From Methanogenium sp. MK-MG (GTDB lineage Archaea; Halobacteriota; Methanomicrobia; Methanomicrobiales; Methanomicrobiaceae): a stretch of DNA of 63,416 nt. The notes beneath the pieces are model-generated. The model was given only the letters and a program-made list of their open reading frames with translations. It was not told the origin of the DNA and made no database searches. Positions 1 to 63,416 of this stretch are shown here, piece by piece (position 1 is the stretch's first letter; each line of letters starts with the position of its first letter). Both the position numbers and the translations under genes were made by a program. Location of the stretch: the NCBI RefSeq assembly GCF_009914725.1, contig NZ_JAAAWJ010000003.1:1-63416 (forward strand), given 5' to 3'.

Positions 1-1060
1 CGGCAGCCCGCTCCGGTTCAAACCGTGCCTTCAGCTCCTGCCAGCGCTGGCTGCCGCCGCCGCAGGATGCGTGATGGCATCCGGCAAAGAGGGCGCCGTT
101 GGCAAACTGGATGGCAAACGCCCCGTCTTTGTGTGCGGAGGAGAAGGGGCATTCGGCGAGGACAAAGAGCGTTCCTCCGTGCCAGGGTTTTTCAGACCTG
201 ACGGCGATGCCTTTGGTATTGAGCCAGTGTCCCAGGTCGAACGAGCCGCGGCGCCGGGGTTGATCTTCTGCTGGTGCAGAGCAGGGCAGGAGGGCGGCGA
301 GGCCGCGGAGTGTGGCATCCGGGACGACCTGCGGTTCGTCCGGGGCCGTGATGATTTGGGCCTGCCGGTGCGGGCGTTCTGCGGTGTGGTCCCCCTTTCG
401 GGCGGTGGTGCCGTAGAGTTTCCATATGCGTCCGGCGTTGAAGTTCGCGGTGTCGCAGTGGACAACCTCGTCTGAGAAGAAGGTGTCGAGGACCGCAAGG
501 CAGGCCTTTATGAGTTGGGTGGCATCATTGTCGTTCGGGAGGTCGATGCGGTAGAGGAGGTGTGCCCCGTTGCCGGAGTCGGCAAGGACGGGTGCGGGAA
601 AGCCCTTCCCTGCCAGCCATTCGTCAATTGTTTCGGCCCGTTTGAGGGCAGCGAGGTGCTCTGCTTCGTTTGCGGAGACGCCGCTGGGCCGGACGGGGTC
701 AAGGTCAACGGGGAGCCACCGGCGGCGGCAGATGTCGGTGTCGGCGGTGGTGGCGTCGCTCCGGGAGAGGCGCTGCTTGACGCGGTTGGCCCGCCGGGAG
801 AGGAGGGCCGGGTTCACCTCGTTGAGTGTGACGTAGATGCCGTGCACATCGCGGAATGCGTCCATTGCTCCCGCCTTCTCTGCAAGGAGGTCAAAGTCGG
901 TGAAGTAGCCGCTGTGGACGCCGACATCGCCGAGGGCACGGAGTTCGACGACGTCACCGTCGGAAAAGAGGAGGGAGAGTGAGTCCCGGATGCCGGTGGG
1001 GTCAGGAGTCACAGGTGCCCGATCAGAGGTTGCGGGTGTCCGATCAGGATTCACAGGCAT
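1..1060 (-). CDS. Primase-polymerase (AEP type) of a mobile replicon, 3' end outside window
   Basis: The frame stays open to the window edge (353 residues seen). It reads as an archaeo-eukaryotic primase domain of the plasmid/virus kind. A DxD metal site (LPVDLDP, residues 117-122) is followed by the SGNGAHLLY motif (162-170) and by NAGRIWKLYGT (208-218). Residues 304-333 hold ECPFSSAH and GCHHASC, the Cys/His finger that often links such primases to a C-terminal helicase, which would lie off the left edge. The ATG at 1060 overlaps the preceding gene and has a G-rich upstream sequence; a GTG at 1012 is the alternative. It is third in a leftward three-gene operon. Base composition is GC-rich. 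Role as replication protein is inferred from the family. Confidence 0.75.
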   Translation of the reverse strand, partial: MPVNPDRTPATSDRAPVTPDPTGIRDSLSLLFSDGDVVELRALGDVGVHSGYFTDFDLLAEKAGAMDAFRDVHGIYVTLNEVNPALLSRRANRVKQRLSRSDATTADTDICRRRWLPVDLDPVRPSGVSANEAEHLAALKRAETIDEWLAGKGFPAPVLADSGNGAHLLYRIDLPNDNDATQLIKACLAVLDTFFSDEVVHCDTANFNAGRIWKLYGTTARKGDHTAERPHRQAQIITAPDEPQVVPDATLRGLAALLPCSAPAEDQPRRRGSFDLGHWLNTKGIAVRSEKPWHGGTLFVLAECPFSSAHKDGAFAIQFANGALFAGCHHASCGGGSQRWQELKARFEPERAA

Positions 1061-1407
1061 CCCCCCATGCAGTCGGGCATCGTCGGGAAGAGGGGTGCGG
1101 AGACCGCCTCACCGCGGGCCACCTGCCGGAAACCTGCGAAGGGTATCGCAAAGTGGCCCGCCCGCGTTGCGACGAGGACAGACCGGCCGGATGCGTGGAC
1201 GGTGATGTGGCCGTCGATGATCGCTGTGACGATGACTGACCCGTCGGGCTGGACATGCTCCTCATCGTTCCGGGTGAGGGGGACGCTCTGCCCGTAGAAT
1301 AAGAGGGTGCGGATGTCGTCCCGACTGAGTTGGTAGGTCTCCTCTGCGATGGTGAGAAAGAGGGTTTCGCCTCTCCCGAGGGCCAGGGTGCCGGGTTCAG
1401 TCTGCAT
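1051..1407 (-). CDS. Small hypothetical protein, second gene of replicon operon
   Basis: This frame encodes 118 residues beginning MQTEPGTLALGRGETLF. I do not recognise a family. The sequence is compact, beta-rich and of normal complexity, including a TIAEETYQLSRDD segment and a repeated V/I-rich pattern suggesting a small beta fold. Its ATG overlaps the end of the upstream gene by 11 bases and its stop overlaps the start of the primase gene, so the three are probably translationally coupled. Longer upstream extension of the frame is Ser/Pro/Arg low-complexity and is read as a shadow of the neighbouring gene. A role in plasmid maintenance is only suggested by context. Confidence 0.6.
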   Translation of the reverse strand: MQTEPGTLALGRGETLFLTIAEETYQLSRDDIRTLLFYGQSVPLTRNDEEHVQPDGSVIVTAIIDGHITVHASGRSVLVATRAGHFAIPFAGFRQVARGEAVSAPLFPTMPDCMGGCL

Positions 1408-2002
1408 GCGGTTCACCTCGCGGGGAGTGGCCAGCCTTCGGGGAGGGGCCGCCTCGTGGGGAGAGGGCGGCGAGGGTGGTGAGGGTGATCGCATAGTCGT
1501 GCCTGCCGGTGCGCCGGATGACGATCTCGGAGATCCTGCCTTTATGGGTGTGGACTTCTCTGGAGACTGCCTGCGGGATGAGGTAGAGCGGGACGGACCC
1601 GGCGGTGATCTGTCTCCCGTTGGGGTTTGGTTTCCCGTTAGGGATCTGTTTCCTGCCGGAGATCGGTTTTCCACCGCCGACCGCACCAGCAGCATCAGCA
1701 GCACCGACAGTACTGACCGCATGAGCAGCACTGACCGTGGCGACCGCATCGACCGCATCGACCGTAGCGTTTATAGAGTCTGCCGCCGACTGTTCATTGG
1801 CGGTTCCGTTCGAAACACTGTTGGCGCATGGTTTTGTGGTGGGGCTGCCATCTATTGTTTCTGCGTCTGCGGGTTGTTTTGCGTCTGCGGGTTGCCTGTC
1901 TGTTCTGATTTTGGTTACGGTCTTTGCTTTTGTTTCGGGTTTTCTTTCGGTTTTTGTCTCGATTTCTGTCTTGATTTTTTTGCTTTCTTTGATCTCGTTC
2001 AT
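1397..2002 (-). CDS. Hypothetical protein with charged low-complexity N-terminus, first gene of replicon operon
   Basis: The gene encodes about 201 residues. The first 45 are Lys/Glu/Thr-rich (MNEIKESKKIKTEIE), followed by an Ala/Val/Asp-rich linker and a globular C-terminal part containing HKGRISEIVIRRTGRHDY. No family is recognised. The ATG at 2002 is preferred because AGGAGA lies upstream; an in-frame start at 2038 exists. The 5' end and the upstream block are duplicated imperfectly near 4.53-4.93 kb, where only a stub of this gene survives. It starts a three-gene overlapping operon leading to the primase. Confidence 0.6.
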   Translation of the reverse strand: MNEIKESKKIKTEIETKTERKPETKAKTVTKIRTDRQPADAKQPADAETIDGSPTTKPCANSVSNGTANEQSAADSINATVDAVDAVATVSAAHAVSTVGAADAAGAVGGGKPISGRKQIPNGKPNPNGRQITAGSVPLYLIPQAVSREVHTHKGRISEIVIRRTGRHDYAITLTTLAALSPRGGPSPKAGHSPRGEPHAD

Positions 2003-2376
2003 GGAGGTAGTCTCCTGTGCAAGAAATGCTGTGCACATGAGAAGAGGGGCGGTCAGAGGTGATATAGAAGAATAACGCGTCGTGAAAGGGGGATTGGGTG
2101 GTGTCGGGGTTTGCCTTGCGCCGGGATGGTGATTAAACGCTCGGGGCGGGGTTCGTTTCCCCGAAAAAACATGCCCTTACTTTCAGACGGGGTGGGATGT
2201 TTGGTGGGGGAGGCATGCTCTACAGCCTCTCAGAATATTCGGTGAGGGAGGGGCCTTATTGGTCTGTGATATGTGGGTTGTTTTGGGAATAACTTGCATT
2301 ACTGCCGTATATTATTGGTGGTAATGATCGGGGTGAAAGGGGTCCATTCCGGGCGTATTTTCGCCAAAAATTGGGG
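1997..2376. repeat. Imperfect direct repeat, copy 1 (operon upstream block)
   Basis: This noncoding block upstream of the leftward operon recurs in the same orientation at 4563-4931. The best-conserved parts are the two ends: the gene-start region (gttcatgg...tcctgtgca) and the distal 120 bases beginning TTATTGGTCTGTGATATGTG and including CGGGGTGAAAGGGG. It probably contains the promoter of the operon: read leftward there is an AATAATATAC TATA-like stretch. It could also include a replication origin. CGGGG and CCCCG separated by seven bases form a small hairpin at 2147-2163 that lies in a less conserved part. Confidence 0.75.
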
Positions 2377-2459
2377 GAAACATGATTAAACTCAAACTGG
2401 CAAACTTAGGCTGTATCTCCTTGTTCCAAATCAATGTTGGATACAGGGCATCTTCAATT

Positions 2460-2549
2460 TTACAGAACTTTCGTCACACTACCACACCGATCACAGTTGT
2501 GGTAAAAGTATCGGGCGATGAGGGAGGGGCTGAGATTGTATTTGATCAT
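2460..2549 (-). pseudogene. Possible N-terminal fragment of a RecB-like nuclease/helicase gene
   Basis: A 29-codon frame opens with MIKYNLSPSLIARYFYHNCD and stops. The LSPSLIARYFYH stretch resembles the amino terminus of TM0106-type RecB-like nucleases or large helicase-nuclease fusions. Downstream coding-like sequence shifts to another frame (CKIEDALYPTLIW). This is read as a decayed gene start. The rest of 2380-2920 shows no gene I can support. Confidence 0.3.
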
Positions 2550-2921
2550 TTGTCACCGTCATATCCGGTAGATTCGGACAATGTTTCGCAGATGAATGCT
2601 GCGGAAATTGGCAGATCTTCAGGCCCTTTACTATTTGACTGCACGATGTTCTTCTGTTATTCGAAATAGCTACGGAGATGTGTGCCAGAATCCTGTTAAC
2701 AATACAATATTCGAGTCCTGGATGATTACGGATGGTTGCAAACACGGGAATTTAGCAAAACGATGCCATAGACATTTGAGGATTAAAGGCTGAGAAATAC
2801 CTCTCCGAGAACATGATGAGATCGTCCTTCATATTGAGAATTGTTTCAGCCTTATCCTCCCTGTTGAATCCTTTGAAGAATATAGGTCTAATTTTCAAAA
2901 AAAGAAATTTATCTGAGAAAC

Positions 2922-4340
2922 CTATCTTTGAATTATCTGGTTCAGTAATTCCGATAAGCTTTCACTGAATTTAGGGGTCATTGGCATTTCATACTTTATC
3001 ATATGCTCCGTTTGAACAATGAAATGAATTAATTCATCAAGATGAACGGGAGAATTTCTTTTAATTGCCTCAAGAGATTCTAGCAATCCTGCTTTATCCT
3101 GAAGTTGGACATTAACCTGAGCCAGGTTTATCGATTTGTCCATAATATCTTTTTGTAATTTCCGGGTCTCCTCTCCATTTCTACTTTTAGCTAATGTATC
3201 TTTGAGCCCTTCAATATCTGTCAAAATCTTGATCTTTTCGTATTCAAATACACCAATCTCCTCTTCATGATCTCTCTTATCTGAAACATCGGGATCGATC
3301 GGATTTTGATGCCTTCTGGCTGAAGCAGCAGCATTGTCTCTGTAATGTGATCTATTTGGTTTTCTTTTTAGTACAACAGGAATCGCAATACCGATGAGTA
3401 AAAGCATTCCAATTATCCCAATTACCATCTCGTTACTTAATCCGGGTATTTTTGGTATGGGAATCGGCAAGGATTTTTCAAGGCTGGCATCAACTGAGAT
3501 TACATCACCCGCGGTAACACTAACTTCTTTCAGATAGTCATCATATCCTTCATACACCAGTTTCACATTATGTTTGCCCGGAGATACTCCGGTGATTGTT
3601 ACTGGTGATATCCCTTTATAGATGTCATCAAGGAATACATTTGCAGGACCAGGTGTTGAGGATACTTTAATGTCGGCGGTGGACTTTGCTAAAGTTGTAG
3701 CTAATGTCTTCAGAGACCCGGGAGCAATTGAAATTTGTGTAGAATAGTCTTTATAACCGGATTTTTTCATTGAGACAGTATGCGTACCCTCTTTAATATC
3801 TGAAATTTTCAGAGGAGTTTTTCCGCGAGAATTTCCATCAAGGTATACTGATGCCTGAGAGGGATTTGAGGTTATTGATAAATCACCCGTTCCTTTTATT
3901 AAAGTGAATGAAAATGTGCCGGATTCATAATAGGGACCATAATTTCCCAGACCCATCGCTCCGGTTTCATAATATTTGACCCGAATACTTCCGGTATAAG
4001 TTCCGGTCAAAGCATCAGCTGGTGCTGATATCGTAAAATAGAAGGTTGATGAAGAATATTCGCTAATCCTTGACGTGGTTCTGCTTATTGGTGAGATTGA
4101 ACACCTGCTCGATGATGCAATTGTTGGGGTGACAACAACTCCATAGGCATAATCCAAACCGGATATCTCCTGTACTGAAACAGATAATGTCGAGGTACTC
4201 CCTCGTTCAATGGTAGGGGAGTCTGGATACACAACCAGATTTGGATTCCCCATTTCTGCACTCACACAATTGATACACACAGCACAAACCAAAATTAATA
4301 TTAGAAAAAATCCTATCGGTAATTTGCATTGGTTTGACAT
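2922..4340 (-). CDS. PEGA-domain membrane protein
   Basis: This is a secreted/membrane protein of about 472 residues. It has an N-terminal signal peptide (GFFLILILVCAVCINCVSA), then an extracellular region with a beta-sandwich-like segment. Two PEGA repeats follow (GDLSITSNPSQASVYLDGN and ADIKVSSTPGPANVFLDD; each ends in a G-x-H-x-V strand). One transmembrane helix follows (IGIIGMLLLIGIAIPVVL) and then a charged cytoplasmic coiled-coil tail of about 130 residues. An upstream ATG at 4388 is possible but would bury the signal peptide. PEGA proteins are common surface proteins of methanogens. The cytoplasmic tail suggests coupling outside to inside; no enzymatic domain is visible. The gene lies between the two copies of the direct repeat. 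Confidence 0.8.
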   Translation of the reverse strand: MSNQCKLPIGFFLILILVCAVCINCVSAEMGNPNLVVYPDSPTIERGSTSTLSVSVQEISGLDYAYGVVVTPTIASSSRCSISPISRTTSRISEYSSSTFYFTISAPADALTGTYTGSIRVKYYETGAMGLGNYGPYYESGTFSFTLIKGTGDLSITSNPSQASVYLDGNSRGKTPLKISDIKEGTHTVSMKKSGYKDYSTQISIAPGSLKTLATTLAKSTADIKVSSTPGPANVFLDDIYKGISPVTITGVSPGKHNVKLVYEGYDDYLKEVSVTAGDVISVDASLEKSLPIPIPKIPGLSNEMVIGIIGMLLLIGIAIPVVLKRKPNRSHYRDNAAASARRHQNPIDPDVSDKRDHEEEIGVFEYEKIKILTDIEGLKDTLAKSRNGEETRKLQKDIMDKSINLAQVNVQLQDKAGLLESLEAIKRNSPVHLDELIHFIVQTEHMIKYEMPMTPKFSESLSELLNQIIQR

Positions 4341-4532
4341 AATATCCAATATTATAATTACTATTTTTTTACGATAAATCCCATTCATTTGATTTAAAAA
4401 AATGATGGATGTGTATAAACTAACCCAGGATCATCTCATTTGCCGTTCTATTCCTGCAAATATTCAGGGAAAATATATCCTCAGCACCAACTCATGGCTA
4501 TTCTTCTCTTTCGTGAAGCCCATTGCTACGGA

Positions 4533-4568
4533 TTATTGTGATCTGGCGTTTCTCTTCATTCCGTTCAT
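4533..4568 (-). pseudogene. 5' stub of the 1397-2002 gene
   Basis: Leftward from 4568 the sequence reads MNGMKRNARSQ and stops. It corresponds to MNEIKESKK of the intact gene, and has the same upstream TGCACAGGA context. Only about 11 codons remain before homology ends, so this is a truncated copy carried with the second direct repeat. Confidence 0.5.
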
Positions 4569-4931
4569 GGAAATGATTTCCTGTGCATAGGAGAAGAGGG
4601 ATGCCCATATCTGATATTGATGAATAACACGTGGGGAATGGGTTGAATGGTGGATTTGGGATGCTATTGCGCTCAAATTGCGCTTAAATGCGCCCAGGGC
4701 CGGGATTTCGTTTTGAATGAATGCATCCCCACAGACGGCCGGAGCAGGCTGATCTTCGGGGGAGGCATACATTCCATCCTCTCAAAATATTTCCTGAGGA
4801 AAGGGTCTTATTGGTCTGTGATATGTGGGTTTTTTCGGAAATAAACTGCATTACTGTCGTATATTTCTGGGAGTAATAATCGGGGTGAAAGGGGTTCATT
4901 CCGGGCATATTTTCGCAAAAACTGGGGTGGG
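4563..4931. repeat. Imperfect direct repeat, copy 2
   Basis: This is the partner of 1997-2376 in the same orientation. The region from TTATTGGTCTGTGATATGTG (4808) to the TTTTCGC/GGGG end (4931) is nearly collinear with copy 1. The middle is much more diverged. The remaining gap to 5088 shows only an AT-rich promoter-like stretch (TTTAAATTTAAATC) immediately before the next gene. Confidence 0.75.
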
Positions 4932-5088
4932 AAAGATGTGGGTGGCAGTTGCCGCTTTTTTGTCATTCATACACTGGTTCAGGTGAGTTCAGGCCAAGGG
5001 TCGGTCAATGTCTCAACTGTGGTCCATATTGTGGAATTTTGGTTAAGAAACGAAATTGATATTTAAATTTAAATCATCAAAATAGTAT

Positions 5089-7158
5089 ATGGATTCATAT
5101 AATCAAAAAGACGTGAATTTGCTTTACCAGGTTTCGCGGATAATTGTGAATCCTGATATAAGAGATCGTAGAAAAGTCATTCGAAAAGAGCTTGTTCTTG
5201 CCACTCTTGCCACTTATTCAATGGATGATGTATTTGATGTATCTGGTATTAAAAATTCATTGCTAAATAAAACTGGCCTTAGTTTTAGCGAAAATGATAT
5301 TGTAAATATATTGGATGATTTAATCCTTGATGATACTATTTTCCATCAAACAGGGAAACGATATTGTCTAAAATCAGAAATAGAATATGTAAGCTTTGAC
5401 AATAGATTTGATTTTGTATGGAATGAATTTGCATCCAATTTTTTAAAAAAGCATTATTCCGATTTTGATCCGTATCTCCATAAAAATGTTAGAACATTTT
5501 TGGAAGATCTGATACTGGAAATTTTGCAAAGGTTTTCAATAGATGATTTGCCAGTAAATAATCAATCAGATGCACTTCCAATGGAAAATATTGAACCTGT
5601 TATTGATGAAAAAATAAGATCTAACATTTTTCAGAAATTTTTAGAAAATCCCTTAAAAAGATCTGTAATTGAATATCTGTCTTCGGATGAAAACAATGAG
5701 GAATTGCACAAATTTATTTTTGATTGCTACTATAGCCTTATTAATATCCATATAATTAAAACAGAGCAAGATATTCCTGATCTTGATTTTTGTAACGAGA
5801 TCAAATTCTTTCTTTTAGATACGAGTTTTATTATTCCTTTGTTATGTCAAACAGATCCCAAACATACTCTTTCATATACAATAATTGAATTTTGCAGAGA
5901 TAAAAATGTGAATATCTTCTTCTCTGAAAAAACAAAAACAGAATTGAACAGCTTAATTTTAAATTTAAATAATCCTCACAAAAGAGCAAATCAAAGATCT
6001 TCATTGGATAATCAATTTATTCAAGATTTTTTGAAACAATCAGAAGAAGGAATCAGTTGGGAAGAATATTTCACGGGAATTTCTTATTGGAAAAAAGAAC
6101 TTGAATTGAGGGGGATCTCTGAAATAAAGAGTAATGATAAAATTATAGTTAATCAGAATGTTTCAAAGAAAGTAACAGAAAATTTAAGATTAATAGACTC
6201 TTTGGAAGAGGAAAGGAAACAAAAACTAAATCCTCAACATGAATATAGGATACGAAGTCCTTTTTCAAATGAACATGATGGATATTGTGTTGGTCTAGTT
6301 TATCATTGTAAATTCGTGCACTATAATTCAGAGAGAATTGGTCCATTATTCTTAACCTATGATAACAGATTAGCAAAAATCAATGAAATTTTGAACGAAT
6401 CTGATAAATTTGGAGTGATAATACAACCTAGATCAGTATTAAATTACATATTAGCTTTTAGTCCTCTCAAAATTGATGAGAAAAATCAAGAAAAGGTGGG
6501 TTCTGCCTTATTGAGATATACTGCCAGACTTCAACACTCTCAGTTGACATTGGATGAATATTTAAAACTATTTTCAGTAAGGACTGGTTTGGAATCAAAA
6601 AATATTGAGGTACTGAAAAGAGTAATAGTCGAAACTCCACTGATTGATGAAATAAACAAGGCCTTACGGGAAAACAATGAATTCAATGCTGATGATTCGA
6701 TTATAAATTTTGTACAATCTAATGCATTTCAAGAAAAAATTGATCAGGTAATTAAATCCGATGACGAAAAAATAAACTTGCAAAAAGATAAAGATCGTTT
6801 AATAAAATTATTAAAAGAGGAAAAAGAGGAAAATATAGCTATTTCAAAAAAGAAAAATACCGTAAATATAACAAATATTACACATAATTATTATTCTAAT
6901 TATAATTTTGAATTTAATTCTCAAGTTGATTCTAAAATATTAAATCAATTTAATCTTTTAATGGAGGAAATTCTGGAAAAATCCCTATTAGAAAATGATA
7001 TTTTAGAAATACCTAATGATAAAATAAGTACAAAAATTCAACTTAAAAAATGGATAGAATCCAGTTTGAGTAAAATAAAAACTATAAAGAACACTCACCA
7101 GGATTTGAGCTATTTAATTGGAATTATGGATTTAATTTTGGGAATGATTGGATCCTAA
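5089..7158 (+). CDS. Large winged-helix/PIN-nuclease-like protein
   Basis: The protein has 689 residues in extremely AT-rich sequence unlike its surroundings, a sign of recent transfer. Residues 25-95 look like a helical/winged-helix DNA-binding unit. Residues 238-460 carry a PIN-like pattern of acidic residues: D244 in FLLDTSF, E285 in KTELNSL, D397 in NEHDGYC and D425 in LTYDNRLAK, each at the end of a predicted strand or start of a helix as in PIN nucleases. After that come helical and coiled-coil segments with an Asn/Tyr-rich patch (NITNITHNYYSNYN). No named family is recognised. A metal-dependent RNase or DNase role, perhaps in defence, is an inference. It begins shortly after an AT-rich promoter and stands alone. 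Confidence 0.65.
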   Translation: MDSYNQKDVNLLYQVSRIIVNPDIRDRRKVIRKELVLATLATYSMDDVFDVSGIKNSLLNKTGLSFSENDIVNILDDLILDDTIFHQTGKRYCLKSEIEYVSFDNRFDFVWNEFASNFLKKHYSDFDPYLHKNVRTFLEDLILEILQRFSIDDLPVNNQSDALPMENIEPVIDEKIRSNIFQKFLENPLKRSVIEYLSSDENNEELHKFIFDCYYSLINIHIIKTEQDIPDLDFCNEIKFFLLDTSFIIPLLCQTDPKHTLSYTIIEFCRDKNVNIFFSEKTKTELNSLILNLNNPHKRANQRSSLDNQFIQDFLKQSEEGISWEEYFTGISYWKKELELRGISEIKSNDKIIVNQNVSKKVTENLRLIDSLEEERKQKLNPQHEYRIRSPFSNEHDGYCVGLVYHCKFVHYNSERIGPLFLTYDNRLAKINEILNESDKFGVIIQPRSVLNYILAFSPLKIDEKNQEKVGSALLRYTARLQHSQLTLDEYLKLFSVRTGLESKNIEVLKRVIVETPLIDEINKALRENNEFNADDSIINFVQSNAFQEKIDQVIKSDDEKINLQKDKDRLIKLLKEEKEENIAISKKKNTVNITNITHNYYSNYNFEFNSQVDSKILNQFNLLMEEILEKSLLENDILEIPNDKISTKIQLKKWIESSLSKIKTIKNTHQDLSYLIGIMDLILGMIGS

Positions 7159-7207
7159 ATTTGCCACTCCACTCAAATTTCTTAGATTGTGGCAGAATAG
7201 AATTTGA

Positions 7208-7396
7208 CCGTTTACCCTTCGCGATGAATTTCCAACAAAAGAAGAAGCAGATAGCTGGTTAGCAAAAAAAGCTGAAGACTGGGGCGTTGTATTAACTGAT
7301 CCAAATCACGGAATCATGTTCCTGTTTTTTTTGGAAAAATCCATCAGCACTCCTGTCAAAAATAATGTAAGAGAATGCAGGATTCAAACGATCTGA
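7208..7396 (+). pseudogene. Orphan coding remnant without start codon
   Basis: The frame 7208-7396 reads PFTLRDEFPTKEEADSWLAK and continues as a well-behaved protein to a stop. It follows a stop directly and has no ATG or GTG in its first 40 codons. It looks like the surviving 3' part of a small gene. No family is recognised. Its AT-rich composition matches the preceding gene. Confidence 0.35.
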
Positions 7397-7500
7397 ATGA
7401 TTGCAGCTGAGGAGTGAAATTCCAAACTAACTCATTTATTTGGTTATATTTCAATCTATTTTTAATGCCCCCCATAGAATTCAAAATATTTTATAATGCA

Positions 7501-7540
7501 GGGCGCTCGACCGCCCGGATTCCAGTTAATTCGTCTGGAA
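7501..7540 (+). other. Tandem hairpins upstream of NTPase gene
   Basis: In a GC-rich patch inside AT-rich DNA, GGGCG (7501-7505) pairs with CGCCC (7512-7516). Immediately after, TTCCAG (7520-7525) pairs with CTGGAA (7535-7540). They lie about 80-120 bases before the ATPase start. They might be a leader structure, a small RNA or a terminator of the upstream remnant. The short open frames across this stretch are not convincing genes. Confidence 0.35.
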
Positions 7541-7622
7541 ACCGCAAGGCCCCTGGATTTTCCAACAATTCAACTCCAGTCTCATTTTTCAATATTAAAT
7601 TATCAGGGATTGGTGCCAGGCC

Positions 7623-8975
7623 ATGACAGAAATGCCCGGAGAGATGGTTCAGGTTTCGGTGAATCGGTGCCCCCCAAAGGAATTTTCCGGTAGGTATGAT
7701 GAGCGTAAGATAATATCAGATGCCCTATTCCACGTCAAAGAGCGCGGACAGGTGATAATGATATCCGGTGCCCGTGGATCCGGTAAAAGCTCGTTACTGG
7801 ACTGGGTTGAGAATGAGATCCAGAGACCAGATGGTGGGCTGAAAAGCCCGGCTTTCAAAGAGACCTTTTTAGAAACTCCCGGAATGATTATGGTCAGCTA
7901 TGGAAAATTGCTGGCAGATATTCAGGGCCATACAACGTTTGGATGGTTTAAAAACATCGTACAAAATGAATCAGTGCAGAAAGGGATCACTGCATTAATT
8001 GGTATCGTAAAAGATTATACAACTCCAATAGACCCAATTGGTGTGGCGGCAAGAACCGGTGAGAAGTTGGCTGAAGCATACCTTCCGTCGCGTCCTATCG
8101 GACACGATCAAGTTCTGACAGCGTTTCTTGATGTTTTCAGAAAATTAAGTGAAGAAATTTCGCAAACAGATGGTTTTATAGCGATCTTCCTAGATGAAGC
8201 ACAATGGTCATCCGATATCGATTTTTGTCTGTTGAAGGATTTAATACGGAATATCCCTCCGGGCATTGCGCTAATATTTACCTATTGTTTGGAGACAAAG
8301 ACACAACAAAAATATGAAGAACTTCAGCTTGAACTGCTGCGACATAGTCATCAGGAAATTAAGCTAGATAGCATGCAATCAGATTGCATTACGGAGTTAT
8401 TGAAGCTTCGCTACGGGCTAAATATCGATGAAATAACTGCCGATTTTCTTAAAGAAAACATCGGAGATCCACTCTGTTTAATTGCATGCATGAACCTGTT
8501 GCAAAAGGAAAAATTACCCGTAACCGTTGAAAACATTCAAGCAAATATGCATGCGGCGATCGAAGACCCTGCTGAGGTAATTTACCGGTGTTTAGATGAG
8601 ATTCAGGCAAAATGGGCTAATTGTTTCTGTGTGCTCAATCAGCCGATGCCACTGACAATTATGGCCTGCATGTTACACTACCAGCCGGGTAAAATAATCC
8701 AGTTACAAGATGACTTGAAAAAAAGTTATGTCATTACAAAAATCGGAAAGGAGTTATATGAGTTTTCACATCCCTCACTCCGTGAGTATCGAAAGGATCA
8801 ATTGCCAGATGAGGATTTAGAAGCATTTCACGCTATTGCAGCAAAATGTTTCAAAAATCGCATAGACAAATTGTCAGACGAACAATATGAGAACCGTTCT
8901 CTTGCCAAGCATGCTACTCATGAAAAATATTCTGAACCAGCATTTGATCTCAATTCCAGATTAGGAGATAACTAA
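7623..8975 (+). CDS. STAND-like P-loop NTPase
   Basis: The protein has 450 residues. An N-terminal segment (YDERKIISDAL) precedes a Walker A motif GARGSGKSS (residues 49-57). A Walker B motif IFLDEAQW lies at about 188-195. A helical and winged-helix-like region typical of AAA/STAND ATPases follows (residues 230-400). The last 35 residues resemble the start of a TPR and match the amino terminus of the next gene, which begins two bases after the stop. The pair therefore looks like a split NTPase-TPR signalling protein. STAND NTPases sense ligands through their repeats and are common in defence and regulatory systems. That role here is inferred. Confidence 0.75.
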   Translation: MTEMPGEMVQVSVNRCPPKEFSGRYDERKIISDALFHVKERGQVIMISGARGSGKSSLLDWVENEIQRPDGGLKSPAFKETFLETPGMIMVSYGKLLADIQGHTTFGWFKNIVQNESVQKGITALIGIVKDYTTPIDPIGVAARTGEKLAEAYLPSRPIGHDQVLTAFLDVFRKLSEEISQTDGFIAIFLDEAQWSSDIDFCLLKDLIRNIPPGIALIFTYCLETKTQQKYEELQLELLRHSHQEIKLDSMQSDCITELLKLRYGLNIDEITADFLKENIGDPLCLIACMNLLQKEKLPVTVENIQANMHAAIEDPAEVIYRCLDEIQAKWANCFCVLNQPMPLTIMACMLHYQPGKIIQLQDDLKKSYVITKIGKELYEFSHPSLREYRKDQLPDEDLEAFHAIAAKCFKNRIDKLSDEQYENRSLAKHATHEKYSEPAFDLNSRLGDN

Positions 8976-9093
8976 TATGAGCATTTATGAATTGCCGGAT
9001 AAACAATATGAGATTCTTTCTCTTGCCGAGCATGCTTTTCATGGAAAAGATTATCAAACTGCATTTGATCTCAATTTAAGATTGGGGGATATG
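8868..9093 (+). repeat. 105-bp direct duplication at the NTPase/TPR gene junction
   Basis: Segment 8868-8972 (end of the NTPase gene) and 8989-9093 (start of the TPR gene) are imperfect copies. Shared features are the CAATATGAG, TCTCTTGCC and CATTTGATCTCAATT strings at matching positions. The encoded peptides are alike (DEQYENRSLAKHA versus DKQYEILSLAEHA). The duplication brackets the stop codon that separates the two genes. Confidence 0.8.
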
Positions 9094-10296
9094 TATTATG
9101 ACCACTATAATTACTCAACCGCTCTTGAATTGATGAATCGGGCGAAAATATCGGCAGAATCATTGAATGACAGAAGAAGTATGGCAGTAGCATATCAACG
9201 CACTGGCAAGATACTCCAAGAACTATACGATTACCCAAAATCGCTTAAAAATTACAAACAGAGCCTGGCGATCAGTCAGGAATTAGGTAATCGGGGGGAT
9301 GAGGCTCTAATTCTTCACCAGATGGGAATGGTATACCATAAAGCAAACCAGCCTGATGGAGCACTGGATTACTATAAGCAGAGCTTGGCGATCGAACAGG
9401 AACTTGGCAACCGATCCGGTGCATCTTCTACCCTCCACCAGATTGGGATGATCTACCAGGACACAAATCGGTATGCTGAGGCACTGGATTACTATAAGCA
9501 GAGCCTGAAGATCAAACGGGAACTTGGTAACCGTGCTGGTGAGGCCTCAACCCTCCACCAGATCGGGATGGTCTACCAAGACAAAAACCGATCTGATGAT
9601 GCACTGGATTACTATAATCAGAGCTTGGCGATCAGCCAGGAACTCGGTAACCGTGCTGGTGAGGCCTCAACCCTCCACCAGATCGGGAAGGTCTACCAAG
9701 ACAAAAACCGATCTGATGATGCACTGGATTACTATAATCAGAGTCTGGCGATCAAACGGGAACTTGGTAACCGTGCTGGTGAGGCCTTAACCCTCCACCA
9801 GATCGGGATGGTCTACCAAGACAAAAACCGATCTGATGATGCACTGGATTACTATAATCAGAGTCTGGCGATCAAACGGGAACTTGGTAACCGTGCTGGT
9901 GAGGCCTTAACCCTCCACCAGATCGGGATGGTCTACCAAGACAAAAACCGATCTGATGATGCACTGGATTACTATAATCAGAGTCTGGCGATCAAACGGG
10001 AACTTGGTAACCGTGCCGGTGAAGTTTTTACCTTAGATCAAATGGGCAGATTATTCGGGGACATGTCCAAATTTGATGATTGTGTCTATCATTTTTGCAA
10101 TGCTCTCTCCATTGCCGTACCCAATCAGATGCCAGTGTCCGATCAAATTCTCTTCAATCTAAAAATAGTTCATGATCAAATGGGTGAAGAACCGTTTACC
10201 GCGGCAGTGAATGAGGCATTCCAGGGAGACGAGCTGTCAGTGTTTGTTATTCAGGAAGTAAAAAGAAGGTCAGAAGAGGGGAGAAATTCTATTTGA
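8977..10296 (+). CDS. Tetratricopeptide-repeat protein, partner of the NTPase
   Basis: The protein has 439 residues, nearly all TPR units of 40 residues. The repeat carries the signature LHQIGMVYQDKNRSDDALDY. The long 40-residue unit with L-G-N-R-A-G resembles the kinesin-light-chain/LGN type of TPR. Four central units are almost identical at DNA level. The C-terminal 80 residues are a helical cap (FDDCVYHFCNALSI). It starts two bases after the NTPase stop and is surely co-transcribed. It presumably forms the sensor or partner-binding part of the NTPase module. No catalytic motif is present. Confidence 0.85.
   Translation: MSIYELPDKQYEILSLAEHAFHGKDYQTAFDLNLRLGDMYYDHYNYSTALELMNRAKISAESLNDRRSMAVAYQRTGKILQELYDYPKSLKNYKQSLAISQELGNRGDEALILHQMGMVYHKANQPDGALDYYKQSLAIEQELGNRSGASSTLHQIGMIYQDTNRYAEALDYYKQSLKIKRELGNRAGEASTLHQIGMVYQDKNRSDDALDYYNQSLAISQELGNRAGEASTLHQIGKVYQDKNRSDDALDYYNQSLAIKRELGNRAGEALTLHQIGMVYQDKNRSDDALDYYNQSLAIKRELGNRAGEALTLHQIGMVYQDKNRSDDALDYYNQSLAIKRELGNRAGEVFTLDQMGRLFGDMSKFDDCVYHFCNALSIAVPNQMPVSDQILFNLKIVHDQMGEEPFTAAVNEAFQGDELSVFVIQEVKRRSEEGRNSI
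9301..10020 (+). repeat. Tandem 120-bp TPR-coding repeats
   Basis: Six 120-bp units run head to tail inside the TPR gene. The last two (9781-9900 and 9901-10020) differ by one base, and the four from 9541 onward are nearly identical. The first two are more diverged. The length is an exact multiple of three, so copy number can change without frameshift. Confidence 0.95.
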
Positions 10297-10656
10297 ACGC
10301 CCTGTCGCAAAGAATGTAACGATTGTAGATTTTGGTGTGGATCTCTGATCGTTTGTTTTTTTGAAATATGTTTTAATCAATAGATCACCTCTTGTTTCAA
10401 TCGTTTCTTTTGAGAAGACGTTGTTTTCGTCCTGATTTTTTTGAGGTTTTGATTGATGTTATCACCGTTTATTGTGAGCTCGTTTCCGAATCCGGGTTAT
10501 TTATGTATGGGTGCCTGACCTTTTGACTCAGTAATGGGATTGAGGTTAATCCTATCTTCACTTCGATTTTAATTCTGCCCGGTAAAGAGCCCTACAATGG
10601 AATGTATTCCATTGAGCTGAAATATTAGGTTCACATCGAATGAGAATCGCATCATA
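10297..10656. other. Gene-free gap with a 20-bp perfect palindrome
   Basis: No gene is supported in this AT-rich 360-base gap. The one clear structure is CAATGGAATGTATTCCATTG at 10595-10614, a perfect 9-2-9 inverted repeat just after the 3' ends of the flanking convergent genes. It may act as a bidirectional terminator stem or protein-binding dyad. Confidence 0.5.
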
Positions 10657-11817
10657 TCAGAAATCATATTCTATTTCTTCCATGCTTTCATCAGACCATT
10701 CTATGAGCTTTTGCCGGAGCTCTTCTTTTGAAGGGAGATAGAGCTGGTAGCGGGAGGCATACACATTTGTATTTTCAGGAAGTGTGAGCTGTACGAGGGC
10801 GTCGTTGTTTGTTTTACAGAGGATGATACCGATCGTCAGGTTTTCATCGTCCAGTTTAACATGCCGGTCAAAATAATTGACGTACATCTGCATCTGTCCA
10901 AGGTTTTCATGGGTAAGCTTTCCTATTTTAAGGTCAATCAGGACGTAACAACGCAGTAATCTGTTGTAGAAGACTAAATCCACATAATAGTTGTCGGAGT
11001 CAAATGTAAATCTCTTCTGACGTGCTTCAAATAGAAATCCCTTGCCGAGTTCGAGAAGAAAGTGTTCCAATTTGTCAATTATTGCAGATTCAAGATCGTT
11101 TTCCGAATATTTTTCCTTCTCATCAAGTCCAAGGAATTCAAGAACAAGCGGATTTTTTATCATATCCTCCGGTTTTGTGATTCTCTGCCCGTTGTATGAC
11201 AAGTCCCGGACTCCTTCTTTATCCCTGCTCAGTGCAAGTCTTTCATATAACCCGGAGTTAGACTGACGCTTTAGTTCTGCAAGCGACCAACTGTTTTCTG
11301 TTGATTCAATCTCGTAAAATTGGCGTTCATCCCTGGATTTTATTCCCATCAGGAATACATAATGAGACCAGCTTAGGGTAAAATGCGACGATTGGGCAGA
11401 CACTGTCTGCGCAATTGCAGAGGAACAGTATGTTTCATTGCCCAATTTCCCAGACGCTGTCTGGGATATTGCAGGAGCACAAATCCGATACTCAATAAAA
11501 AACCTGCGCATATACTCAAGATTGCTTCTTGAAAATCCCCGTCCAAACTCTCTTGTCAGGCTTTCAGATAAATCTTTGAGCGTCTGTTTTCCGTATTCTG
11601 CCCTGTTATCTCCCAACTGCTCGTTTTCAACGATAAGCTTTCCAATCTCAAAGTTTGTGAGCACCTGTAATGTATTGATATTTTGTGCGGCATTTTTTCT
11701 GGCCGTTAGTATGAGATTTCGGACTTCACTTAAAAGTGGCAGGATTTCATCGTTTTTATTTTGTATAATTTTCCGGTTCTTGTCTTCAGCCATGTAAAAC
11801 ACCATCTGCACCATCAT
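10657..11817 (-). CDS. DUF1016 (YhcG-type) PD-(D/E)XK nuclease-domain protein
   Basis: This 386-residue protein has the two-part DUF1016 layout. The N-terminal helical domain runs through GKQTLKDLSESLTREFGRGFS and SWSHYVFLM. The C-terminal nuclease has FLFEARQKRFTFDSDNYYVD and VLIDLKIGKLTHENLGQM, giving the E...D...D-x-K core. Between them lies a variable segment with two related peptides, AISQTASG and AIAQTVSA. The family occurs in restriction-modification and defence neighbourhoods. The start is uncertain: ATGs lie at 11817, 11814 and 11793 (MAEDKNRK). It is a single gene at the right edge of the accessory region. Confidence 0.85.
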   Translation of the reverse strand: MMVQMVFYMAEDKNRKIIQNKNDEILPLLSEVRNLILTARKNAAQNINTLQVLTNFEIGKLIVENEQLGDNRAEYGKQTLKDLSESLTREFGRGFSRSNLEYMRRFFIEYRICAPAISQTASGKLGNETYCSSAIAQTVSAQSSHFTLSWSHYVFLMGIKSRDERQFYEIESTENSWSLAELKRQSNSGLYERLALSRDKEGVRDLSYNGQRITKPEDMIKNPLVLEFLGLDEKEKYSENDLESAIIDKLEHFLLELGKGFLFEARQKRFTFDSDNYYVDLVFYNRLLRCYVLIDLKIGKLTHENLGQMQMYVNYFDRHVKLDDENLTIGIILCKTNNDALVQLTLPENTNVYASRYQLYLPSKEELRQKLIEWSDESMEEIEYDF

Positions 11818-11974
11818 ACTGTTCTGAAATCCTCAACACCGTGTGCATTCATTTTTCGCCTGTCACGGTTCTCTTTATCCCAATCGAGTACTGCATGAAC
11901 CAGAGAAAAAGTAGAGGATTATATCATTCTGAAAATGACCCGTTTTAGATCATTCGTAACGGTTTTCCTCACAA

Positions 11975-12937
11975 CTACCTCCCCTCCCCCGCAATCTTCG
12001 AAAACGGTATAATCCCCGCACCAATATCCGTCGTCACATTGCATCCCTGCTCAATGGCATTCGCCACCAGATTCAGACCGCTGAAGAAGACAATCGAGAG
12101 ACGGTAGGGATCGGGCCTCAGATTAAACGGGCTCGTACCCATACCGACCGGACGGACAAACCCGCAGCCTGCCATATCATCAATAATACCCTCGACCTTT
12201 TCTCTTGCCTGAACAGTCACCTCCCTGACATTCACAAGCGCCACCCCGCTCCCGGTATGAACCAGACTATCAACCGAGGTCAGACCTGCATTAATAAAAA
12301 GAGACAGAGGATCTATTGTTGTGCCCCGGTAGCGGATCAGGTCATCAAAACAGACCGGCTGATTATCAGTAATACGGAACCTCCCCCCATATACAATATC
12401 AACACCAATCCCGTTATTCTGGAGCACGCCGTCCATCGTTATAGAACAGGCGGATATAAACCCGACCGTATCCGGCGGGAGACGGGGATCGTTATCGGTT
12501 ATAGAGTAGCCCCTGAAGAAACTGTAACCACGGTTTATCACCTCATCATATGCCCGCGTAACATGTTCAATCTCATCATACGGTACATAGGTCAGGTTGT
12601 AGGCAATATCCCCGGTCAGCGTCTTCGGGTCAAACGATACATTAAATGAAAGCTGTTCAAGCCGGGATATCACATACCCCATACGATCATCAACCAGGGC
12701 ATCCCCTGCCTCAGAATGACCGTCTGTCGTAAGAACCCGGCCTTTATTACCCACTTTGCGGGTAAATCCCTGCTCATCAAGGTACTGAAGATAATACTGT
12801 ACTGCCCGGTCAGACATCGAAAATCCGCGTTCAGCCATCAGCTCACTGAGCCGCTTCGCGCCGAGAGGCCCTTGCTGCTGTTCTGAAAGAATACGCAATA
12901 TCTCAACAGATCTTCTCTCAGAACGCTCAAAGGTCAT
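11975..12937 (-). CDS. nrpR: Nitrogen-responsive repressor NrpR, single-NRD form
   Basis: The 320-residue protein has an N-terminal winged helix (residues 1-70, RSVEILRILSEQQQG) and one NRD/DUF128 domain (about 85-315). NrpR binds operators near nitrogen genes and releases them when 2-oxoglutarate rises. Methanococcus NrpR has two NRD domains, whereas this has one, like NrpRI of Methanosarcina. It is adjacent to the glutamate-synthase-like gene, glnK-amtB and glnA, the expected targets. No clear GGAA-N6-TTCC site is seen before its own start. Confidence 0.9.
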   Translation of the reverse strand: MTFERSERRSVEILRILSEQQQGPLGAKRLSELMAERGFSMSDRAVQYYLQYLDEQGFTRKVGNKGRVLTTDGHSEAGDALVDDRMGYVISRLEQLSFNVSFDPKTLTGDIAYNLTYVPYDEIEHVTRAYDEVINRGYSFFRGYSITDNDPRLPPDTVGFISACSITMDGVLQNNGIGVDIVYGGRFRITDNQPVCFDDLIRYRGTTIDPLSLFINAGLTSVDSLVHTGSGVALVNVREVTVQAREKVEGIIDDMAGCGFVRPVGMGTSPFNLRPDPYRLSIVFFSGLNLVANAIEQGCNVTTDIGAGIIPFSKIAGEGR

Positions 12938-13067
12938 TTCACAACCACCCTATACCAATTGCGGCATTGCAGAAATGAGAACAATTCATCAGTATGATAA
13001 TTGAGGATTCGTTCATATCTATGTTTTGAAAAAAAGAGCATGCAACCGTTAGGTTTCACAGTGAAGA

Positions 13068-13110
13068 CAGGCAGGAAGTCCACGAATTCAGTCGTGGGCA
13101 GTTGACAATA
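13068..13110 (+). mobile_element. IS200/IS605-like right-end hairpin remnant
   Basis: The sequence AGGCAGGAAGTC is followed by CCACGA (13080-13085), a six-base loop, TCGTGG (13092-13097) and GCAGTTGAC. This matches the layout of IS200/IS605-family right ends, where GAAGCC, a hairpin around a TTTAG-like loop, and GTTGAC follow the tnpB stop. No tnpA or tnpB coding sequence remains nearby. A second, inverted copy lies at 15067-15106. Confidence 0.6.
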
Positions 13111-13149
13111 TAATCTTTTGCGACAACATCATTCCTATAATCTATATGG

Positions 13150-13180
13150 AAATATTTATACGCGTAGGAAAGAAGATTCT
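13150..13180 (+). promoter_or_regulatory. Promoter and candidate NrpR site of the glutamate-synthase-like gene
   Basis: An AATATTTATA box lies at 13151-13160. Just downstream GGAA (13167-13170), six bases and TTCT (13177-13180) match the NrpR operator GGAA-N6-TTCC with one mismatch. A repressor bound here would cover the start of transcription. Predicted transcription would begin near 13180, leaving a leader of about 155 bases. Confidence 0.45.
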
Positions 13181-13210
13181 TGTAAGCATTCATAGAAATA
13201 TGGATGATAA

Positions 13211-13316
13211 TGGCATGTCTGGTGACATGCCACATATCAGGAGTATAACTCCTGTAATTTCAAAAATGATACGTATTGCAGGATATTTGTGAATGAAACT
13301 AAGATTCCTGCAATAC
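13211..13316 (+). promoter_or_regulatory. Three-hairpin structured 5' leader
   Basis: Three perfect inverted repeats follow one another between the promoter and the start codon. They are TGGCATGT/ACATGCCA (13211-13218 with 13225-13232, loop 6), CAGGAGT/ACTCCTG (13238-13244 with 13248-13254, loop 3) and GTATTGCAGGA/TCCTGCAATAC (13273-13283 with 13306-13316, loop 22). A ribosome-binding site TGGAGGT follows 10 bases later, before the ATG at 13338. CTCC of the second stem could alternatively pair with GGAG of that site. It matches no leader class I can name. Regulatory function is inferred from structure and position. Confidence 0.6.
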
Positions 13317-13337
13317 CAAAATATCTGGAGGTAAATT

Positions 13338-14930
13338 ATGGCAAACCTTAAAACACCCAATTCGGATGAGGCTCTTCACACATTCACACGTTCAAAAAAT
13401 GTCGTACCTATGTCGGGTATGTGTTCACGATGTATTGACGGATGCAAGGGAAATTGTGATATCTGGCTTTCATCTTTCAGAGGCCGTGAAGTACTCTACC
13501 CCGGACCATTCGGGGAAGTAACAGCAGGGGCGGATAAAGATTACCCGATTGACTACTCACATCTCAATATCCATGGATACGCAGTCGGTGCACGCGGACT
13601 TCCCAAAGGCGTAAAAGCCAACTCCGATACAGCAGTCTTCGAAGATGTAGACACTGAAGTGGAGTATGGATGGGACATTAAGGTCCCGATGAAAGTTCCT
13701 ATCTTTACCGGAGCACTCGGATCAACCGATATTGCACGCAAAAACTGGGAACACTTCGCAATCGGTGCGGCAATTGCAGGGATTACCCTTGTCTGTGGTG
13801 AAAATGTCTGCGGTGTCGACCCCGATCTTAAGCTTGACCAAAACGGAAAGGTGATCAGTTCACCTGAGATGGACAGAAGAATTGAAACATATAAGAAATT
13901 CCATGAGGGATATGGAGAACTTCTTGTCCAGCTCAACGTTGAGGACACGCGACTTGGTACAGCAGAATATGTATCCAGCAAACACAACCTCGAAACAATC
14001 GAACTGAAGTGGGGACAGGGTGCGAAATGTATCGGCGGTGAAATAAAAGTCGGTTCCCTTTCACGTGCAACCGAACTGAAAGAGCGCGGATACATCGTCC
14101 TTCCTGATCCCACACGCCACGACGTTCAGAAGGCCTTTGAAGACGGTGCAATTAAGGAATTCGAACGCCATTCCCGCCTCGGATTTGTTTCAAAAGAAGG
14201 ATTCCTGGAAGAAGTGGATCGCCTCCGCGACATTGGTTTCAAGCGCGTGACACTCAAGACCGGCGCCTACTCAATGAAGGAACTTGCGATGGCAATACGC
14301 TATTCAGCCGAAGCAAAAATTGACCTGCTTACCATAGACGGCGCACCGGGCGGAACAGGAATGAGCCCATGGCCAATGATGAACGAATGGGGTATCCCGA
14401 CATTCTATCTCCAGTCTCTTGCATACGACTTTGCAACCCAGCTTGAACAGAAGGGCTACCGCGTGCCGGACCTTGCAATCGCAGGCGGATTCGCAGATGA
14501 AGCAAATGCGTTCAAGGCGCTCTGCATGGGTGCACCGTACTTTAAGGCAGTCTGCATGGGTCGTGCACTCATGATCCCGGGCATGGTCGGAAAGAACATC
14601 GCCAAATGGCTTGAGAATGACGAACTGCCGAAGAGCGTTTCAAAATACGGTTCTTCAGTTGAAGAGATCTTTGTATCCTACCAGGAGCTCAAAGAAAAGT
14701 TCGATGGAAGAATCGACGAAATTCCTCTTGGCGCAGTCGGTATTTACACCTACGCACAGCGTTTCAGAACAGGAATGCAGCAGGTTATGGCAGGAAGTCG
14801 CAACTTCAGTTTCAGTTCAGTTTCAAGAAACGACCTGATGGCACTTACACCTGAAGCAGCAGAAGTATCGGGCATCCCCTACCTCATGGAATCATACAGG
14901 GACGAAGCGCTCGATATCCTTCTCGAATAA
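13338..14930 (+). CDS. Glutamate-synthase-like FMN-binding protein
   Basis: The 530-residue protein carries the FMN/2-iminoglutarate-binding domain of GltB. An N-terminal Cys cluster is visible (C29, C32, C36, C40, in MCSRCIDGCKGNC). A second Cys pair lies in VCGENVCGVD. The flavin-site motif TIDGAPGGTGMSPWP is followed by GGFADEANAFKAL and CMGRALM. It lacks the N-terminal glutamine amidotransferase domain of bacterial GltB, which in archaea is often a separate gene and is not seen here. Expected role: glutamate formation from 2-oxoglutarate, or a related FMN reaction. A GGAGGT site precedes the ATG. The gene is flanked by inverted insertion-sequence ends and preceded by a structured leader. 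Confidence 0.8.
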   Translation: MANLKTPNSDEALHTFTRSKNVVPMSGMCSRCIDGCKGNCDIWLSSFRGREVLYPGPFGEVTAGADKDYPIDYSHLNIHGYAVGARGLPKGVKANSDTAVFEDVDTEVEYGWDIKVPMKVPIFTGALGSTDIARKNWEHFAIGAAIAGITLVCGENVCGVDPDLKLDQNGKVISSPEMDRRIETYKKFHEGYGELLVQLNVEDTRLGTAEYVSSKHNLETIELKWGQGAKCIGGEIKVGSLSRATELKERGYIVLPDPTRHDVQKAFEDGAIKEFERHSRLGFVSKEGFLEEVDRLRDIGFKRVTLKTGAYSMKELAMAIRYSAEAKIDLLTIDGAPGGTGMSPWPMMNEWGIPTFYLQSLAYDFATQLEQKGYRVPDLAIAGGFADEANAFKALCMGAPYFKAVCMGRALMIPGMVGKNIAKWLENDELPKSVSKYGSSVEEIFVSYQELKEKFDGRIDEIPLGAVGIYTYAQRFRTGMQQVMAGSRNFSFSSVSRNDLMALTPEAAEVSGIPYLMESYRDEALDILLE

Positions 14931-15066
14931 TCCCTTTTTTCTCAACATTTTATTCCTGCAATCCAACCTGACAATAGAAATTCAGGCACATTCATCCGGT
15001 TTCTTCCACCCTCAAAAAGAAATGAGCAAGAGGAATTCAGATCAATGCGACAGAGCTGAGCACAGA

Positions 15067-15106
15067 GTCAACTATTCACGACTAAAGTCATGGGCTTCCT
15101 GCCTGC
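15067..15106 (-). mobile_element. Second IS200/IS605-like right-end hairpin, inverted
   Basis: Read on the minus strand the segment is GCAGGCAGGAAGCC, CATGAC, TTTA, GTCGTG, then AATAGTTGAC. It contains the classical GAAGCC plus ACTTTAGT loop core of IS605-type ends. With 13068-13110 it forms an inverted pair bracketing the glutamate-synthase-like gene. No transposase remains. Confidence 0.6.
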
Positions 15107-15171
15107 TTTTTTCGTAAAAATCTTCAGAGAGAAAAGAAGGTTTGGAAAATTATGCGTTTAAAATAATTCTC

Positions 15172-15495
<324 letters not shown>

Positions 15496-16692
15496 TTATG
15501 CCTCCACCGTCTCGCCGTGCTGGGATATATCCAGGCCGACATACTCCTCCTTCTCATCGACACGGAGACCCATCACTTTGTCAACAACCCTTGCAATAAT
15601 GTAGGTCACAACAAAGGCATAGCCCATTGCCACCACTACGTCCAGCACCTGTATGAGGAACTGGCTCGCGTTGCCATATAAGAGGCCGTCTACCCCGCCG
15701 ATGGCAGCCGTTGCAAAGATACCTGTCGCCAGAGCGCCAAACAACCCGCCGACACCGTGGATGGCCCAGGCATCCAGCGACTCATCAATACCCTTCTTCT
15801 GCCTCCACAAAAGGGCAGAGTAACATATCATTCCTGCCAGTGCACCGATGACCAGGGATGCCTTCACGTCAACAAACCCTGCCGCCGGTGTGATTGCAAC
15901 AAGCCCCGCCACTGCACCGGAGACAATGCCCAGTGTGGCGGGTTTCCCCTGTATCCATGATGCCACCATCCAGGCCAGGGCACCGGCCGCCGCCGCGGTG
16001 TTCGTCACCACAAACGCATTCGCTGCAATGCCGTCTGCTGCCAGTGCACTGCCGGCATTGAACCCGAACCAGCCAAACCACAGCAGTGCCGCACCCAGGA
16101 GGGTCATCGGAACATTGTATGGCTCCATCCCATACTTCCCGAAACCCTTGCGGACACCCAGGACCAGGCAGAGAGCAAGAGCGCCGAAACCCGAACTGAT
16201 GTGCACCACCGTCCCCCCTGCGAAATCAAGTGCACCGAGCTGCGAAGCCCAGCCCCCTCCCCATGCCCAGTGTGCAAGCGGATCATAGACGAGCGTCGTC
16301 CACAACAGACCGAATACGATAAACGAACTGAGTTTTACCCGTTCAGCCGCACCTGACGTGATGATCGCAAGGGCCAGGGCGGCGAATACGAGCTGGAAGA
16401 CCATGAACAGTATATCAGGTATGCCATCACCCCCGAGTCCGACACCGGCGAGCATGACATGGTCCAGACCGCCGATGAACCCACAGATATCCGGGCCGAA
16501 CGCAAGGCTGTAGCCGACGACCACCCACTGGATACTCACCACTGCAAATGCCACAAAGGCAAGACCGATCATCGAGATGATATTCTTCCTCCTGACCATT
16601 CCGCCATAGAACAGCCCCACGGCAGGGGCCATAAGCATGACCATCGCCGTACATATGATGATAAATGCGGTATCTCCGCTATCGATTGCCAT
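15496..16692 (-). CDS. amtB: Ammonium transporter AmtB
   Basis: The 398-residue membrane protein has eleven predicted helices. Family landmarks include [33 protein letters not shown] and the [17 protein letters not shown] segment with a pore His. It moves ammonium or ammonia across the cytoplasmic membrane. It has no cleavable signal sequence. It is transcribed ahead of glnK with which it forms the usual pair. Its short upstream region holds an inverted repeat (16719-16737). Confidence 0.95.
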
Positions 16693-16718
16693 GTATCAAA
16701 CCATTTTTAACTGATCAC

Positions 16719-16737
16719 TCCGAAAATAATATTCGGA
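16719..16737. promoter_or_regulatory. Inverted repeat upstream of amtB-glnK
   Basis: TCCGAA (16719-16724), seven bases and TTCGGA (16732-16737) form a dyad about 30 bases before the amtB ATG. The intervening AT-rich bases (AATATTATTT on the coding strand) can serve as the TATA region. It is a candidate regulator site, possibly for NrpR, although it is not the canonical GGAA-N6-TTCC. Confidence 0.35.
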
Positions 16738-16774
16738 ATTTCTCATGTGTCTTCTGTGATGCGGGAACATTCTA

Positions 16775-16812
16775 ACGGGGGGAGAGGTACCATCTCTCCC
16801 CCCGTTTTTTTT
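16775..16812 (+). terminator. Strong hairpin with T-run beside the glnA stop
   Basis: ACGGGGGGAGAG (16775-16786) pairs perfectly with CTCTCCCCCCGT (16794-16805), followed by eight Ts on the plus strand. Both neighbouring genes run on the minus strand, where the stem is preceded by As rather than followed by Ts. It therefore has the terminator form only for rightward transcripts. In the leftward direction it may protect the glnA transcript end. Confidence 0.55.
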
Positions 16813-16813
16813 A

Positions 16814-18148
16814 TCAGAACCTTGTCAGGTACTGTTCAATCTCCCAGGGATGCACCGCAGTCCGGAATGAATCCCACTCCATCTGTGCAATACTGTTGAG
16901 TCCGTCGATAACATGACTCCCGAGCGTATTACAGATGAGCGTATCCTCTAAGAGGTGCCGGTTGGCCGTGATCAGGTCGCCCGGAAGTGTGTCAATATGT
17001 GATCTGCTGCGCTCTTCATCGGTCATCTCGAAGATGTTCTGGTTCACACCTGCGGGGGGAACGAGCTGCTTTTTTATACCGTCCAGACCTGCGGCCAGAA
17101 TGGCAGCAAAGGTCAGGTAGGGATTGCAGGTCGGGTCAGGGCTCCTCAGTTCCATACGTGTGCTCTTTCCGCGGGGGGAGGGGACACGCACCAGGGCCGT
17201 ACGGTTCTGTGCGCTCCAGCTCACATACACCGGCGCTTCATACCCGGGCACCAGCCGCTTGTAGGAGTTGACCGTCGGATTGGCAATCCGGGTGATACTC
17301 TTTGCATGCTCCAGCACACCGGCGATGAAATGCAGGGCGGTTTCAGAGAGCTGAAGCGGTGCCTCCGGATCATAAAACACATTCTCCCCGTCTCTGAAGA
17401 GCGAGGCATTGACATGCATGCCGCTTCCGCATATTCCGGATTTCGGCTTGGCCATAAAGGTTGCATTCAACCCGTTCTGGAGTGCGATGGACTTTGTCGC
17501 ATACTTGAAGGTGATGACATTATCGGCTGTTTTTAACGCATCGCCATACTTAAAGTCAATTTCATGCTGACTCTCCGCCACCTCGTGGTGGGATGCCTCA
17601 ATCTCAAAACCCATGTCTGTCAGTGCAAGGACAATCTCTGAACGCACATCTTCTGCAAGGTCTGTCGGTGCCAGGTCAAAGTAACTGCCCCTGTCCTGCG
17701 GGACAATTGTGGGCATGCCCTCTTCATCAAGTTTGAAGAGGAAGAACTCCAGTTCAGGACCGGTGTTAAAGGTATAGCCCATCTCCTTTGCTTCAGCGAG
17801 TGCCTTCTTGAGGATATATCTCGGGTCACCTTCAAACGGCGTGCCGTCAGGCATGTGGACATCACAGATGAACCGTGCAACCGGGCATTCCTCTCTCCTC
17901 CATGGAAGAAGGGCGTATGTTGAAATGTCCGGTTTCAGGACCATGTCAGACTCTTCAATCCGTGCGAACCCCTCAATGGAAGAACCATCAAAGGATATCC
18001 CCTCTGTGAGAGCTTTTTCCGCCTGCCATGCCGGGATGGCAACATTCTTTGGCAGTCCCTGTATGTCGGAGAACTGCAGGCGGACAAACTTCACATTGTC
18101 TGCCTCAATTCTCTCCAGTGTTTTTGTCACATCAGCTGACAGTGTCAT
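16814..18148 (-). CDS. glnA: Glutamine synthetase type I
   Basis: The 444-residue enzyme joins ammonium to glutamate with ATP. Motifs seen are ISFDGSSIEGFARI, GPELEFFLFK, NPTVNSYKRLVPGYEAP and RVPSPRGKSTRMELRSPDP. The length and lack of the insertion and adenylylation loop place it in the GSI-alpha type, not controlled by adenylylation. The ATG has no ribosome-binding site, and TATAAATA lies about 26 bases upstream, so a leaderless transcript is likely. Methanogen GlnA is typically controlled by NrpR and by GlnK-type proteins. Confidence 0.95.
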   Translation of the reverse strand: MTLSADVTKTLERIEADNVKFVRLQFSDIQGLPKNVAIPAWQAEKALTEGISFDGSSIEGFARIEESDMVLKPDISTYALLPWRREECPVARFICDVHMPDGTPFEGDPRYILKKALAEAKEMGYTFNTGPELEFFLFKLDEEGMPTIVPQDRGSYFDLAPTDLAEDVRSEIVLALTDMGFEIEASHHEVAESQHEIDFKYGDALKTADNVITFKYATKSIALQNGLNATFMAKPKSGICGSGMHVNASLFRDGENVFYDPEAPLQLSETALHFIAGVLEHAKSITRIANPTVNSYKRLVPGYEAPVYVSWSAQNRTALVRVPSPRGKSTRMELRSPDPTCNPYLTFAAILAAGLDGIKKQLVPPAGVNQNIFEMTDEERSRSHIDTLPGDLITANRHLLEDTLICNTLGSHVIDGLNSIAQMEWDSFRTAVHPWEIEQYLTRF

Positions 18149-18169
18149 GGGTAGTCATGACTCAAATAA

Positions 18170-18177
18170 AGTATTTA
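18170..18177 (-). promoter_or_regulatory. TATA box of glnA
   Basis: On the minus strand TATAAATA spans these bases, 22-29 bases ahead of the glnA ATG, the spacing expected for a transcript starting at or next to the start codon. Confidence 0.55.
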
Positions 18178-18211
18178 TAGATAGCACTCAACCTACCGGA
18201 TATCGTCCATA

Positions 18212-18233
18212 TACTATATAGGTCAATATAGTA
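18212..18233. promoter_or_regulatory. Perfect dyad upstream of glnA
   Basis: TACTATAT (18212-18219), six bases (AGGTCA) and ATATAGTA (18226-18233) form a perfect 8-6-8 inverted repeat about 40 bases upstream of the glnA TATA box. The six-base spacer equals that of NrpR operators, but the half-sites differ from GGAA/TTCC. It is a candidate operator or an upstream TATA region. Confidence 0.4.
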
Positions 18234-18247
18234 ACGATCAAAAAAGA

Positions 18248-19255
18248 TCAGGGGTTCTCATTTACCAGGTAATTGATCGCATTCTCAGAGATCACTCCTG
18301 CATACTCCCCCACCCTGCGGAAGTTCTCCACACAGTAGCCGATTGAGACAACGCCTGACACACCCAGATCAAACAACCAGCCGGAGACGTCATTGCATTT
18401 CTCTACAAAATCATGTACATCAGAGATCAGTGTATTGGCCTTCAGAATGTCTTTTTCAAAGAATGATTCAAGACTTCCCTCAAAGATATCCAGAGATTCC
18501 CGGCTTTTAACCTCGATGAGATCGATCATCTTCTTCTCCAGAGACGTATACATCAGACTCCTGATGCTCTCCGCGACCTTGACGACATGATCACCCACCA
18601 GTTCAATCACCCTTGATATCTGCAGATAAATCAGGGCGAGTTCAATGTCAACGCCCATCTCGCGGGACAATGAAACATTCCGTAACAGCAGATTGAACTG
18701 ACGGGAAACGAGCCAGTAGAGGCGGTTCACATCACGATCACGCAGGATCACATCCTCAACAAGCTCCTCATCACGGGTCTTCAGGGCAAAGACGGCATCC
18801 CGCTGCATACCGGCAACGATCACCCCCATCCTCCTGAGCGTACTGGCAAACGGCATCTCACCGGGGTTTAAGAGATCGCGGATCACAATTTTTTTATCCG
18901 TCTGATCAGAGACTTCCTGGCCCACCGTCCTCTGCGTAAATTTTCTCACGGATTTGTGCACCCAGGAAGGGATTCTCCCCGGTGAGACTATTTCAATAAT
19001 ATTATATCCCGCCACATAGGCACCGATAAGCGAGCGAAACAGAATGTCCGCACCATCAAAACGGTTCAGGTCAAATATTTTCACCCGTTCTGACGCCTTA
19101 CCCGATATGCCCGGCGTTACCGTAAGCGACCCGTCGGGCTGAATGATCAGACCCACGGGATCATTTTTATGAATGCCGGAAGTCTTTATCCACTCCTTGG
19201 GCAGTGAAACAATAAAAGACGAACCACCTGTTACCTGAACTTTCCGGATTTCCAT
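18248..19255 (-). CDS. AbrB-PhoU domain regulator
   Basis: The protein has about 335 residues from MEIRKVQVTGGSSFIVSLPK. The amino end is a SpoVT/AbrB-like swapped-hairpin DNA-binding domain (residues 1-45). It is followed by two PhoU-like helical bundles (about 115-330, e.g. DRDVNRLYWLVSRQFN and ISRVIELVGDHVVKVAESI). Such archaeal proteins are taken to be phosphate-uptake regulators. No pst genes are present here, so its target is unknown. The longer open frame to 19315 begins with unlikely coding sequence. Confidence 0.8.
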   Translation of the reverse strand: MEIRKVQVTGGSSFIVSLPKEWIKTSGIHKNDPVGLIIQPDGSLTVTPGISGKASERVKIFDLNRFDGADILFRSLIGAYVAGYNIIEIVSPGRIPSWVHKSVRKFTQRTVGQEVSDQTDKKIVIRDLLNPGEMPFASTLRRMGVIVAGMQRDAVFALKTRDEELVEDVILRDRDVNRLYWLVSRQFNLLLRNVSLSREMGVDIELALIYLQISRVIELVGDHVVKVAESIRSLMYTSLEKKMIDLIEVKSRESLDIFEGSLESFFEKDILKANTLISDVHDFVEKCNDVSGWLFDLGVSGVVSIGYCVENFRRVGEYAGVISENAINYLVNENP

Positions 19256-19384
19256 AACACAAATCACCCGACAAAAAACAATACCCGGGCCCGAGTATGA
19301 TAACTGATTGAGCACGGAGATATATAATAATATATATCCGCAGGAAACATAATCCGAAAACCCCGTCGGAAATATAAAAAAAAG

Positions 19385-20755
19385 TTACTGTCTCTTCAGG
19401 GCAACAGCGGATGATATCTTATTGAAGAATGTGCCCAGGAAATCCTTAAACTCTTCATCCCAGCAGTCCGCACCTGTTCTGATTTCACAGTCATTTTTCA
19501 TGGACTTCATCACATGCTTACCCATTCTCGCTGAGAAGAGGTCATCTGATCTGAGGAGTGCGGATACATTCACCCGTTTCCTCTGCATCTCAACGGCATA
19601 CCTGCCGTCCTCATTAATGAACGGGCCTGAAAATACATCCTGATGAAGATACTTGTCCCTGAACTTTCCTGCATTCGCCGCATTATCAACGGGAGGGCCC
19701 GTATGCGTGTAGAGGGGGGGGAGCCGGTCGACAAGCATCTCAAAGAGGAGATAACAGCGTTCATCACCCATCGCCGCATCGTAGCGGTTGATGACAAATC
19801 CGTTCCGTTCAAGGAGGGAGGCAATGCCTGCCGTCGTTCTCCTCAGCTGCGGGACAACGATATCGGGAATCTGGTGCGGGGTTGCAAAACTGATACCATA
19901 CAGTCCGGTCCCGCGCTCCGAGAGCATCCGTTCAAAGTCGCTCCGGGTGATGCCCCGTGCTGCAGGCAGTAAGAAATAGTCCCTCGCTGGGGATTTACAA
20001 TAACCCCGGCAGAGCTCAATAAACTCCCCCATCTTTGCCCGTGAGACCGAGGCGGCCACATTCCTGTTGGGATCGACCGGATCGATGACAACCAGCGGAT
20101 CGTCAAATTGTTTTCCCTGATGGCCCGCAATGTCAATCGTCTGCCCGGTCTGCCAGGACCGGCAGGCCTTAATGAGCGGGCCGAATCCACCGTATGTCAG
20201 GACGAGCAGTTCACACAGGTATCCTGCAAAGCCTTCCGTCATCAGGTCCGAGCCATACACGCCGCCCGCCTTTGAGAACTGTTTCATGAGCAGTACGTCG
20301 TCCTCAAGACCGCCGATATGGGACTGGATATACCGGGTGTGAAACGGCGTCCTGTCAACAGCGCTCTGAATGCATGCAGCATCGGTCACGGCATAACAGG
20401 GCACCAGGTCCACGTCAAACCCGGATACCGTCGCATTAACATACGGGTGTTCAGCATACTTTTCAACAAACTGACCGCCAAACCGCGATGCAATCGACCT
20501 GCCGAGGATAATGCCCTCTTCTTCGAGTGCTTCCCGGGACATGTCGGGCGGGTAGAGCATAAAGACATCAATATCTCGGTCGCCGCTGATCCAGGTATTC
20601 CGTGCGACAGAACCGACGACCATGCCCTTTGCAGTCCCGCTCTCATTCACCGCTTTGAGAAGCATCTCTGCCACGGCACATATATCGTCTATTTCATCTC
20701 TTTGCGGGCGAACAGACGACAGCACCGCTTCCTCTGTTTCCGTTCTCGTATTCAT
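19385..20755 (-). CDS. cca: CCA-adding tRNA nucleotidyltransferase (archaeal class I)
   Basis: The 456-residue protein builds or repairs the 3' CCA of tRNAs. The polymerase-beta-type head is seen in GMVVGSVARNTWISGDRDID with the acidic pair DRDID and a third acidic residue in GFDVDLVPCY. The archaeal class I central and tail domains follow. Neither tRNA gene in this window encodes its own CCA, so the enzyme is needed. Its ATG overlaps the stop of the upstream thpR gene as ATGA. Confidence 0.95.
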   Translation of the reverse strand: MNTRTETEEAVLSSVRPQRDEIDDICAVAEMLLKAVNESGTAKGMVVGSVARNTWISGDRDIDVFMLYPPDMSREALEEEGIILGRSIASRFGGQFVEKYAEHPYVNATVSGFDVDLVPCYAVTDAACIQSAVDRTPFHTRYIQSHIGGLEDDVLLMKQFSKAGGVYGSDLMTEGFAGYLCELLVLTYGGFGPLIKACRSWQTGQTIDIAGHQGKQFDDPLVVIDPVDPNRNVAASVSRAKMGEFIELCRGYCKSPARDYFLLPAARGITRSDFERMLSERGTGLYGISFATPHQIPDIVVPQLRRTTAGIASLLERNGFVINRYDAAMGDERCYLLFEMLVDRLPPLYTHTGPPVDNAANAGKFRDKYLHQDVFSGPFINEDGRYAVEMQRKRVNVSALLRSDDLFSARMGKHVMKSMKNDCEIRTGADCWDEEFKDFLGTFFNKISSAVALKRQ

Positions 20756-21291
20756 GCCGTAATCTCCATGACATCCTCATACACCGGCCCGAGCGGGGTG
20801 AGGCTGCTCTTTTTCAGGGTGATGGTATCAACCGACATCTGTCCGAATGCATGCCCGGCCACCTTCTCTAATGCGGCGCGCAATGAAGGGTCATACCGTT
20901 TGATACGCCCGAGTGTTACGTGCGGGGTAAATATCCGGGTCTCGGATGTGATGCCCAGCGGTGCAAGAAGTCTGTCCAGTTCAGCAACCGTTGCCTCACC
21001 CCATCCGTTATCGGATACATCGGCCCAGACGATCCTCGGCCGTTTTTTCGGATGAAGCTGAACACCCGACACGGTGATCTCAGTCGGTTTAAATGAGAAT
21101 TCAGACATTATTTCCTGTACAGAACGCAGCAGGTCATCAGAAATATCTCCCAGAAACTTCAGGGTGATATGCGCGAGAGCAGGATTCACCCAGTTCAGTT
21201 TCGCATCACTGTGCCGGAGCATATCCTGCACGGCATCGCACTGGTTCCTGATATCATCAGTGAGTTCAACAGCAAAAAAGGCCCGGACCAT
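20752..21291 (-). CDS. thpR: RNA 2',3'-cyclic phosphodiesterase (LigT/ThpR)
   Basis: The protein has about 179 residues with both catalytic HxTx motifs: HITLKFLGDI near residue 43 and HVTLGRIKRY near 130. It hydrolyses 2',3'-cyclic phosphate RNA ends. It is coupled to cca by a four-base overlap, fitting a tRNA-repair or maturation pair. Start chosen at MVRAFFAVELTD; two codons upstream another ATG is possible. There is no obvious ribosome-binding site. Confidence 0.9.
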   Translation of the reverse strand: MVRAFFAVELTDDIRNQCDAVQDMLRHSDAKLNWVNPALAHITLKFLGDISDDLLRSVQEIMSEFSFKPTEITVSGVQLHPKKRPRIVWADVSDNGWGEATVAELDRLLAPLGITSETRIFTPHVTLGRIKRYDPSLRAALEKVAGHAFGQMSVDTITLKKSSLTPLGPVYEDVMEITA

Positions 21292-21419
21292 ATACATATC
21301 TATTGAACTTTTTATCACATAGGGTTACCCATGCCCACTCATCACCGGGACAGGAAAGAAGAATTATTTTTAGTTCGGACACAACACTGATATACAAAAT
21401 CCATGGGGGATTTCTTTCT

Positions 21420-21689
21420 GTGACAGACGCAACCAAGATCAATGTTTATACCCTTGAAAACTGCCCGAACTGTGAACTGTTAAAGGAATACCTGAATGCG
21501 GCAGGTATGCCGTATACCATCCTCAATATGATGGATGCAGAGGCGCTGACGGAACTCAGAATTAATAATGTATTTGTACGTGAAGCGCCGGTCCTTCAGG
21601 TCGGAACAACATTTCTGACATCAAAGGATCTCTTTGGTGCCGAAGGAGTGCGTGAGACAGTCGTTGATTCATTGCTCCGGGGAGATTGA
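21420..21689 (+). CDS. Glutaredoxin/NrdH-like protein
   Basis: The protein has 89 residues from a GTG start, with GGGGGAT eight bases before. The thioredoxin-fold start is INVYTLENCPNCELLKEYL with an active CPNC pair. It lies one base ahead of the ribonucleotide reductase gene, so it most likely supplies thiol electrons to that enzyme. The open frame extends upstream to 21303 but that part is not protein-like. Confidence 0.85.
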   Translation: MTDATKINVYTLENCPNCELLKEYLNAAGMPYTILNMMDAEALTELRINNVFVREAPVLQVGTTFLTSKDLFGAEGVRETVVDSLLRGD

Positions 21690-21690
21690 T

Positions 21691-23892
21691 ATGCCGGCAA
21701 ATCCCCGTCATGCAGAGAATCAGCAGACTCTCGATGGCTTTTTTGTACCAACACTTCCCAAAGTCAGAACATCGAGGGGCCATATCTTAGAATGGGACAG
21801 GGAAAAAATTGTCACCCAGATACTTAAAGAGACGCAACTCGTTGAGACTTTTTATGGAGGCAAGGGCGCGGATGAAGAACTTGCACGCGACATTGCGCTT
21901 GAAGTCGAGACCAGAATAAAAAAGCTCAGACTAAAATCCCTGTCCGGCCCCTTAATCCGTGAAATTCTTAATATCACTCTCCTGGAACGGGATCTGATCA
22001 AATACCGGAATGTCTGTACACGCGTCGGTACGCCGGTATTTGATGCACATTTAATCGATGTGGGCAGGGGATTTGAGTCGCATGATAATGCCAATCTCCA
22101 GGAAAATGCCGAGACATCGCACAAGAAGAAAGCGGATAAAATCAGTAAAGAACAGTATCTGCTTCAGCTGCCCCCGGAACTGGCTGATTACCATCTGGCC
22201 GGAGACCTCCACATCCATGATCTCGAATATTTCGGAACCCGGCCCTTCTGCCAGGACTGGGACCTGCGGTATTTCTTTTATTATGGCCTGATGCCGGACG
22301 GGAGCGGGACAAAGGCATCTGTCGCGGGCCCTGCCAAGCGTGCCGAGGTTGCCGTTCTCCACGCAGTGAAGGCACTCGGCAGCGCCCAGACTAACTTTGC
22401 AGGCGGACAGGGATATTACAACTTCCTGACATTCCTCGCCCCGTATTTTGAAGGGCTGTCGTATCCTGATATCATGCAGCTCATGCAGATGTTTGTATAC
22501 GAGATGACGCAGATGATGGTGGCCCGCGGTGGTCAGGTCGTCTTCTCATCGGTCCAGCTCTCGCCGGGAGTGCCTTCGCTCTGGAAGGAGAAACCCTGCG
22601 TCTATAAAGGCAAGGTATGGAACGGCGTCCAGGCTCCCGAACGAAAGTATAGTGAGTTTGAACGGGAAGTGCGGCTGCTCTTTAAGGCCCTCATGGAAGT
22701 GATGCTGGAAGGGGATTACTGGGGTAAACCATTCAATTTCCCCAAGCCCGAGATCAGTATTGAACCTGACTTCCTGACTGAGGATGAGGAATTTAACCGG
22801 GCCAATCCCGATCTGCCCACATACCACGAACTTTACCTGATGACATTCGAACTCGCATCAAAGTACGGCACGCCGTATTATGACAACCAGATTCCGGCAT
22901 ACCGTGGTTCAGGAGAGGGCATCTCCTGTTACCAGTGCTGTGCGTATCAGTTCTCGTCTCTTGCAGACGAAGACGATCAATTTGATGACAAGATGCTGTT
23001 TACCGACGGAAAGCACTTTTCAATGGGTTCATGGCAGGTACTCTCCATCAACTGCCCCCGTGCGGCATATAAGGCGGAGGGAGATGATGAACGGCTCTTT
23101 GCAGAACTCAAAAAGTTAATGGACGTCTCTGTTGAAATATTCCGGATCAAACGGCGCTGGATGAATCAGATCCGGTCAACCGGACGGATGCCGTTTGCCA
23201 TGCAGCGGCCAAAGGACCCGAATGATCCCGATATGGAAGAGCGTGGCCCCATCGCGGTTGATTTTGAAGGTCTGGTCTACACCATCGGCATTGTCGGCGT
23301 TAACGAGATGGTCCAGCACCATACCGGATACCAGCTGCACGAGAGCCGCGAAGCATTCAACTTCGCCATCCGGGCACTGACAGAGATGGATCTCTACTCC
23401 AAGGAGATCTCCCGTAAGACAGGGATGACCATCGCTCTGGCCCGGACGCCCGCGGAGACGACCGGACAGAGATTTGCTATTGCAGATCTAATTGACCAGC
23501 GGTTCCGGTCCCCTGCCGAACAGGTGATCAAGGGCGATCTGGAGGCCGCCATTCCCGAACTGGGACAGAAATTTGATCTGCCGGTCTACTATACCAACGG
23601 CACCCATGTGACGCCGGGTGCGGATGTACCGCTCACGAAACGGATGGAGATTGAACACGTATTCTTCCCCATTGTCGACGGGGGCAATATCTTCCATATC
23701 TGGCTGGGAGAGGCGCGGCCGGACCCGCGTGGTCTCATGGATATGGCGATGAACCTCTGCAGAAATACTCAGGTTGGCTACTTTGCCTTTACCCGTGACC
23801 TCACGGTATCCCTCAAACAGTTCAGGGAATTCCGGTCTGAAAAGAATCCGGAATCATGTCTCTCTGTTGCTGACAGACGGGTAGAAGTTTAA
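21691..23892 (+). CDS. nrdD: Anaerobic (class III) ribonucleoside-triphosphate reductase, apparently lacking glycyl-radical tail
   Basis: The 733-residue protein begins MPANPRHAENQQTLDGFF after a good GGGGAGAT site. It has an ATP-cone (WDREKIVTQILKE, residues about 30-115). The NrdD barrel follows with HIHDLEYFGTRPFC, the Cys-rich GISCYQCCAYQFSS and SMGSWQVLSINCPRAAY. The usual C-terminus after YFAFTRDLTV should hold two CxxC zinc pairs and a glycyl-radical R-V/I-x-G-Y motif. Here the protein instead ends in about 25 unrelated residues (SLKQFREFRSEKNPE) without either. Other frames downstream do not supply them. No nrdG activase is nearby. It may be inactive, use a separate radical partner, or be truncated. 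Confidence 0.85.
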   Translation: MPANPRHAENQQTLDGFFVPTLPKVRTSRGHILEWDREKIVTQILKETQLVETFYGGKGADEELARDIALEVETRIKKLRLKSLSGPLIREILNITLLERDLIKYRNVCTRVGTPVFDAHLIDVGRGFESHDNANLQENAETSHKKKADKISKEQYLLQLPPELADYHLAGDLHIHDLEYFGTRPFCQDWDLRYFFYYGLMPDGSGTKASVAGPAKRAEVAVLHAVKALGSAQTNFAGGQGYYNFLTFLAPYFEGLSYPDIMQLMQMFVYEMTQMMVARGGQVVFSSVQLSPGVPSLWKEKPCVYKGKVWNGVQAPERKYSEFEREVRLLFKALMEVMLEGDYWGKPFNFPKPEISIEPDFLTEDEEFNRANPDLPTYHELYLMTFELASKYGTPYYDNQIPAYRGSGEGISCYQCCAYQFSSLADEDDQFDDKMLFTDGKHFSMGSWQVLSINCPRAAYKAEGDDERLFAELKKLMDVSVEIFRIKRRWMNQIRSTGRMPFAMQRPKDPNDPDMEERGPIAVDFEGLVYTIGIVGVNEMVQHHTGYQLHESREAFNFAIRALTEMDLYSKEISRKTGMTIALARTPAETTGQRFAIADLIDQRFRSPAEQVIKGDLEAAIPELGQKFDLPVYYTNGTHVTPGADVPLTKRMEIEHVFFPIVDGGNIFHIWLGEARPDPRGLMDMAMNLCRNTQVGYFAFTRDLTVSLKQFREFRSEKNPESCLSVADRRVEV

Positions 23893-23919
23893 CTATTTTT
23901 ACCCCCCATATGAAATTAT

Positions 23920-24960
23920 ATGAGAGGGCCATCTGAACCGGTCCTCCTCCTTGACATCGGGAGGGGGACACAGGACATCTTATTCTATACACCCGGCCAG
24001 CCTATTGAAAATTCTGTCAAAATGGTACTGCCGTCACCCAATGTGATCACAGGTCAGGCGATTGAGCAGGCGGCAGCAGAGGGACGACCTGTCCATCTCG
24101 AAGGGCCGGTGATGGGAGGGGGGAAGAATACCCGGACCATTAAACAGTGGCTGCCCAAAGGTCTGCAACTCTCTGCAACACCCTCGGCAGCGTTATCCAT
24201 TCGCGACAATCTTGATTATGTGAAGAGCATTGGCGTTACTGTCACAGAGACGCCCCCGGAGGATGCCGTCATCATCCATACCGGGGATTATATGAAGGCC
24301 GAACTGCAGGAGACATGTTCGCGGTTTGGTATAGAATATCCAAAAAATCTGGCGGTGGCGGTGCAGGACCACGGCTACAGCCCGGATATGAGCAACCGGA
24401 AGTTCAGATTTCTCCATATGAGAGAGACGCTTGAGAGAGGAGACTGGAATATCAGTTCGCTCATTCAGGACCCTCCTGCCCCGTCCATGACCCGGATGCA
24501 GGCCATTCTGGACACAGCGCCTGATGCCCTCGTCATGGATACCGGCGCTGCCGCCGTGCTTGGTGCACTCCAGGACCCGGTTGTGCAGAACGCACGGGAT
24601 CGTGGCGTCACCATCATCAATGCAGGAAACGGCCATACGCTGGCCGTTACCATCGAGGGGGATGAGATATGCGGTGTGTTTGAGCATCATTCGCGTGTCC
24701 TGATCAATAACGGAACCTGTCAGCACTACCTGACGAAACTCCGGAACGGCACGCTGACAAATGAGGAGGTCTTTGACGACCACGGCCACGGGGCCGCCGT
24801 TCACCGTGCCTGCAGTCCGTCCCTTGTCGCCGTCACCGGCCCGAACCGCAGAAAGATTCTTCCGGATGCGTATCAGGCGGCACCCTATGGTGACATGATG
24901 CTGACAGGCTGTTTCGGGCTCCTCTCAACATGGCTGAAGACCAGAACCAACAACCCCTGA
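23920..24960 (+). CDS. DUF1786 protein
   Basis: The 346-residue protein starts MRGPSEPVLLLDIGRGTQD, an ASKHA-like phosphate-1 loop. It continues with VTIINAGNGHTLAVTIEGD and NNGTCQHYLTKL. This matches DUF1786 (COG4012), an archaeal family sometimes mislabelled as pyruvate formate-lyase activating protein. Function is unknown; the actin/hexokinase-like motif suggests nucleotide binding. It follows nrdD by 27 bases and may be co-transcribed. Confidence 0.75.
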   Translation: MRGPSEPVLLLDIGRGTQDILFYTPGQPIENSVKMVLPSPNVITGQAIEQAAAEGRPVHLEGPVMGGGKNTRTIKQWLPKGLQLSATPSAALSIRDNLDYVKSIGVTVTETPPEDAVIIHTGDYMKAELQETCSRFGIEYPKNLAVAVQDHGYSPDMSNRKFRFLHMRETLERGDWNISSLIQDPPAPSMTRMQAILDTAPDALVMDTGAAAVLGALQDPVVQNARDRGVTIINAGNGHTLAVTIEGDEICGVFEHHSRVLINNGTCQHYLTKLRNGTLTNEEVFDDHGHGAAVHRACSPSLVAVTGPNRRKILPDAYQAAPYGDMMLTGCFGLLSTWLKTRTNNP

Positions 24961-25124
24961 CTTTATTTATTTTGTATATCACCCATACAGGGTGGCCATG
25001 GCTGCGGTTAAGATATGTGCAGTATTACTTCATCCAGACATACAGTGTGTGTCATGAACCGGCGCATACCGCCTGACGCAAAGTGCATGCGTTCAGCGGA
25101 TATAACTGTTAAAAAAAGATGGAA

Positions 25125-25574
25125 TTATTCAGCGTCGTCCTGGACCAGCTGAACATTCGCAATATCGTGCTGACGTTCTGCAAGGCACTTTGCCTTGAAG
25201 ATATTCTTACCGGCCTTGCCGATTGCAATGCCACGGTCTTCTTCAACAACATCGATAAACGCGACGAGTTCATCCTCTTCATTCTCTTCAAAGAGAATGG
25301 ATGTGACTCGTGCCGGAAGGAAACAATTCCTGAGGAACTGCTCTGCATCATCGGAAAATTCAACGACTTCAATGCGCCGTCCTAATTCCTCGGATGCTTT
25401 CTTGATGCTTGAACCCTGTTTGCCGATTGCACGACCCATCTCGCCGGGGTTGATGACGAAGATCAGACGTTCATTTCTCTCGTCAATGATACAGTCTCTG
25501 CTGCCTGCACCCGTGAGCTGTTCAAACTCAGCCATCAGCTGAAGGCTCTGTTCATTTAGTACGATTTCTCCCAT
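25125..25574 (-). CDS. nusA: Transcription factor NusA, archaeal KH form
   Basis: The 149-residue protein has two KH domains and no S1 domain. The GxxG loops are GRAIGKQGSSIKKAS and GIAIGKAGKNIFKAK. It binds RNA and accompanies RNA polymerase. It is last in the rpo operon, one base after the L30e stop. The usual archaeal successor genes rps12, rps7 and the elongation factors do not follow; a convergent DUF1786 gene lies there. Confidence 0.93.
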   Translation of the reverse strand: MGEIVLNEQSLQLMAEFEQLTGAGSRDCIIDERNERLIFVINPGEMGRAIGKQGSSIKKASEELGRRIEVVEFSDDAEQFLRNCFLPARVTSILFEENEEDELVAFIDVVEEDRGIAIGKAGKNIFKAKCLAERQHDIANVQLVQDDAE

Positions 25575-25575
25575 A

Positions 25576-25866
25576 TTATGCCCTCTTGAGTGAAAGGATG
25601 TCTGATTCACCTGCATCAACGACTGCAAGTGCGCTGACCATGTGGGGTCGGCCGCATGATTTTCCAAGCATGACACTTGAACCGTCAAATGTATAGATGA
25701 AGGTGTCCTCTACACCGGACAGATATTTTACATATTCTTCCGGACAATTCTTCGCAACAACAACCATCTGGGCTGTCTTGTTTTCAATGCATTCTTTGGT
25801 TGATTTCTGGCCGCTGAATACTTTTCCTGTCTTTATTGCGCGGCGCAATGAGCTTTCGAAGTCCAT
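25576..25866 (-). CDS. rpl30e: Ribosomal protein L30e
   Basis: The 96-residue protein starts MDFESSLRRAIKTGKVFSG. It has the L7Ae/L30e fold features KTGKV...GQKSTKECI and KLGKSCGRPHMVSALAVVD. It lies between rpoA2 and nusA as in most archaea. It is a large-subunit protein binding kink-turn RNA. Confidence 0.95.
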   Translation of the reverse strand: MDFESSLRRAIKTGKVFSGQKSTKECIENKTAQMVVVAKNCPEEYVKYLSGVEDTFIYTFDGSSVMLGKSCGRPHMVSALAVVDAGESDILSLKRA

Positions 25867-25876
25867 AATTTTGCTC

Positions 25877-29682
<3,806 letters not shown>

Positions 29683-29695
29683 GTTTTTTAACCCC

Positions 29696-31522
29696 CTATA
29701 CCTGGTCCTCCAGGTGCATCCTGGGTGCGATACCCATACTCTTCATCTCGTCCAGGAGCAGTTTAAATGCATAACTCATCTCAACCGGATAGATATCGAT
29801 CTCATTTCCGCACGCGAGGCAGCGTGTCACATTTCTGTTGCGGTCGAGGAAGGCAATCATACCGCACTGGGCACAGACAAACTGTTCGACCTTGTCAGAC
29901 TCATCAAGCAGTCTCTCTTTCAAAGCCATTGCCGCGCCATGGCCTATCATGACATCACGTTCCATCTCACCAAATCTGAGACCACCTTCACGGGCACGTC
30001 CTTCGGTTGGCTGGCGGGTCAGCACCTGCACCGGTCCGCGGGACCTTGCGTGCATCTTTGAGGATACCATGTGGTAGAGCTTCTGGTAATAGATGACACC
30101 GATATAAATGTCAGTATGGAACTGTCTGCCGGTAATGCCGTCCCGCATCACTTCACGGCCATTATGGGAAAATCCAAGATTCGCAAGCGATTCTCTCAGA
30201 CTCGCTTCCGGCTCTCCGGAGAATGCGGTGGCCTTGATGCGCCGGCCTTCCATAGACCCGACCTTTCCGCCAAGCATCTCCAGCATATGTCCTATGGTCA
30301 TACGTGACGGGATTGCATGCGGGTTAATAACCAGATCGGGTGCAATGCCTGCTTCGGTAAACGGCATATTTTCCTGGGGAACGATCAGGCCCACAACACC
30401 CTTCTGTCCGTGACGTGAAGCAAATTTGTCACCGACTTCCGGAACCCTGAGGTCACGTGTCCGTACCTTAACAAGACGGGAACTGTTTTCACCCTCGGTC
30501 AGGATGACCGTATCAACAATACCCCGTTCATTGCTCCGCATGGTAACCGAGGTATCACGACGCTTCTCAACGGTGATCAGTTCGCCTGACGGTTCCTCAA
30601 GGAACCGGGGCGGTGATGTCTTACCGATAATGACGTCCTTTTCATGAACGACAGTCTCGGGGTTGATGATGCCGTCGGTGTCCAGGTTCTGATAGTATTC
30701 CGCTCCACGGGCTCCTGCCACTTCCTCGTCGGGCACCTCGATTTTATCAACCTGACCTCCGGGGTAGCGGCGTTCTTCTCCGTCATACGTTCGTAAAAAG
30801 TGTGAACGTCCCACACCACGGTCAAGGGATGCCTGATTGAAGATGAGCGCATCTTCAATATTGAACCCTTCGTATGACAGAATGGCAACGACCAGGTTCT
30901 GGCCGGCCGGCCGGTCGTCAGAGCCGATTATTTCAGATGTCTGTGTATGGACGAGCGGTTTTTGTGCATAGTGAAGCAGGTGGCCACGGGTATCCGGACG
31001 GAGTTTCATATTTGAACATCCGAATCCGAGTGCCTGTTTGATCATACCTGCACCCATGGTGACACGGGGTGATGCATTATGTTCCGGGAACGGAACATGT
31101 GCTGCTCCGATACCAAGAATCAGTGCCGGATCAATTTCAAGATGGGTGTGGTCAGGTGTGACTTCAGACTCGTTCATCGCGATGAAGAGATCCTCTTCTT
31201 CTTCCGCATCGATATACTCGACGATTCCACGGGAGATGAGGTCCTGAAAGTCAATTTCACCTGATTTCAGCCACTCGATATCCTCTTCTGTGACCAGAGG
31301 TTTGCCTTCTTCAACCACAATCAGAGGCCGACGGGCACGACCCCGGTCGGTATGAATGATGATATCCCTGTTGTATCCCTTGTACGAGACGTTGACCTCT
31401 GACGAAAGTTCGCCCCGCCGCCTCATCTTCCGGATCCGTGAGACCATCTCATTGGGCGAATCGGAAAGGCCGATCAGCGCACCGTCTACAAACACACGGG
31501 ACTTCTTCTGACTCTTGCTCAT
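29696..31522 (-). CDS. rpoB1: DNA-directed RNA polymerase subunit B'
   Basis: The 608-residue C-terminal half of the split B subunit contains [29 protein letters not shown] and the zinc pair CAQCG/CLACG near the end. GGGAGGT precedes the ATG. It overlaps the end of rpoB2 by four bases. Confidence 0.97.
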
Positions 31523-33093
31523 AATACCTCCCGTTTCAGTTCTTCAACACCAAGATTATAGAGCGTCCTGTTGACCACCTGATTATCGGGGACCCCTTTT
31601 GAGATCTCTACCATCTGTGCGAAGTTCTTTACAAGACCACAGTTCGGACCTTCCGGTGTTTCGGATGGACAGATCCGGCCCCATTGTGTCGGGTGAAGAT
31701 CACGGGCCTCAAAATGAGGCTGTGACCGCGACAGAGGGGAGATGACCCTTCTCAGGTGGGACACCACTGCCATGTGATCGATTCTGTCGAGCAGCTGTGA
31801 CACACCGGTACGTCCGCCGACCCAGTTTCCTGTGGCAAGAGGGTGGAGCAGACGTTCTGTCAGCACGTCTGCACGGACAGCAGTGCCGATAGAGAGGTCA
31901 CGGTGCCGCATGCTTGCACGCTCAAGCTGATACTTGACATCACGGGTCAGCCGGTTTAATGATATCCTGAAGAGATCCTCCATCAGGTCCCCGGCAAGTT
32001 TGAGCCGCTTGTTAGAGTAGTGATCCTTATCATCAATTCTCCGGTTCTCAAGCACAAGATCAAAGCATGCCTCTGCCATTCGTCCAAGGAAATATCCCTT
32101 TGCAAGCCTGACACTCTCGGTTGCCTGCTGATATCCGGGGTCCTCTTCTTTCAGACCTTCGGGCATCAGGTAATTCAGATGGGGGAGGAGATAGTTGTCA
32201 AGCACAAATTCTGCACGTTTGCGCTGGTAATCCCGCGTCTGGTTCGGTGCGAGCTTTTTGCCGACATACATAATCCCCTCTTCGGTGTCATCGCATTCGC
32301 TCTCTTCGAGGTTCTGCATCATGAAGGTAAGAATCTGTTCATCGTCAGAGACCGCATGCACAACATCAAGGTCACTGCTCAGTCCAAGCCCGCGCATCAG
32401 GTCAACATACCTGAGATGGCCGGCAACGGACGGGAAGGAGACCTCGAGCAGGTTTTTACGGTTTCTTTCAACGATGACAAGAGCACGATATCCACGGAAC
32501 TGAGAGAATACTTTTGCAACATAGATTCTCTCGCTGTATCGCTCCGTGTATTCGGTCATGATCTTGTTGGAGGCGAGATCCTCAAGTGTCATCAAGACAC
32601 GTTCCGACCCGTTAACGATGAAATAACCGCCGGGGTCATGGGAATCCTCACCATAAGAGACCCGTTCCTCGTCAGACATGCCATGCAGATTGCAGCTCTG
32701 CGAACCGATCATGACAGGAAGCTGGCCGATTGTTGTTATAACGGGCTCCTGGCGCTCATCACCCTGAACCAGGGTCATGTCAAGCCGGATTGGTGCTGCA
32801 TAGGTCAAATTTCTAAGCCGGGATTCACAGGGAAACAGACCGGACTGGGAACCGTCCGCTTCTCTGACAACTGGTTTTAATACTTCTATTTTTCCAAGTT
32901 CAACCCACACGGGATCGTTGTCTTTCCCACGCTGGCCGATATCGGTCTCAATAATCCGCTGTTCATCAACAACTTTCTGGAGGTTAAAATCCAGAAAATT
33001 GTTGTATGAATCCAGCTGATGACGTGCTACATGTTCCCGTGAAAAATAGGCTGAAGATAATACGTTTGTGTCAAGCAGAGAGATCACCCTCAA
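31519..33093 (-). CDS. rpoB2: DNA-directed RNA polymerase subunit B''
   Basis: The 524-residue N-terminal half of B contains [37 protein letters not shown] and the fork region [16 protein letters not shown]. The start is TTG at 33093 or GTG at 33087; no ATG exists at the expected place and the ribosome-binding site is weak, so the exact start is uncertain. Splitting B into B'' and B' is typical of methanogens. Confidence 0.95.
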
Positions 33094-33098
33094 TAGGT

Positions 33099-33353
33099 TT
33101 ATTTTTTCGGCCTCTTGACAACCATCCGGAACGATTCCGCACGGCCTGCCGTCTGGCTGTTTCTTACAATTCGAATAACATCATTGACGCTTCCGCCAAT
33201 CGTCTTCACAGCTGGATCGTCATGATAGATTTTGGGCAGCTGGTCATAGTTGATCTTATACTTATGCAGAAGATCGTCTACTTCCTCCCGGGTCATTACG
33301 TGATGTTCTGGAACCATCACATGTTCAATTACAGGAAAGTCTTTGGTGTCCAT
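33099..33353 (-). CDS. rpoH: DNA-directed RNA polymerase subunit H
   Basis: The 84-residue homologue of eukaryotic Rpb5 C-terminus contains HVMVPEHHVMTREEVDDLL and KTIGGSVNDVIRIVRNSQ. It heads the operon rpoH-rpoB2-rpoB1-rpoA1-rpoA2-rpl30e-nusA. A tRNA-Lys lies 88 bases upstream on the same strand. Confidence 0.96.
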   Translation of the reverse strand: MDTKDFPVIEHVMVPEHHVMTREEVDDLLHKYKINYDQLPKIYHDDPAVKTIGGSVNDVIRIVRNSQTAGRAESFRMVVKRPKK

Positions 33354-33440
33354 CTAACGCCCCTAATAATCAGTACCTGATTCATTTTCAGATGCATCAC
33401 CGCAAAAAATTACACATTGCGCCACATGCCTTTGTGGCGA

Positions 33441-33514
33441 CGGGCCCAGAGGGATTTGAACCCCCGACCACCTGGTTAAAAGCCAGGCGCTCTTCCTGGC
33501 TGAGCTATGGGCCC
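33441..33514 (-). tRNA. tRNA-Lys (anticodon TTT)
   Basis: The minus strand folds as a cloverleaf. The acceptor is GGGCCCA/TGGGCCC, the D-arm GCTCAGCC, the anticodon stem CCTGG/CCAGG with loop CTTTTAA giving anticodon TTT, and the T-arm carries GTTCAAAT. The 3' CCA is not encoded. A TATTTATAC box lies about 40 bases upstream (near 33555-33563). Confidence 0.95.
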
Positions 33515-33703
33515 GAATTACTGATCGAATCAGTATACTAAGTGGAACGTCCATGTATAAATAGTTATTCCCTGTTTAAATAAGAGATCTGGCCATTACC
33601 TTCCGAAGAGGACGAATCCCGCGCATGCCGGCACACCGTTAGTATAAATAGGATGATACATTAAATCTTCAAAATGCATCATCACCAGGGGGAATAGACA
33701 GAA

Positions 33704-34132
33704 ATGAAGAGAGAATCTGATCAAATTGAAGAAAAAATTGTCGACATTCTTGGTTCGGGGACATACCTGATCTATGTGCTCGTAGCAGTCATCCTGCTCA
33801 TCCTCGCCGCGCTGTCACTCCTTGATGCCATTACCGGATTCGGGGTGATGCTGACCGGATCAAAGGAGGCGGGCATGATGGTCGCCCTGCACGCAGTACT
33901 CCTGACAATTATTATTATTGAGATTCTGGAGACGGTGACCGGCTATCTGCGCACACATACCATACAGATTCGTCCCATACTGATTGCAGGAATTACTGCC
34001 ATGGTCAGACGGCTGCTGTTTTTTGATACGGAACCATTGTCCGCACTCCTGCTTGGAGAGGTGGTCCTCGCAATAGTCGCGGTACTGATTCTTACAATAG
34101 CAATCGTTTACCTTGGAAAGGCTGAAAAATAA
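33704..34132 (+). CDS. PsiE-like four-helix membrane protein
   Basis: The 142-residue protein has four hydrophobic helices (starting LIYVLVAVILLILAAL) and the basic ITAMVRRLLFF segment seen in phosphate-starvation-inducible PsiE family members. The promoter AGTATAAATA is at 33641-33650 and GGGGGA precedes the ATG. Function is unknown. It faces the response-regulator gene, ending 13 bases from it. Confidence 0.7.
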   Translation: MKRESDQIEEKIVDILGSGTYLIYVLVAVILLILAALSLLDAITGFGVMLTGSKEAGMMVALHAVLLTIIIIEILETVTGYLRTHTIQIRPILIAGITAMVRRLLFFDTEPLSALLLGEVVLAIVAVLILTIAIVYLGKAEK

Positions 34133-34145
34133 TTTATTCTTTTTT

Positions 34146-34775
34146 TTAGTTTTTCAGATGAAGATACTCTTTTGATATCTGTTCCAGACGCTCTTCCTGG
34201 AATTTAATACTCATGCCCATGCTCTCAATCGCCTGCTGAATATTTTCCCCGACTTTAACGTTGGAATCATTGATATTGTAGGTGGATTCCAGAATTTTCA
34301 GAAGGCGGCGGGAGACGTCTGCGCTCTTGCTCAGCCGTTCATACTCTTCAATAATCTGCGAATCGGTGCCCCTGTCCTTTGCTTCTTCAATATCCTGATT
34401 AATTTTTTCCTGACGTTTCAGTACATATTCAATGGCATCATAAAGCTGACGATGGGTGGTCGGCTTCATGATATAATCTTCAATATATGCGCCGTATTCC
34501 TGTGCTTCGTCAGGTGTCAGCTGTTTGGCCGTGAGCATCATCACCGGGACATTGGCGGTTGATGCATTCATCTTTATATTTTCAAGTGTTTCCCAGCCGT
34601 CCATCGGCTCCATCATAATGTCCAGAAGAATAAGATCCGGCCTGACATCCTCCAGCACTTCCAGACATTCATTGCCGCTATATGCTGCAATGGGTCGATA
34701 CCCCCCCCGCTCGAGCATCGCAACAAACACATCAACGATCATCGGGCTGTCATCAACGATTAGAATTGTATACAT
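34146..34775 (-). CDS. Response regulator with coiled-coil tail
   Basis: The 209-residue protein has a receiver domain at residues 1-120: acidic pair VDDSP, phospho-acceptor LILLDIMM (D near 52), MMLTAK and the DYIMKPTT lysine. A helical coiled-coil of 85 residues follows, with no DNA-binding domain. It probably signals by protein contact. It lies two bases after a roadblock gene in a leftward pair. No histidine kinase is nearby. Confidence 0.88.
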   Translation of the reverse strand: MYTILIVDDSPMIVDVFVAMLERGGYRPIAAYSGNECLEVLEDVRPDLILLDIMMEPMDGWETLENIKMNASTANVPVMMLTAKQLTPDEAQEYGAYIEDYIMKPTTHRQLYDAIEYVLKRQEKINQDIEEAKDRGTDSQIIEEYERLSKSADVSRRLLKILESTYNINDSNVKVGENIQQAIESMGMSIKFQEERLEQISKEYLHLKN

Positions 34776-34777
34776 AT

Positions 34778-35149
34778 CTATTCCTCCCCAATATTATTCG
34801 CAATAACTGCCAGTTCCCTTTTCAATAATTCTATATCAGCTGATTTATTAATAATTACCGTTATTAGCGCAGCCTTCCCGGCACCCAGGATGATAATGCC
34901 CCCGTCGTCGCCATCAACAAAAACTGAAGCCGGACGTGAAAAATGCAGCATACTTGCCGCTGCCTCGGCAGAGCCGAGAACAGTTGCAGTCATGGCTGCA
35001 AAAGAAGGAACAGAAAGACTGCTGTCGATTCTTTTTTCCATGAGAGCACCTGTGCGTGAAATGACCGCACATCCTGATACGCCATCAAGGGCCATGCATT
35101 TATCCAGACATATTGCAATCTGCCTTTTAACTGAAGATATATTACTCAC
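34778..35149 (-). CDS. Roadblock/LC7-family protein
   Basis: The 123-residue protein begins at a GTG. The pattern LDGVSGCAVISRTGALMEK, an amphipathic helix, then ASVFVDGDDGGIIILGAGKAALITVII is the roadblock/LC7 (MglB-like) fold. Such proteins dimerise and regulate small GTPases or P-loop ATPases. Together with the response regulator and the divergent MinD/roadblock genes it suggests a shared signalling pathway. Confidence 0.75.
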   Translation of the reverse strand: MSNISSVKRQIAICLDKCMALDGVSGCAVISRTGALMEKRIDSSLSVPSFAAMTATVLGSAEAAASMLHFSRPASVFVDGDDGGIIILGAGKAALITVIINKSADIELLKRELAVIANNIGEE

Positions 35150-35332
35150 GCCAATGTCTCCGGGTAAATTTAACGGACGAATTCAAATTGGATTCTATAT
35201 CACATATATCTATTCAATATTCCGGCGTGTCAGTGCGGGCCGGCATCATCGTTGTATCAGAACAGATGCCGGTCAAAAAAAACAGAAACGGACAACAGAT
35301 TTATTACATCAGGATTTTAACTTTTAGACAGT

Positions 35333-36496
35333 ATGCAATTGCCTCGGGGGACGCTGCATTCAGTTAAGAAAGATATTCAGCCATCTATCCTGTTCAAAGA
35401 AATTTCTGAACAAAAATTTACCGGATACTGCAACATATACCTTAACTCAGATACCGCATCCACCGTATTCAGGAAGGGCAGATGTATACTGGCAAAAGCG
35501 GGAAAATTCTGCGGATTTGAAGCATTTAAACGGATAGAACTGGACCCGTCGGATGTTTCTGCAGAACTGTATACGTTCACTGATACACAGGTTGGACTGA
35601 GCACAGAATTTAATGCTGACTGTACAGTGGTTTTTCCAAAAAAATCACCCCTGCCTGAAAAAACAGGGGAGATGGGTGCAATACCCGAATCAAAAATAAT
35701 GGCTGAAGTGAAGAGGCAGCAACTCTCCAAAGAACCGGTTGGGCCGGACCCGGCAAAGGGTGTGGACACTTTTTTTGAATTTCGACCTGCGGTAAATCCA
35801 AAAATAATCAAACCGAAGGGTGATTTCCAGCTGCCCCGGGGTAAATTTGTCGCAATTCAAAAGTCAGTCCCGCTCCTGAATGTGATCCGTTCTGCTGAGG
35901 ATAAGAACTTCACCGGATACATGGTCATCGATATCGGAGTGCGAAAAGTTTCCATTATCTACCGCAGGGGTATGTGCATTATGATTGATTACCCTCCCAG
36001 GTACGGAGAAGAGGCAGTCAGGGATATCCAGCGGGAATTTGAAAAGAGGGTGACGGCCGAACTGTATGACCTGTCCCATCAGCAGATGGTTCTTGCACTG
36101 GAATTCAATGAAGGCTACTGGGCCAATAACTGGACCAAAGGAACGGGGGTGTCAATTACATCAATATCAAAGGAAATTATTGAAGAAAACCAAAAAATAA
36201 TTGAAGAGGATGTCAGCAGATCAGATTCCAAAAAGGAAACAGCATCTGCTGAAACGTCAGAACTGACCGATATCGCTGAAACATCAGGGGCCGGTGGGGG
36301 AGTTGCAGATACACAGGATGATGAAGAACCTGATGAATTTGCACGGGAGGTCAACACACTTGAACATATGGATCTGGGACTGATGGAGTCCAAGATAAGA
36401 GATAATTTCAAAGATGTGATTAAAGAACTTGATCTCGATTACCTGATTGCGGACACAAAATCTGAAAAAAAACGGACCGGGGACATAAATGACTGA
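35333..36496 (+). CDS. DUF2226 protein with duplicated domain
   Basis: The 387-residue protein contains two related domains: QLPRGTLHSVKKDIQPSILF with KFTGYCNIYL, and QLPRGKFVAIQKSVPLLNVI with NFTGYMVIDI. Each is followed by a strand and FRKGRCILAK / YRRGMCIMID. The layout resembles DUF2226/DUF4388 (PATAN-like) signalling modules. The last 110 residues are acidic and disordered, ending in a helix. The stop overlaps the start of the next gene, so the two are coupled. Binding partner unknown. Confidence 0.7.
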   Translation: MQLPRGTLHSVKKDIQPSILFKEISEQKFTGYCNIYLNSDTASTVFRKGRCILAKAGKFCGFEAFKRIELDPSDVSAELYTFTDTQVGLSTEFNADCTVVFPKKSPLPEKTGEMGAIPESKIMAEVKRQQLSKEPVGPDPAKGVDTFFEFRPAVNPKIIKPKGDFQLPRGKFVAIQKSVPLLNVIRSAEDKNFTGYMVIDIGVRKVSIIYRRGMCIMIDYPPRYGEEAVRDIQREFEKRVTAELYDLSHQQMVLALEFNEGYWANNWTKGTGVSITSISKEIIEENQKIIEEDVSRSDSKKETASAETSELTDIAETSGAGGGVADTQDDEEPDEFAREVNTLEHMDLGLMESKIRDNFKDVIKELDLDYLIADTKSEKKRTGDIND

Positions 36497-37049
36497 AGAT
36501 AGTTATCTGATTATTCTGGGTGTGGTAATTGTCATCCTGTTTATTGCATTGCTTATTCTGACCTACAAGGTGTTTGATCTTCAACATCGAATGGCAGGTG
36601 GAAATAAACTGAACATTCCTGAAGAAAAGTCCGCACAAACAAAGACGGAACAAAAAATCGAACACAGGGAAGAAGAGAGGGAAGAACAAAAGATTGCTGA
36701 ACCAAAAAATACCGTTATCCGCGACATCAATCTCACCGAAGGAATTTCTGACATCAGTGAAAGCATGAGACGCTACACAATAAAATATCACCTTGATTCA
36801 GCAACTCTGGCATCAATGGACGGGTTTTTAATCGCCTCATCACATGCGGACAGTGAACGGGAAGCGGCAAACCTTACTGCAAGATACCGGGAAAATGCCA
36901 TGACAGAGGTTGGGGATACGCACATCACCCCTCTCAGTTACCGGGGTGAAGAGATTCTCTTAATATTCAGAACCACTCAACAGGTCACAAAAGAGCGGGC
37001 GGAGATGATGATACGGGATGGAAGGTCAATCCTCTCCCATTGGCTGTGA
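36489..37049 (+). CDS. Membrane-anchored roadblock-like protein
   Basis: The 186-residue protein has one N-terminal transmembrane helix (LIILGVVIVILFIALLILTY), a charged coiled-coil linker (EHREEEREEQK) and a C-terminal domain resembling roadblock/LC7 (ASMDGFLIASSHADSEREAA, GEEILLIFRTTQQVTKER). The roadblock domain would face the cytoplasm. Its start overlaps the DUF2226 gene by eight bases. Confidence 0.7.
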   Translation: MTEDSYLIILGVVIVILFIALLILTYKVFDLQHRMAGGNKLNIPEEKSAQTKTEQKIEHREEEREEQKIAEPKNTVIRDINLTEGISDISESMRRYTIKYHLDSATLASMDGFLIASSHADSEREAANLTARYRENAMTEVGDTHITPLSYRGEEILLIFRTTQQVTKERAEMMIRDGRSILSHWL

Positions 37050-37216
37050 GTATTTAAATCTTATTGGGGTGCTACCCAAAAGATATATAATAATTTGGGG
37101 AAACTTAATTACAGCGATCACCTAAACAATTTATTTTGGTTTGCAATAATCCATACCTATTAAGTATACAGAATCACTAAATTATTGCGTACAATCCACG
37201 AATTTGAGAGGTATTC

Positions 37217-38008
37217 ATGGTTAAAGTTTATACAATAGCGTCAGGGAAAGGGGGGACGGGTAAGTCCACGACGTCGGCTAACCTTAGTACATGCCTTGCC
37301 GAACTGGGAAAAGAGACGTATGTGATGGATGCCGACATGGGGATGGCGAACCTTGGCATACTCATGGGGCTGGAAGATGTCCCGATAACACTTCACGAAG
37401 TGCTTGCAGGCAATGCAACGGTGTCTGAAGCGGTCTATGAAGGGCCATTTGGCGTCAAAGTTGTTCCGAGCGGTATATCACTGAAAGGATTTCAGAACGC
37501 TGATCCGGACAAATTACGGGATGTGATGCGTGAACTTATTGGGAAATGTGAATTTCTCATCATAGACGCACCCGCAGGAATCAGCAGGGACGGTGTCATT
37601 CCGCTCGCCATTGCAGACGAAGTGATTCTGGTTGTTAATCCGGAATTATCGTCTATGGTGGATGCATTGAAGACAAAGATACTGACCGAGCTTGTGGGGG
37701 GGAGTGTAAAAGGCGCAATACTTACACGTGCCACGATGGAAAACACTGAAGTGTCAAAGCAAAAAATGGAGGAGGTGCTTGGAGTGAAGGTAATGGGGAT
37801 AGTGCCCGAGGATCCGAATATTCGCAGATCGTCGGCATATAAAACACCCATAGTGGTCAAATATCCGAACTCCGATGCGGCAAAGGCATACAGAAGAATT
37901 GCAGCAAACCTTGCCGGAACCACATATGCTGACGCTCCCGATGTTGAAACATCACGGGAAAGTTTCATTGACAGACTGGCACGTTCAATATTCAGGGGAA
38001 ATAAATGA
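37217..38008 (+). CDS. MinD-like ParA/MinD ATPase
   Basis: The 263-residue protein carries the deviant Walker A SGKGGTGKSTTSANL, the switch MDADMGMANLGILMG and the Walker B FLIIDAPAG. The C-terminus SFIDRLARSIFRGNK is amphipathic like MinD membrane-targeting helices. GAGAGGT precedes the ATG, and TATA-like boxes lie near 37082-37090. It could place the neighbouring membrane roadblock complex in the cell. Named here only as MinD family, since methanogens carry several paralogues. Confidence 0.88.
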   Translation: MVKVYTIASGKGGTGKSTTSANLSTCLAELGKETYVMDADMGMANLGILMGLEDVPITLHEVLAGNATVSEAVYEGPFGVKVVPSGISLKGFQNADPDKLRDVMRELIGKCEFLIIDAPAGISRDGVIPLAIADEVILVVNPELSSMVDALKTKILTELVGGSVKGAILTRATMENTEVSKQKMEEVLGVKVMGIVPEDPNIRRSSAYKTPIVVKYPNSDAAKAYRRIAANLAGTTYADAPDVETSRESFIDRLARSIFRGNK

Positions 38009-38211
38009 TAGGCACGACAGCAGAAGGGGTGATGCTGATATTATTCGGGATAGTGATCGTTTTTCTCCTTTTTGTAGTAAAACTGATGCACACCCGGATA
38101 AATCAGCTGTTGGCGGAGATGAACGACCTTGACGGAAAAGTAAACCTGACCTCAAATGAGATTGAGGAGCTGACGAAGAATGTTAAGGAGTTTAAAGATA
38201 TTAAATTCTGA
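38005..38211 (+). CDS. Small membrane coiled-coil protein
   Basis: The 68-residue protein has an N-terminal transmembrane helix (MLILFGIVIVFLLFVVKLM) followed by a coiled coil of about 40 residues. It overlaps the MinD-like gene by four bases (ATGA), so it is very likely its partner. No family is recognised; by layout it may be the membrane receptor of the ATPase. Confidence 0.65.
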   Translation: MIGTTAEGVMLILFGIVIVFLLFVVKLMHTRINQLLAEMNDLDGKVNLTSNEIEELTKNVKEFKDIKF

Positions 38212-38261
38212 TATTTTCAAAAAGGAAGTTAGATAAAGAAGGCGAACAGAGGTTATGGAGC

Positions 38262-38336
38262 GGGGCCATAGGGTAGCCTGGACCATCCTAGGAGACTGGG
38301 GGTCTTCTGACCTGCGTTCGAATCGCAGTGGCCCCA
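38262..38336 (+). tRNA. tRNA-Pro (anticodon GGG)
   Basis: The cloverleaf has acceptor GGGGCCA/TGGCCCC, D-stem GGGT/ATCC, anticodon stem GGAGA/TCTTC with loop CTGGGGG (anticodon GGG) and T-arm CTGCG/CGCAG with GTTCGAAT loop. The CCA end is not encoded; the discriminator is A. Confidence 0.92.
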
Positions 38337-38357
38337 TTTTATTTTTGGAAGATTTTT

Positions 38358-39218
38358 ATGAAGATTACTGAAACCTGTTTTGAATGCCTCCTTTCACGCA
38401 TCACATATGAATGCGATCTGATCTCTACAGATCCCAAAAAAACAGTGGAGATCGCCGAAAAATGCCGGAATCTTCTCACAGAACTGTGTAAAGAGGAAAG
38501 GGCAGCCCCTCAGATCTCAAGCAGGGTTCACAGGCTTGCATATGAAGAGATGGGGTCCGTTGATCCATATCACTCATTAAAAGTAAAAGACAATGAAGAT
38601 GCGCGCGATGCATGTGAACAACTGATCACTCCCGCCATGGGTTTTCGCGATCTCTGCCTCGCAGCGATCATCGGAAACACACTCGACTATGGCTCACGGG
38701 AACACACGGTGACTGACAACATTGCTGCGCATTTTAGCAATGAATTTGAAAAAGGCCTGACAGTTGATGATACGGATGAGATGCTGGCCCTTTCCGACAG
38801 AGTGGTCTTCTTCTGTGATAACTGCGGCGAGATTATATTTGATTCATACCTGATACAATTCCTGAAAGACCAGGGGTCCCATGTCACGGTGGTCGTTCGC
38901 GGCGGGTCGATTATCAATGACGCAACACTGGAAGATGCACATACAGCAGGAATAGATACCATATGCGATGCGCTTCTGACCAATACCCATGGAATCGCTG
39001 AACTTGGTTATGATCCGGCACTGGCACCTAATGAGCTGCTGAGAGCAATCGATAGTGCCACCATCATCATTGCAAAAGGCATGGCCAATTACGAATCCCT
39101 GACCGAAATTGAGGGACTGCCCCCTGTTGCATACTGCATGACAGTAAAATGTGTTCCGATTGCGGATTCGATTGGTGTAGAGAAAGGTTCACGTATTGCA
39201 ATGCTCAGATATCAATAA
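38358..39218 (+). CDS. DUF89/ARMT1-type metal-dependent phosphatase
   Basis: The protein has about 286 residues starting MKITETCFECLLSRITYECD. The family motifs are the amino-terminal CxxC, VVFFCDNCGEIIFDSYLI (Asp-Asn metal site), VRGGSIINDATLEDA and the AKGMANYESL segment. DUF89 enzymes remove phosphate from damaged metabolites such as sugar or ketose phosphates. The exact substrate is unknown. The ATG follows the tRNA-Pro by 21 bases and may share its promoter. Confidence 0.85.
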   Translation: MKITETCFECLLSRITYECDLISTDPKKTVEIAEKCRNLLTELCKEERAAPQISSRVHRLAYEEMGSVDPYHSLKVKDNEDARDACEQLITPAMGFRDLCLAAIIGNTLDYGSREHTVTDNIAAHFSNEFEKGLTVDDTDEMLALSDRVVFFCDNCGEIIFDSYLIQFLKDQGSHVTVVVRGGSIINDATLEDAHTAGIDTICDALLTNTHGIAELGYDPALAPNELLRAIDSATIIIAKGMANYESLTEIEGLPPVAYCMTVKCVPIADSIGVEKGSRIAMLRYQ

Positions 39219-39227
39219 TTCATACAA

Positions 39228-39956
39228 TTATTTACTGTCTGAATTATTGCGATACGGTTTGTCGAATACTTCATTCCATGTCGTCTCCAGCACATAGTAT
39301 TCCATCATCCTGACAACACGCTGATTTTTGGGAGATAATTCATACGCCTGTTCAAGTACCCTTCCTGCCTCTTCCTGATTGCCCATCTGGATATAAATCC
39401 GGGTCATCTCAAGCAGGATATCAATATTGTCAGGGTCCATCCGGTAACCCCGCATAAGAAGTTTCAGAGCTTTACCGGTATCATCCTCAATTCGTCCAAG
39501 GTGATACCAGAGCGCCGGCTGATTTGGTTTTAACCGGATTGCAGCCTTCAGGGCATCTGAAGCTTCATCCGTTTTGCCAAGGTTCAGAAGGCAGATGCCG
39601 ATTCCCAGCCATACCTCTCCATCAGGATTTTTAATGTTATTTGCCTGATGAAAGCACTTGAGGGAATCGGTATAATTTTCGAGGCGCATGAGTGCTGTCC
39701 CCATATTCAGCCATGCACGAAAATTGCCGGGTTCATTATCGGCAGCCCTCCGGTAATAATAGTAGGCCTCTTCATAATTTCCAAGAGACAGATACACATT
39801 GCCTTTACCGATTAAAAAATCCGGATTTTCCGGCAATGCATCAAGGGCAGTATTGATAAACTGCATCGCTTCTTCAAACTGATTGATCTTCAGGTGTACG
39901 ATGCCTTCATTATACCAGCCAAGGGCATAGAGTTTATTTGCCGGAATTCGCGACAT
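39228..39956 (-). CDS. TPR protein
   Basis: The 242-residue protein is made of about six TPR units (for example YALGWYNEGIVHLKINQFEE and AWLNMGTALMRLENYTDSL). There is no signal peptide or other domain. It likely mediates protein contacts; partner unknown. The units are diverged, unlike the amplified repeats of the accessory TPR gene at 9-10 kb. Confidence 0.8.
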   Translation of the reverse strand: MSRIPANKLYALGWYNEGIVHLKINQFEEAMQFINTALDALPENPDFLIGKGNVYLSLGNYEEAYYYYRRAADNEPGNFRAWLNMGTALMRLENYTDSLKCFHQANNIKNPDGEVWLGIGICLLNLGKTDEASDALKAAIRLKPNQPALWYHLGRIEDDTGKALKLLMRGYRMDPDNIDILLEMTRIYIQMGNQEEAGRVLEQAYELSPKNQRVVRMMEYYVLETTWNEVFDKPYRNNSDSK

Positions 39957-40093
39957 GTCTGAGGATACCTGTTCTTATGATGATACTTCTGTATTACATA
40001 ATTATTATACATAAGCATCGTTTTTCGGGCGAGCAGGGGTTCTCCTGCGGAAGAATCACGACCTGTTGTTAAAATGAGTATTAAAAATATTAA

Positions 40094-41392
40094 TTAACCA
40101 AAGATGTATGGAATTATCAGCAGCAGCAGAATCACTGCTATCATAAATGAACTGATCAAAGACACAACGATTGGTACAAGGTCACTGCGATTCCGTTTTT
40201 CAAAGAATCCAGCTACCCCCTCCCGCATGATATACCCGCCATCCAGTGGAATAAACGGGAGTGCATTAAATGTCCCGACTGCCAGATTGAACCAGAATGT
40301 CCAGAACAATATCTGGATCACTCCCCAGAATCCGGTAAAGGGCACCTCCCACATCTCCATATACGGCACATCAAAAGCAAGGATACCCAGGTTCAGGCTG
40401 TCGTCCTCAATGACCATGTTGATCGGTACGTAGAGCAGAAGCAGGGGGCCAAGAGGGCTTTTTATTAAATTATTGAATACCAGTTCGGCCGATTCAGGTG
40501 AATAATATGTAACACCCATAAATCCACTTGATTTATTGCCGAACTCTTCGGGCCATTCCTGCAGGGTCAGGGTATGGTCAGAGGTGGCACCACCCTTCAG
40601 CATCGTTACCGTCAGCGTATCCCCGGGAACGGTCTTCTGCAGCATGTCTGATACATCGGTTACGGATTCCACACGGATCCCGTCGACAGCATAAATAACT
40701 GAATCAGGAGATATGCCCGCCAGACCGGCCGGGTAATCCTTATACACTCCCTGGATCATTGGCGTGGCCGATGGTGTCGCCATACCCATTAACAGGACAA
40801 TGGCGGCAAAACAGATCAGGGCAACGACGATATTGTTGGTGATGCCGGCTCCATACATCCGTATTTTTGAAGAGCGTGGGGCATTTTCCACCTCTTCTTC
40901 ATCCGGTTCCACAAAGGCACCGATGGGAATTACGGCAACGAGTATGCCTGTGCTCTTCACTTTGATATCCTCAACCCTGCAGAGAATCGCATGTCCGAAT
41001 TCATGGACGACAAGCGTCACGAAAAAACCGATGATGACTGCAAACGTGATCGGAATGAAATCATTGACACCGGGGATGGCGAGAATATTCTGTGGTTCAT
41101 AAATCCCCTCCGGTGAAGGGGGATTTATCATGGAGTTGTAGACTGCAAGCAGGAGGAGGGCAGACATCAGTATGGAGATCACGACCACAAGGACGGCGCC
41201 GAGTGTCCCGTAGCCACGCCAGAATCCTGTCTGTCGTCTGAAATAATCAAAAAATCCCACTCTTTCAGTCTTCAGTGCAAGAATAGGCCCATAAAAAGTG
41301 ACATGTGCCTCCCACAGGTGTGCATACTTAATATAACCAGCAACAAGGGCATAGATAATAACTGCAATAATGCCGATTAAAAGCCAATCCAT
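40094..41392 (-). CDS. Site-2-type M50 membrane metalloprotease with PDZ domain
   Basis: The 432-residue protein has several transmembrane helices, the zinc motif HEFGH at residues 130-134 (VTLVVHEFGHAILC) and the third ligand in ALPFIPLDGGYI. A PDZ domain lies between (about 215-290, GLAGISPDSVIYAVDGIRV). It cleaves substrates within the membrane, usually in regulated proteolysis. No anti-sigma-like substrate is evident nearby. Confidence 0.92.
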   Translation of the reverse strand: MDWLLIGIIAVIIYALVAGYIKYAHLWEAHVTFYGPILALKTERVGFFDYFRRQTGFWRGYGTLGAVLVVVISILMSALLLLAVYNSMINPPSPEGIYEPQNILAIPGVNDFIPITFAVIIGFFVTLVVHEFGHAILCRVEDIKVKSTGILVAVIPIGAFVEPDEEEVENAPRSSKIRMYGAGITNNIVVALICFAAIVLLMGMATPSATPMIQGVYKDYPAGLAGISPDSVIYAVDGIRVESVTDVSDMLQKTVPGDTLTVTMLKGGATSDHTLTLQEWPEEFGNKSSGFMGVTYYSPESAELVFNNLIKSPLGPLLLLYVPINMVIEDDSLNLGILAFDVPYMEMWEVPFTGFWGVIQILFWTFWFNLAVGTFNALPFIPLDGGYIMREGVAGFFEKRNRSDLVPIVVSLISSFMIAVILLLLIIPYIFG

Positions 41393-41449
41393 TCAGTATA
41401 CCGTTAGCTTCGGTGATTATAAAAACCGTTGTATCGCATCATGATCTGA

Positions 41450-42094
41450 TTAGAAATCGAAGAGAGATGCCTGTGACAACCGACTCATTATTCTCCGTGT
41501 CGTTTCCCAGGACGAACGTGCACAGGCAGGGGGGTGACCGGATTCTGCGATATACGTCTCAAGAAACCGTATGGTAACGGAGTCCGATGGGTAACCGCTC
41601 CCGAAATTGCCGAATTCTTCATGAAGACTCTCAATGCACCTGTCCCGGGTTACCTTTGCAACAACTGAAGCGGCACTGACGACCGGAAAGCGTACGTCTG
41701 CCTTATGTTCAGATACAATCGAATAATTTCCACCCGCATACCGGGAAACCGTCCTCCCGTATCGTTCGGCATTAACATCACATGCATCCACAAATGCAGT
41801 GGCACAGGGCAGCTTGCAGATTACCTCCGCATGTGCCCGTGCAACGATATCATTCATGGATATTTCTGCGCGGAGACGGTCAATCTCTTCTGCGGATATG
41901 ATGGCAGTGGCAGTGACAAATTTTTCCGTGATCTCACTATAGAGTGATTCACGGCGCTTACGGGAGATTGTTTTTGAATCAGCAACGCCTGTTAACGCGA
42001 CTTCGTCCATATCATGGGCGGATACCCCGGCGACAACCATCGGACCAAGCACCGATCCTTTTCCGGCTTCATCAATACCGCATATCACGTACAT
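41450..42094 (-). CDS. rnhB: Ribonuclease HII
   Basis: The 214-residue protein has the catalytic signature CGIDEAGKGSVLGPMVVAGV (first Asp-Glu pair), ATAFVDACDVN (Asp) and an acidic fourth residue near KVTRDRCIESL. It removes RNA from RNA-DNA hybrids. The ATG at 42094 is chosen over a TTG nine bases upstream. It is divergent from the trkA gene. Confidence 0.95.
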   Translation of the reverse strand: MYVICGIDEAGKGSVLGPMVVAGVSAHDMDEVALTGVADSKTISRKRRESLYSEITEKFVTATAIISAEEIDRLRAEISMNDIVARAHAEVICKLPCATAFVDACDVNAERYGRTVSRYAGGNYSIVSEHKADVRFPVVSAASVVAKVTRDRCIESLHEEFGNFGSGYPSDSVTIRFLETYIAESGHPPACARSSWETTRRIMSRLSQASLFDF

Positions 42095-42144
42095 ACGGTT
42101 CAATCCACAACCTATATCAATGGGTGTGGCGGATACGCATTTTG

Positions 42145-42810
42145 ATGTATATCATCATCATTGGTCTCGGGGGTATCGGCAGGGCACTTGCAGCCATGTC
42201 GGTTGAAAATGGAAATTCAGTGGCGGTTATCGATCATGATGAGGGACGCTGCAACGAGATTATTGACCATTATGATGTCCTTGCTATTGCCGGGAATGCA
42301 ACAGACAAATCCATTCTTCTGGATGCGGGAATTGAACGCGCACAGGCACTGATTGCAACAACGAGTGACGACGCGGTGAACCTGATGGCCTGCTGGCTGG
42401 CAAAAAAATTTGCTGTGCCGAATGTCGTCTCCATCGTAAACCAGAATGAGCATTCTGATATGTTCAAAGAGGTTGGCGTGCACATCAGCGAAAATCCTGA
42501 TGAACTCGTTGCTGAACGACTCTATTTCTGGTCGGAAAACACCGACCTTCATCAGCTTGCATCCATACCGGGGGGGTCCATCTTTGAAGTTGATGTGGAT
42601 GATGGTGCTCCGATGATCGATCATGAAATAAAAGAGCTTGATGTAACGGACTTCGTGTTCATCGCAATAAAAAGAGAAAAAGGGGATATCATCATTCCAA
42701 GCGGCAAGGTGCGCATACGCAAAGGCGACAATATCATTGTCTTCACCAAGAAGGATGCAGAAAAAGAGTGTCTGAATATTCTCAACCGGCAGCTGAAAAA
42801 TTCAGTCTAA
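42145..42810 (+). CDS. trkA: TrkA-type potassium channel/transporter regulatory protein
   Basis: The 221-residue protein has a TrkA-N Rossmann domain beginning [16 protein letters not shown] with the acidic strand end [12 protein letters not shown] TrkA-C (RCK_C) domain follows from about 135 ([20 protein letters not shown] and [11 protein letters not shown]). It binds NAD(H) or nucleotides and gates a membrane potassium transporter, which is not in this window. Its end overlaps the convergent reductase gene by nine bases. Confidence 0.9.
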
Positions 42811-43995
42811 CAGCCGTCTGAGAGTTTTAATATCTTTTAGTAACCACGGATTGTATTTGACCAGTTCACGAATGAGGTATTTGGTATCAAATATCTCCAT
42901 ATCAAGTTTATTCACAGAATTTACGATGGAGTTCAGTTTTTCATCCTTGAGTTTAATGAATATCTCCTTCACCTGATAATTGCGTTTCAGGCCTTTCCCC
43001 ATCTTGGAACATCGCCACTCGGTGTCATATTTTATCAGGGCCTTTTTACTGCAGTCTCCTGCCGCAATGCATTCTGCCGCAACCGAACCTGCCAGTTTTC
43101 CGGTATACATCGCATTGATGATGCCGCCGCCGGTGATCGGGTCACTCAGTCTTGCGGCATCGCCCACGATGATGAGGCCGTCTGCTACCGTGCATTCCAG
43201 TGGCTTGCACGCCGAAACGCCGCCGGCCATTAACTCAATGATCTTGCCATTCGGCAGATGTTCTGCAATGAAGGCATCCAGGTAGTCTTTAGGACGCTTT
43301 CCCTCACTGCACATCTTACCGGAGATGCCGATACCGACATTGGCAGTGCGTTTGCCTTTGGAGAAGATCCAGATATATCCTTCGGGAGCCACCTCACGGC
43401 CAAGGTAGAAGGCATTCAGACCGGGGTCAATGTCAATATCTGTCATCAGGTACTGGACGCAGGTCTCGATCTCTGCCATGGGAACGGTCGTGTCAATGCC
43501 GCACCAGCGGGCAAACTTGGACTCGACACCGTCTGCAGCAATCACTATGTCAGCAAATACTTCGACTGTTTTGCCACCGGTCTCGATTATTGCACCGCAG
43601 ACTTTGCCATCTTTAATGATTGCACTGCTTGCCCGGGACTTGACAAATACATCGCAGCCTGCATTTGCCGCTTTCCAGACCAGTTCACGGTCAAAGATTT
43701 TTCTGTCAAGTACGTAGCCAACTTCATTTCCGGCCATTTCAGGGTTCAGTTCAAGCACCTGGCCATCCGGAGCAACAAGCTGGGCGCCATTGATCTTTGA
43801 CGAGATCCATTTGGGGTCGAGATCCACAAGCTTGGAGATCTCCTGTCCCACACCCTCTGCACAGCGTACAGGTGCACCAATCGCCGGGCGCTTTTCAATA
43901 ATGCAGCAGGAAAGCCCTGCTTCTGCAACAGCCTTTCCGGCCATCGCCCCTCCGGGCCCTCCTCCAATGATCAGAACATTATATTTACTCTGCAT
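42802..43995 (-). CDS. Geranylgeranyl reductase family protein (archaeal lipid saturation)
   Basis: The 397-residue flavoprotein starts with [20 protein letters not shown] (FAD-binding), then [10 protein letters not shown] and the [15 protein letters not shown] motif typical of digeranylgeranylglycerophospholipid reductases. These enzymes reduce the double bonds of archaeal membrane lipids. A ferredoxin gene overlaps its start and is the likely electron donor. Confidence 0.92.
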
Positions 43996-44164
43996 TCTTT
44001 ACCTCCAGAGCGCCGAGAGGACATATCCGGGAACATATACCGCATTCTATACAGGTTTCAGGATCAACAGTAAGGTAAGCATCTACCAGTTCGAGTGCGC
44101 CTTCGGGGCAGACCGAAACACAGGCACCGCAGTAGCCGCACACTTCCCTTTTGATGATAAGCAT
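43985..44164 (-). CDS. 2x[4Fe-4S] ferredoxin
   Basis: The 59-residue ferredoxin has two clusters: [14 protein letters not shown] and [14 protein letters not shown]. It overlaps the reductase gene by 11 bases and probably donates electrons to it. An upstream ATG at 44182 would add six residues. Confidence 0.92.
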
Positions 44165-44387
44165 CTTGAATACTTTGATCATTACGGAGTATAACCCTTC
44201 CTTTCAGGAGAGGCGGGAGATTAAAAAAGATGCCCTGATCTTCACATTAACAGGTGAAGAACGCATAAAACGTACTCCTGAACCAGAAATATTGCACCCG
44301 GTGAACTATCACATGAAGTATTTTAGTTTTGTGGAAGTTCATCCGGCCCGCTTTAAAGAGGCGGACAGGGATACACATGGCCTTTGA
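44151..44387 (+). CDS. Possible small protein in the ferredoxin/PAC2 gap
   Basis: The frame is 78 codons long and reads protein-like from EYNPSFQERREIKKDALIF to HPARFKEADRDTHGL. It has no clear ribosome-binding site, and its first codons overlap the ferredoxin start on the other strand. No family is recognised. It fills an otherwise empty 270-base gap. A short unrecognised gene or chance open frame are both possible. Confidence 0.3.
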   Translation: MMISILNTLIITEYNPSFQERREIKKDALIFTLTGEERIKRTPEPEILHPVNYHMKYFSFVEVHPARFKEADRDTHGL

Positions 44388-44440
44388 CACAGCCGTAGAA
44401 AAAAAAGGGAGTGAATGTTGTGATCGGTATTGAGATCCAT

Positions 44441-45187
44441 TCAGCCAATATAGCTGAGTTCTTCTTCGGCCTTTGCATTCTCAAGTTCCCTGATCTTTTC
44501 AACAATACCTTCCATCTCAGCGGCACGCTCTTCAAGTTTCGTGTCGTCGATATCAAGGCCTGTCAGGGCACTCAGAACGCCAAGAACCGCATGGGCACTC
44601 TTTGGATCAACAATGTAGCCGGAGGTCTCCCCCATCAGGCATATCCCTTCAATTCCGCGCTCGGCACCAAGACTCAGGAGAAGTCCTGATGCGCCGATGA
44701 TGCCGCCGCCCGGTTCATCTCTTGAAAAAACCACTCCTGCTTCTTCAGCGGACTCCCGCAGAGCAACGTCACTGACAGCACCAAAGACCTGTGTCTCTTC
44801 CTGTAACTGACCTGTCCCGTAGCCTCCGAGAGTATAGATGCGTTTTACTCCCAGTTCCTCGGCAATGTCAAGATACGCATCTGCAAGCAGATAATGTCCT
44901 TCTGCAGATGTGCTCTGCACATCCCCTACAAGAAATGCAATCGAGTAATTATCTGTATTGACCAGGTAGACTTCATTGCATGAAAGACGGGCGACACCGT
45001 TTTCATCAATAAGCACCTGCGGAGGAAAGAAGATGGATGTGATCTCTGCAATCTTCTCTGCACCAAATTCTTCAATCATATGCTCGGCAACAAGTTTTCC
45101 GACCTGGCCAACACCGGGAAGACCTTCAATAAGAATATCAGCATGATACTTCTCATCGGCGAGCATTTTTATACGAATATCATCCAT
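44441..45187 (-). CDS. PAC2-family proteasome assembly chaperone-like protein
   Basis: The 248-residue protein begins MDDIRIKMLADEKYHADILI. The PAC2 core is seen in GLPGVGQVGKLVAEHMIEEF, AFLVGDVQSTSAEGHYLLAD, YTLGGYGTG and CLMGETSGYI, with a charged coiled coil at the end. Its ATG overlaps the nop10 stop by eight bases. It is the last gene of the L44e-S27e-eIF2a-Nop10-PAC2 operon conserved in archaea. Confidence 0.92.
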   Translation of the reverse strand: MDDIRIKMLADEKYHADILIEGLPGVGQVGKLVAEHMIEEFGAEKIAEITSIFFPPQVLIDENGVARLSCNEVYLVNTDNYSIAFLVGDVQSTSAEGHYLLADAYLDIAEELGVKRIYTLGGYGTGQLQEETQVFGAVSDVALRESAEEAGVVFSRDEPGGGIIGASGLLLSLGAERGIEGICLMGETSGYIVDPKSAHAVLGVLSALTGLDIDDTKLEERAAEMEGIVEKIRELENAKAEEELSYIG

Positions 45188-45335
45188 AACGAACTCTCCG
45201 TCGATATTTTCCAAACCGGTCCTGTGGGGAATACCTGGCCGGATGTGCAGTCCGGGTTTCAGTTCCGCATTGCGGACAGGAAAAATTGAGGGTATATGTT
45301 CCATCAGACGGGCATCGTCTAATTTTTCCGGCCAT
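45180..45335 (-). CDS. nop10: H/ACA ribonucleoprotein protein Nop10
   Basis: This 51-residue gene was found by reading the gap. The sequence starts MAGKIRRCPSDGTYTLNFSC, continues PQCGTETRTAHPARYSPQ and ends DRFGKYRRRVRYG. The zinc pairs are partly degenerate: Cys8 is followed by a Ser-Asp in place of the second Cys, and CPQC is intact. The conserved PARYSPQDRFGKYRR tail fits Nop10, which holds Cbf5 in the pseudouridylation particle. TAATG joins it to eIF2a and ATGGATGA joins it to PAC2. Confidence 0.93.
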   Translation of the reverse strand: MAGKIRRCPSDGTYTLNFSCPQCGTETRTAHPARYSPQDRFGKYRRRVRYG

Positions 45336-46120
45336 TAATTTTTACCAGAACGTGCTTTCCGGACAAATTCTCCGGTACCGCCGGCACGTTCAACAACACC
45401 AACTGCTGCTTTGGCAACTTTGTTGATGGCCTTTTCAGCGGATTTGTAATCGTGTGCAGTTACTTTTACACGGTATTTGGGGGCACCAACATACACCAGT
45501 TCAATCTCAACCCCTTCGATACTGGGCTGAGCACTGCGCAATGCCCGACGGATCACATTAACCCCGTCCGGTTTTGTAGATGTCAGAACCAGATGGCCGG
45601 TGATGGTAACTTTAGATAATTTTACATTTTCATGGGCAACTGAGACCAGTGCATCTGCAACCTTTTTATCCAGATTCAGACGCTCAAGTGTTGCTTTTTC
45701 ATCAGTGATGACATCTTCAAATACCGGGAATAATGCCCCGTATTCACGGTAAAATACATTCTGTATTGATTCTTCATCAGCGCCGGATGCCTGTGAGACA
45801 AACGAGATCCATTTCAGTGCTTTCTGCTCATTTTTCCATTCATGGATCTTCTCTTTGCGCTGATGATCATTTACATCCTTCAGCGAGAGATCGATATGGC
45901 CTTTGGATCTGTCAACATGAAGTATCTTGCATACGACCTTCTGACCCTCACGGACATAATCCCTGATATGCTTAATCCAGCCCCGGGCTATCTCAGCGAT
46001 AGGGATCAGGCCTTCACGTTCATCATATTCGTCCAGGGTTACAAATGCAACGAAATCCTTTACATTTGAAACCGTGCAGACAACAAGTTCACCTTCGTCG
46101 GGCCATTCTCTCTCTAGCAT
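45335..46120 (-). CDS. eif2a: Translation initiation factor 2 subunit alpha
   Basis: The protein has about 261 residues starting MLEREWPDEGELVVCTVSNV. An S1 domain (residues 10-80, ending DVNDHQR) is followed by a helical domain and the C-terminal alpha-beta domain. It delivers initiator tRNA in the eIF2 trimer. A GTG at 46132 is an alternative start. It shares a base with the nop10 start. Confidence 0.95.
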   Translation of the reverse strand: MLEREWPDEGELVVCTVSNVKDFVAFVTLDEYDEREGLIPIAEIARGWIKHIRDYVREGQKVVCKILHVDRSKGHIDLSLKDVNDHQRKEKIHEWKNEQKALKWISFVSQASGADEESIQNVFYREYGALFPVFEDVITDEKATLERLNLDKKVADALVSVAHENVKLSKVTITGHLVLTSTKPDGVNVIRRALRSAQPSIEGVEIELVYVGAPKYRVKVTAHDYKSAEKAINKVAKAAVGVVERAGGTGEFVRKARSGKN

Positions 46121-46124
46121 GGAA

Positions 46125-46316
46125 TTACTCACTTAACTTTTCGATAATCTCAGCATGAATCTTAGCGTTCCCGCTGGAAGGTTCTGCAAGTACACTACCG
46201 CAGACAACACAGTCAACGACTGTGCTTGCCCGCTGGAAGATGATCTGTTCATTTTCACAGTCCTGGCACTTTACTTTGTAGAAAGCGCTTCGGTTATCTC
46301 TATTAATCCGTACCAT
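46125..46316 (-). CDS. rps27e: Ribosomal protein S27e
   Basis: The 63-residue small-subunit protein begins MVRINRDNRSAFYKVKCQDC and shows the zinc ribbon CQDC...CVVCGS and IHAEIIEKLSE end. It starts just after the overlapping stop of L44e. Confidence 0.95.
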   Translation of the reverse strand: MVRINRDNRSAFYKVKCQDCENEQIIFQRASTVVDCVVCGSVLAEPSSGNAKIHAEIIEKLSE

Positions 46317-46321
46317 TCTAA

Positions 46322-46600
46322 TCACTCCGTGAGTTCAAATTTTCCAGCCTTTACACCACGACGCAGGTGTGCTTTACCGCACGTTGTGCACCGGTAGCGT
46401 ACATTGATTCTCTTCGTTGGTTTGTCGCCACCAGGAACCTTTGAGAACTTACCCATGTTCCCGACTTTTCCGCGGCGTGCTTTCTGTCTGTCGATCCAGT
46501 GAAGATGCATATTTTTCCCGGTCTTCACCTTTTCGACTTCATGGATCTCATGCTTCCTGCAATAAGGACAGTAGGTTTTAAATTTCGTTGGCATTTTCAT
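46322..46600 (-). CDS. rpl44e: Ribosomal protein L44e
   Basis: The 92-residue large-subunit protein begins MKMPTKFKTYCPYCRKHEIH. The zinc Cys pairs are CPYC and CTTC. It is first gene of the translation operon; AAGGGG lies before the ATG. Confidence 0.96.
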   Translation of the reverse strand: MKMPTKFKTYCPYCRKHEIHEVEKVKTGKNMHLHWIDRQKARRGKVGNMGKFSKVPGGDKPTKRINVRYRCTTCGKAHLRRGVKAGKFELTE

Positions 46601-46637
46601 GGAATAAGCCCCTTTATGTGGATATTGAATCCCAATA

Positions 46638-47309
46638 TTATTTGCTTACCTTAATACTTAAGGCTATGTTGCGTTCATAAAGTACCTGCGCATTCCTGAG
46701 GGGAAGCGAGACCAGGTCATCTTTAACAAGAGTATATATTCTTCCGTCAGTCCCCATAAAAGGTTCGATATCATCAAGGACATGAACAAGGACATGAACA
46801 AGGTCATGCCCCGCACCGGCAGTCTCCGGCAATTCTGCATCAACATGGGTTATTTCTTCATCCGGATGCGGTGCTGCCCCCATCTCCTCTGAAACCGAAG
46901 GCAGGACAGCCTGAACGGCTGTTGCTCTCTCAGCCGATGCGCCATCGATGAGAGCATGCCTGCACGCTGCAATCGCTGCATGAATCTCGTCATACATCTC
47001 CCGCTCTTCAGGAATCATCTTCCGGAGGTCCTGAGGATCCACATGATGAGTGTCCATCTGGCTGATCGCCATCTTCAGGATCTTTTTAAACCGTTCACGT
47101 GAAATATCGTTCAGGGTTACCGTAAGACTGTCAATCTCATTCATGAGACCCGGGCCACGGTCGGTAAGGATATTGTCGACAGACCGGGCCTCGGAGTAGA
47201 GCTCCCGTAACCTGACCTGTCCTTTTTCAAAAATATCCCGGGATATCGTTGTGAGTTTTCCGCTTTCACGCTCATCCAGAACTACTATTCGCAGGTCTTC
47301 AAGTTCCAT
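46638..47309 (-). CDS. GINS complex subunit
   Basis: The protein has about 223 residues from MELEDLRIVVLDERESGKL. The helical A-domain (ERFKKILKMAISQM) is followed by an acidic linker with a tandem LVHVLVHVL and a small C-terminal B-domain (EPFMGTDGRIYTLVKDDLVS). This order (A then B) is of the Gins51/Sld5 type. GINS joins Cdc45-like and MCM proteins at forks. It lies directly after the primase gene priS, the common archaeal pairing. Confidence 0.85.
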   Translation of the reverse strand: MELEDLRIVVLDERESGKLTTISRDIFEKGQVRLRELYSEARSVDNILTDRGPGLMNEIDSLTVTLNDISRERFKKILKMAISQMDTHHVDPQDLRKMIPEEREMYDEIHAAIAACRHALIDGASAERATAVQAVLPSVSEEMGAAPHPDEEITHVDAELPETAGAGHDLVHVLVHVLDDIEPFMGTDGRIYTLVKDDLVSLPLRNAQVLYERNIALSIKVSK

Positions 47310-47338
47310 ATTTAAATCCACTCACCATATTCGACCGA

Positions 47339-48490
47339 TCAGGCATCCGGGGCGGTTATCTCTCCGATGCCCCTGCAGCAAAGAAACACTGCCATCTCAT
47401 CAGGCAGCCTGTTTACCCCTTTCTCAATAGTATACACCTGACCCTTCATAGGCATTGTCAGGGAGAACAGGCATTCCACGGAGACCTCATCCGTGCCAAA
47501 ATCAACGACTGCATCAACGAGGGGATCAAAACGCTCAAGATCCGCCACCGAAGCCAGTTCGGTGACACGAAACCCGGAACCGCCATGAAGGGAACACGGC
47601 GCACGGATCAGCCGTTTGATGTCGGTTGTCACCGGCTCATCGGTAAGGGCGGCCTTTGAGAGTATCAGACGTTTCAGCGGTTCATAATCCTCTTTGATCA
47701 CGGCACGAAGCGCATTATTCTTCATCAGTGGTGCCGCTGAGGAGAGGTCGCCCGCCGATGCAATCACCGTGTCGATTTCCTCAACGAGGGAACGTGCAGA
47801 TTCTTTGCCCACGCCTTTCAGGGAAGAGAGATGCTTCACCCCATCCTTTTTCCCCATATCACGTATACGCTGCAGTTCTTCGCGCAGAGAATCACGATAT
47901 CGTGCCGGCCACCCGCCGCTTGTTCCTTCATGGGCGGTGAGCATAAAACCGGGGTCAATGCCGATACCGCAGACATAATCCACCAGCTCGCGCCGCTGCG
48001 AACTGCCCCATTCCCGGATATCAGGATCCCGGACATGAATGTGATACCCGCGCCCGCCTGAAAAGACCAGCGACATGCTCTTTGCTGAAAACCCCAGTTC
48101 ATCGGTGAGCATATCCACCAGTTTCAGGGTCTCGTCTTTTACCCGGGCAAGCATCGTATCGTAGGGGACCTTCCGGACGATGTGATCGGCATCCAGATCA
48201 AATATCAGGTCCGCACCGGACCAGATCTTATCGTTCATCGTCGGAGCTGATGGGAGTTCATAGTAGGCAGTGGAAAAATACATGTGACGGGGCACGGTCA
48301 CCCGGACGTAGGATGCCAGTTCTTCACGCGACTGAAACGCCATATGCCGCCGCATCCGTATCTTTGACGTCTCATCAAAGGAGATAAATCCCCATTCACG
48401 CTGACGAAGCGATGGCGGCACAAATACCTGAGCATGCGAGTAATAGGCGGCAAACTTCTGTCTGATATATTCACGAGTGGCAGGATTCAT
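47339..48490 (-). CDS. priS: DNA primase small (catalytic) subunit PriS
   Basis: The 383-residue protein has the metal site ADLIFDLDADHIV and the SGGRGYHIHV motif of archaeo-eukaryotic primases, and a third acidic position near the C-terminal part. It makes primers for chromosomal replication with PriL, which is not in this window. This chromosomal primase is unrelated in role to the mobile one at the left end. The start overlaps the Elp3 stop by four bases. Confidence 0.95.
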   Translation of the reverse strand: MNPATREYIRQKFAAYYSHAQVFVPPSLRQREWGFISFDETSKIRMRRHMAFQSREELASYVRVTVPRHMYFSTAYYELPSAPTMNDKIWSGADLIFDLDADHIVRKVPYDTMLARVKDETLKLVDMLTDELGFSAKSMSLVFSGGRGYHIHVRDPDIREWGSSQRRELVDYVCGIGIDPGFMLTAHEGTSGGWPARYRDSLREELQRIRDMGKKDGVKHLSSLKGVGKESARSLVEEIDTVIASAGDLSSAAPLMKNNALRAVIKEDYEPLKRLILSKAALTDEPVTTDIKRLIRAPCSLHGGSGFRVTELASVADLERFDPLVDAVVDFGTDEVSVECLFSLTMPMKGQVYTIEKGVNRLPDEMAVFLCCRGIGEITAPDA

Positions 48491-50070
48491 CCAAGCCTCT
48501 TGATCATATATGGGCCTGATCGTTCATATCCATGTCTGGCATAATACGGCCGCACCCCGATGCCGCTCATGACTGCAACCGAGAGGTAGCCGTCTGATGC
48601 CGCCAAGTCTTCTGCTGCTTTCAGGAGGCATGTGCCATACTGCCGGTGCTGCCACTCGCCTGACTCTGTAGCGGTCTTTTTCAGGGGGACAAGGGAGCCG
48701 TATACATGCAGTTCACGGATGATCGCACTTTCTGTTAATTCGGCCCGCCAGGGATTGCCGGGGTAGCGCAGACGTACAAATCCTATAAGTGAGTCAGATG
48801 CCGTTACCGATATGAAATGCTCGGTGCCGCCGCAGCACTCATACGTCAGCGTCTTCATTACCGCCTCCTCCCCGGTCACCGGAGCGCGGCCCGCTTCTCT
48901 GCAGCGAATGCAGCGGCAGTTCCCGCCCGTCTCATGCAGTCTCTTCTGGGCAAGCTGCCGGAAATTGCTGTGATGCGATCCGGCGACGATCAGCCGTGCC
49001 GGAATGTCCCGCTGAACACGCTGGAGACGGGCATATTCCGGTATACATGATTTACCGAATGCAATCAGGTCAATCAGGTCGTCCTCCGGATAGGTCGTAT
49101 ATCCTCCCGCCTGCCACAGGGCTTCAATCTCCGAACCCGGTGTGACAAGTGTCGGATAAATCTTCAGGAAATCCGGCCGGTATGAGGGGTTGCAGAAGAG
49201 CTCTTCAAACATCCACCGGTCATCAGCCATCGTTGCTGAAGGAAGATTCGGCATGACATGAAAACCCACCTTAATCCCGGCATCCCGTAACAGGGTGTTT
49301 GCAGCAATAGTCTCTGCAATCCCGTGCCCGCGGCGGTTATATTCAAGAATATCATCTTTCAGCTGCTGCACGCCGAGTTCGACCTTCGTCACACCAAGCG
49401 AGAGCATACGGTTGATATGTTCCTGTGTACACCAGTCCGGGCGTGTCTCGAATGTTGCGGCAATGCAGCGTGCCCTGGCAGTCTCATTTCTGCGGCACAG
49501 CTCCTCATACGTGGCGCCGTCATCCGGGAGGATGTCACCGCCGTACTCGTTCATGGCACGTATACACGAAGCCATGAACGATTCCTGGTAGACCGGGTCA
49601 CGGGCCGTCATGGTGCCCCCCATGACGATCAGCTCGACCTTGTCGATATGGTGGCCGAGTAGTTCAAACTGAAGCAGTCGCTGACGGACCTGCACGTATG
49701 GATCAAATTCATACTGGCGGCCGCGGAGTGCCGCAGGTTCTTCACCGGTATAACTCTGGGGTGACCCGAACGGATGGTCCGGCCCGCCCGGACAGGGCAG
49801 GCATTTGCCATGAGGGCACGGGTGGGGGGACGTCATGACAGCAACAGGTGCCACACCGGAGAGCGTCCGGGTCGGTTTTACCTGAAGGATTGTGCGCATT
49901 GACTCAAATTCGTCATCGGTTGCAGCTGCAAGTATGACTGAATTTTTTGGAATGGCAGAGAGACCGTATTTTTTGGCAATCTGAATCTTTATCTTCTGCA
50001 CATCTGACGATGTAATTCCTGGAAAAGAGAGCCGGGAGATAATCTCCCGGAAAATATCATTGTCCTGCAT
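48487..50070 (-). CDS. elp3: tRNA wobble-uridine modification enzyme Elp3
   Basis: The 527-residue protein has the radical-SAM cluster CPHGKCLPCPGG, TFETRPDWC and GVQQLKDDILEYNRRGH. A C-terminal GNAT acetyltransferase domain (HRQYGTCLLKAAEDLA, YYARHGYERSGPYM) follows. It forms carboxymethyl side chains on U34 of tRNAs. Archaeal Elp3 works alone without the other Elongator subunits. Confidence 0.95.
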   Translation of the reverse strand: MQDNDIFREIISRLSFPGITSSDVQKIKIQIAKKYGLSAIPKNSVILAAATDDEFESMRTILQVKPTRTLSGVAPVAVMTSPHPCPHGKCLPCPGGPDHPFGSPQSYTGEEPAALRGRQYEFDPYVQVRQRLLQFELLGHHIDKVELIVMGGTMTARDPVYQESFMASCIRAMNEYGGDILPDDGATYEELCRRNETARARCIAATFETRPDWCTQEHINRMLSLGVTKVELGVQQLKDDILEYNRRGHGIAETIAANTLLRDAGIKVGFHVMPNLPSATMADDRWMFEELFCNPSYRPDFLKIYPTLVTPGSEIEALWQAGGYTTYPEDDLIDLIAFGKSCIPEYARLQRVQRDIPARLIVAGSHHSNFRQLAQKRLHETGGNCRCIRCREAGRAPVTGEEAVMKTLTYECCGGTEHFISVTASDSLIGFVRLRYPGNPWRAELTESAIIRELHVYGSLVPLKKTATESGEWQHRQYGTCLLKAAEDLAASDGYLSVAVMSGIGVRPYYARHGYERSGPYMIKRLG

Positions 50071-50075
50071 ACTGC

Positions 50076-50342
50076 CTAATTACCGGCAATAATCTCATCA
50101 GGGGCCGAATACTCCTGATAATCAAGTGAAGCGAGACCTCTGGACTTCAGGTATGAAACAAGTTCATCACCCAGCGTCAGAATTGCCTCCTTATGACAGG
50201 ATTTATTTTTATGAATATGCACTGGGGAGATGGAGAATCCATCATATCCGGCTGTGCAGACCTCGTCGCCGTACGTCGCTTCGTAGTATTTTTTCACATG
50301 GACAAAGAGCATGTGAAGATGTAGGAGTTCCTCTTTTTGCAC
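50076..50342 (-). CDS. UPF0058 protein
   Basis: The 88-residue protein from a GTG start with GGTGAT upstream matches UPF0058: HLHMLFVHVKKYYEA, ISPVHIHKNKSCHKEAILTL. Archaeal and small; function unknown. It lies five bases ahead of elp3. Confidence 0.85.
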   Translation of the reverse strand: MQKEELLHLHMLFVHVKKYYEATYGDEVCTAGYDGFSISPVHIHKNKSCHKEAILTLGDELVSYLKSRGLASLDYQEYSAPDEIIAGN

Positions 50343-50395
50343 CAGATCACCAATCCTTAGAATTACTACTAATCAGGAGTGCATATAGTTTATTG

Positions 50396-51283
50396 GTGAT
50401 CTTTATATCTCAGGTTTCACATGCAATCGGAGCACTCGCAGGGCTTGCCCTGGGGGATGCATTCGGCGCCCCGTTTGAGGGGGGGCCTCCACCGGAACAC
50501 AATATCCATGAACCCGGCAGTTTCGGGGTAAATCCTGAAATTTGCTGGCAGTTTACGGATGACACAAAACAGACGCTCGCAATATCAAAATCGCTGTTAA
50601 AATGTGGGCGTTTTGACTCCTTTGATGCAATAATGGCTTTAATCGAGGAATATGATCGGGACCCGCGGTTCTATGGCCCGACATCAGGGAGGGTTTTTTC
50701 AATGGTAAAAAACGGATGCGCTCCACTGGAAGCAGCACGAACACTCTTTGAAGAAGGAGAAGGTCGCTGCCGGACGAACGGCAGTGTGATGCGCGGCGTC
50801 CCTATTGGCATATGCTACCCGCCGGAGCATGTCAGGGCCTGCAGCCTCGCGGCGTCCCGCATCACCCATTTTCACCCGGTTGCCTGTGAAGCGTCAGCAG
50901 TATTCAACACCGTCATATCATATCTGGTAAGGGGGGAGCGCCTCGCCCGTGCAATGGACAGGGCCATTGAAGCCTGTGAAATTGCTGAAGTCTGCGAACG
51001 TATCGCTACACCTGAAAAATACCCGCTGAACCCGTCCATGGATGCACTTGACACCCTTCACGCATCCCTTTCCATCGCTCTCATGACGGATTCGTTTGCA
51101 GACGCAGTTACAGGGGCCGTCATGCTGGGAGGGGATACCGACACCATTGCCGCCCTCTCCGGCGCGCTGAAGGGTGCAGAATACGGCATTGAAGCACTGC
51201 CTGAAGCATGGCTCAGGCATACCGAAGGAATTGATGAGGTCATCTCCTGCGCAAGACGCCTGTGGATGATGAGAAAAGATTGA
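50396..51283 (+). CDS. ADP-ribosylglycohydrolase (DraG family)
   Basis: The protein has about 295 residues. Motifs seen are GALAGLALGDAFGAPFE, WQFTDDTKQTL (metal Asp-Asp), RCRTNGSVMRG and the C-terminal MLGGDTDTIAALSGAL. The family removes ADP-ribose from proteins, for example dinitrogenase reductase. No nif genes are present, so the target is unknown. The start is GTG at 50396 or TTG at 50393; AGGAG is 16 bases upstream. It overlaps no neighbour but abuts UPF0179. Confidence 0.88.
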   Translation: MIFISQVSHAIGALAGLALGDAFGAPFEGGPPPEHNIHEPGSFGVNPEICWQFTDDTKQTLAISKSLLKCGRFDSFDAIMALIEEYDRDPRFYGPTSGRVFSMVKNGCAPLEAARTLFEEGEGRCRTNGSVMRGVPIGICYPPEHVRACSLAASRITHFHPVACEASAVFNTVISYLVRGERLARAMDRAIEACEIAEVCERIATPEKYPLNPSMDALDTLHASLSIALMTDSFADAVTGAVMLGGDTDTIAALSGALKGAEYGIEALPEAWLRHTEGIDEVISCARRLWMMRKD

Positions 51284-51739
51284 TCAAAACGGGCTCAAAA
51301 GAACCCGTTTCATCCGTTTCCCCAGTTCGCAGGAGACGACAAACTCATTATCAATCTCAGCAATGCGGTATCCCTCACCGGGCACAATGCCTTCCGGATT
51401 GCAGAGTGCAAAACTGACGCAGTCACTATGCGTGCATCCTGTCTCATAAACAATGGTTGAATTGAGAATGGCACGCTCTGCAGAGACGGCAGCAGGGACT
51501 GCGGACTCCACCACTTCCACGGTGTAGGCGCCGTCCATATGGACGGGGCAGGAATGAAGTGTGGCAGTCCGGACCCCGACAATGCGGTATCTTCTGTGGG
51601 GCAACAGATTGTGGCAGACCTTCCTGAGCCTGCAGCCTTCACATTCATGGACTTCCCCCTCATACACAAATTCAGCGCCCTCCTGTGCGAGCGCTTTTCC
51701 TATCAGTGTAATCTTTGTGCGTTCATCTTTATCGGTCAT
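51284..51739 (-). CDS. UPF0179 protein
   Basis: The 151-residue protein matches UPF0179: HECEGCRLRKVCHNL, SCPVHMDGAYTVEVV and a final Cys set (GCTHSDCVSFALCNPEG). Nine or more Cys residues suggest an iron-sulfur or zinc protein. The ATG lies one base after the egsA stop. Confidence 0.85.
   Translation of the reverse strand: MTDKDERTKITLIGKALAQEGAEFVYEGEVHECEGCRLRKVCHNLLPHRRYRIVGVRTATLHSCPVHMDGAYTVEVVESAVPAAVSAERAILNSTIVYETGCTHSDCVSFALCNPEGIVPGEGYRIAEIDNEFVVSCELGKRMKRVLLSPF
51287..51310 (+). terminator. Bidirectional terminator stem between convergent genes
   Basis: AAACGGG (51287-51293) pairs with CCCGTTT (51304-51310) around a ten-base loop. It sits immediately after the glycohydrolase stop, inside the last codons of the convergent UPF0179 gene. 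Confidence 0.4.
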
Positions 51740-51740
51740 A

Positions 51741-52820
51741 TCATTCCTCATATAACATCATGATCAGCTGCTCTGCCACCTCTTCGGTGATGCCCATGTC
51801 CAGAATTGTAAACCGTTCTGGGCGGATGCTGCGGGCAAGGATAAGGGCCTGTGCTGCCACATGGTCATCAATTCCAATCTCCTTTGGCGTCGTCGGCGCC
51901 CCTATCGTTCTCAGGGAGTTTCGGATACCTCTCCAGTCACCGCCATGCAGGTACATGGTGATGATGGAACCGATGCCGCACTGCTCACCATGAAGCCCTT
52001 TTCCCGGAGCAATCTGATCAAGGGCATGACTGAATTTGTGCTCTCCACCAGACGCAGGGCGTGACGAACCCGCGATACTCATCGCCACACCGGAAGAGAG
52101 CAGTGCTTTGATGACGGTCCATGCGCTCTCTTCAGCATGGGGTTTGATGAGGTCGGCATTTTTACTGATGATCTCCGCTGTCATGCGTGAAAGTGCCATG
52201 GCATACTCTGATATGGGTTCACCCCGGAGGCGGTGAGAGAGTTCCCAGTCAAGGATGGCCGTGTAATTGGATATCACATCCGCACACCCTGCTGCAAGCA
52301 GACGGTGGGGTGCTGCGGCGATGATGCCGGTATCGGCGATGAGTGCAATGGGAGGACTGGCCGCAAGCGATACGCTCCCTCCTTCAACCGGCACCGACGC
52401 ACGTGACGACGCAATGCCGTCATGGGAGGCTGCGGTGGGGACGCTGATAAACGGACGGCAACAGTTGTAGGATACAATCTTTGCCGTATCAATGACCCTG
52501 CCACCGCCGACACCGATAAAGACATCGGCACCACGTCCCGCCTCTTCAGCCTCGGATATTACTTCCGGTGTGATGGTGTCGACAATAAAAAGTTCAGCCT
52601 CGGCCACCTCCTTTATCTGTGAAAGAACCTGGTTGCCTGCGACGTCCATCGTCCCTCTTCCGCTGAATACGACGACTGAACCCGAGACATGGAGGTCCTC
52701 GCAGACCTTCGGCAGCTGCGTAAGCACATCATGACCAATGATCACATCACGCGGCAGCTGCATCCATTTAGATTTATCCAAAACGTCTGTTTTGAGTAAT
52801 TTTATACTGTCATGACTCAT
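51741..52820 (-). CDS. egsA: sn-Glycerol-1-phosphate dehydrogenase
   Basis: The 359-residue enzyme reduces dihydroxyacetone phosphate to the G1P backbone of archaeal lipids. Motifs: FIGVGGGRVIDTAKI (NAD binding), VPTAASHDGIASSRAS, and metal His residues in SGGEHKFSHALD and GLHGEQCGIG. A leftward pair with UPF0179. Confidence 0.96.
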   Translation of the reverse strand: MSHDSIKLLKTDVLDKSKWMQLPRDVIIGHDVLTQLPKVCEDLHVSGSVVVFSGRGTMDVAGNQVLSQIKEVAEAELFIVDTITPEVISEAEEAGRGADVFIGVGGGRVIDTAKIVSYNCCRPFISVPTAASHDGIASSRASVPVEGGSVSLAASPPIALIADTGIIAAAPHRLLAAGCADVISNYTAILDWELSHRLRGEPISEYAMALSRMTAEIISKNADLIKPHAEESAWTVIKALLSSGVAMSIAGSSRPASGGEHKFSHALDQIAPGKGLHGEQCGIGSIITMYLHGGDWRGIRNSLRTIGAPTTPKEIGIDDHVAAQALILARSIRPERFTILDMGITEEVAEQLIMMLYEE

Positions 52821-52833
52821 GTACTATCATTAA

Positions 52834-53679
52834 ATGATGTGGGATTTTATATACAAATATTACGTTGGTCCGACACTAAACGGAGAACCCTATACCATTG
52901 TCGATACACTGACCTATGCCATCATCCTCATTCTTGCCGTATATCTCGTATACAGATGGCTGAAAAAGACCGGCATTGACATCGATCAGCAATTTATCCT
53001 CTCGACAATTCCCTTCGTCGTTCTCGGAGGACTGCTGCGTGTTGTCGAGGATACGGGAATGATCCCGCGGCCCTGGAATGTCATTCTTGTAACTCCGATC
53101 ATATTCTTTGTGGTTTTTTTCATCACCATTGCCATACTTGTAATTGCAAGAACACTGGAGAAGAAGGGTCTGATTGCATCATATACCAAAGGCTACGCCA
53201 CAGGCGGTGTATGCGCCTGTATCATCACAGCAGCTGTTCTGGCATATTTTGGCATTACCGAGACACGGATTGCCCTGGATGTGCTCGTAATAATTCTGAC
53301 GATGGCAGCAGTCTCATCGGCTGCGGTCTGGGGTCTGCTCCGGTATGGACTGGGATGGACATTTATGGAGGATATTCTCTATAAACTGCTTATTTTTGGC
53401 CACCTGCTGGATGCAAGCGCGACAAGTTTTGGTATAGATCTCCATGAACTGACCTATGTAGAGGTGCATGTTGTCGGCTCCCATCTCATCGAAGCCACCG
53501 GCACCGCATTTTCCATGTTCGCCCTGAAACTGGTGGTGATCATTCCTGCAATATATGTGCTTGAAATGTACAGGAAAGAAGGGAACAGCCAGTTGTGGCA
53601 CCTCATTATTCTGGCAATGATCGTTGTCGGGATGGCACCCGGTATCAGGGACATGGTAAGGATGATACTCTATGTTTGA
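52834..53679 (+). CDS. DUF63 multi-pass membrane protein
   Basis: The 281-residue protein has about eight transmembrane helices. Family traits are LRVVEDTGMIPRPW, FGHLLDASATSFGID and EVHVVGSHLIEATGTAFSMF with conserved His and Asp in helices. DUF63 is archaeal with unknown function. Its end overlaps the SpoIIM gene by eight bases; the same pairing is frequent. Confidence 0.88.
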   Translation: MMWDFIYKYYVGPTLNGEPYTIVDTLTYAIILILAVYLVYRWLKKTGIDIDQQFILSTIPFVVLGGLLRVVEDTGMIPRPWNVILVTPIIFFVVFFITIAILVIARTLEKKGLIASYTKGYATGGVCACIITAAVLAYFGITETRIALDVLVIILTMAAVSSAAVWGLLRYGLGWTFMEDILYKLLIFGHLLDASATSFGIDLHELTYVEVHVVGSHLIEATGTAFSMFALKLVVIIPAIYVLEMYRKEGNSQLWHLIILAMIVVGMAPGIRDMVRMILYV

Positions 53680-54136
53680 TGGCAGTTACCGGACAGCCGC
53701 AATTGTCACGGTGGGAATCCTCATTCTGACAGGTGTTATCGGCGGATTTGCCGTGCATTCCGATCCTTCCGTTGGAGAAGAACTGATTGCCATGATGAAC
53801 GAGGAGGTGTTCGAAAATATTCAGTCTGAGAATCCTGCGGTTGTTGCGTTCAACATCTTTGCAAACAATACGGAAACATCCATCATCCTGTTCATCGGCG
53901 GAGCATCGTTTGGACTGATAACAACACTGATACTCTCTTTTAACGGGTTTGTTATCGGTATGGTGGTCGAATACGTCCGGCAGGAACAGGGACTGTATGT
54001 CATTCTTGCAGGAATCCTGCCACATGGCATATTTGAGATTCCCGCACTGGTGCTTGCCGGCATGTTTGGTTTACTTCTCGGAGAGGAGCTCTGGAAAGAA
54101 CTGCATGGCAACGGGGATGCCATCTCTGCGGCATAA
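53672..54136 (+). CDS. SpoIIM-like (DUF95) membrane protein, interrupted
   Basis: The 154-residue reading frame covers three hydrophobic helices (AAIVTVGILILTGVIGGFAV, TSIILFIGGASFGLITTL, IFEIPALVLAGMFGLLLGE) of the stage-II-sporulation-protein-M family, which in archaea act in membranes. It ends at TAA. In the same frame, one codon later, the remaining family C-terminal helix continues, so this looks like an in-frame stop within one ancestral gene. Confidence 0.8.
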   Translation: MFDGSYRTAAIVTVGILILTGVIGGFAVHSDPSVGEELIAMMNEEVFENIQSENPAVVAFNIFANNTETSIILFIGGASFGLITTLILSFNGFVIGMVVEYVRQEQGLYVILAGILPHGIFEIPALVLAGMFGLLLGEELWKELHGNGDAISAA

Positions 54137-54139
54137 CGG

Positions 54140-54238
54140 ATGGGCAAACAATTCCTCGTCTATGTTCTGCCTCTTCTTGGAATCGCAGCGATTATAGAGG
54201 GGTTTATTACGCCGGAAATCATACAGTTATTTATATAG
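54140..54238 (+). pseudogene. Detached C-terminal helix of SpoIIM-like protein
   Basis: After TAA CGG comes ATG GGC and a 32-residue peptide (MGKQFLVYVLPLLGIAAIIE) ending GFITPEIIQLFI. The LPLL-x4-IEGFITP pattern is the standard end of SpoIIM proteins. It lies in frame with the preceding gene. It is either a separate mini-gene that completes the protein in trans, or the tail lost to a nonsense mutation. Confidence 0.6.
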
Positions 54239-54249
54239 GTGAATGAGTA

Positions 54250-55683
54250 ATGCAGGAAGATAAAGGCGCACTCCCGCCGAAAGAGACGTTCAGTGAATGG
54301 TACAATGACATTCTCTGGCAGGCAGAAATAATGGATGTCAGGTATCCGGTGAAAGGTGTGTACGTATGGTTCCCTCACGGATTTGCCATGCGAAAAGCAA
54401 CCTATGCGATCCTCAGGGAATTACTGGATAAAGACCATGATGAGACCCTGTTTCCGCTGTTGATTCCGGAAAATGAATTCATGAAGGAAGCGGAGCATAT
54501 CAAAGGCTTTGAGGAGGAGGTATACTGGGTCACCCACGGCGGTACGAGTGAACTCGATGTGCCGCTTGCCCTGCGTCCGACATCCGAGACGGCGATATAC
54601 CCCATGTATGCGCTGTGGGTCAGATCCCATGCGGATCTTCCGATAAAACTCTACCAGATTGTGAATACCTTCCGCTATGAGACCAAACATACTCGTCCTC
54701 TTATTCGCCTGAGAGAGATAACCTCGTTTGAAGAAGCACATACCGTCCATGCCACATGGGAAGAGGCTGAATCACAGGTGAATGATGCAGTGGACCTGTA
54801 TCGTGCATTCTATGACAGGCTCTGCGTCCCGGTCATCGTCTCACGCCGTCCGGAATGGGATAAATTCCCCGGTGCGGATTATACCATTGCAACCGATGCC
54901 ATCATGCCCGACGGGAAGACCCTTCAGGTCGGCACCGTTCACCATCTGGGTGACCATTTCTCCCGCACATTTGATATCACATACGAGGATGCACAGGGAG
55001 AACAGCAGCTCGCATACCAGACCTGCTATGGTATATCGGAACGCTGCATTGCGGCACTCATCAGTATGCATGGTGATGACAGGGGACTTGTTCTGCCGCC
55101 TGCTGTCGCACCCGTACAGATTGCTATTGTCCCCATCATCATAAAAAAGCGTGAAGAAGAAGTTCGTGCGGCAGCGGAAGCACTTGAGACCGAACTCAAA
55201 GAGGCAGGGTTCAGGGTAAAGACAGACTTCAGGAGCCTGCGTCCCGGTGCCAAATATTATCACTGGGAGATGCGCGGTGTGCCGCTCAGGATAGAGATCG
55301 GCCCGCGGGATATTGATAACGGTGTGGTAATGGCCGTGACGCGGTTGGGAGAAAAGATGACCGTCACGAGGGATGCACTGATACCTGATATACGGGCCAT
55401 CATGGAATCGTTCACGGGACACCTGAAGGAACGGGCAGAACAGAAGGTGCAGGGACAGATTGTGTCAGTGTCTTCCCTTGAAGCAGCACGTGAGGCAGCA
55501 GCTACCGGTGTGGCCGTCATCCAGTGGTGCGGATGCAGGGAATGTGCCACCACCATTGAAACAGAGATTGACGTCAGTGTGCTGGGCACCGATGTTCAGA
55601 GCAAATATATTGCAGATACTGCAGGTACTTGCATCATCTGCGGCAAACCAGCACGTCCGGCAATCATTGCACGGACATATTAG
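54250..55683 (+). CDS. proS: Prolyl-tRNA synthetase, archaeal type
   Basis: The 477-residue class II synthetase shows motif 2 ([25 protein letters not shown]) and [16 protein letters not shown]. It has no bacterial editing insert. The anticodon-binding domain and a Cys4 zinc tail (CGCREC...CIICGK, ending ARTY) complete the short archaeal/eukaryotic form. It charges the tRNA-Pro in this window among others. Confidence 0.96.
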
Positions 55684-56004
55684 TCCTCTTTTTTCCCTGA
55701 CGGAATGGCTGATGCGATTTTGCCACGACCGTAAAAGGTATGAACCGGATGACATTGTCAATGGTAAGGGTATACACTGCCACTCAGTCAGGCGCATACA
55801 CTCTCTGCCTTTCAACACCTGATACATCAGACTATCAAAAAAAAGATTACTGCGGTGACCCGGAATCCCTGCCACCAAAGAGGACCTTTCTGTATATCAT
55901 CCTATAGTATTTAATAACGTATGTTGCATGCATAAATGCACGCCGATTAGGGTAAAAAACGAAAAACCGGGTTATATAGTTATTTATTTCCTGACGGGCG
56001 GATT
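55684..56004. other. Gap with no supported gene
   Basis: No frame here codes convincingly; the minus-strand frame through it is Ser/Cys/Arg-rich shadow of proS. AT-rich parts near 55905-55920 and 55970-55990 could be promoter or terminator sequence. I see no RNA fold. Confidence 0.5.
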
Positions 56005-56508
56005 TCAGTCCATCAGAAATACGGCCGCTGCAATGACGGATGTCCAGTCTCCGTCATCACCAACGACTGCACTCTTTGTCACATTTATGGTCTGCTTAAG
56101 TGCACTCTCGGATATACTGCCAAACATGTCCTTTGCCAGTTTCTCCGCATATCTTCCTGCCTGTTCCGGCCCCTGGCCAAATGAATGATGCTCGGTAAAG
56201 TATCCCCAGTGAGATTCCATATCCTCGGGAATTGCCACCCCGATGGATGCTGAAATTCTCCGGTGAGGTTCATTTGAAGAGAGGCGCGAAAACACCGTGA
56301 AAACAATACTGCCCGCATGCATATCCGGAAGCGCCTCCTCTTTTGATATGATTCTGCATTTCGGGGGGAGTATTGAACTGACTGTGACAATATTATAGCA
56401 TTCAATCGATGCGTCCCGCAATGCCATCTCAAATGAAGTCAGTTCATCCGGACTCCGGCCGGCACCACAGGTAAAAAATACACGTTTTGGTACAAATCTA
56501 TCGCTCAT
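56005..56508 (-). CDS. pdaD: Pyruvoyl-dependent arginine decarboxylase
   Basis: The 167-residue proenzyme starts MSDRFVPKRVFFTCGAGRSP. The self-cleavage site is VSSILPPKC, where the second Ser becomes the pyruvoyl group. The glutamate in GVAIPEDMESHWGYFTEHH completes the active site. It makes agmatine for polyamine synthesis and for archaeal agmatidine tRNA modification. Confidence 0.94.
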   Translation of the reverse strand: MSDRFVPKRVFFTCGAGRSPDELTSFEMALRDASIECYNIVTVSSILPPKCRIISKEEALPDMHAGSIVFTVFSRLSSNEPHRRISASIGVAIPEDMESHWGYFTEHHSFGQGPEQAGRYAEKLAKDMFGSISESALKQTINVTKSAVVGDDGDWTSVIAAAVFLMD

Positions 56509-56647
56509 ATTCTCCACCAGATAAGTATATACGTATGGCTGTGCGCTCACTTAAAGGAAATTGAAGAGACAGATGAATTATTTCCAGATGGTATGGATCA
56601 TTATTTTCATCAACCAAAAAATAACAGAGATGGGTATAACTGTGGAT

Positions 56648-57166
56648 TTACTCCGCCTGTGACACAGGCGGATGATATACCCTCGCGGCAAGATCCTTAT
56701 CGACCATAAAGAGGATACTCATTCCCGTTTCATCACTGGTCATATTCAGTTGTTCAAGAATGGTGCGTGCGTTCTCCTCCTCCTCAACCTGTTCGTCCAC
56801 AAACCACTGAAGCAGATTATATGTCGCATGATCATGCTCCTCCTGCGCAATCTCAACAAGATTATTGATCTTTGCTGTGACTGACTGTTCATGCTCATAC
56901 TGATATTCAAAAGCCTTTTCAGGAGATTCCCACAGGGAAGGCGGGGCGTCAATAGCCTGAAGTTCTATGATTCCGCCACGGGAAAGGACATAATCATAGA
57001 ATTTCATTGCATGGTCACGCTCTTCCATTGCCTGAATCCGTTCCCAGTTTGCAAAACCACGCAGCCCGACAGAATCATACCAGGCTGACATGGAAAGATA
57101 AAGATAGGAGGAATACAGTTCCCATTTTATCTGCTCATTGATTGCGTCAAGAATTTTTCCATTCAT
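56648..57166 (-). CDS. ftn: Ferritin
   Basis: The 172-residue iron-storage protein has the ferroxidase pattern: NEQIKWELYSSYLYLSM, EERDHAMKFYDYV and EEHDHATYNLLQWFVDEQVEEEE. It matches bacterial-type non-heme ferritin length. Cytoplasmic cage protein, also protecting against peroxide. Confidence 0.94.
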   Translation of the reverse strand: MNGKILDAINEQIKWELYSSYLYLSMSAWYDSVGLRGFANWERIQAMEERDHAMKFYDYVLSRGGIIELQAIDAPPSLWESPEKAFEYQYEHEQSVTAKINNLVEIAQEEHDHATYNLLQWFVDEQVEEEENARTILEQLNMTSDETGMSILFMVDKDLAARVYHPPVSQAE

Positions 57167-57244
57167 TATTTTTCATCACCTCGTTCAACCTCAACACTGC
57201 CCATTAACAATGTGCAATATAAAAAAACTATGGATGGACGGGGG

Positions 57245-58093
57245 TCACCTGCGCCCGTTGATGAAGCGCATGACAAAGGATTTTTTATCCGCATATTTCT
57301 GCTGCAGGTGAGGGGTCCCTGCATGGAATGTGTCCCGTTTTTCCTGAAATATTATGCCAAGAGCAATCTTTCCGGAATCGTCATACCGGTATTCCCGCAC
57401 AAGACGGCAGGCTGCATCGAAGTCTTCAGGATGATGGTTAACAGGCACATACACCTGCCTGTCATACTCTTCTGTTTTATCCATATAACTTCTACAGGTC
57501 TGGAGGATGTCAATATATGAAAACCCGGAATGGGATATGCCAGCATAAATGAGCCCGGTTAGTTCTTTCCCCCGCCGGGAATAACCCCGTGCAACGAAAC
57601 TGCAGCCGGCTGAAAGAAGCAGTTCGGGTGGATTAAATGCAATCTCACCCGTATCATACGGGTTTGATTTGCCATGGTATTCGCCGGGAGACGTTGGGGT
57701 AAACTGCCCTTTGGTCAGCCCGTAGACACGATTGTTATGCACAAGAACCGTCATATTCACATTCCGTTTGGCTGCAAAGAGGAGATGTGCAATACCCTCT
57801 GCATATGCATCCCCGTCCCCCACACAGCAGATCACGTTCAGGTCAGGATTTGCCATGCAGATGCCTGTCGCAAAGGAGACTGACCTCCCGTGAAGGGAAT
57901 ATAATGAATTAATATTCAGGTAATCAGCCATCTTTGCGTGGCACCCGATCCCTGCAACGATAACCATCTTTTCACGGGGGATGCCTTCTGCCTCCAGGCG
58001 GAGAATGACATCTTTGAGTGCATGCTCAATGGCAAAATTGCCGCAGCCCGGGCACCATGTATTCTGTGCATCTGTTATGTGTCCTTCAGTCAT
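57245..58093 (-). CDS. korB: 2-Oxoacid:ferredoxin oxidoreductase beta subunit
   Basis: The 282-residue TPP-binding subunit shows TWCPGCGNFAIEHAL, the TPP-Mg motif GDGDAYAEGIAHLL with NNRVYGLTKGQFTPTSP. It follows its alpha subunit with a four-base overlap. The two-subunit form resembles 2-oxoglutarate enzymes (KorAB), but substrate cannot be fixed from sequence. Confidence 0.88.
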   Translation of the reverse strand: MTEGHITDAQNTWCPGCGNFAIEHALKDVILRLEAEGIPREKMVIVAGIGCHAKMADYLNINSLYSLHGRSVSFATGICMANPDLNVICCVGDGDAYAEGIAHLLFAAKRNVNMTVLVHNNRVYGLTKGQFTPTSPGEYHGKSNPYDTGEIAFNPPELLLSAGCSFVARGYSRRGKELTGLIYAGISHSGFSYIDILQTCRSYMDKTEEYDRQVYVPVNHHPEDFDAACRLVREYRYDDSGKIALGIIFQEKRDTFHAGTPHLQQKYADKKSFVMRFINGRR

Positions 58094-59745
58094 TCAGCCA
58101 ACCCCCACAGGTCTTCTGTCAGTTGGTCCAGTGTGAAAGGCCGCCCGTCAAACCGGGGCAGTCTGATATCAACTGGGATGCCATGCGCCTCACATATATC
58201 CGCCAGCTGTCCCGAATAATTATCTTCCGGAAGGAATGTCATACGGGAATTGCGGGTGGCAGCAAGCATCTCCGCTTCCGGAAACGGGTGTATAACAATT
58301 GGCTGGACTGATTTAATCCCGACAATTCCCGCTGCCTCACGGCAGAGCGGGGCATTTGAACCCCATGAGATCAGGCACTGGTCAGCATCTGTGTTTCCTG
58401 AAATATGTACCGGATTCAGGCAGGAAACCGCCTCTTTCATCAATGGAATTTTTTTCATCTGTTTACGGGTCATGGCTGCAATCTGCATACCGTCATCAGC
58501 GGATATGCCGCGTTCATCATGCGATTTGCTGTTTCCTTTAATTACAGACCCAGAAAGGGGGGGGGATGCGTATGGGGATATGCCGTCTTTTGTATCCCTG
58601 TACCTCAGGTATTCATCAGCGCCTTCCCAAAGAGGGAGAGAGACAGGCACCTGTGCCGGTAACAACTCCGGAGCGACCGTGTATATGCCCTCTGACAGGG
58701 TCTTATCCGTCATCAGAATGGAAGGTACCTGAAACTGCCAGGATAATGAGAGTGCATGGCCCGCCCATTCAATTGCCTGCTGTGCATCTCCGGGAGCAAA
58801 AACAAACCGGGGAAACTCGCCCTGACCTGCATGAATCGCAAAATGAAGATCCGACTGGGCAGTATATGTCGGAGTACCGGTGGAAGGACCACCTCTCTGT
58901 GCAAGAACGATGGTAATCGGAATTTCTGCCATGCCTGCCATTGAAAGGGCCTCTGTCATCAGGCAGAAACCACCTCCGGATGTGCCGACAGCAGTTTTTG
59001 CCCCGGCATACGCCATCCCCTCCGCCATGGTAATGACTGCAATTTCACTCTCCGGCTGAAAGACCTGCAGACCTGTCTCACCGGAAGCGCCCGCCATGAA
59101 ATGAAGAATGCCGGTTGAAGGACTCATCGGATATGCAATATATCCGTTCAGCCCGGCAGAAAGCAGACCCAGACATGCGGCCTCATTTCCGGAGAGAAGA
59201 ATTCCCGGTGACTGCGCAAGGCGCTTTAATTCTTTCTTCTCCGTCTGCATCCGGAAGGCATCTTGGGCAATTCCAAGGTTTTTTTCTGTGAATTTATGCA
59301 TCTCATGCGAAATGACGGATGCGATATCTTCCCATTCCATACCGATGGCGGAAGCCAGAGCACCGATCATTGCGGTATTTTCCATGACGGCTGATCCTTC
59401 ATTCTTCCCGACAATACGCTTCAGGGGAATACCTGAACCGGCATCTGACTGCACACTATCGGAGTTATAAATGATCAGGGCATCACGTCTGCAGTCATTC
59501 TGATGAAGCCGGAGTGTTGTCGTGTCCATTGCCAGGAGAATATCAATTCCCGAACGGTGCGTTCCGACCGGATGGCTGCAGGCACGGATAACAGAGAAGT
59601 TGTGTCCGCCGCGTATCAGTGACGGATAATCATAGTACATATATGCATAATATCCAAGGCGGGTGAAGATGCGGGCAATCGTCTGGCCCGCAAGATTGAT
59701 TCCATCCCCCGCCTTTCCCCCAATCAGAACAGAACATTCACTCAC
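58090..59745 (-). CDS. korA: 2-Oxoacid:ferredoxin oxidoreductase alpha subunit (fused gamma-alpha)
   Basis: The 551-residue protein starts at GTG with GGAGATGA eight bases upstream. Residues 1-190 are the gamma domain (VLIGGKAGDGINLAGQTIAR), then the alpha domain (GNEAACLGLLSAGLNGYIAY, PSTGTPTYTAQSDL). Ferredoxin delta subunits are absent. It supplies 2-oxoacid or CoA thioester links in anabolism of methanogens. Confidence 0.88.
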   Translation of the reverse strand: MSECSVLIGGKAGDGINLAGQTIARIFTRLGYYAYMYYDYPSLIRGGHNFSVIRACSHPVGTHRSGIDILLAMDTTTLRLHQNDCRRDALIIYNSDSVQSDAGSGIPLKRIVGKNEGSAVMENTAMIGALASAIGMEWEDIASVISHEMHKFTEKNLGIAQDAFRMQTEKKELKRLAQSPGILLSGNEAACLGLLSAGLNGYIAYPMSPSTGILHFMAGASGETGLQVFQPESEIAVITMAEGMAYAGAKTAVGTSGGGFCLMTEALSMAGMAEIPITIVLAQRGGPSTGTPTYTAQSDLHFAIHAGQGEFPRFVFAPGDAQQAIEWAGHALSLSWQFQVPSILMTDKTLSEGIYTVAPELLPAQVPVSLPLWEGADEYLRYRDTKDGISPYASPPLSGSVIKGNSKSHDERGISADDGMQIAAMTRKQMKKIPLMKEAVSCLNPVHISGNTDADQCLISWGSNAPLCREAAGIVGIKSVQPIVIHPFPEAEMLAATRNSRMTFLPEDNYSGQLADICEAHGIPVDIRLPRFDGRPFTLDQLTEDLWGLAE

Positions 59746-59818
59746 TGAACAGTCATCTCCTTTGAACCTGCATGGAGATGAACAATACATAATGGTTTGC
59801 GTATTTCAGGCATACGCA

Positions 59819-60583
59819 TTACTGCACAATTGCCGAAGCCTCCTCATCAAAAGGATTTGTCCTGAGGGCAAGAGAGAACATATAGGGATAACTGTTCTTC
59901 AGGTACTCCATATACCTGATCCATTCGCTGACGAGTTCTTTATAGACCCGGTCAATATCCCCTTCGATATGCCGGCAGTCACTTTCAGGAAGGCAGTCAA
60001 AACCGGGACGGCGCTGCAGCTCCTCATTCAGGTGGAATACGGCACGCAGAAGTTCGGTGAATGTCTGATTCTCAAGAAGGACGGGGTTTTCAAGCAAGCG
60101 CAGGAGAAAATCACGTTTCTGCATGAGAAACCGGTCCAGTTCAGCAAGATCGATCTCATCCCGATTAACAGAAAAGGGGTAGTCATCAATTGATGCTGAC
60201 GCACTACGAAAACGTTCAGCCCCCCAGTCATCACCAATGATGAGCTTGTTTCGCAGCACAGAGGAATTCTCATCGTAATCTGAAAGGACGGTCAGCAGGT
60301 GATCCCCCACTTCGGCAAAGAATGTCCCGATGACCATATTGAGTTTCTGCATCTTCTCCTGATTAGACCGGATGGTCAGCAGGTGGTTGAGTACCACGGT
60401 CACCAGAAGTACACTGATTGGAAGAAATCCCATCGAATTAAAGAGGTAATTAATGGTATTTTCCGGATTATGGAGCAGAAGCATCTTCGTTGAGTAAATG
60501 GCTACGGATGCCGCCACCAGAAAAAGTGCAAGTTTCATCTCCCAGGCAACTGATTTTCCCATTTTTATATGTCTCCCGGACAT
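59819..60583 (-). CDS. Hypothetical membrane protein with cytoplasmic helical domain
   Basis: The 254-residue protein has two N-terminal transmembrane helices (LALFLVAASVAIYSTKMLLL and LFNSMGFLPISVLLVTVVL). A cytoplasmic helical domain of about 170 residues follows (EKMQKLNMVIGTFFAEVGDH). No family name is recognised. A second start lies at 60562. It is divergent from the lipoprotein gene. Confidence 0.7.
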   Translation of the reverse strand: MSGRHIKMGKSVAWEMKLALFLVAASVAIYSTKMLLLHNPENTINYLFNSMGFLPISVLLVTVVLNHLLTIRSNQEKMQKLNMVIGTFFAEVGDHLLTVLSDYDENSSVLRNKLIIGDDWGAERFRSASASIDDYPFSVNRDEIDLAELDRFLMQKRDFLLRLLENPVLLENQTFTELLRAVFHLNEELQRRPGFDCLPESDCRHIEGDIDRVYKELVSEWIRYMEYLKNSYPYMFSLALRTNPFDEEASAIVQ

Positions 60584-60658
60584 GCTGCATCTTCATACCC
60601 GCACCCCATACCGGGGGTATCCGATAAGAATAAATACAGCATTTCCGTATGGAATGAT

Positions 60659-61141
60659 ATGATTAAAAAGGCATCAATTATTCTGATTGTTCTTGTCATC
60701 GGGATGGTATGTATCGCCGGGTGCACGTCAGATACCGGCGAGGCCACGCCCACTGCCACACCACTGCCTGTGGAAACACCGGTTCCGACAACTCAGGCGG
60801 CGCCTGATCTCGTGCCCCGGCCCACCGATGTCGTACCGACCACACAGTTTGTGGATGTTGCTACGTCAAAAGACCCGATAACAGGTGACATCACCGTCAC
60901 ATTCCGGGGAGGAAAAGGTCAGGATCAGGTCAATGACATAAAAGTGGTTGTGATATCAGGCACCGGCGCTACGACGACCAAATCTCTTAAGCCCGACGTG
61001 AATGCTGAAGCGGTATTCACGGTGGATGACGGAGAGGCGACACGAGGTGAGGACCGGGTCATAGTCACGGTATCCTTCTACGATGGCAAAAGCTACACAA
61101 TTTATGACGATGTCCTTTCCAGAACCAGAACCACAAGCTGA
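60659..61141 (+). CDS. Secreted lipoprotein-like protein
   Basis: The 160-residue protein has a signal peptide ending IAGCTSDTG, a lipobox-like Cys. A Pro/Thr-rich linker (ATPTATPLPVETPVPTTQA) and one beta-sandwich-like domain follow (ITGDITVTFRGGKGQDQ to VIVTVSFYDG). It is typical of methanogen surface proteins; binding partner unknown. Confidence 0.8.
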   Translation: MIKKASIILIVLVIGMVCIAGCTSDTGEATPTATPLPVETPVPTTQAAPDLVPRPTDVVPTTQFVDVATSKDPITGDITVTFRGGKGQDQVNDIKVVVISGTGATTTKSLKPDVNAEAVFTVDDGEATRGEDRVIVTVSFYDGKSYTIYDDVLSRTRTTS

Positions 61142-61151
61142 AAAAGGATGA

Positions 61152-61844
61152 TTACTGAACGTTATCCTTTTTTTTGACCGTCCAGTGCAGAAGAATTCCG
61201 TCGTCTATTTTTTGGGCATCTTTGAGGGCAAGGGAGGGGAAATCCGCTTCACTGATAAATCCGTTCCCGTCTGCAGGAGTGGGTGCATCTCTCCCGCCGA
61301 TGATCATATTTCCTATACAGGTAAACAACTCATCAACAAGCCCCTCTGCAAAGAGGGACCCGATCAGGGTGCCGCCCCCCTCAACCATAAGACTCTGTAT
61401 GCCAAGGGTGCCGAGATATTCCAGAAAGGCTGAAAGATCAACCTGTTCATCCCCGCATACCTGTATTTCAGCATATTGTGAGAGGGCAGCGGTCTTTGCA
61501 GGCTCTGCAAAACCTGAAACAGCAACGATTCTTTTGCCGGGACCTTTATGAAGTATATCTGCATCCACCGGTGTTCTTGCCCTGCTGTCAATGACAATAC
61601 GCACAGGATTTTCATCCCGGCCGTCATCTGTCCGGTTTTTTCTGAGCAGCGCATCTTTAACGGTAAGGGAAGGGTCGTCGGCAAGCACCGTCCCTATCCC
61701 CACCATGATCGCATCACACTCTGACTTTATCAGATCAACACGCCTGAAATCAGTCTTTCCTGATATTCTGACCTGTCTGCGTTCTTTCGTTGAAAGTTTG
61801 CCATCTGCACTCATTGCCAGATTGACAAACACATGAGGCCGCAT
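61152..61844 (-). CDS. arfC: 2,5-Diamino-6-ribosylamino-pyrimidinone 5'-phosphate reductase
   Basis: The 230-residue RibD-C/DHFR-like reductase starts MRPHVFVNLAMSADGKLST. It shows DAIMVGIGTVLADDPSL and MVEGGGTLIGSLFAEGLVDE. It carries out the second step of archaeal riboflavin and F420 precursor synthesis with NADPH. Starts at 61862 are possible; the longer frame to 61949 is not convincing. Confidence 0.92.
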   Translation of the reverse strand: MRPHVFVNLAMSADGKLSTKERRQVRISGKTDFRRVDLIKSECDAIMVGIGTVLADDPSLTVKDALLRKNRTDDGRDENPVRIVIDSRARTPVDADILHKGPGKRIVAVSGFAEPAKTAALSQYAEIQVCGDEQVDLSAFLEYLGTLGIQSLMVEGGGTLIGSLFAEGLVDELFTCIGNMIIGGRDAPTPADGNGFISEADFPSLALKDAQKIDDGILLHWTVKKKDNVQ

Positions 61845-62010
61845 ACAATAGCATTTATTCATGCCCGAATTTAGCCATGTTGGTGTCAGGCCGGTCCTGA
61901 TGGGGTGCTGTATACAGAGGAAGAGATCAAAAATCCTGTCGGTCGTCAAAAATAAACAATAAAATTAGTGCCTCAGGCCGGATTTCAGCCCCAAAGTGTA
62001 ATGCCCTAAA

Positions 62011-62024
62011 ATCATATATATGAT
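62011..62024. promoter_or_regulatory. Palindromic TATA region of the integrase gene
   Basis: ATCATATATATGAT is a perfect 14-base palindrome that overlaps the TATA position about 25 bases before the integrase start. It could bind a dimeric repressor, or simply be the TATA box of a leaderless gene. Confidence 0.4.
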
Positions 62025-62041
62025 ATAATACCATACTAATT

Positions 62042-63328
62042 ATGGAAAAGAATGCCTTTCACGCAACGCGGCACCAGTATCAAACCTATGAAACGCGGGC
62101 CCTGGAAAATGCGATCAGTGATGGCAGAATTTCCAAAATGGAAGCCGGATACATCCGGGAATTCCTATCCGAAACCAATTCTCAGAAAGACCTATCAGCG
62201 CAGAGAAAATTTAAGTTAGCCTCGAACCTCTGCACGGTCTCGCAATACGCCCCATCCATTGAAGAGATGACGATAGGCGATCTCTATGAGACAGTTGAGA
62301 AGATCAAGAACGGGATCTCTTCCCGGGGGAAGCCTTACACCAGGAACACACAGTCCGATCTCTTACGCATCCTGAAGCGGTTCACACTGTGGATGATAGA
62401 GAACCATTACATTGATCTTGATGCGAAGAAAGTGCAGAAGATCAAGATACCGGCATACTCTACAAAGACCAAATCTGATAAGGACATCCTCACCGAGGAA
62501 GAGGTTCTTAAGATCATATCCACAGCGAAGAGCATTCGATACCGGGCATTATTGAGTGTGCTATTTGAAGGCGGTTTCCGCATACAGGAATGCGCCGATA
62601 TGAGATGGCAGGATGTCAGGTTCACAGACTGGGGGGCCCGCATCCGCACCGATGGCAAGACCGAGAAGGAGCGGGCCGTGCCGATCATCATGTATTGTGA
62701 CACCCTCGCAAAGTGGCAGAGTGAACACCCCGACCCGTCGCCTGAAAACTTTGTGTTCCTGAACCTGCACGACAAGCCACTGAAATACCAGAACACCCTT
62801 AAGACCATCAAACAGTTTGCAGAGGGGGCAGGAATTGAACGGAAGATCACGCCGCATATCTTCCGGCATTCTCGCATTACCTTTTGCCTGAGAAACGGCA
62901 TGCAGGAGACACTTTTAAAGAAAACATTCTGGGGGAATGAGACAACCGATATGCTGAAGATATACAGCCACCTCACGCCGGGCGATGCAGACGAAGCATT
63001 CGCACGCATGGCAGGGGTAGAGCTGCCAGACGATACCGGGGAAGAATCAAAGTTAAAGCCGGTGCAGTGTGACCGCTGCCATTACGTGAACGCACCCCTG
63101 GCCCGATTCTGTAGCAGATGCGGCAAAGGACTTTCTGAGGAGGCCCGGGCAACAGTGGAAGGTATCGAGGCAGAACTGAGAAACATCATGGCAGAGGATC
63201 CCCTCACCCTCCTGGAAGCAGCAAAAGAGATCGAGGCAGCCAAACATGGAGGCCCCCGACAGGGTGCAGCAGTGCAGCCCCCGGAACAGGCCCGCCCCCC
63301 TGCTGATGACACCGACAGCACCGCATAG
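62042..63328 (+). CDS. Tyrosine recombinase with C-terminal zinc ribbon
   Basis: The 428-residue protein has a SAM-like core-binding domain (residues about 20-135) and a catalytic domain with R180 (LFEGGFRIQEC), H272-x-x-R275 (HIFRHSRITF) and Y308 (LKIYSHLTPG). A zinc ribbon follows (C343, C346, C357, C360; CDRCHY and CSRCGK), and then a Pro/Ala-rich tail. It cuts and joins DNA at a specific site. No tRNA or att-like repeat is seen within the visible flank, so the host element probably extends to the right, or the enzyme is chromosomal. The remaining 88 bases to the window end contain no supported gene. Confidence 0.9.
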   Translation: MEKNAFHATRHQYQTYETRALENAISDGRISKMEAGYIREFLSETNSQKDLSAQRKFKLASNLCTVSQYAPSIEEMTIGDLYETVEKIKNGISSRGKPYTRNTQSDLLRILKRFTLWMIENHYIDLDAKKVQKIKIPAYSTKTKSDKDILTEEEVLKIISTAKSIRYRALLSVLFEGGFRIQECADMRWQDVRFTDWGARIRTDGKTEKERAVPIIMYCDTLAKWQSEHPDPSPENFVFLNLHDKPLKYQNTLKTIKQFAEGAGIERKITPHIFRHSRITFCLRNGMQETLLKKTFWGNETTDMLKIYSHLTPGDADEAFARMAGVELPDDTGEESKLKPVQCDRCHYVNAPLARFCSRCGKGLSEEARATVEGIEAELRNIMAEDPLTLLEAAKEIEAAKHGGPRQGAAVQPPEQARPPADDTDSTA

Positions 63329-63416
63329 CCGGACATCCTTCCCTCCCTCTCTCTTTTTCTCTGCTGCTGCACATGTGGACCCGTGCAGCACACCTATTCG
63401 GACATTCTGGGATCGG

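Follow-up and report, generated by a model that had tools for sequence, protein, structure and literature searches.

Glutamine riboswitches, namely the glnA and Downstream-peptide RNAs of Rfam, are known from bacteria, and few native cis-regulatory RNAs are known from archaea. Nitrogen control in methanogens has so far been described mainly as transcriptional repression by NrpR, and in Methanococcus maripaludis the operators through which NrpR acts on nitrogen genes have the form GGAAN6TTCC (PMC2723118). In Methanolobus psychrophilus, 51% of the 5' UTRs are longer than 50 nt and 24% are longer than 150 nt, so that the view of an earlier note on the DNA studied here, that long structured leaders are unusual in archaea, is not supported; according to the same paper, long 5' UTRs help to stabilize mRNAs in methanogens adapted to cold (PMC5378194). 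We have analyzed the leader of a glutamate-synthase-like gene in a 63,416-nt stretch of the genome of Methanogenium sp. MK-MG, hereafter the window (Table 1). No Rfam family matched this leader, in agreement with its proposed status as an uncatalogued RNA: at the gathering threshold of Rfam 15 the window gave only a tRNA elsewhere, the leader region (13050-13400) gave no match up to E 2, and six related loci gave one irrelevant weak match up to E 1. No description of the element was found in the open-access literature either; subscription papers fell mostly outside the scope of that search, and an earlier description there is possible. On the comparative evidence presented below, the window leader is a genuine, evolutionarily conserved folded RNA leader that has not been catalogued, and its position and context appear to tie it to a hairpin that recurs across the order Methanomicrobiales in the leaders of genes for glutamate synthesis.

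Table 1. Features of the leader and its surroundings (positions in the window)
Feature	Position	Strand	Remarks
TATA box AATATTTATA	13151..13160	+	From sequence; position relative to the GGAA element kept in most leaders of the order
GGAAAGAAGATTCT (GGAA-N6-TTCT)	13167..13180	+	Operator-like; local form of the order-wide GGAAGG element; near-unique per genome
Predicted transcription start (+/-3 nt)	13182	+	Placed ~26 nt from the TATA centre; conserved TTRTAA-like sequence in orthologues
Hairpin H1, CATTCATA-GAAA-TATGGATG	13187..13206	+	8 bp, one G.U pair, GNRA loop
Hairpin H2, TGGCATGTC/GACATGCCA	13211-13219 with 13224-13232	+	Perfect 9 bp, 4-nt loop
Hairpin H3, CAGGAGT/ACTCCTG	13238-13244 with 13248-13254	+	Perfect 7 bp, 3-nt loop
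Hairpin H4, GTATTGCAGGA/TCCTGCAATAC	13273-13283 with 13306-13316	+	Perfect 11 bp, 22-nt loop
Ribosome-binding site GGAGGT	13327..13332	+	From sequence; ATG at 13338
Glutamate-synthase-like protein, 530 aa	13338..14930	+	Partial match to PF01645 (Glu_synthase); cysteine cluster at the N terminus
nrpR	11975..12937	-	NrpR regulatory domain and winged helix; divergent neighbour of the glutamate-synthase-like gene
CTATA-N5-TATAG-like inverted repeat	13131-13151		Just upstream of the TATA box
ACTATAT...ATATAGT repeat	18206-18235		Upstream of glnA
Flanking inverted repeats, ~39 bp, imperfect	13067-13106 and 15067-15105		Either side of the glutamate-synthase-like gene
YhcG/DUF1016-type PDDEXK nuclease gene	10657-11817		PF06250, PF17761; adjoins nrpR
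TPR protein	8977-10296		Several nearly identical tandem repeats

The TATA box, the GGAGGT site right after the stems and the ATG all lie where the earlier note had placed them, and the position of the TATA box would imply that transcription begins 5' of the coding region, at the predicted start. The three successive stems of 8, 7 and 11 bp that it had described are all present, as perfect stems of 9, 7 and 11 bp; the leader nevertheless has four hairpins, since H1 had been overlooked. Of the four, H1 lies nearest the predicted 5' end, at a distance of about 5 nt, and H4 ends 10 nt ahead of the ribosome site. The folding strength of this region is unusual: its minimum free energy is -52.1 kcal/mol, against a mean of -31.1 for shuffled sequences (z -5.6), and none of 200 dinucleotide shuffles was as stable. 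Furthermore, among the 155-nt regions upstream of 55 genes in the window this leader was the most extreme, with a z of -6.0 where the mean was -0.8 (sd 1.5).

The same four-hairpin leader occurs in the window's genus and in one sister genus. A covariance model (R1) based on three leaders from the window's genus and on a structure derived from the window leader was scanned over 28 genomes of the family and gave one site in each of six genomes, always before the glutamate-synthase-like gene. Three of these leaders belong to the second genus and were absent from the model (E 4.2e-12, 7.8e-7 and 9.5e-7), and the three remaining matches all had E 0.4 or weaker. A dispersed element was also considered and rejected, as both a DNA search and R1 gave only one site per genome. 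In the alignment of the six leaders, 87% of the cells were paired and seven pairs were altered on both sides, with a covariation score that none of 500 shuffles reached; sliding the partner lowered pairing to 28-45%. This alignment was fitted to the model and leans towards its structure (A4 and A9 are model-fitted and lean to their own structures, and A3, from the genus, and A7 are sequence-only), and in the sequence-only genus alignment both-sided change was found in three pairs. RNAalifold on a MAFFT alignment (A1) had returned a partly different consensus because the stems were misaligned by one or two columns, and A1 was replaced by A3 together with the model-based alignment. Over the six orthologues H1 was the best preserved hairpin (97.9% of cells paired, three pairs altered on both sides). 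The figures for H3 were 85.7% and two pairs; in H4, with 83.3% of cells paired, no pair was altered on both sides, and what is kept is mainly the sequence, with a strongly conserved GCAGG/CCUGC. Compensatory changes in related leaders had been named beforehand as the support to look for; in the window's lineage and in the order the stems are conserved, and both-sided changes exceed those of shuffled controls. Two further genera of the family (L012/L013 and L010/L011) have long leaders with different hairpins, which also show both-sided change, for example GUGUCGC/GCGACAC versus AUGCCGC/GCGGCAC.

Beyond this lineage, several families of Methanomicrobiales share a module formed by the TATA box, the GGAAGG element and a hairpin 38-46 nt downstream of the element. 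In leaders that are long enough, the hairpin usually starts at that distance from GGAA and has the 7-bp consensus GUUUGRG-loop-CYCARAC, with a loop of 3 to more than 12 nt. In 29 Methanoregulaceae-type leaders, aligned by sequence only, 98% of the cells were paired and 12 cells were altered on both sides (no shuffle of 500 reached the score); the 20 one-sided changes all led to G.U, and four cells were unpaired. That one-sided changes go almost all to G.U, together with the variable loop length, points to an RNA rather than a DNA operator. A model of the whole module (R2), which included two Methanocalculus-type glutamate dehydrogenase sites, was scanned over 199 genomes of the order. In its 53 matches 96.3% of the cells were paired, with four pairs and 22 cells altered on both sides (0/500 shuffles), and it recovered leaders of family f1 that were not in the model (G019 and G024; E 1.6e-4 and 6.5e-4). 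Matches above E 1e-3 (L202, L204, L212 and G032:C46) were chance-like, and a scan of 345 genomes of the phylum confined the module to the order, bar three near-chance matches (G473, G210 and G420; E 4e-4 to 2e-3). The GUUUG 5' arm is nearly invariant and the 3' arm drifts within the limits of G.U pairing, a pattern which suggests that the arm sequence itself may be recognized, either by a protein or by another RNA, or may take part in an alternative pairing; the last of these was looked for and none was found. H2 of the window starts 44 nt after GGAA, within the positional range of the order-wide hairpin, with a diverged sequence, so the two could be equivalent. This match, by position alone, is only suggestive because four hairpins in 150 nt make a coincidence not unlikely and because R2 gave no match in the window's own genus at E<0.05.

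The module is also shared with glutamate dehydrogenase genes. A search with the promoter-block pattern, predating any hairpin model, revealed a second site in each of two Methanocalculus-type genomes, located 70-90 nt ahead of a glutamate dehydrogenase gene and followed by the same hairpin. R2 added further glutamate dehydrogenase leaders in this genus (L205, L207, L209 and L211); among them are near-duplicates of L161 (L207 and L209) and of L163 (L211). In addition, it found two unforeseen Methanoregulaceae-type leaders (L197 and L213) before a second glutamate dehydrogenase, only 34% identical, where the stem was altered as GGCU/AGCC versus GGUU/AACC. Enzyme identity was checked with Pfam and neighbours with tblastn, and all matches of the order scan at E<1e-3 whose downstream gene was examined precede the glutamate-synthase-like gene or a glutamate dehydrogenase. 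Within the family to which the window belongs, the glutamate dehydrogenase genes carried no module, and the window-type leader was not seen before them either. In one genome (G148; L203 and L216) the module lies before a gene resembling F420-dependent NADP reductase, and glutamate dehydrogenase follows about 2.7 kb further on.

The GGAAAGAAGATTCT element lies between the TATA box and the predicted transcription start. Across the order, promoters of the same gene carry a strongly conserved GGAAGG, followed by a CTTATAA-like sequence at the expected start. GGAA-N6-TTCT occurs in the window and in most Methanoculleus, and the exact GGAA-N6-TTCC in one Methanoculleus genome (L054). In Methanoregulaceae-type genomes the block is GGAAGGCAAGCGCTTATAA, whose exact form occurs once per genome and does not fit the NrpR consensus. 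GGAA-N6-TTCT resembles that consensus without matching it, and other families deviate from it further; transcriptional control through the block is likely but inferred. The distance from the promoter block to the ATG ranges from about 15 to 200 nt across the order; Methanoculleus has the element, a leader of only ~25 nt and no leader hairpin, and thus manages without the latter. Among Methanosarcinales, two Methanothrix-type loci (L063 and L078) carry a TATA box followed by a GGAAGA block and, further downstream, a strong hairpin, all ahead of the homologous gene. The inverted repeat just upstream of the window's TATA box is conserved in several orthologues of the glutamate-synthase-like gene and resembles the repeat before glnA, and these CTATA-type repeats could be a second operator.

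The 530-aa glutamate-synthase-like gene is widespread across Methanomicrobiales and is distinct from the three-part glutamate synthase, which in relative G002 is a separate gene set; a sequence-based search found no solved structure for its product. Homologues of glnK, amtB and glnA, read from the window translations, lie near it. Its adjacency to nrpR, to which the earlier note drew attention, holds in the window, where the two are divergent neighbours, but is not conserved, as in G002 the two are separated by over 5 kb. The repeats flanking the gene (GCAGGAAG.CCA.GA.TT.AGTCGTG..AGTTGAC) resemble IS200/IS605-type ends and have 22 matches in the window's genome. Gene order around the gene differs between the window and G002, and these repeats may therefore have mediated a rearrangement. 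Other features of the region are the nuclease gene next to nrpR, whose family commonly occurs close to mobile or defence genes, and the TPR protein, whose near-identical repeats suggest a recent expansion.

Several readings of the leader were weighed against each other. A switch in which CTCC of the second stem pairs with the ribosome site, as had been suggested, did not hold up: the CTCC does exist, but as a single copy, and it lies in the H3 stem of only two of the six orthologues (the window and L003), and partition-function folding gave no consistent partner of the ribosome site among the six species. When the coding sequence was included in the folding, the predicted partner of the window's ribosome site was the start of the coding region. 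No conserved masking or alternative pairing of the ribosome site that could serve as an expression platform was found in these species, and a riboswitch-type pocket of invariant unpaired nucleotides or a junction was absent, as the loops vary in length and sequence and only the 7-bp stem is common. A riboswitch that binds glutamine, glutamate, 2-oxoglutarate or ammonium would suit a place before glutamate-forming enzymes, a conserved 5'-arm sequence and the lack of an Rfam match; with neither a conserved loop or junction nor a conserved alternative pairing, we consider it improbable. Ligand sensing is possible but unsupported, and an anatomy of simple hairpins with variable loops and no junction gives it no specific favour. 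GUGAAUGA...CUGA in L002 hinted that the H4 loop might contain a kink-turn or a box C/D-like motif, an idea that was rejected because the motif is not conserved. It is very improbable that a short upstream reading frame, or a small RNA derived from the leader, accounts for the conservation: the leaders contain readable frames of 8-54 codons, with co-linearity between the window and L003 over 25 codons, but L002 and the other genus have an interrupted frame, and the differences between the window and L003 (6, 6 and 7 by codon position, counted by eye) show no third-position excess.

The dyads might, alternatively, function as DNA rather than RNA, as operators that lie downstream of the start and bind dimeric transcription factors. 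H2 and H3 are perfect short palindromes, the promoter element upstream is clearly DNA-like and archaeal repressors often bind near the start site; nevertheless, an arm spacer that varies from 3 to more than 12 nt and the excess of G.U (20) over unpaired cells (4) among one-sided changes, which only same-strand RNA tolerates, make this quite improbable. A passive role is a strong rival, particularly for H1. The hairpins would then merely guard the 5' end of the mRNA from nucleases or prevent misfolding of the leader, and regulation would act only at the promoter element. Consistent with this, the best-conserved stem sits some 5 nt from the predicted start, the hairpins are simple with freely varying loops, Methanoculleus does without the leader hairpin, and long 5' UTRs aid mRNA stability in cold-adapted methanogens (PMC5378194). 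However, protection requires neither a near-invariant GUUUG arm nor recurrence before unrelated glutamate-forming genes, and we hold it to be rather unlikely.

Taken from comparative sequence data, our main reading is a cis-acting structured 5' leader joined to a promoter module, by which glutamate-forming enzymes would be co-controlled also after transcription; we put its probability at roughly 0.48. A repressor that responds to nitrogen, whether NrpR or a different one, would bind at the GGAA promoter element; the leader hairpin could be bound by an RNA-binding factor or could alter mRNA decay or ribosome loading, so that these enzymes would come under common control post-transcriptionally as well. 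The glutamate-making genes that carry the hairpin are probably controlled at the RNA level too. A bolder proposal, which we regard as doubtful, is an order-wide native archaeal RNA element that would sense nitrogen or glutamate status, directly or via a dedicated RNA-binding protein reading the GUUUG arm, and would co-control the glutamate-synthase-like protein and glutamate dehydrogenases together with the promoter operator. A near-fixed hairpin with compensatory changes in several families of one order offers a candidate that can be tested for a role in controlling nitrogen assimilation through RNA, and it can be located with a covariance model. The protein that binds the order-wide promoter element could also be identified.

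With bacterial glutamine riboswitches the proposed system would share the control of nitrogen assimilation by an RNA leader structure, but it lacks an Rfam match at a useful score and a common junction architecture. Autoregulation of L7Ae through a kink-turn in its own leader is likewise an archaeal case of an mRNA leader element with a defined RNA structure (PMC6298567), whereas inspection of the six leaders revealed no conserved 3-nt bulge with tandem sheared G.A pairs. The likeness to the NrpR operators (PMC2723118) lies in nitrogen-assimilation genes, a GGAA half-site near the TATA box and an NrpR encoded in the genome; on the other hand, the second half-site is imperfect here (TTCT in the window, absent in Methanoregulaceae), and such operators leave the leader hairpin unexplained. 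Finally, the long 5' UTRs of M. psychrophilus mtaA and mtaC are also leaders of 100-250 nt that are thought to affect mRNA stability or translation (PMC5378194), but those are gene-specific, whereas here one hairpin recurs across an order before several glutamate genes.
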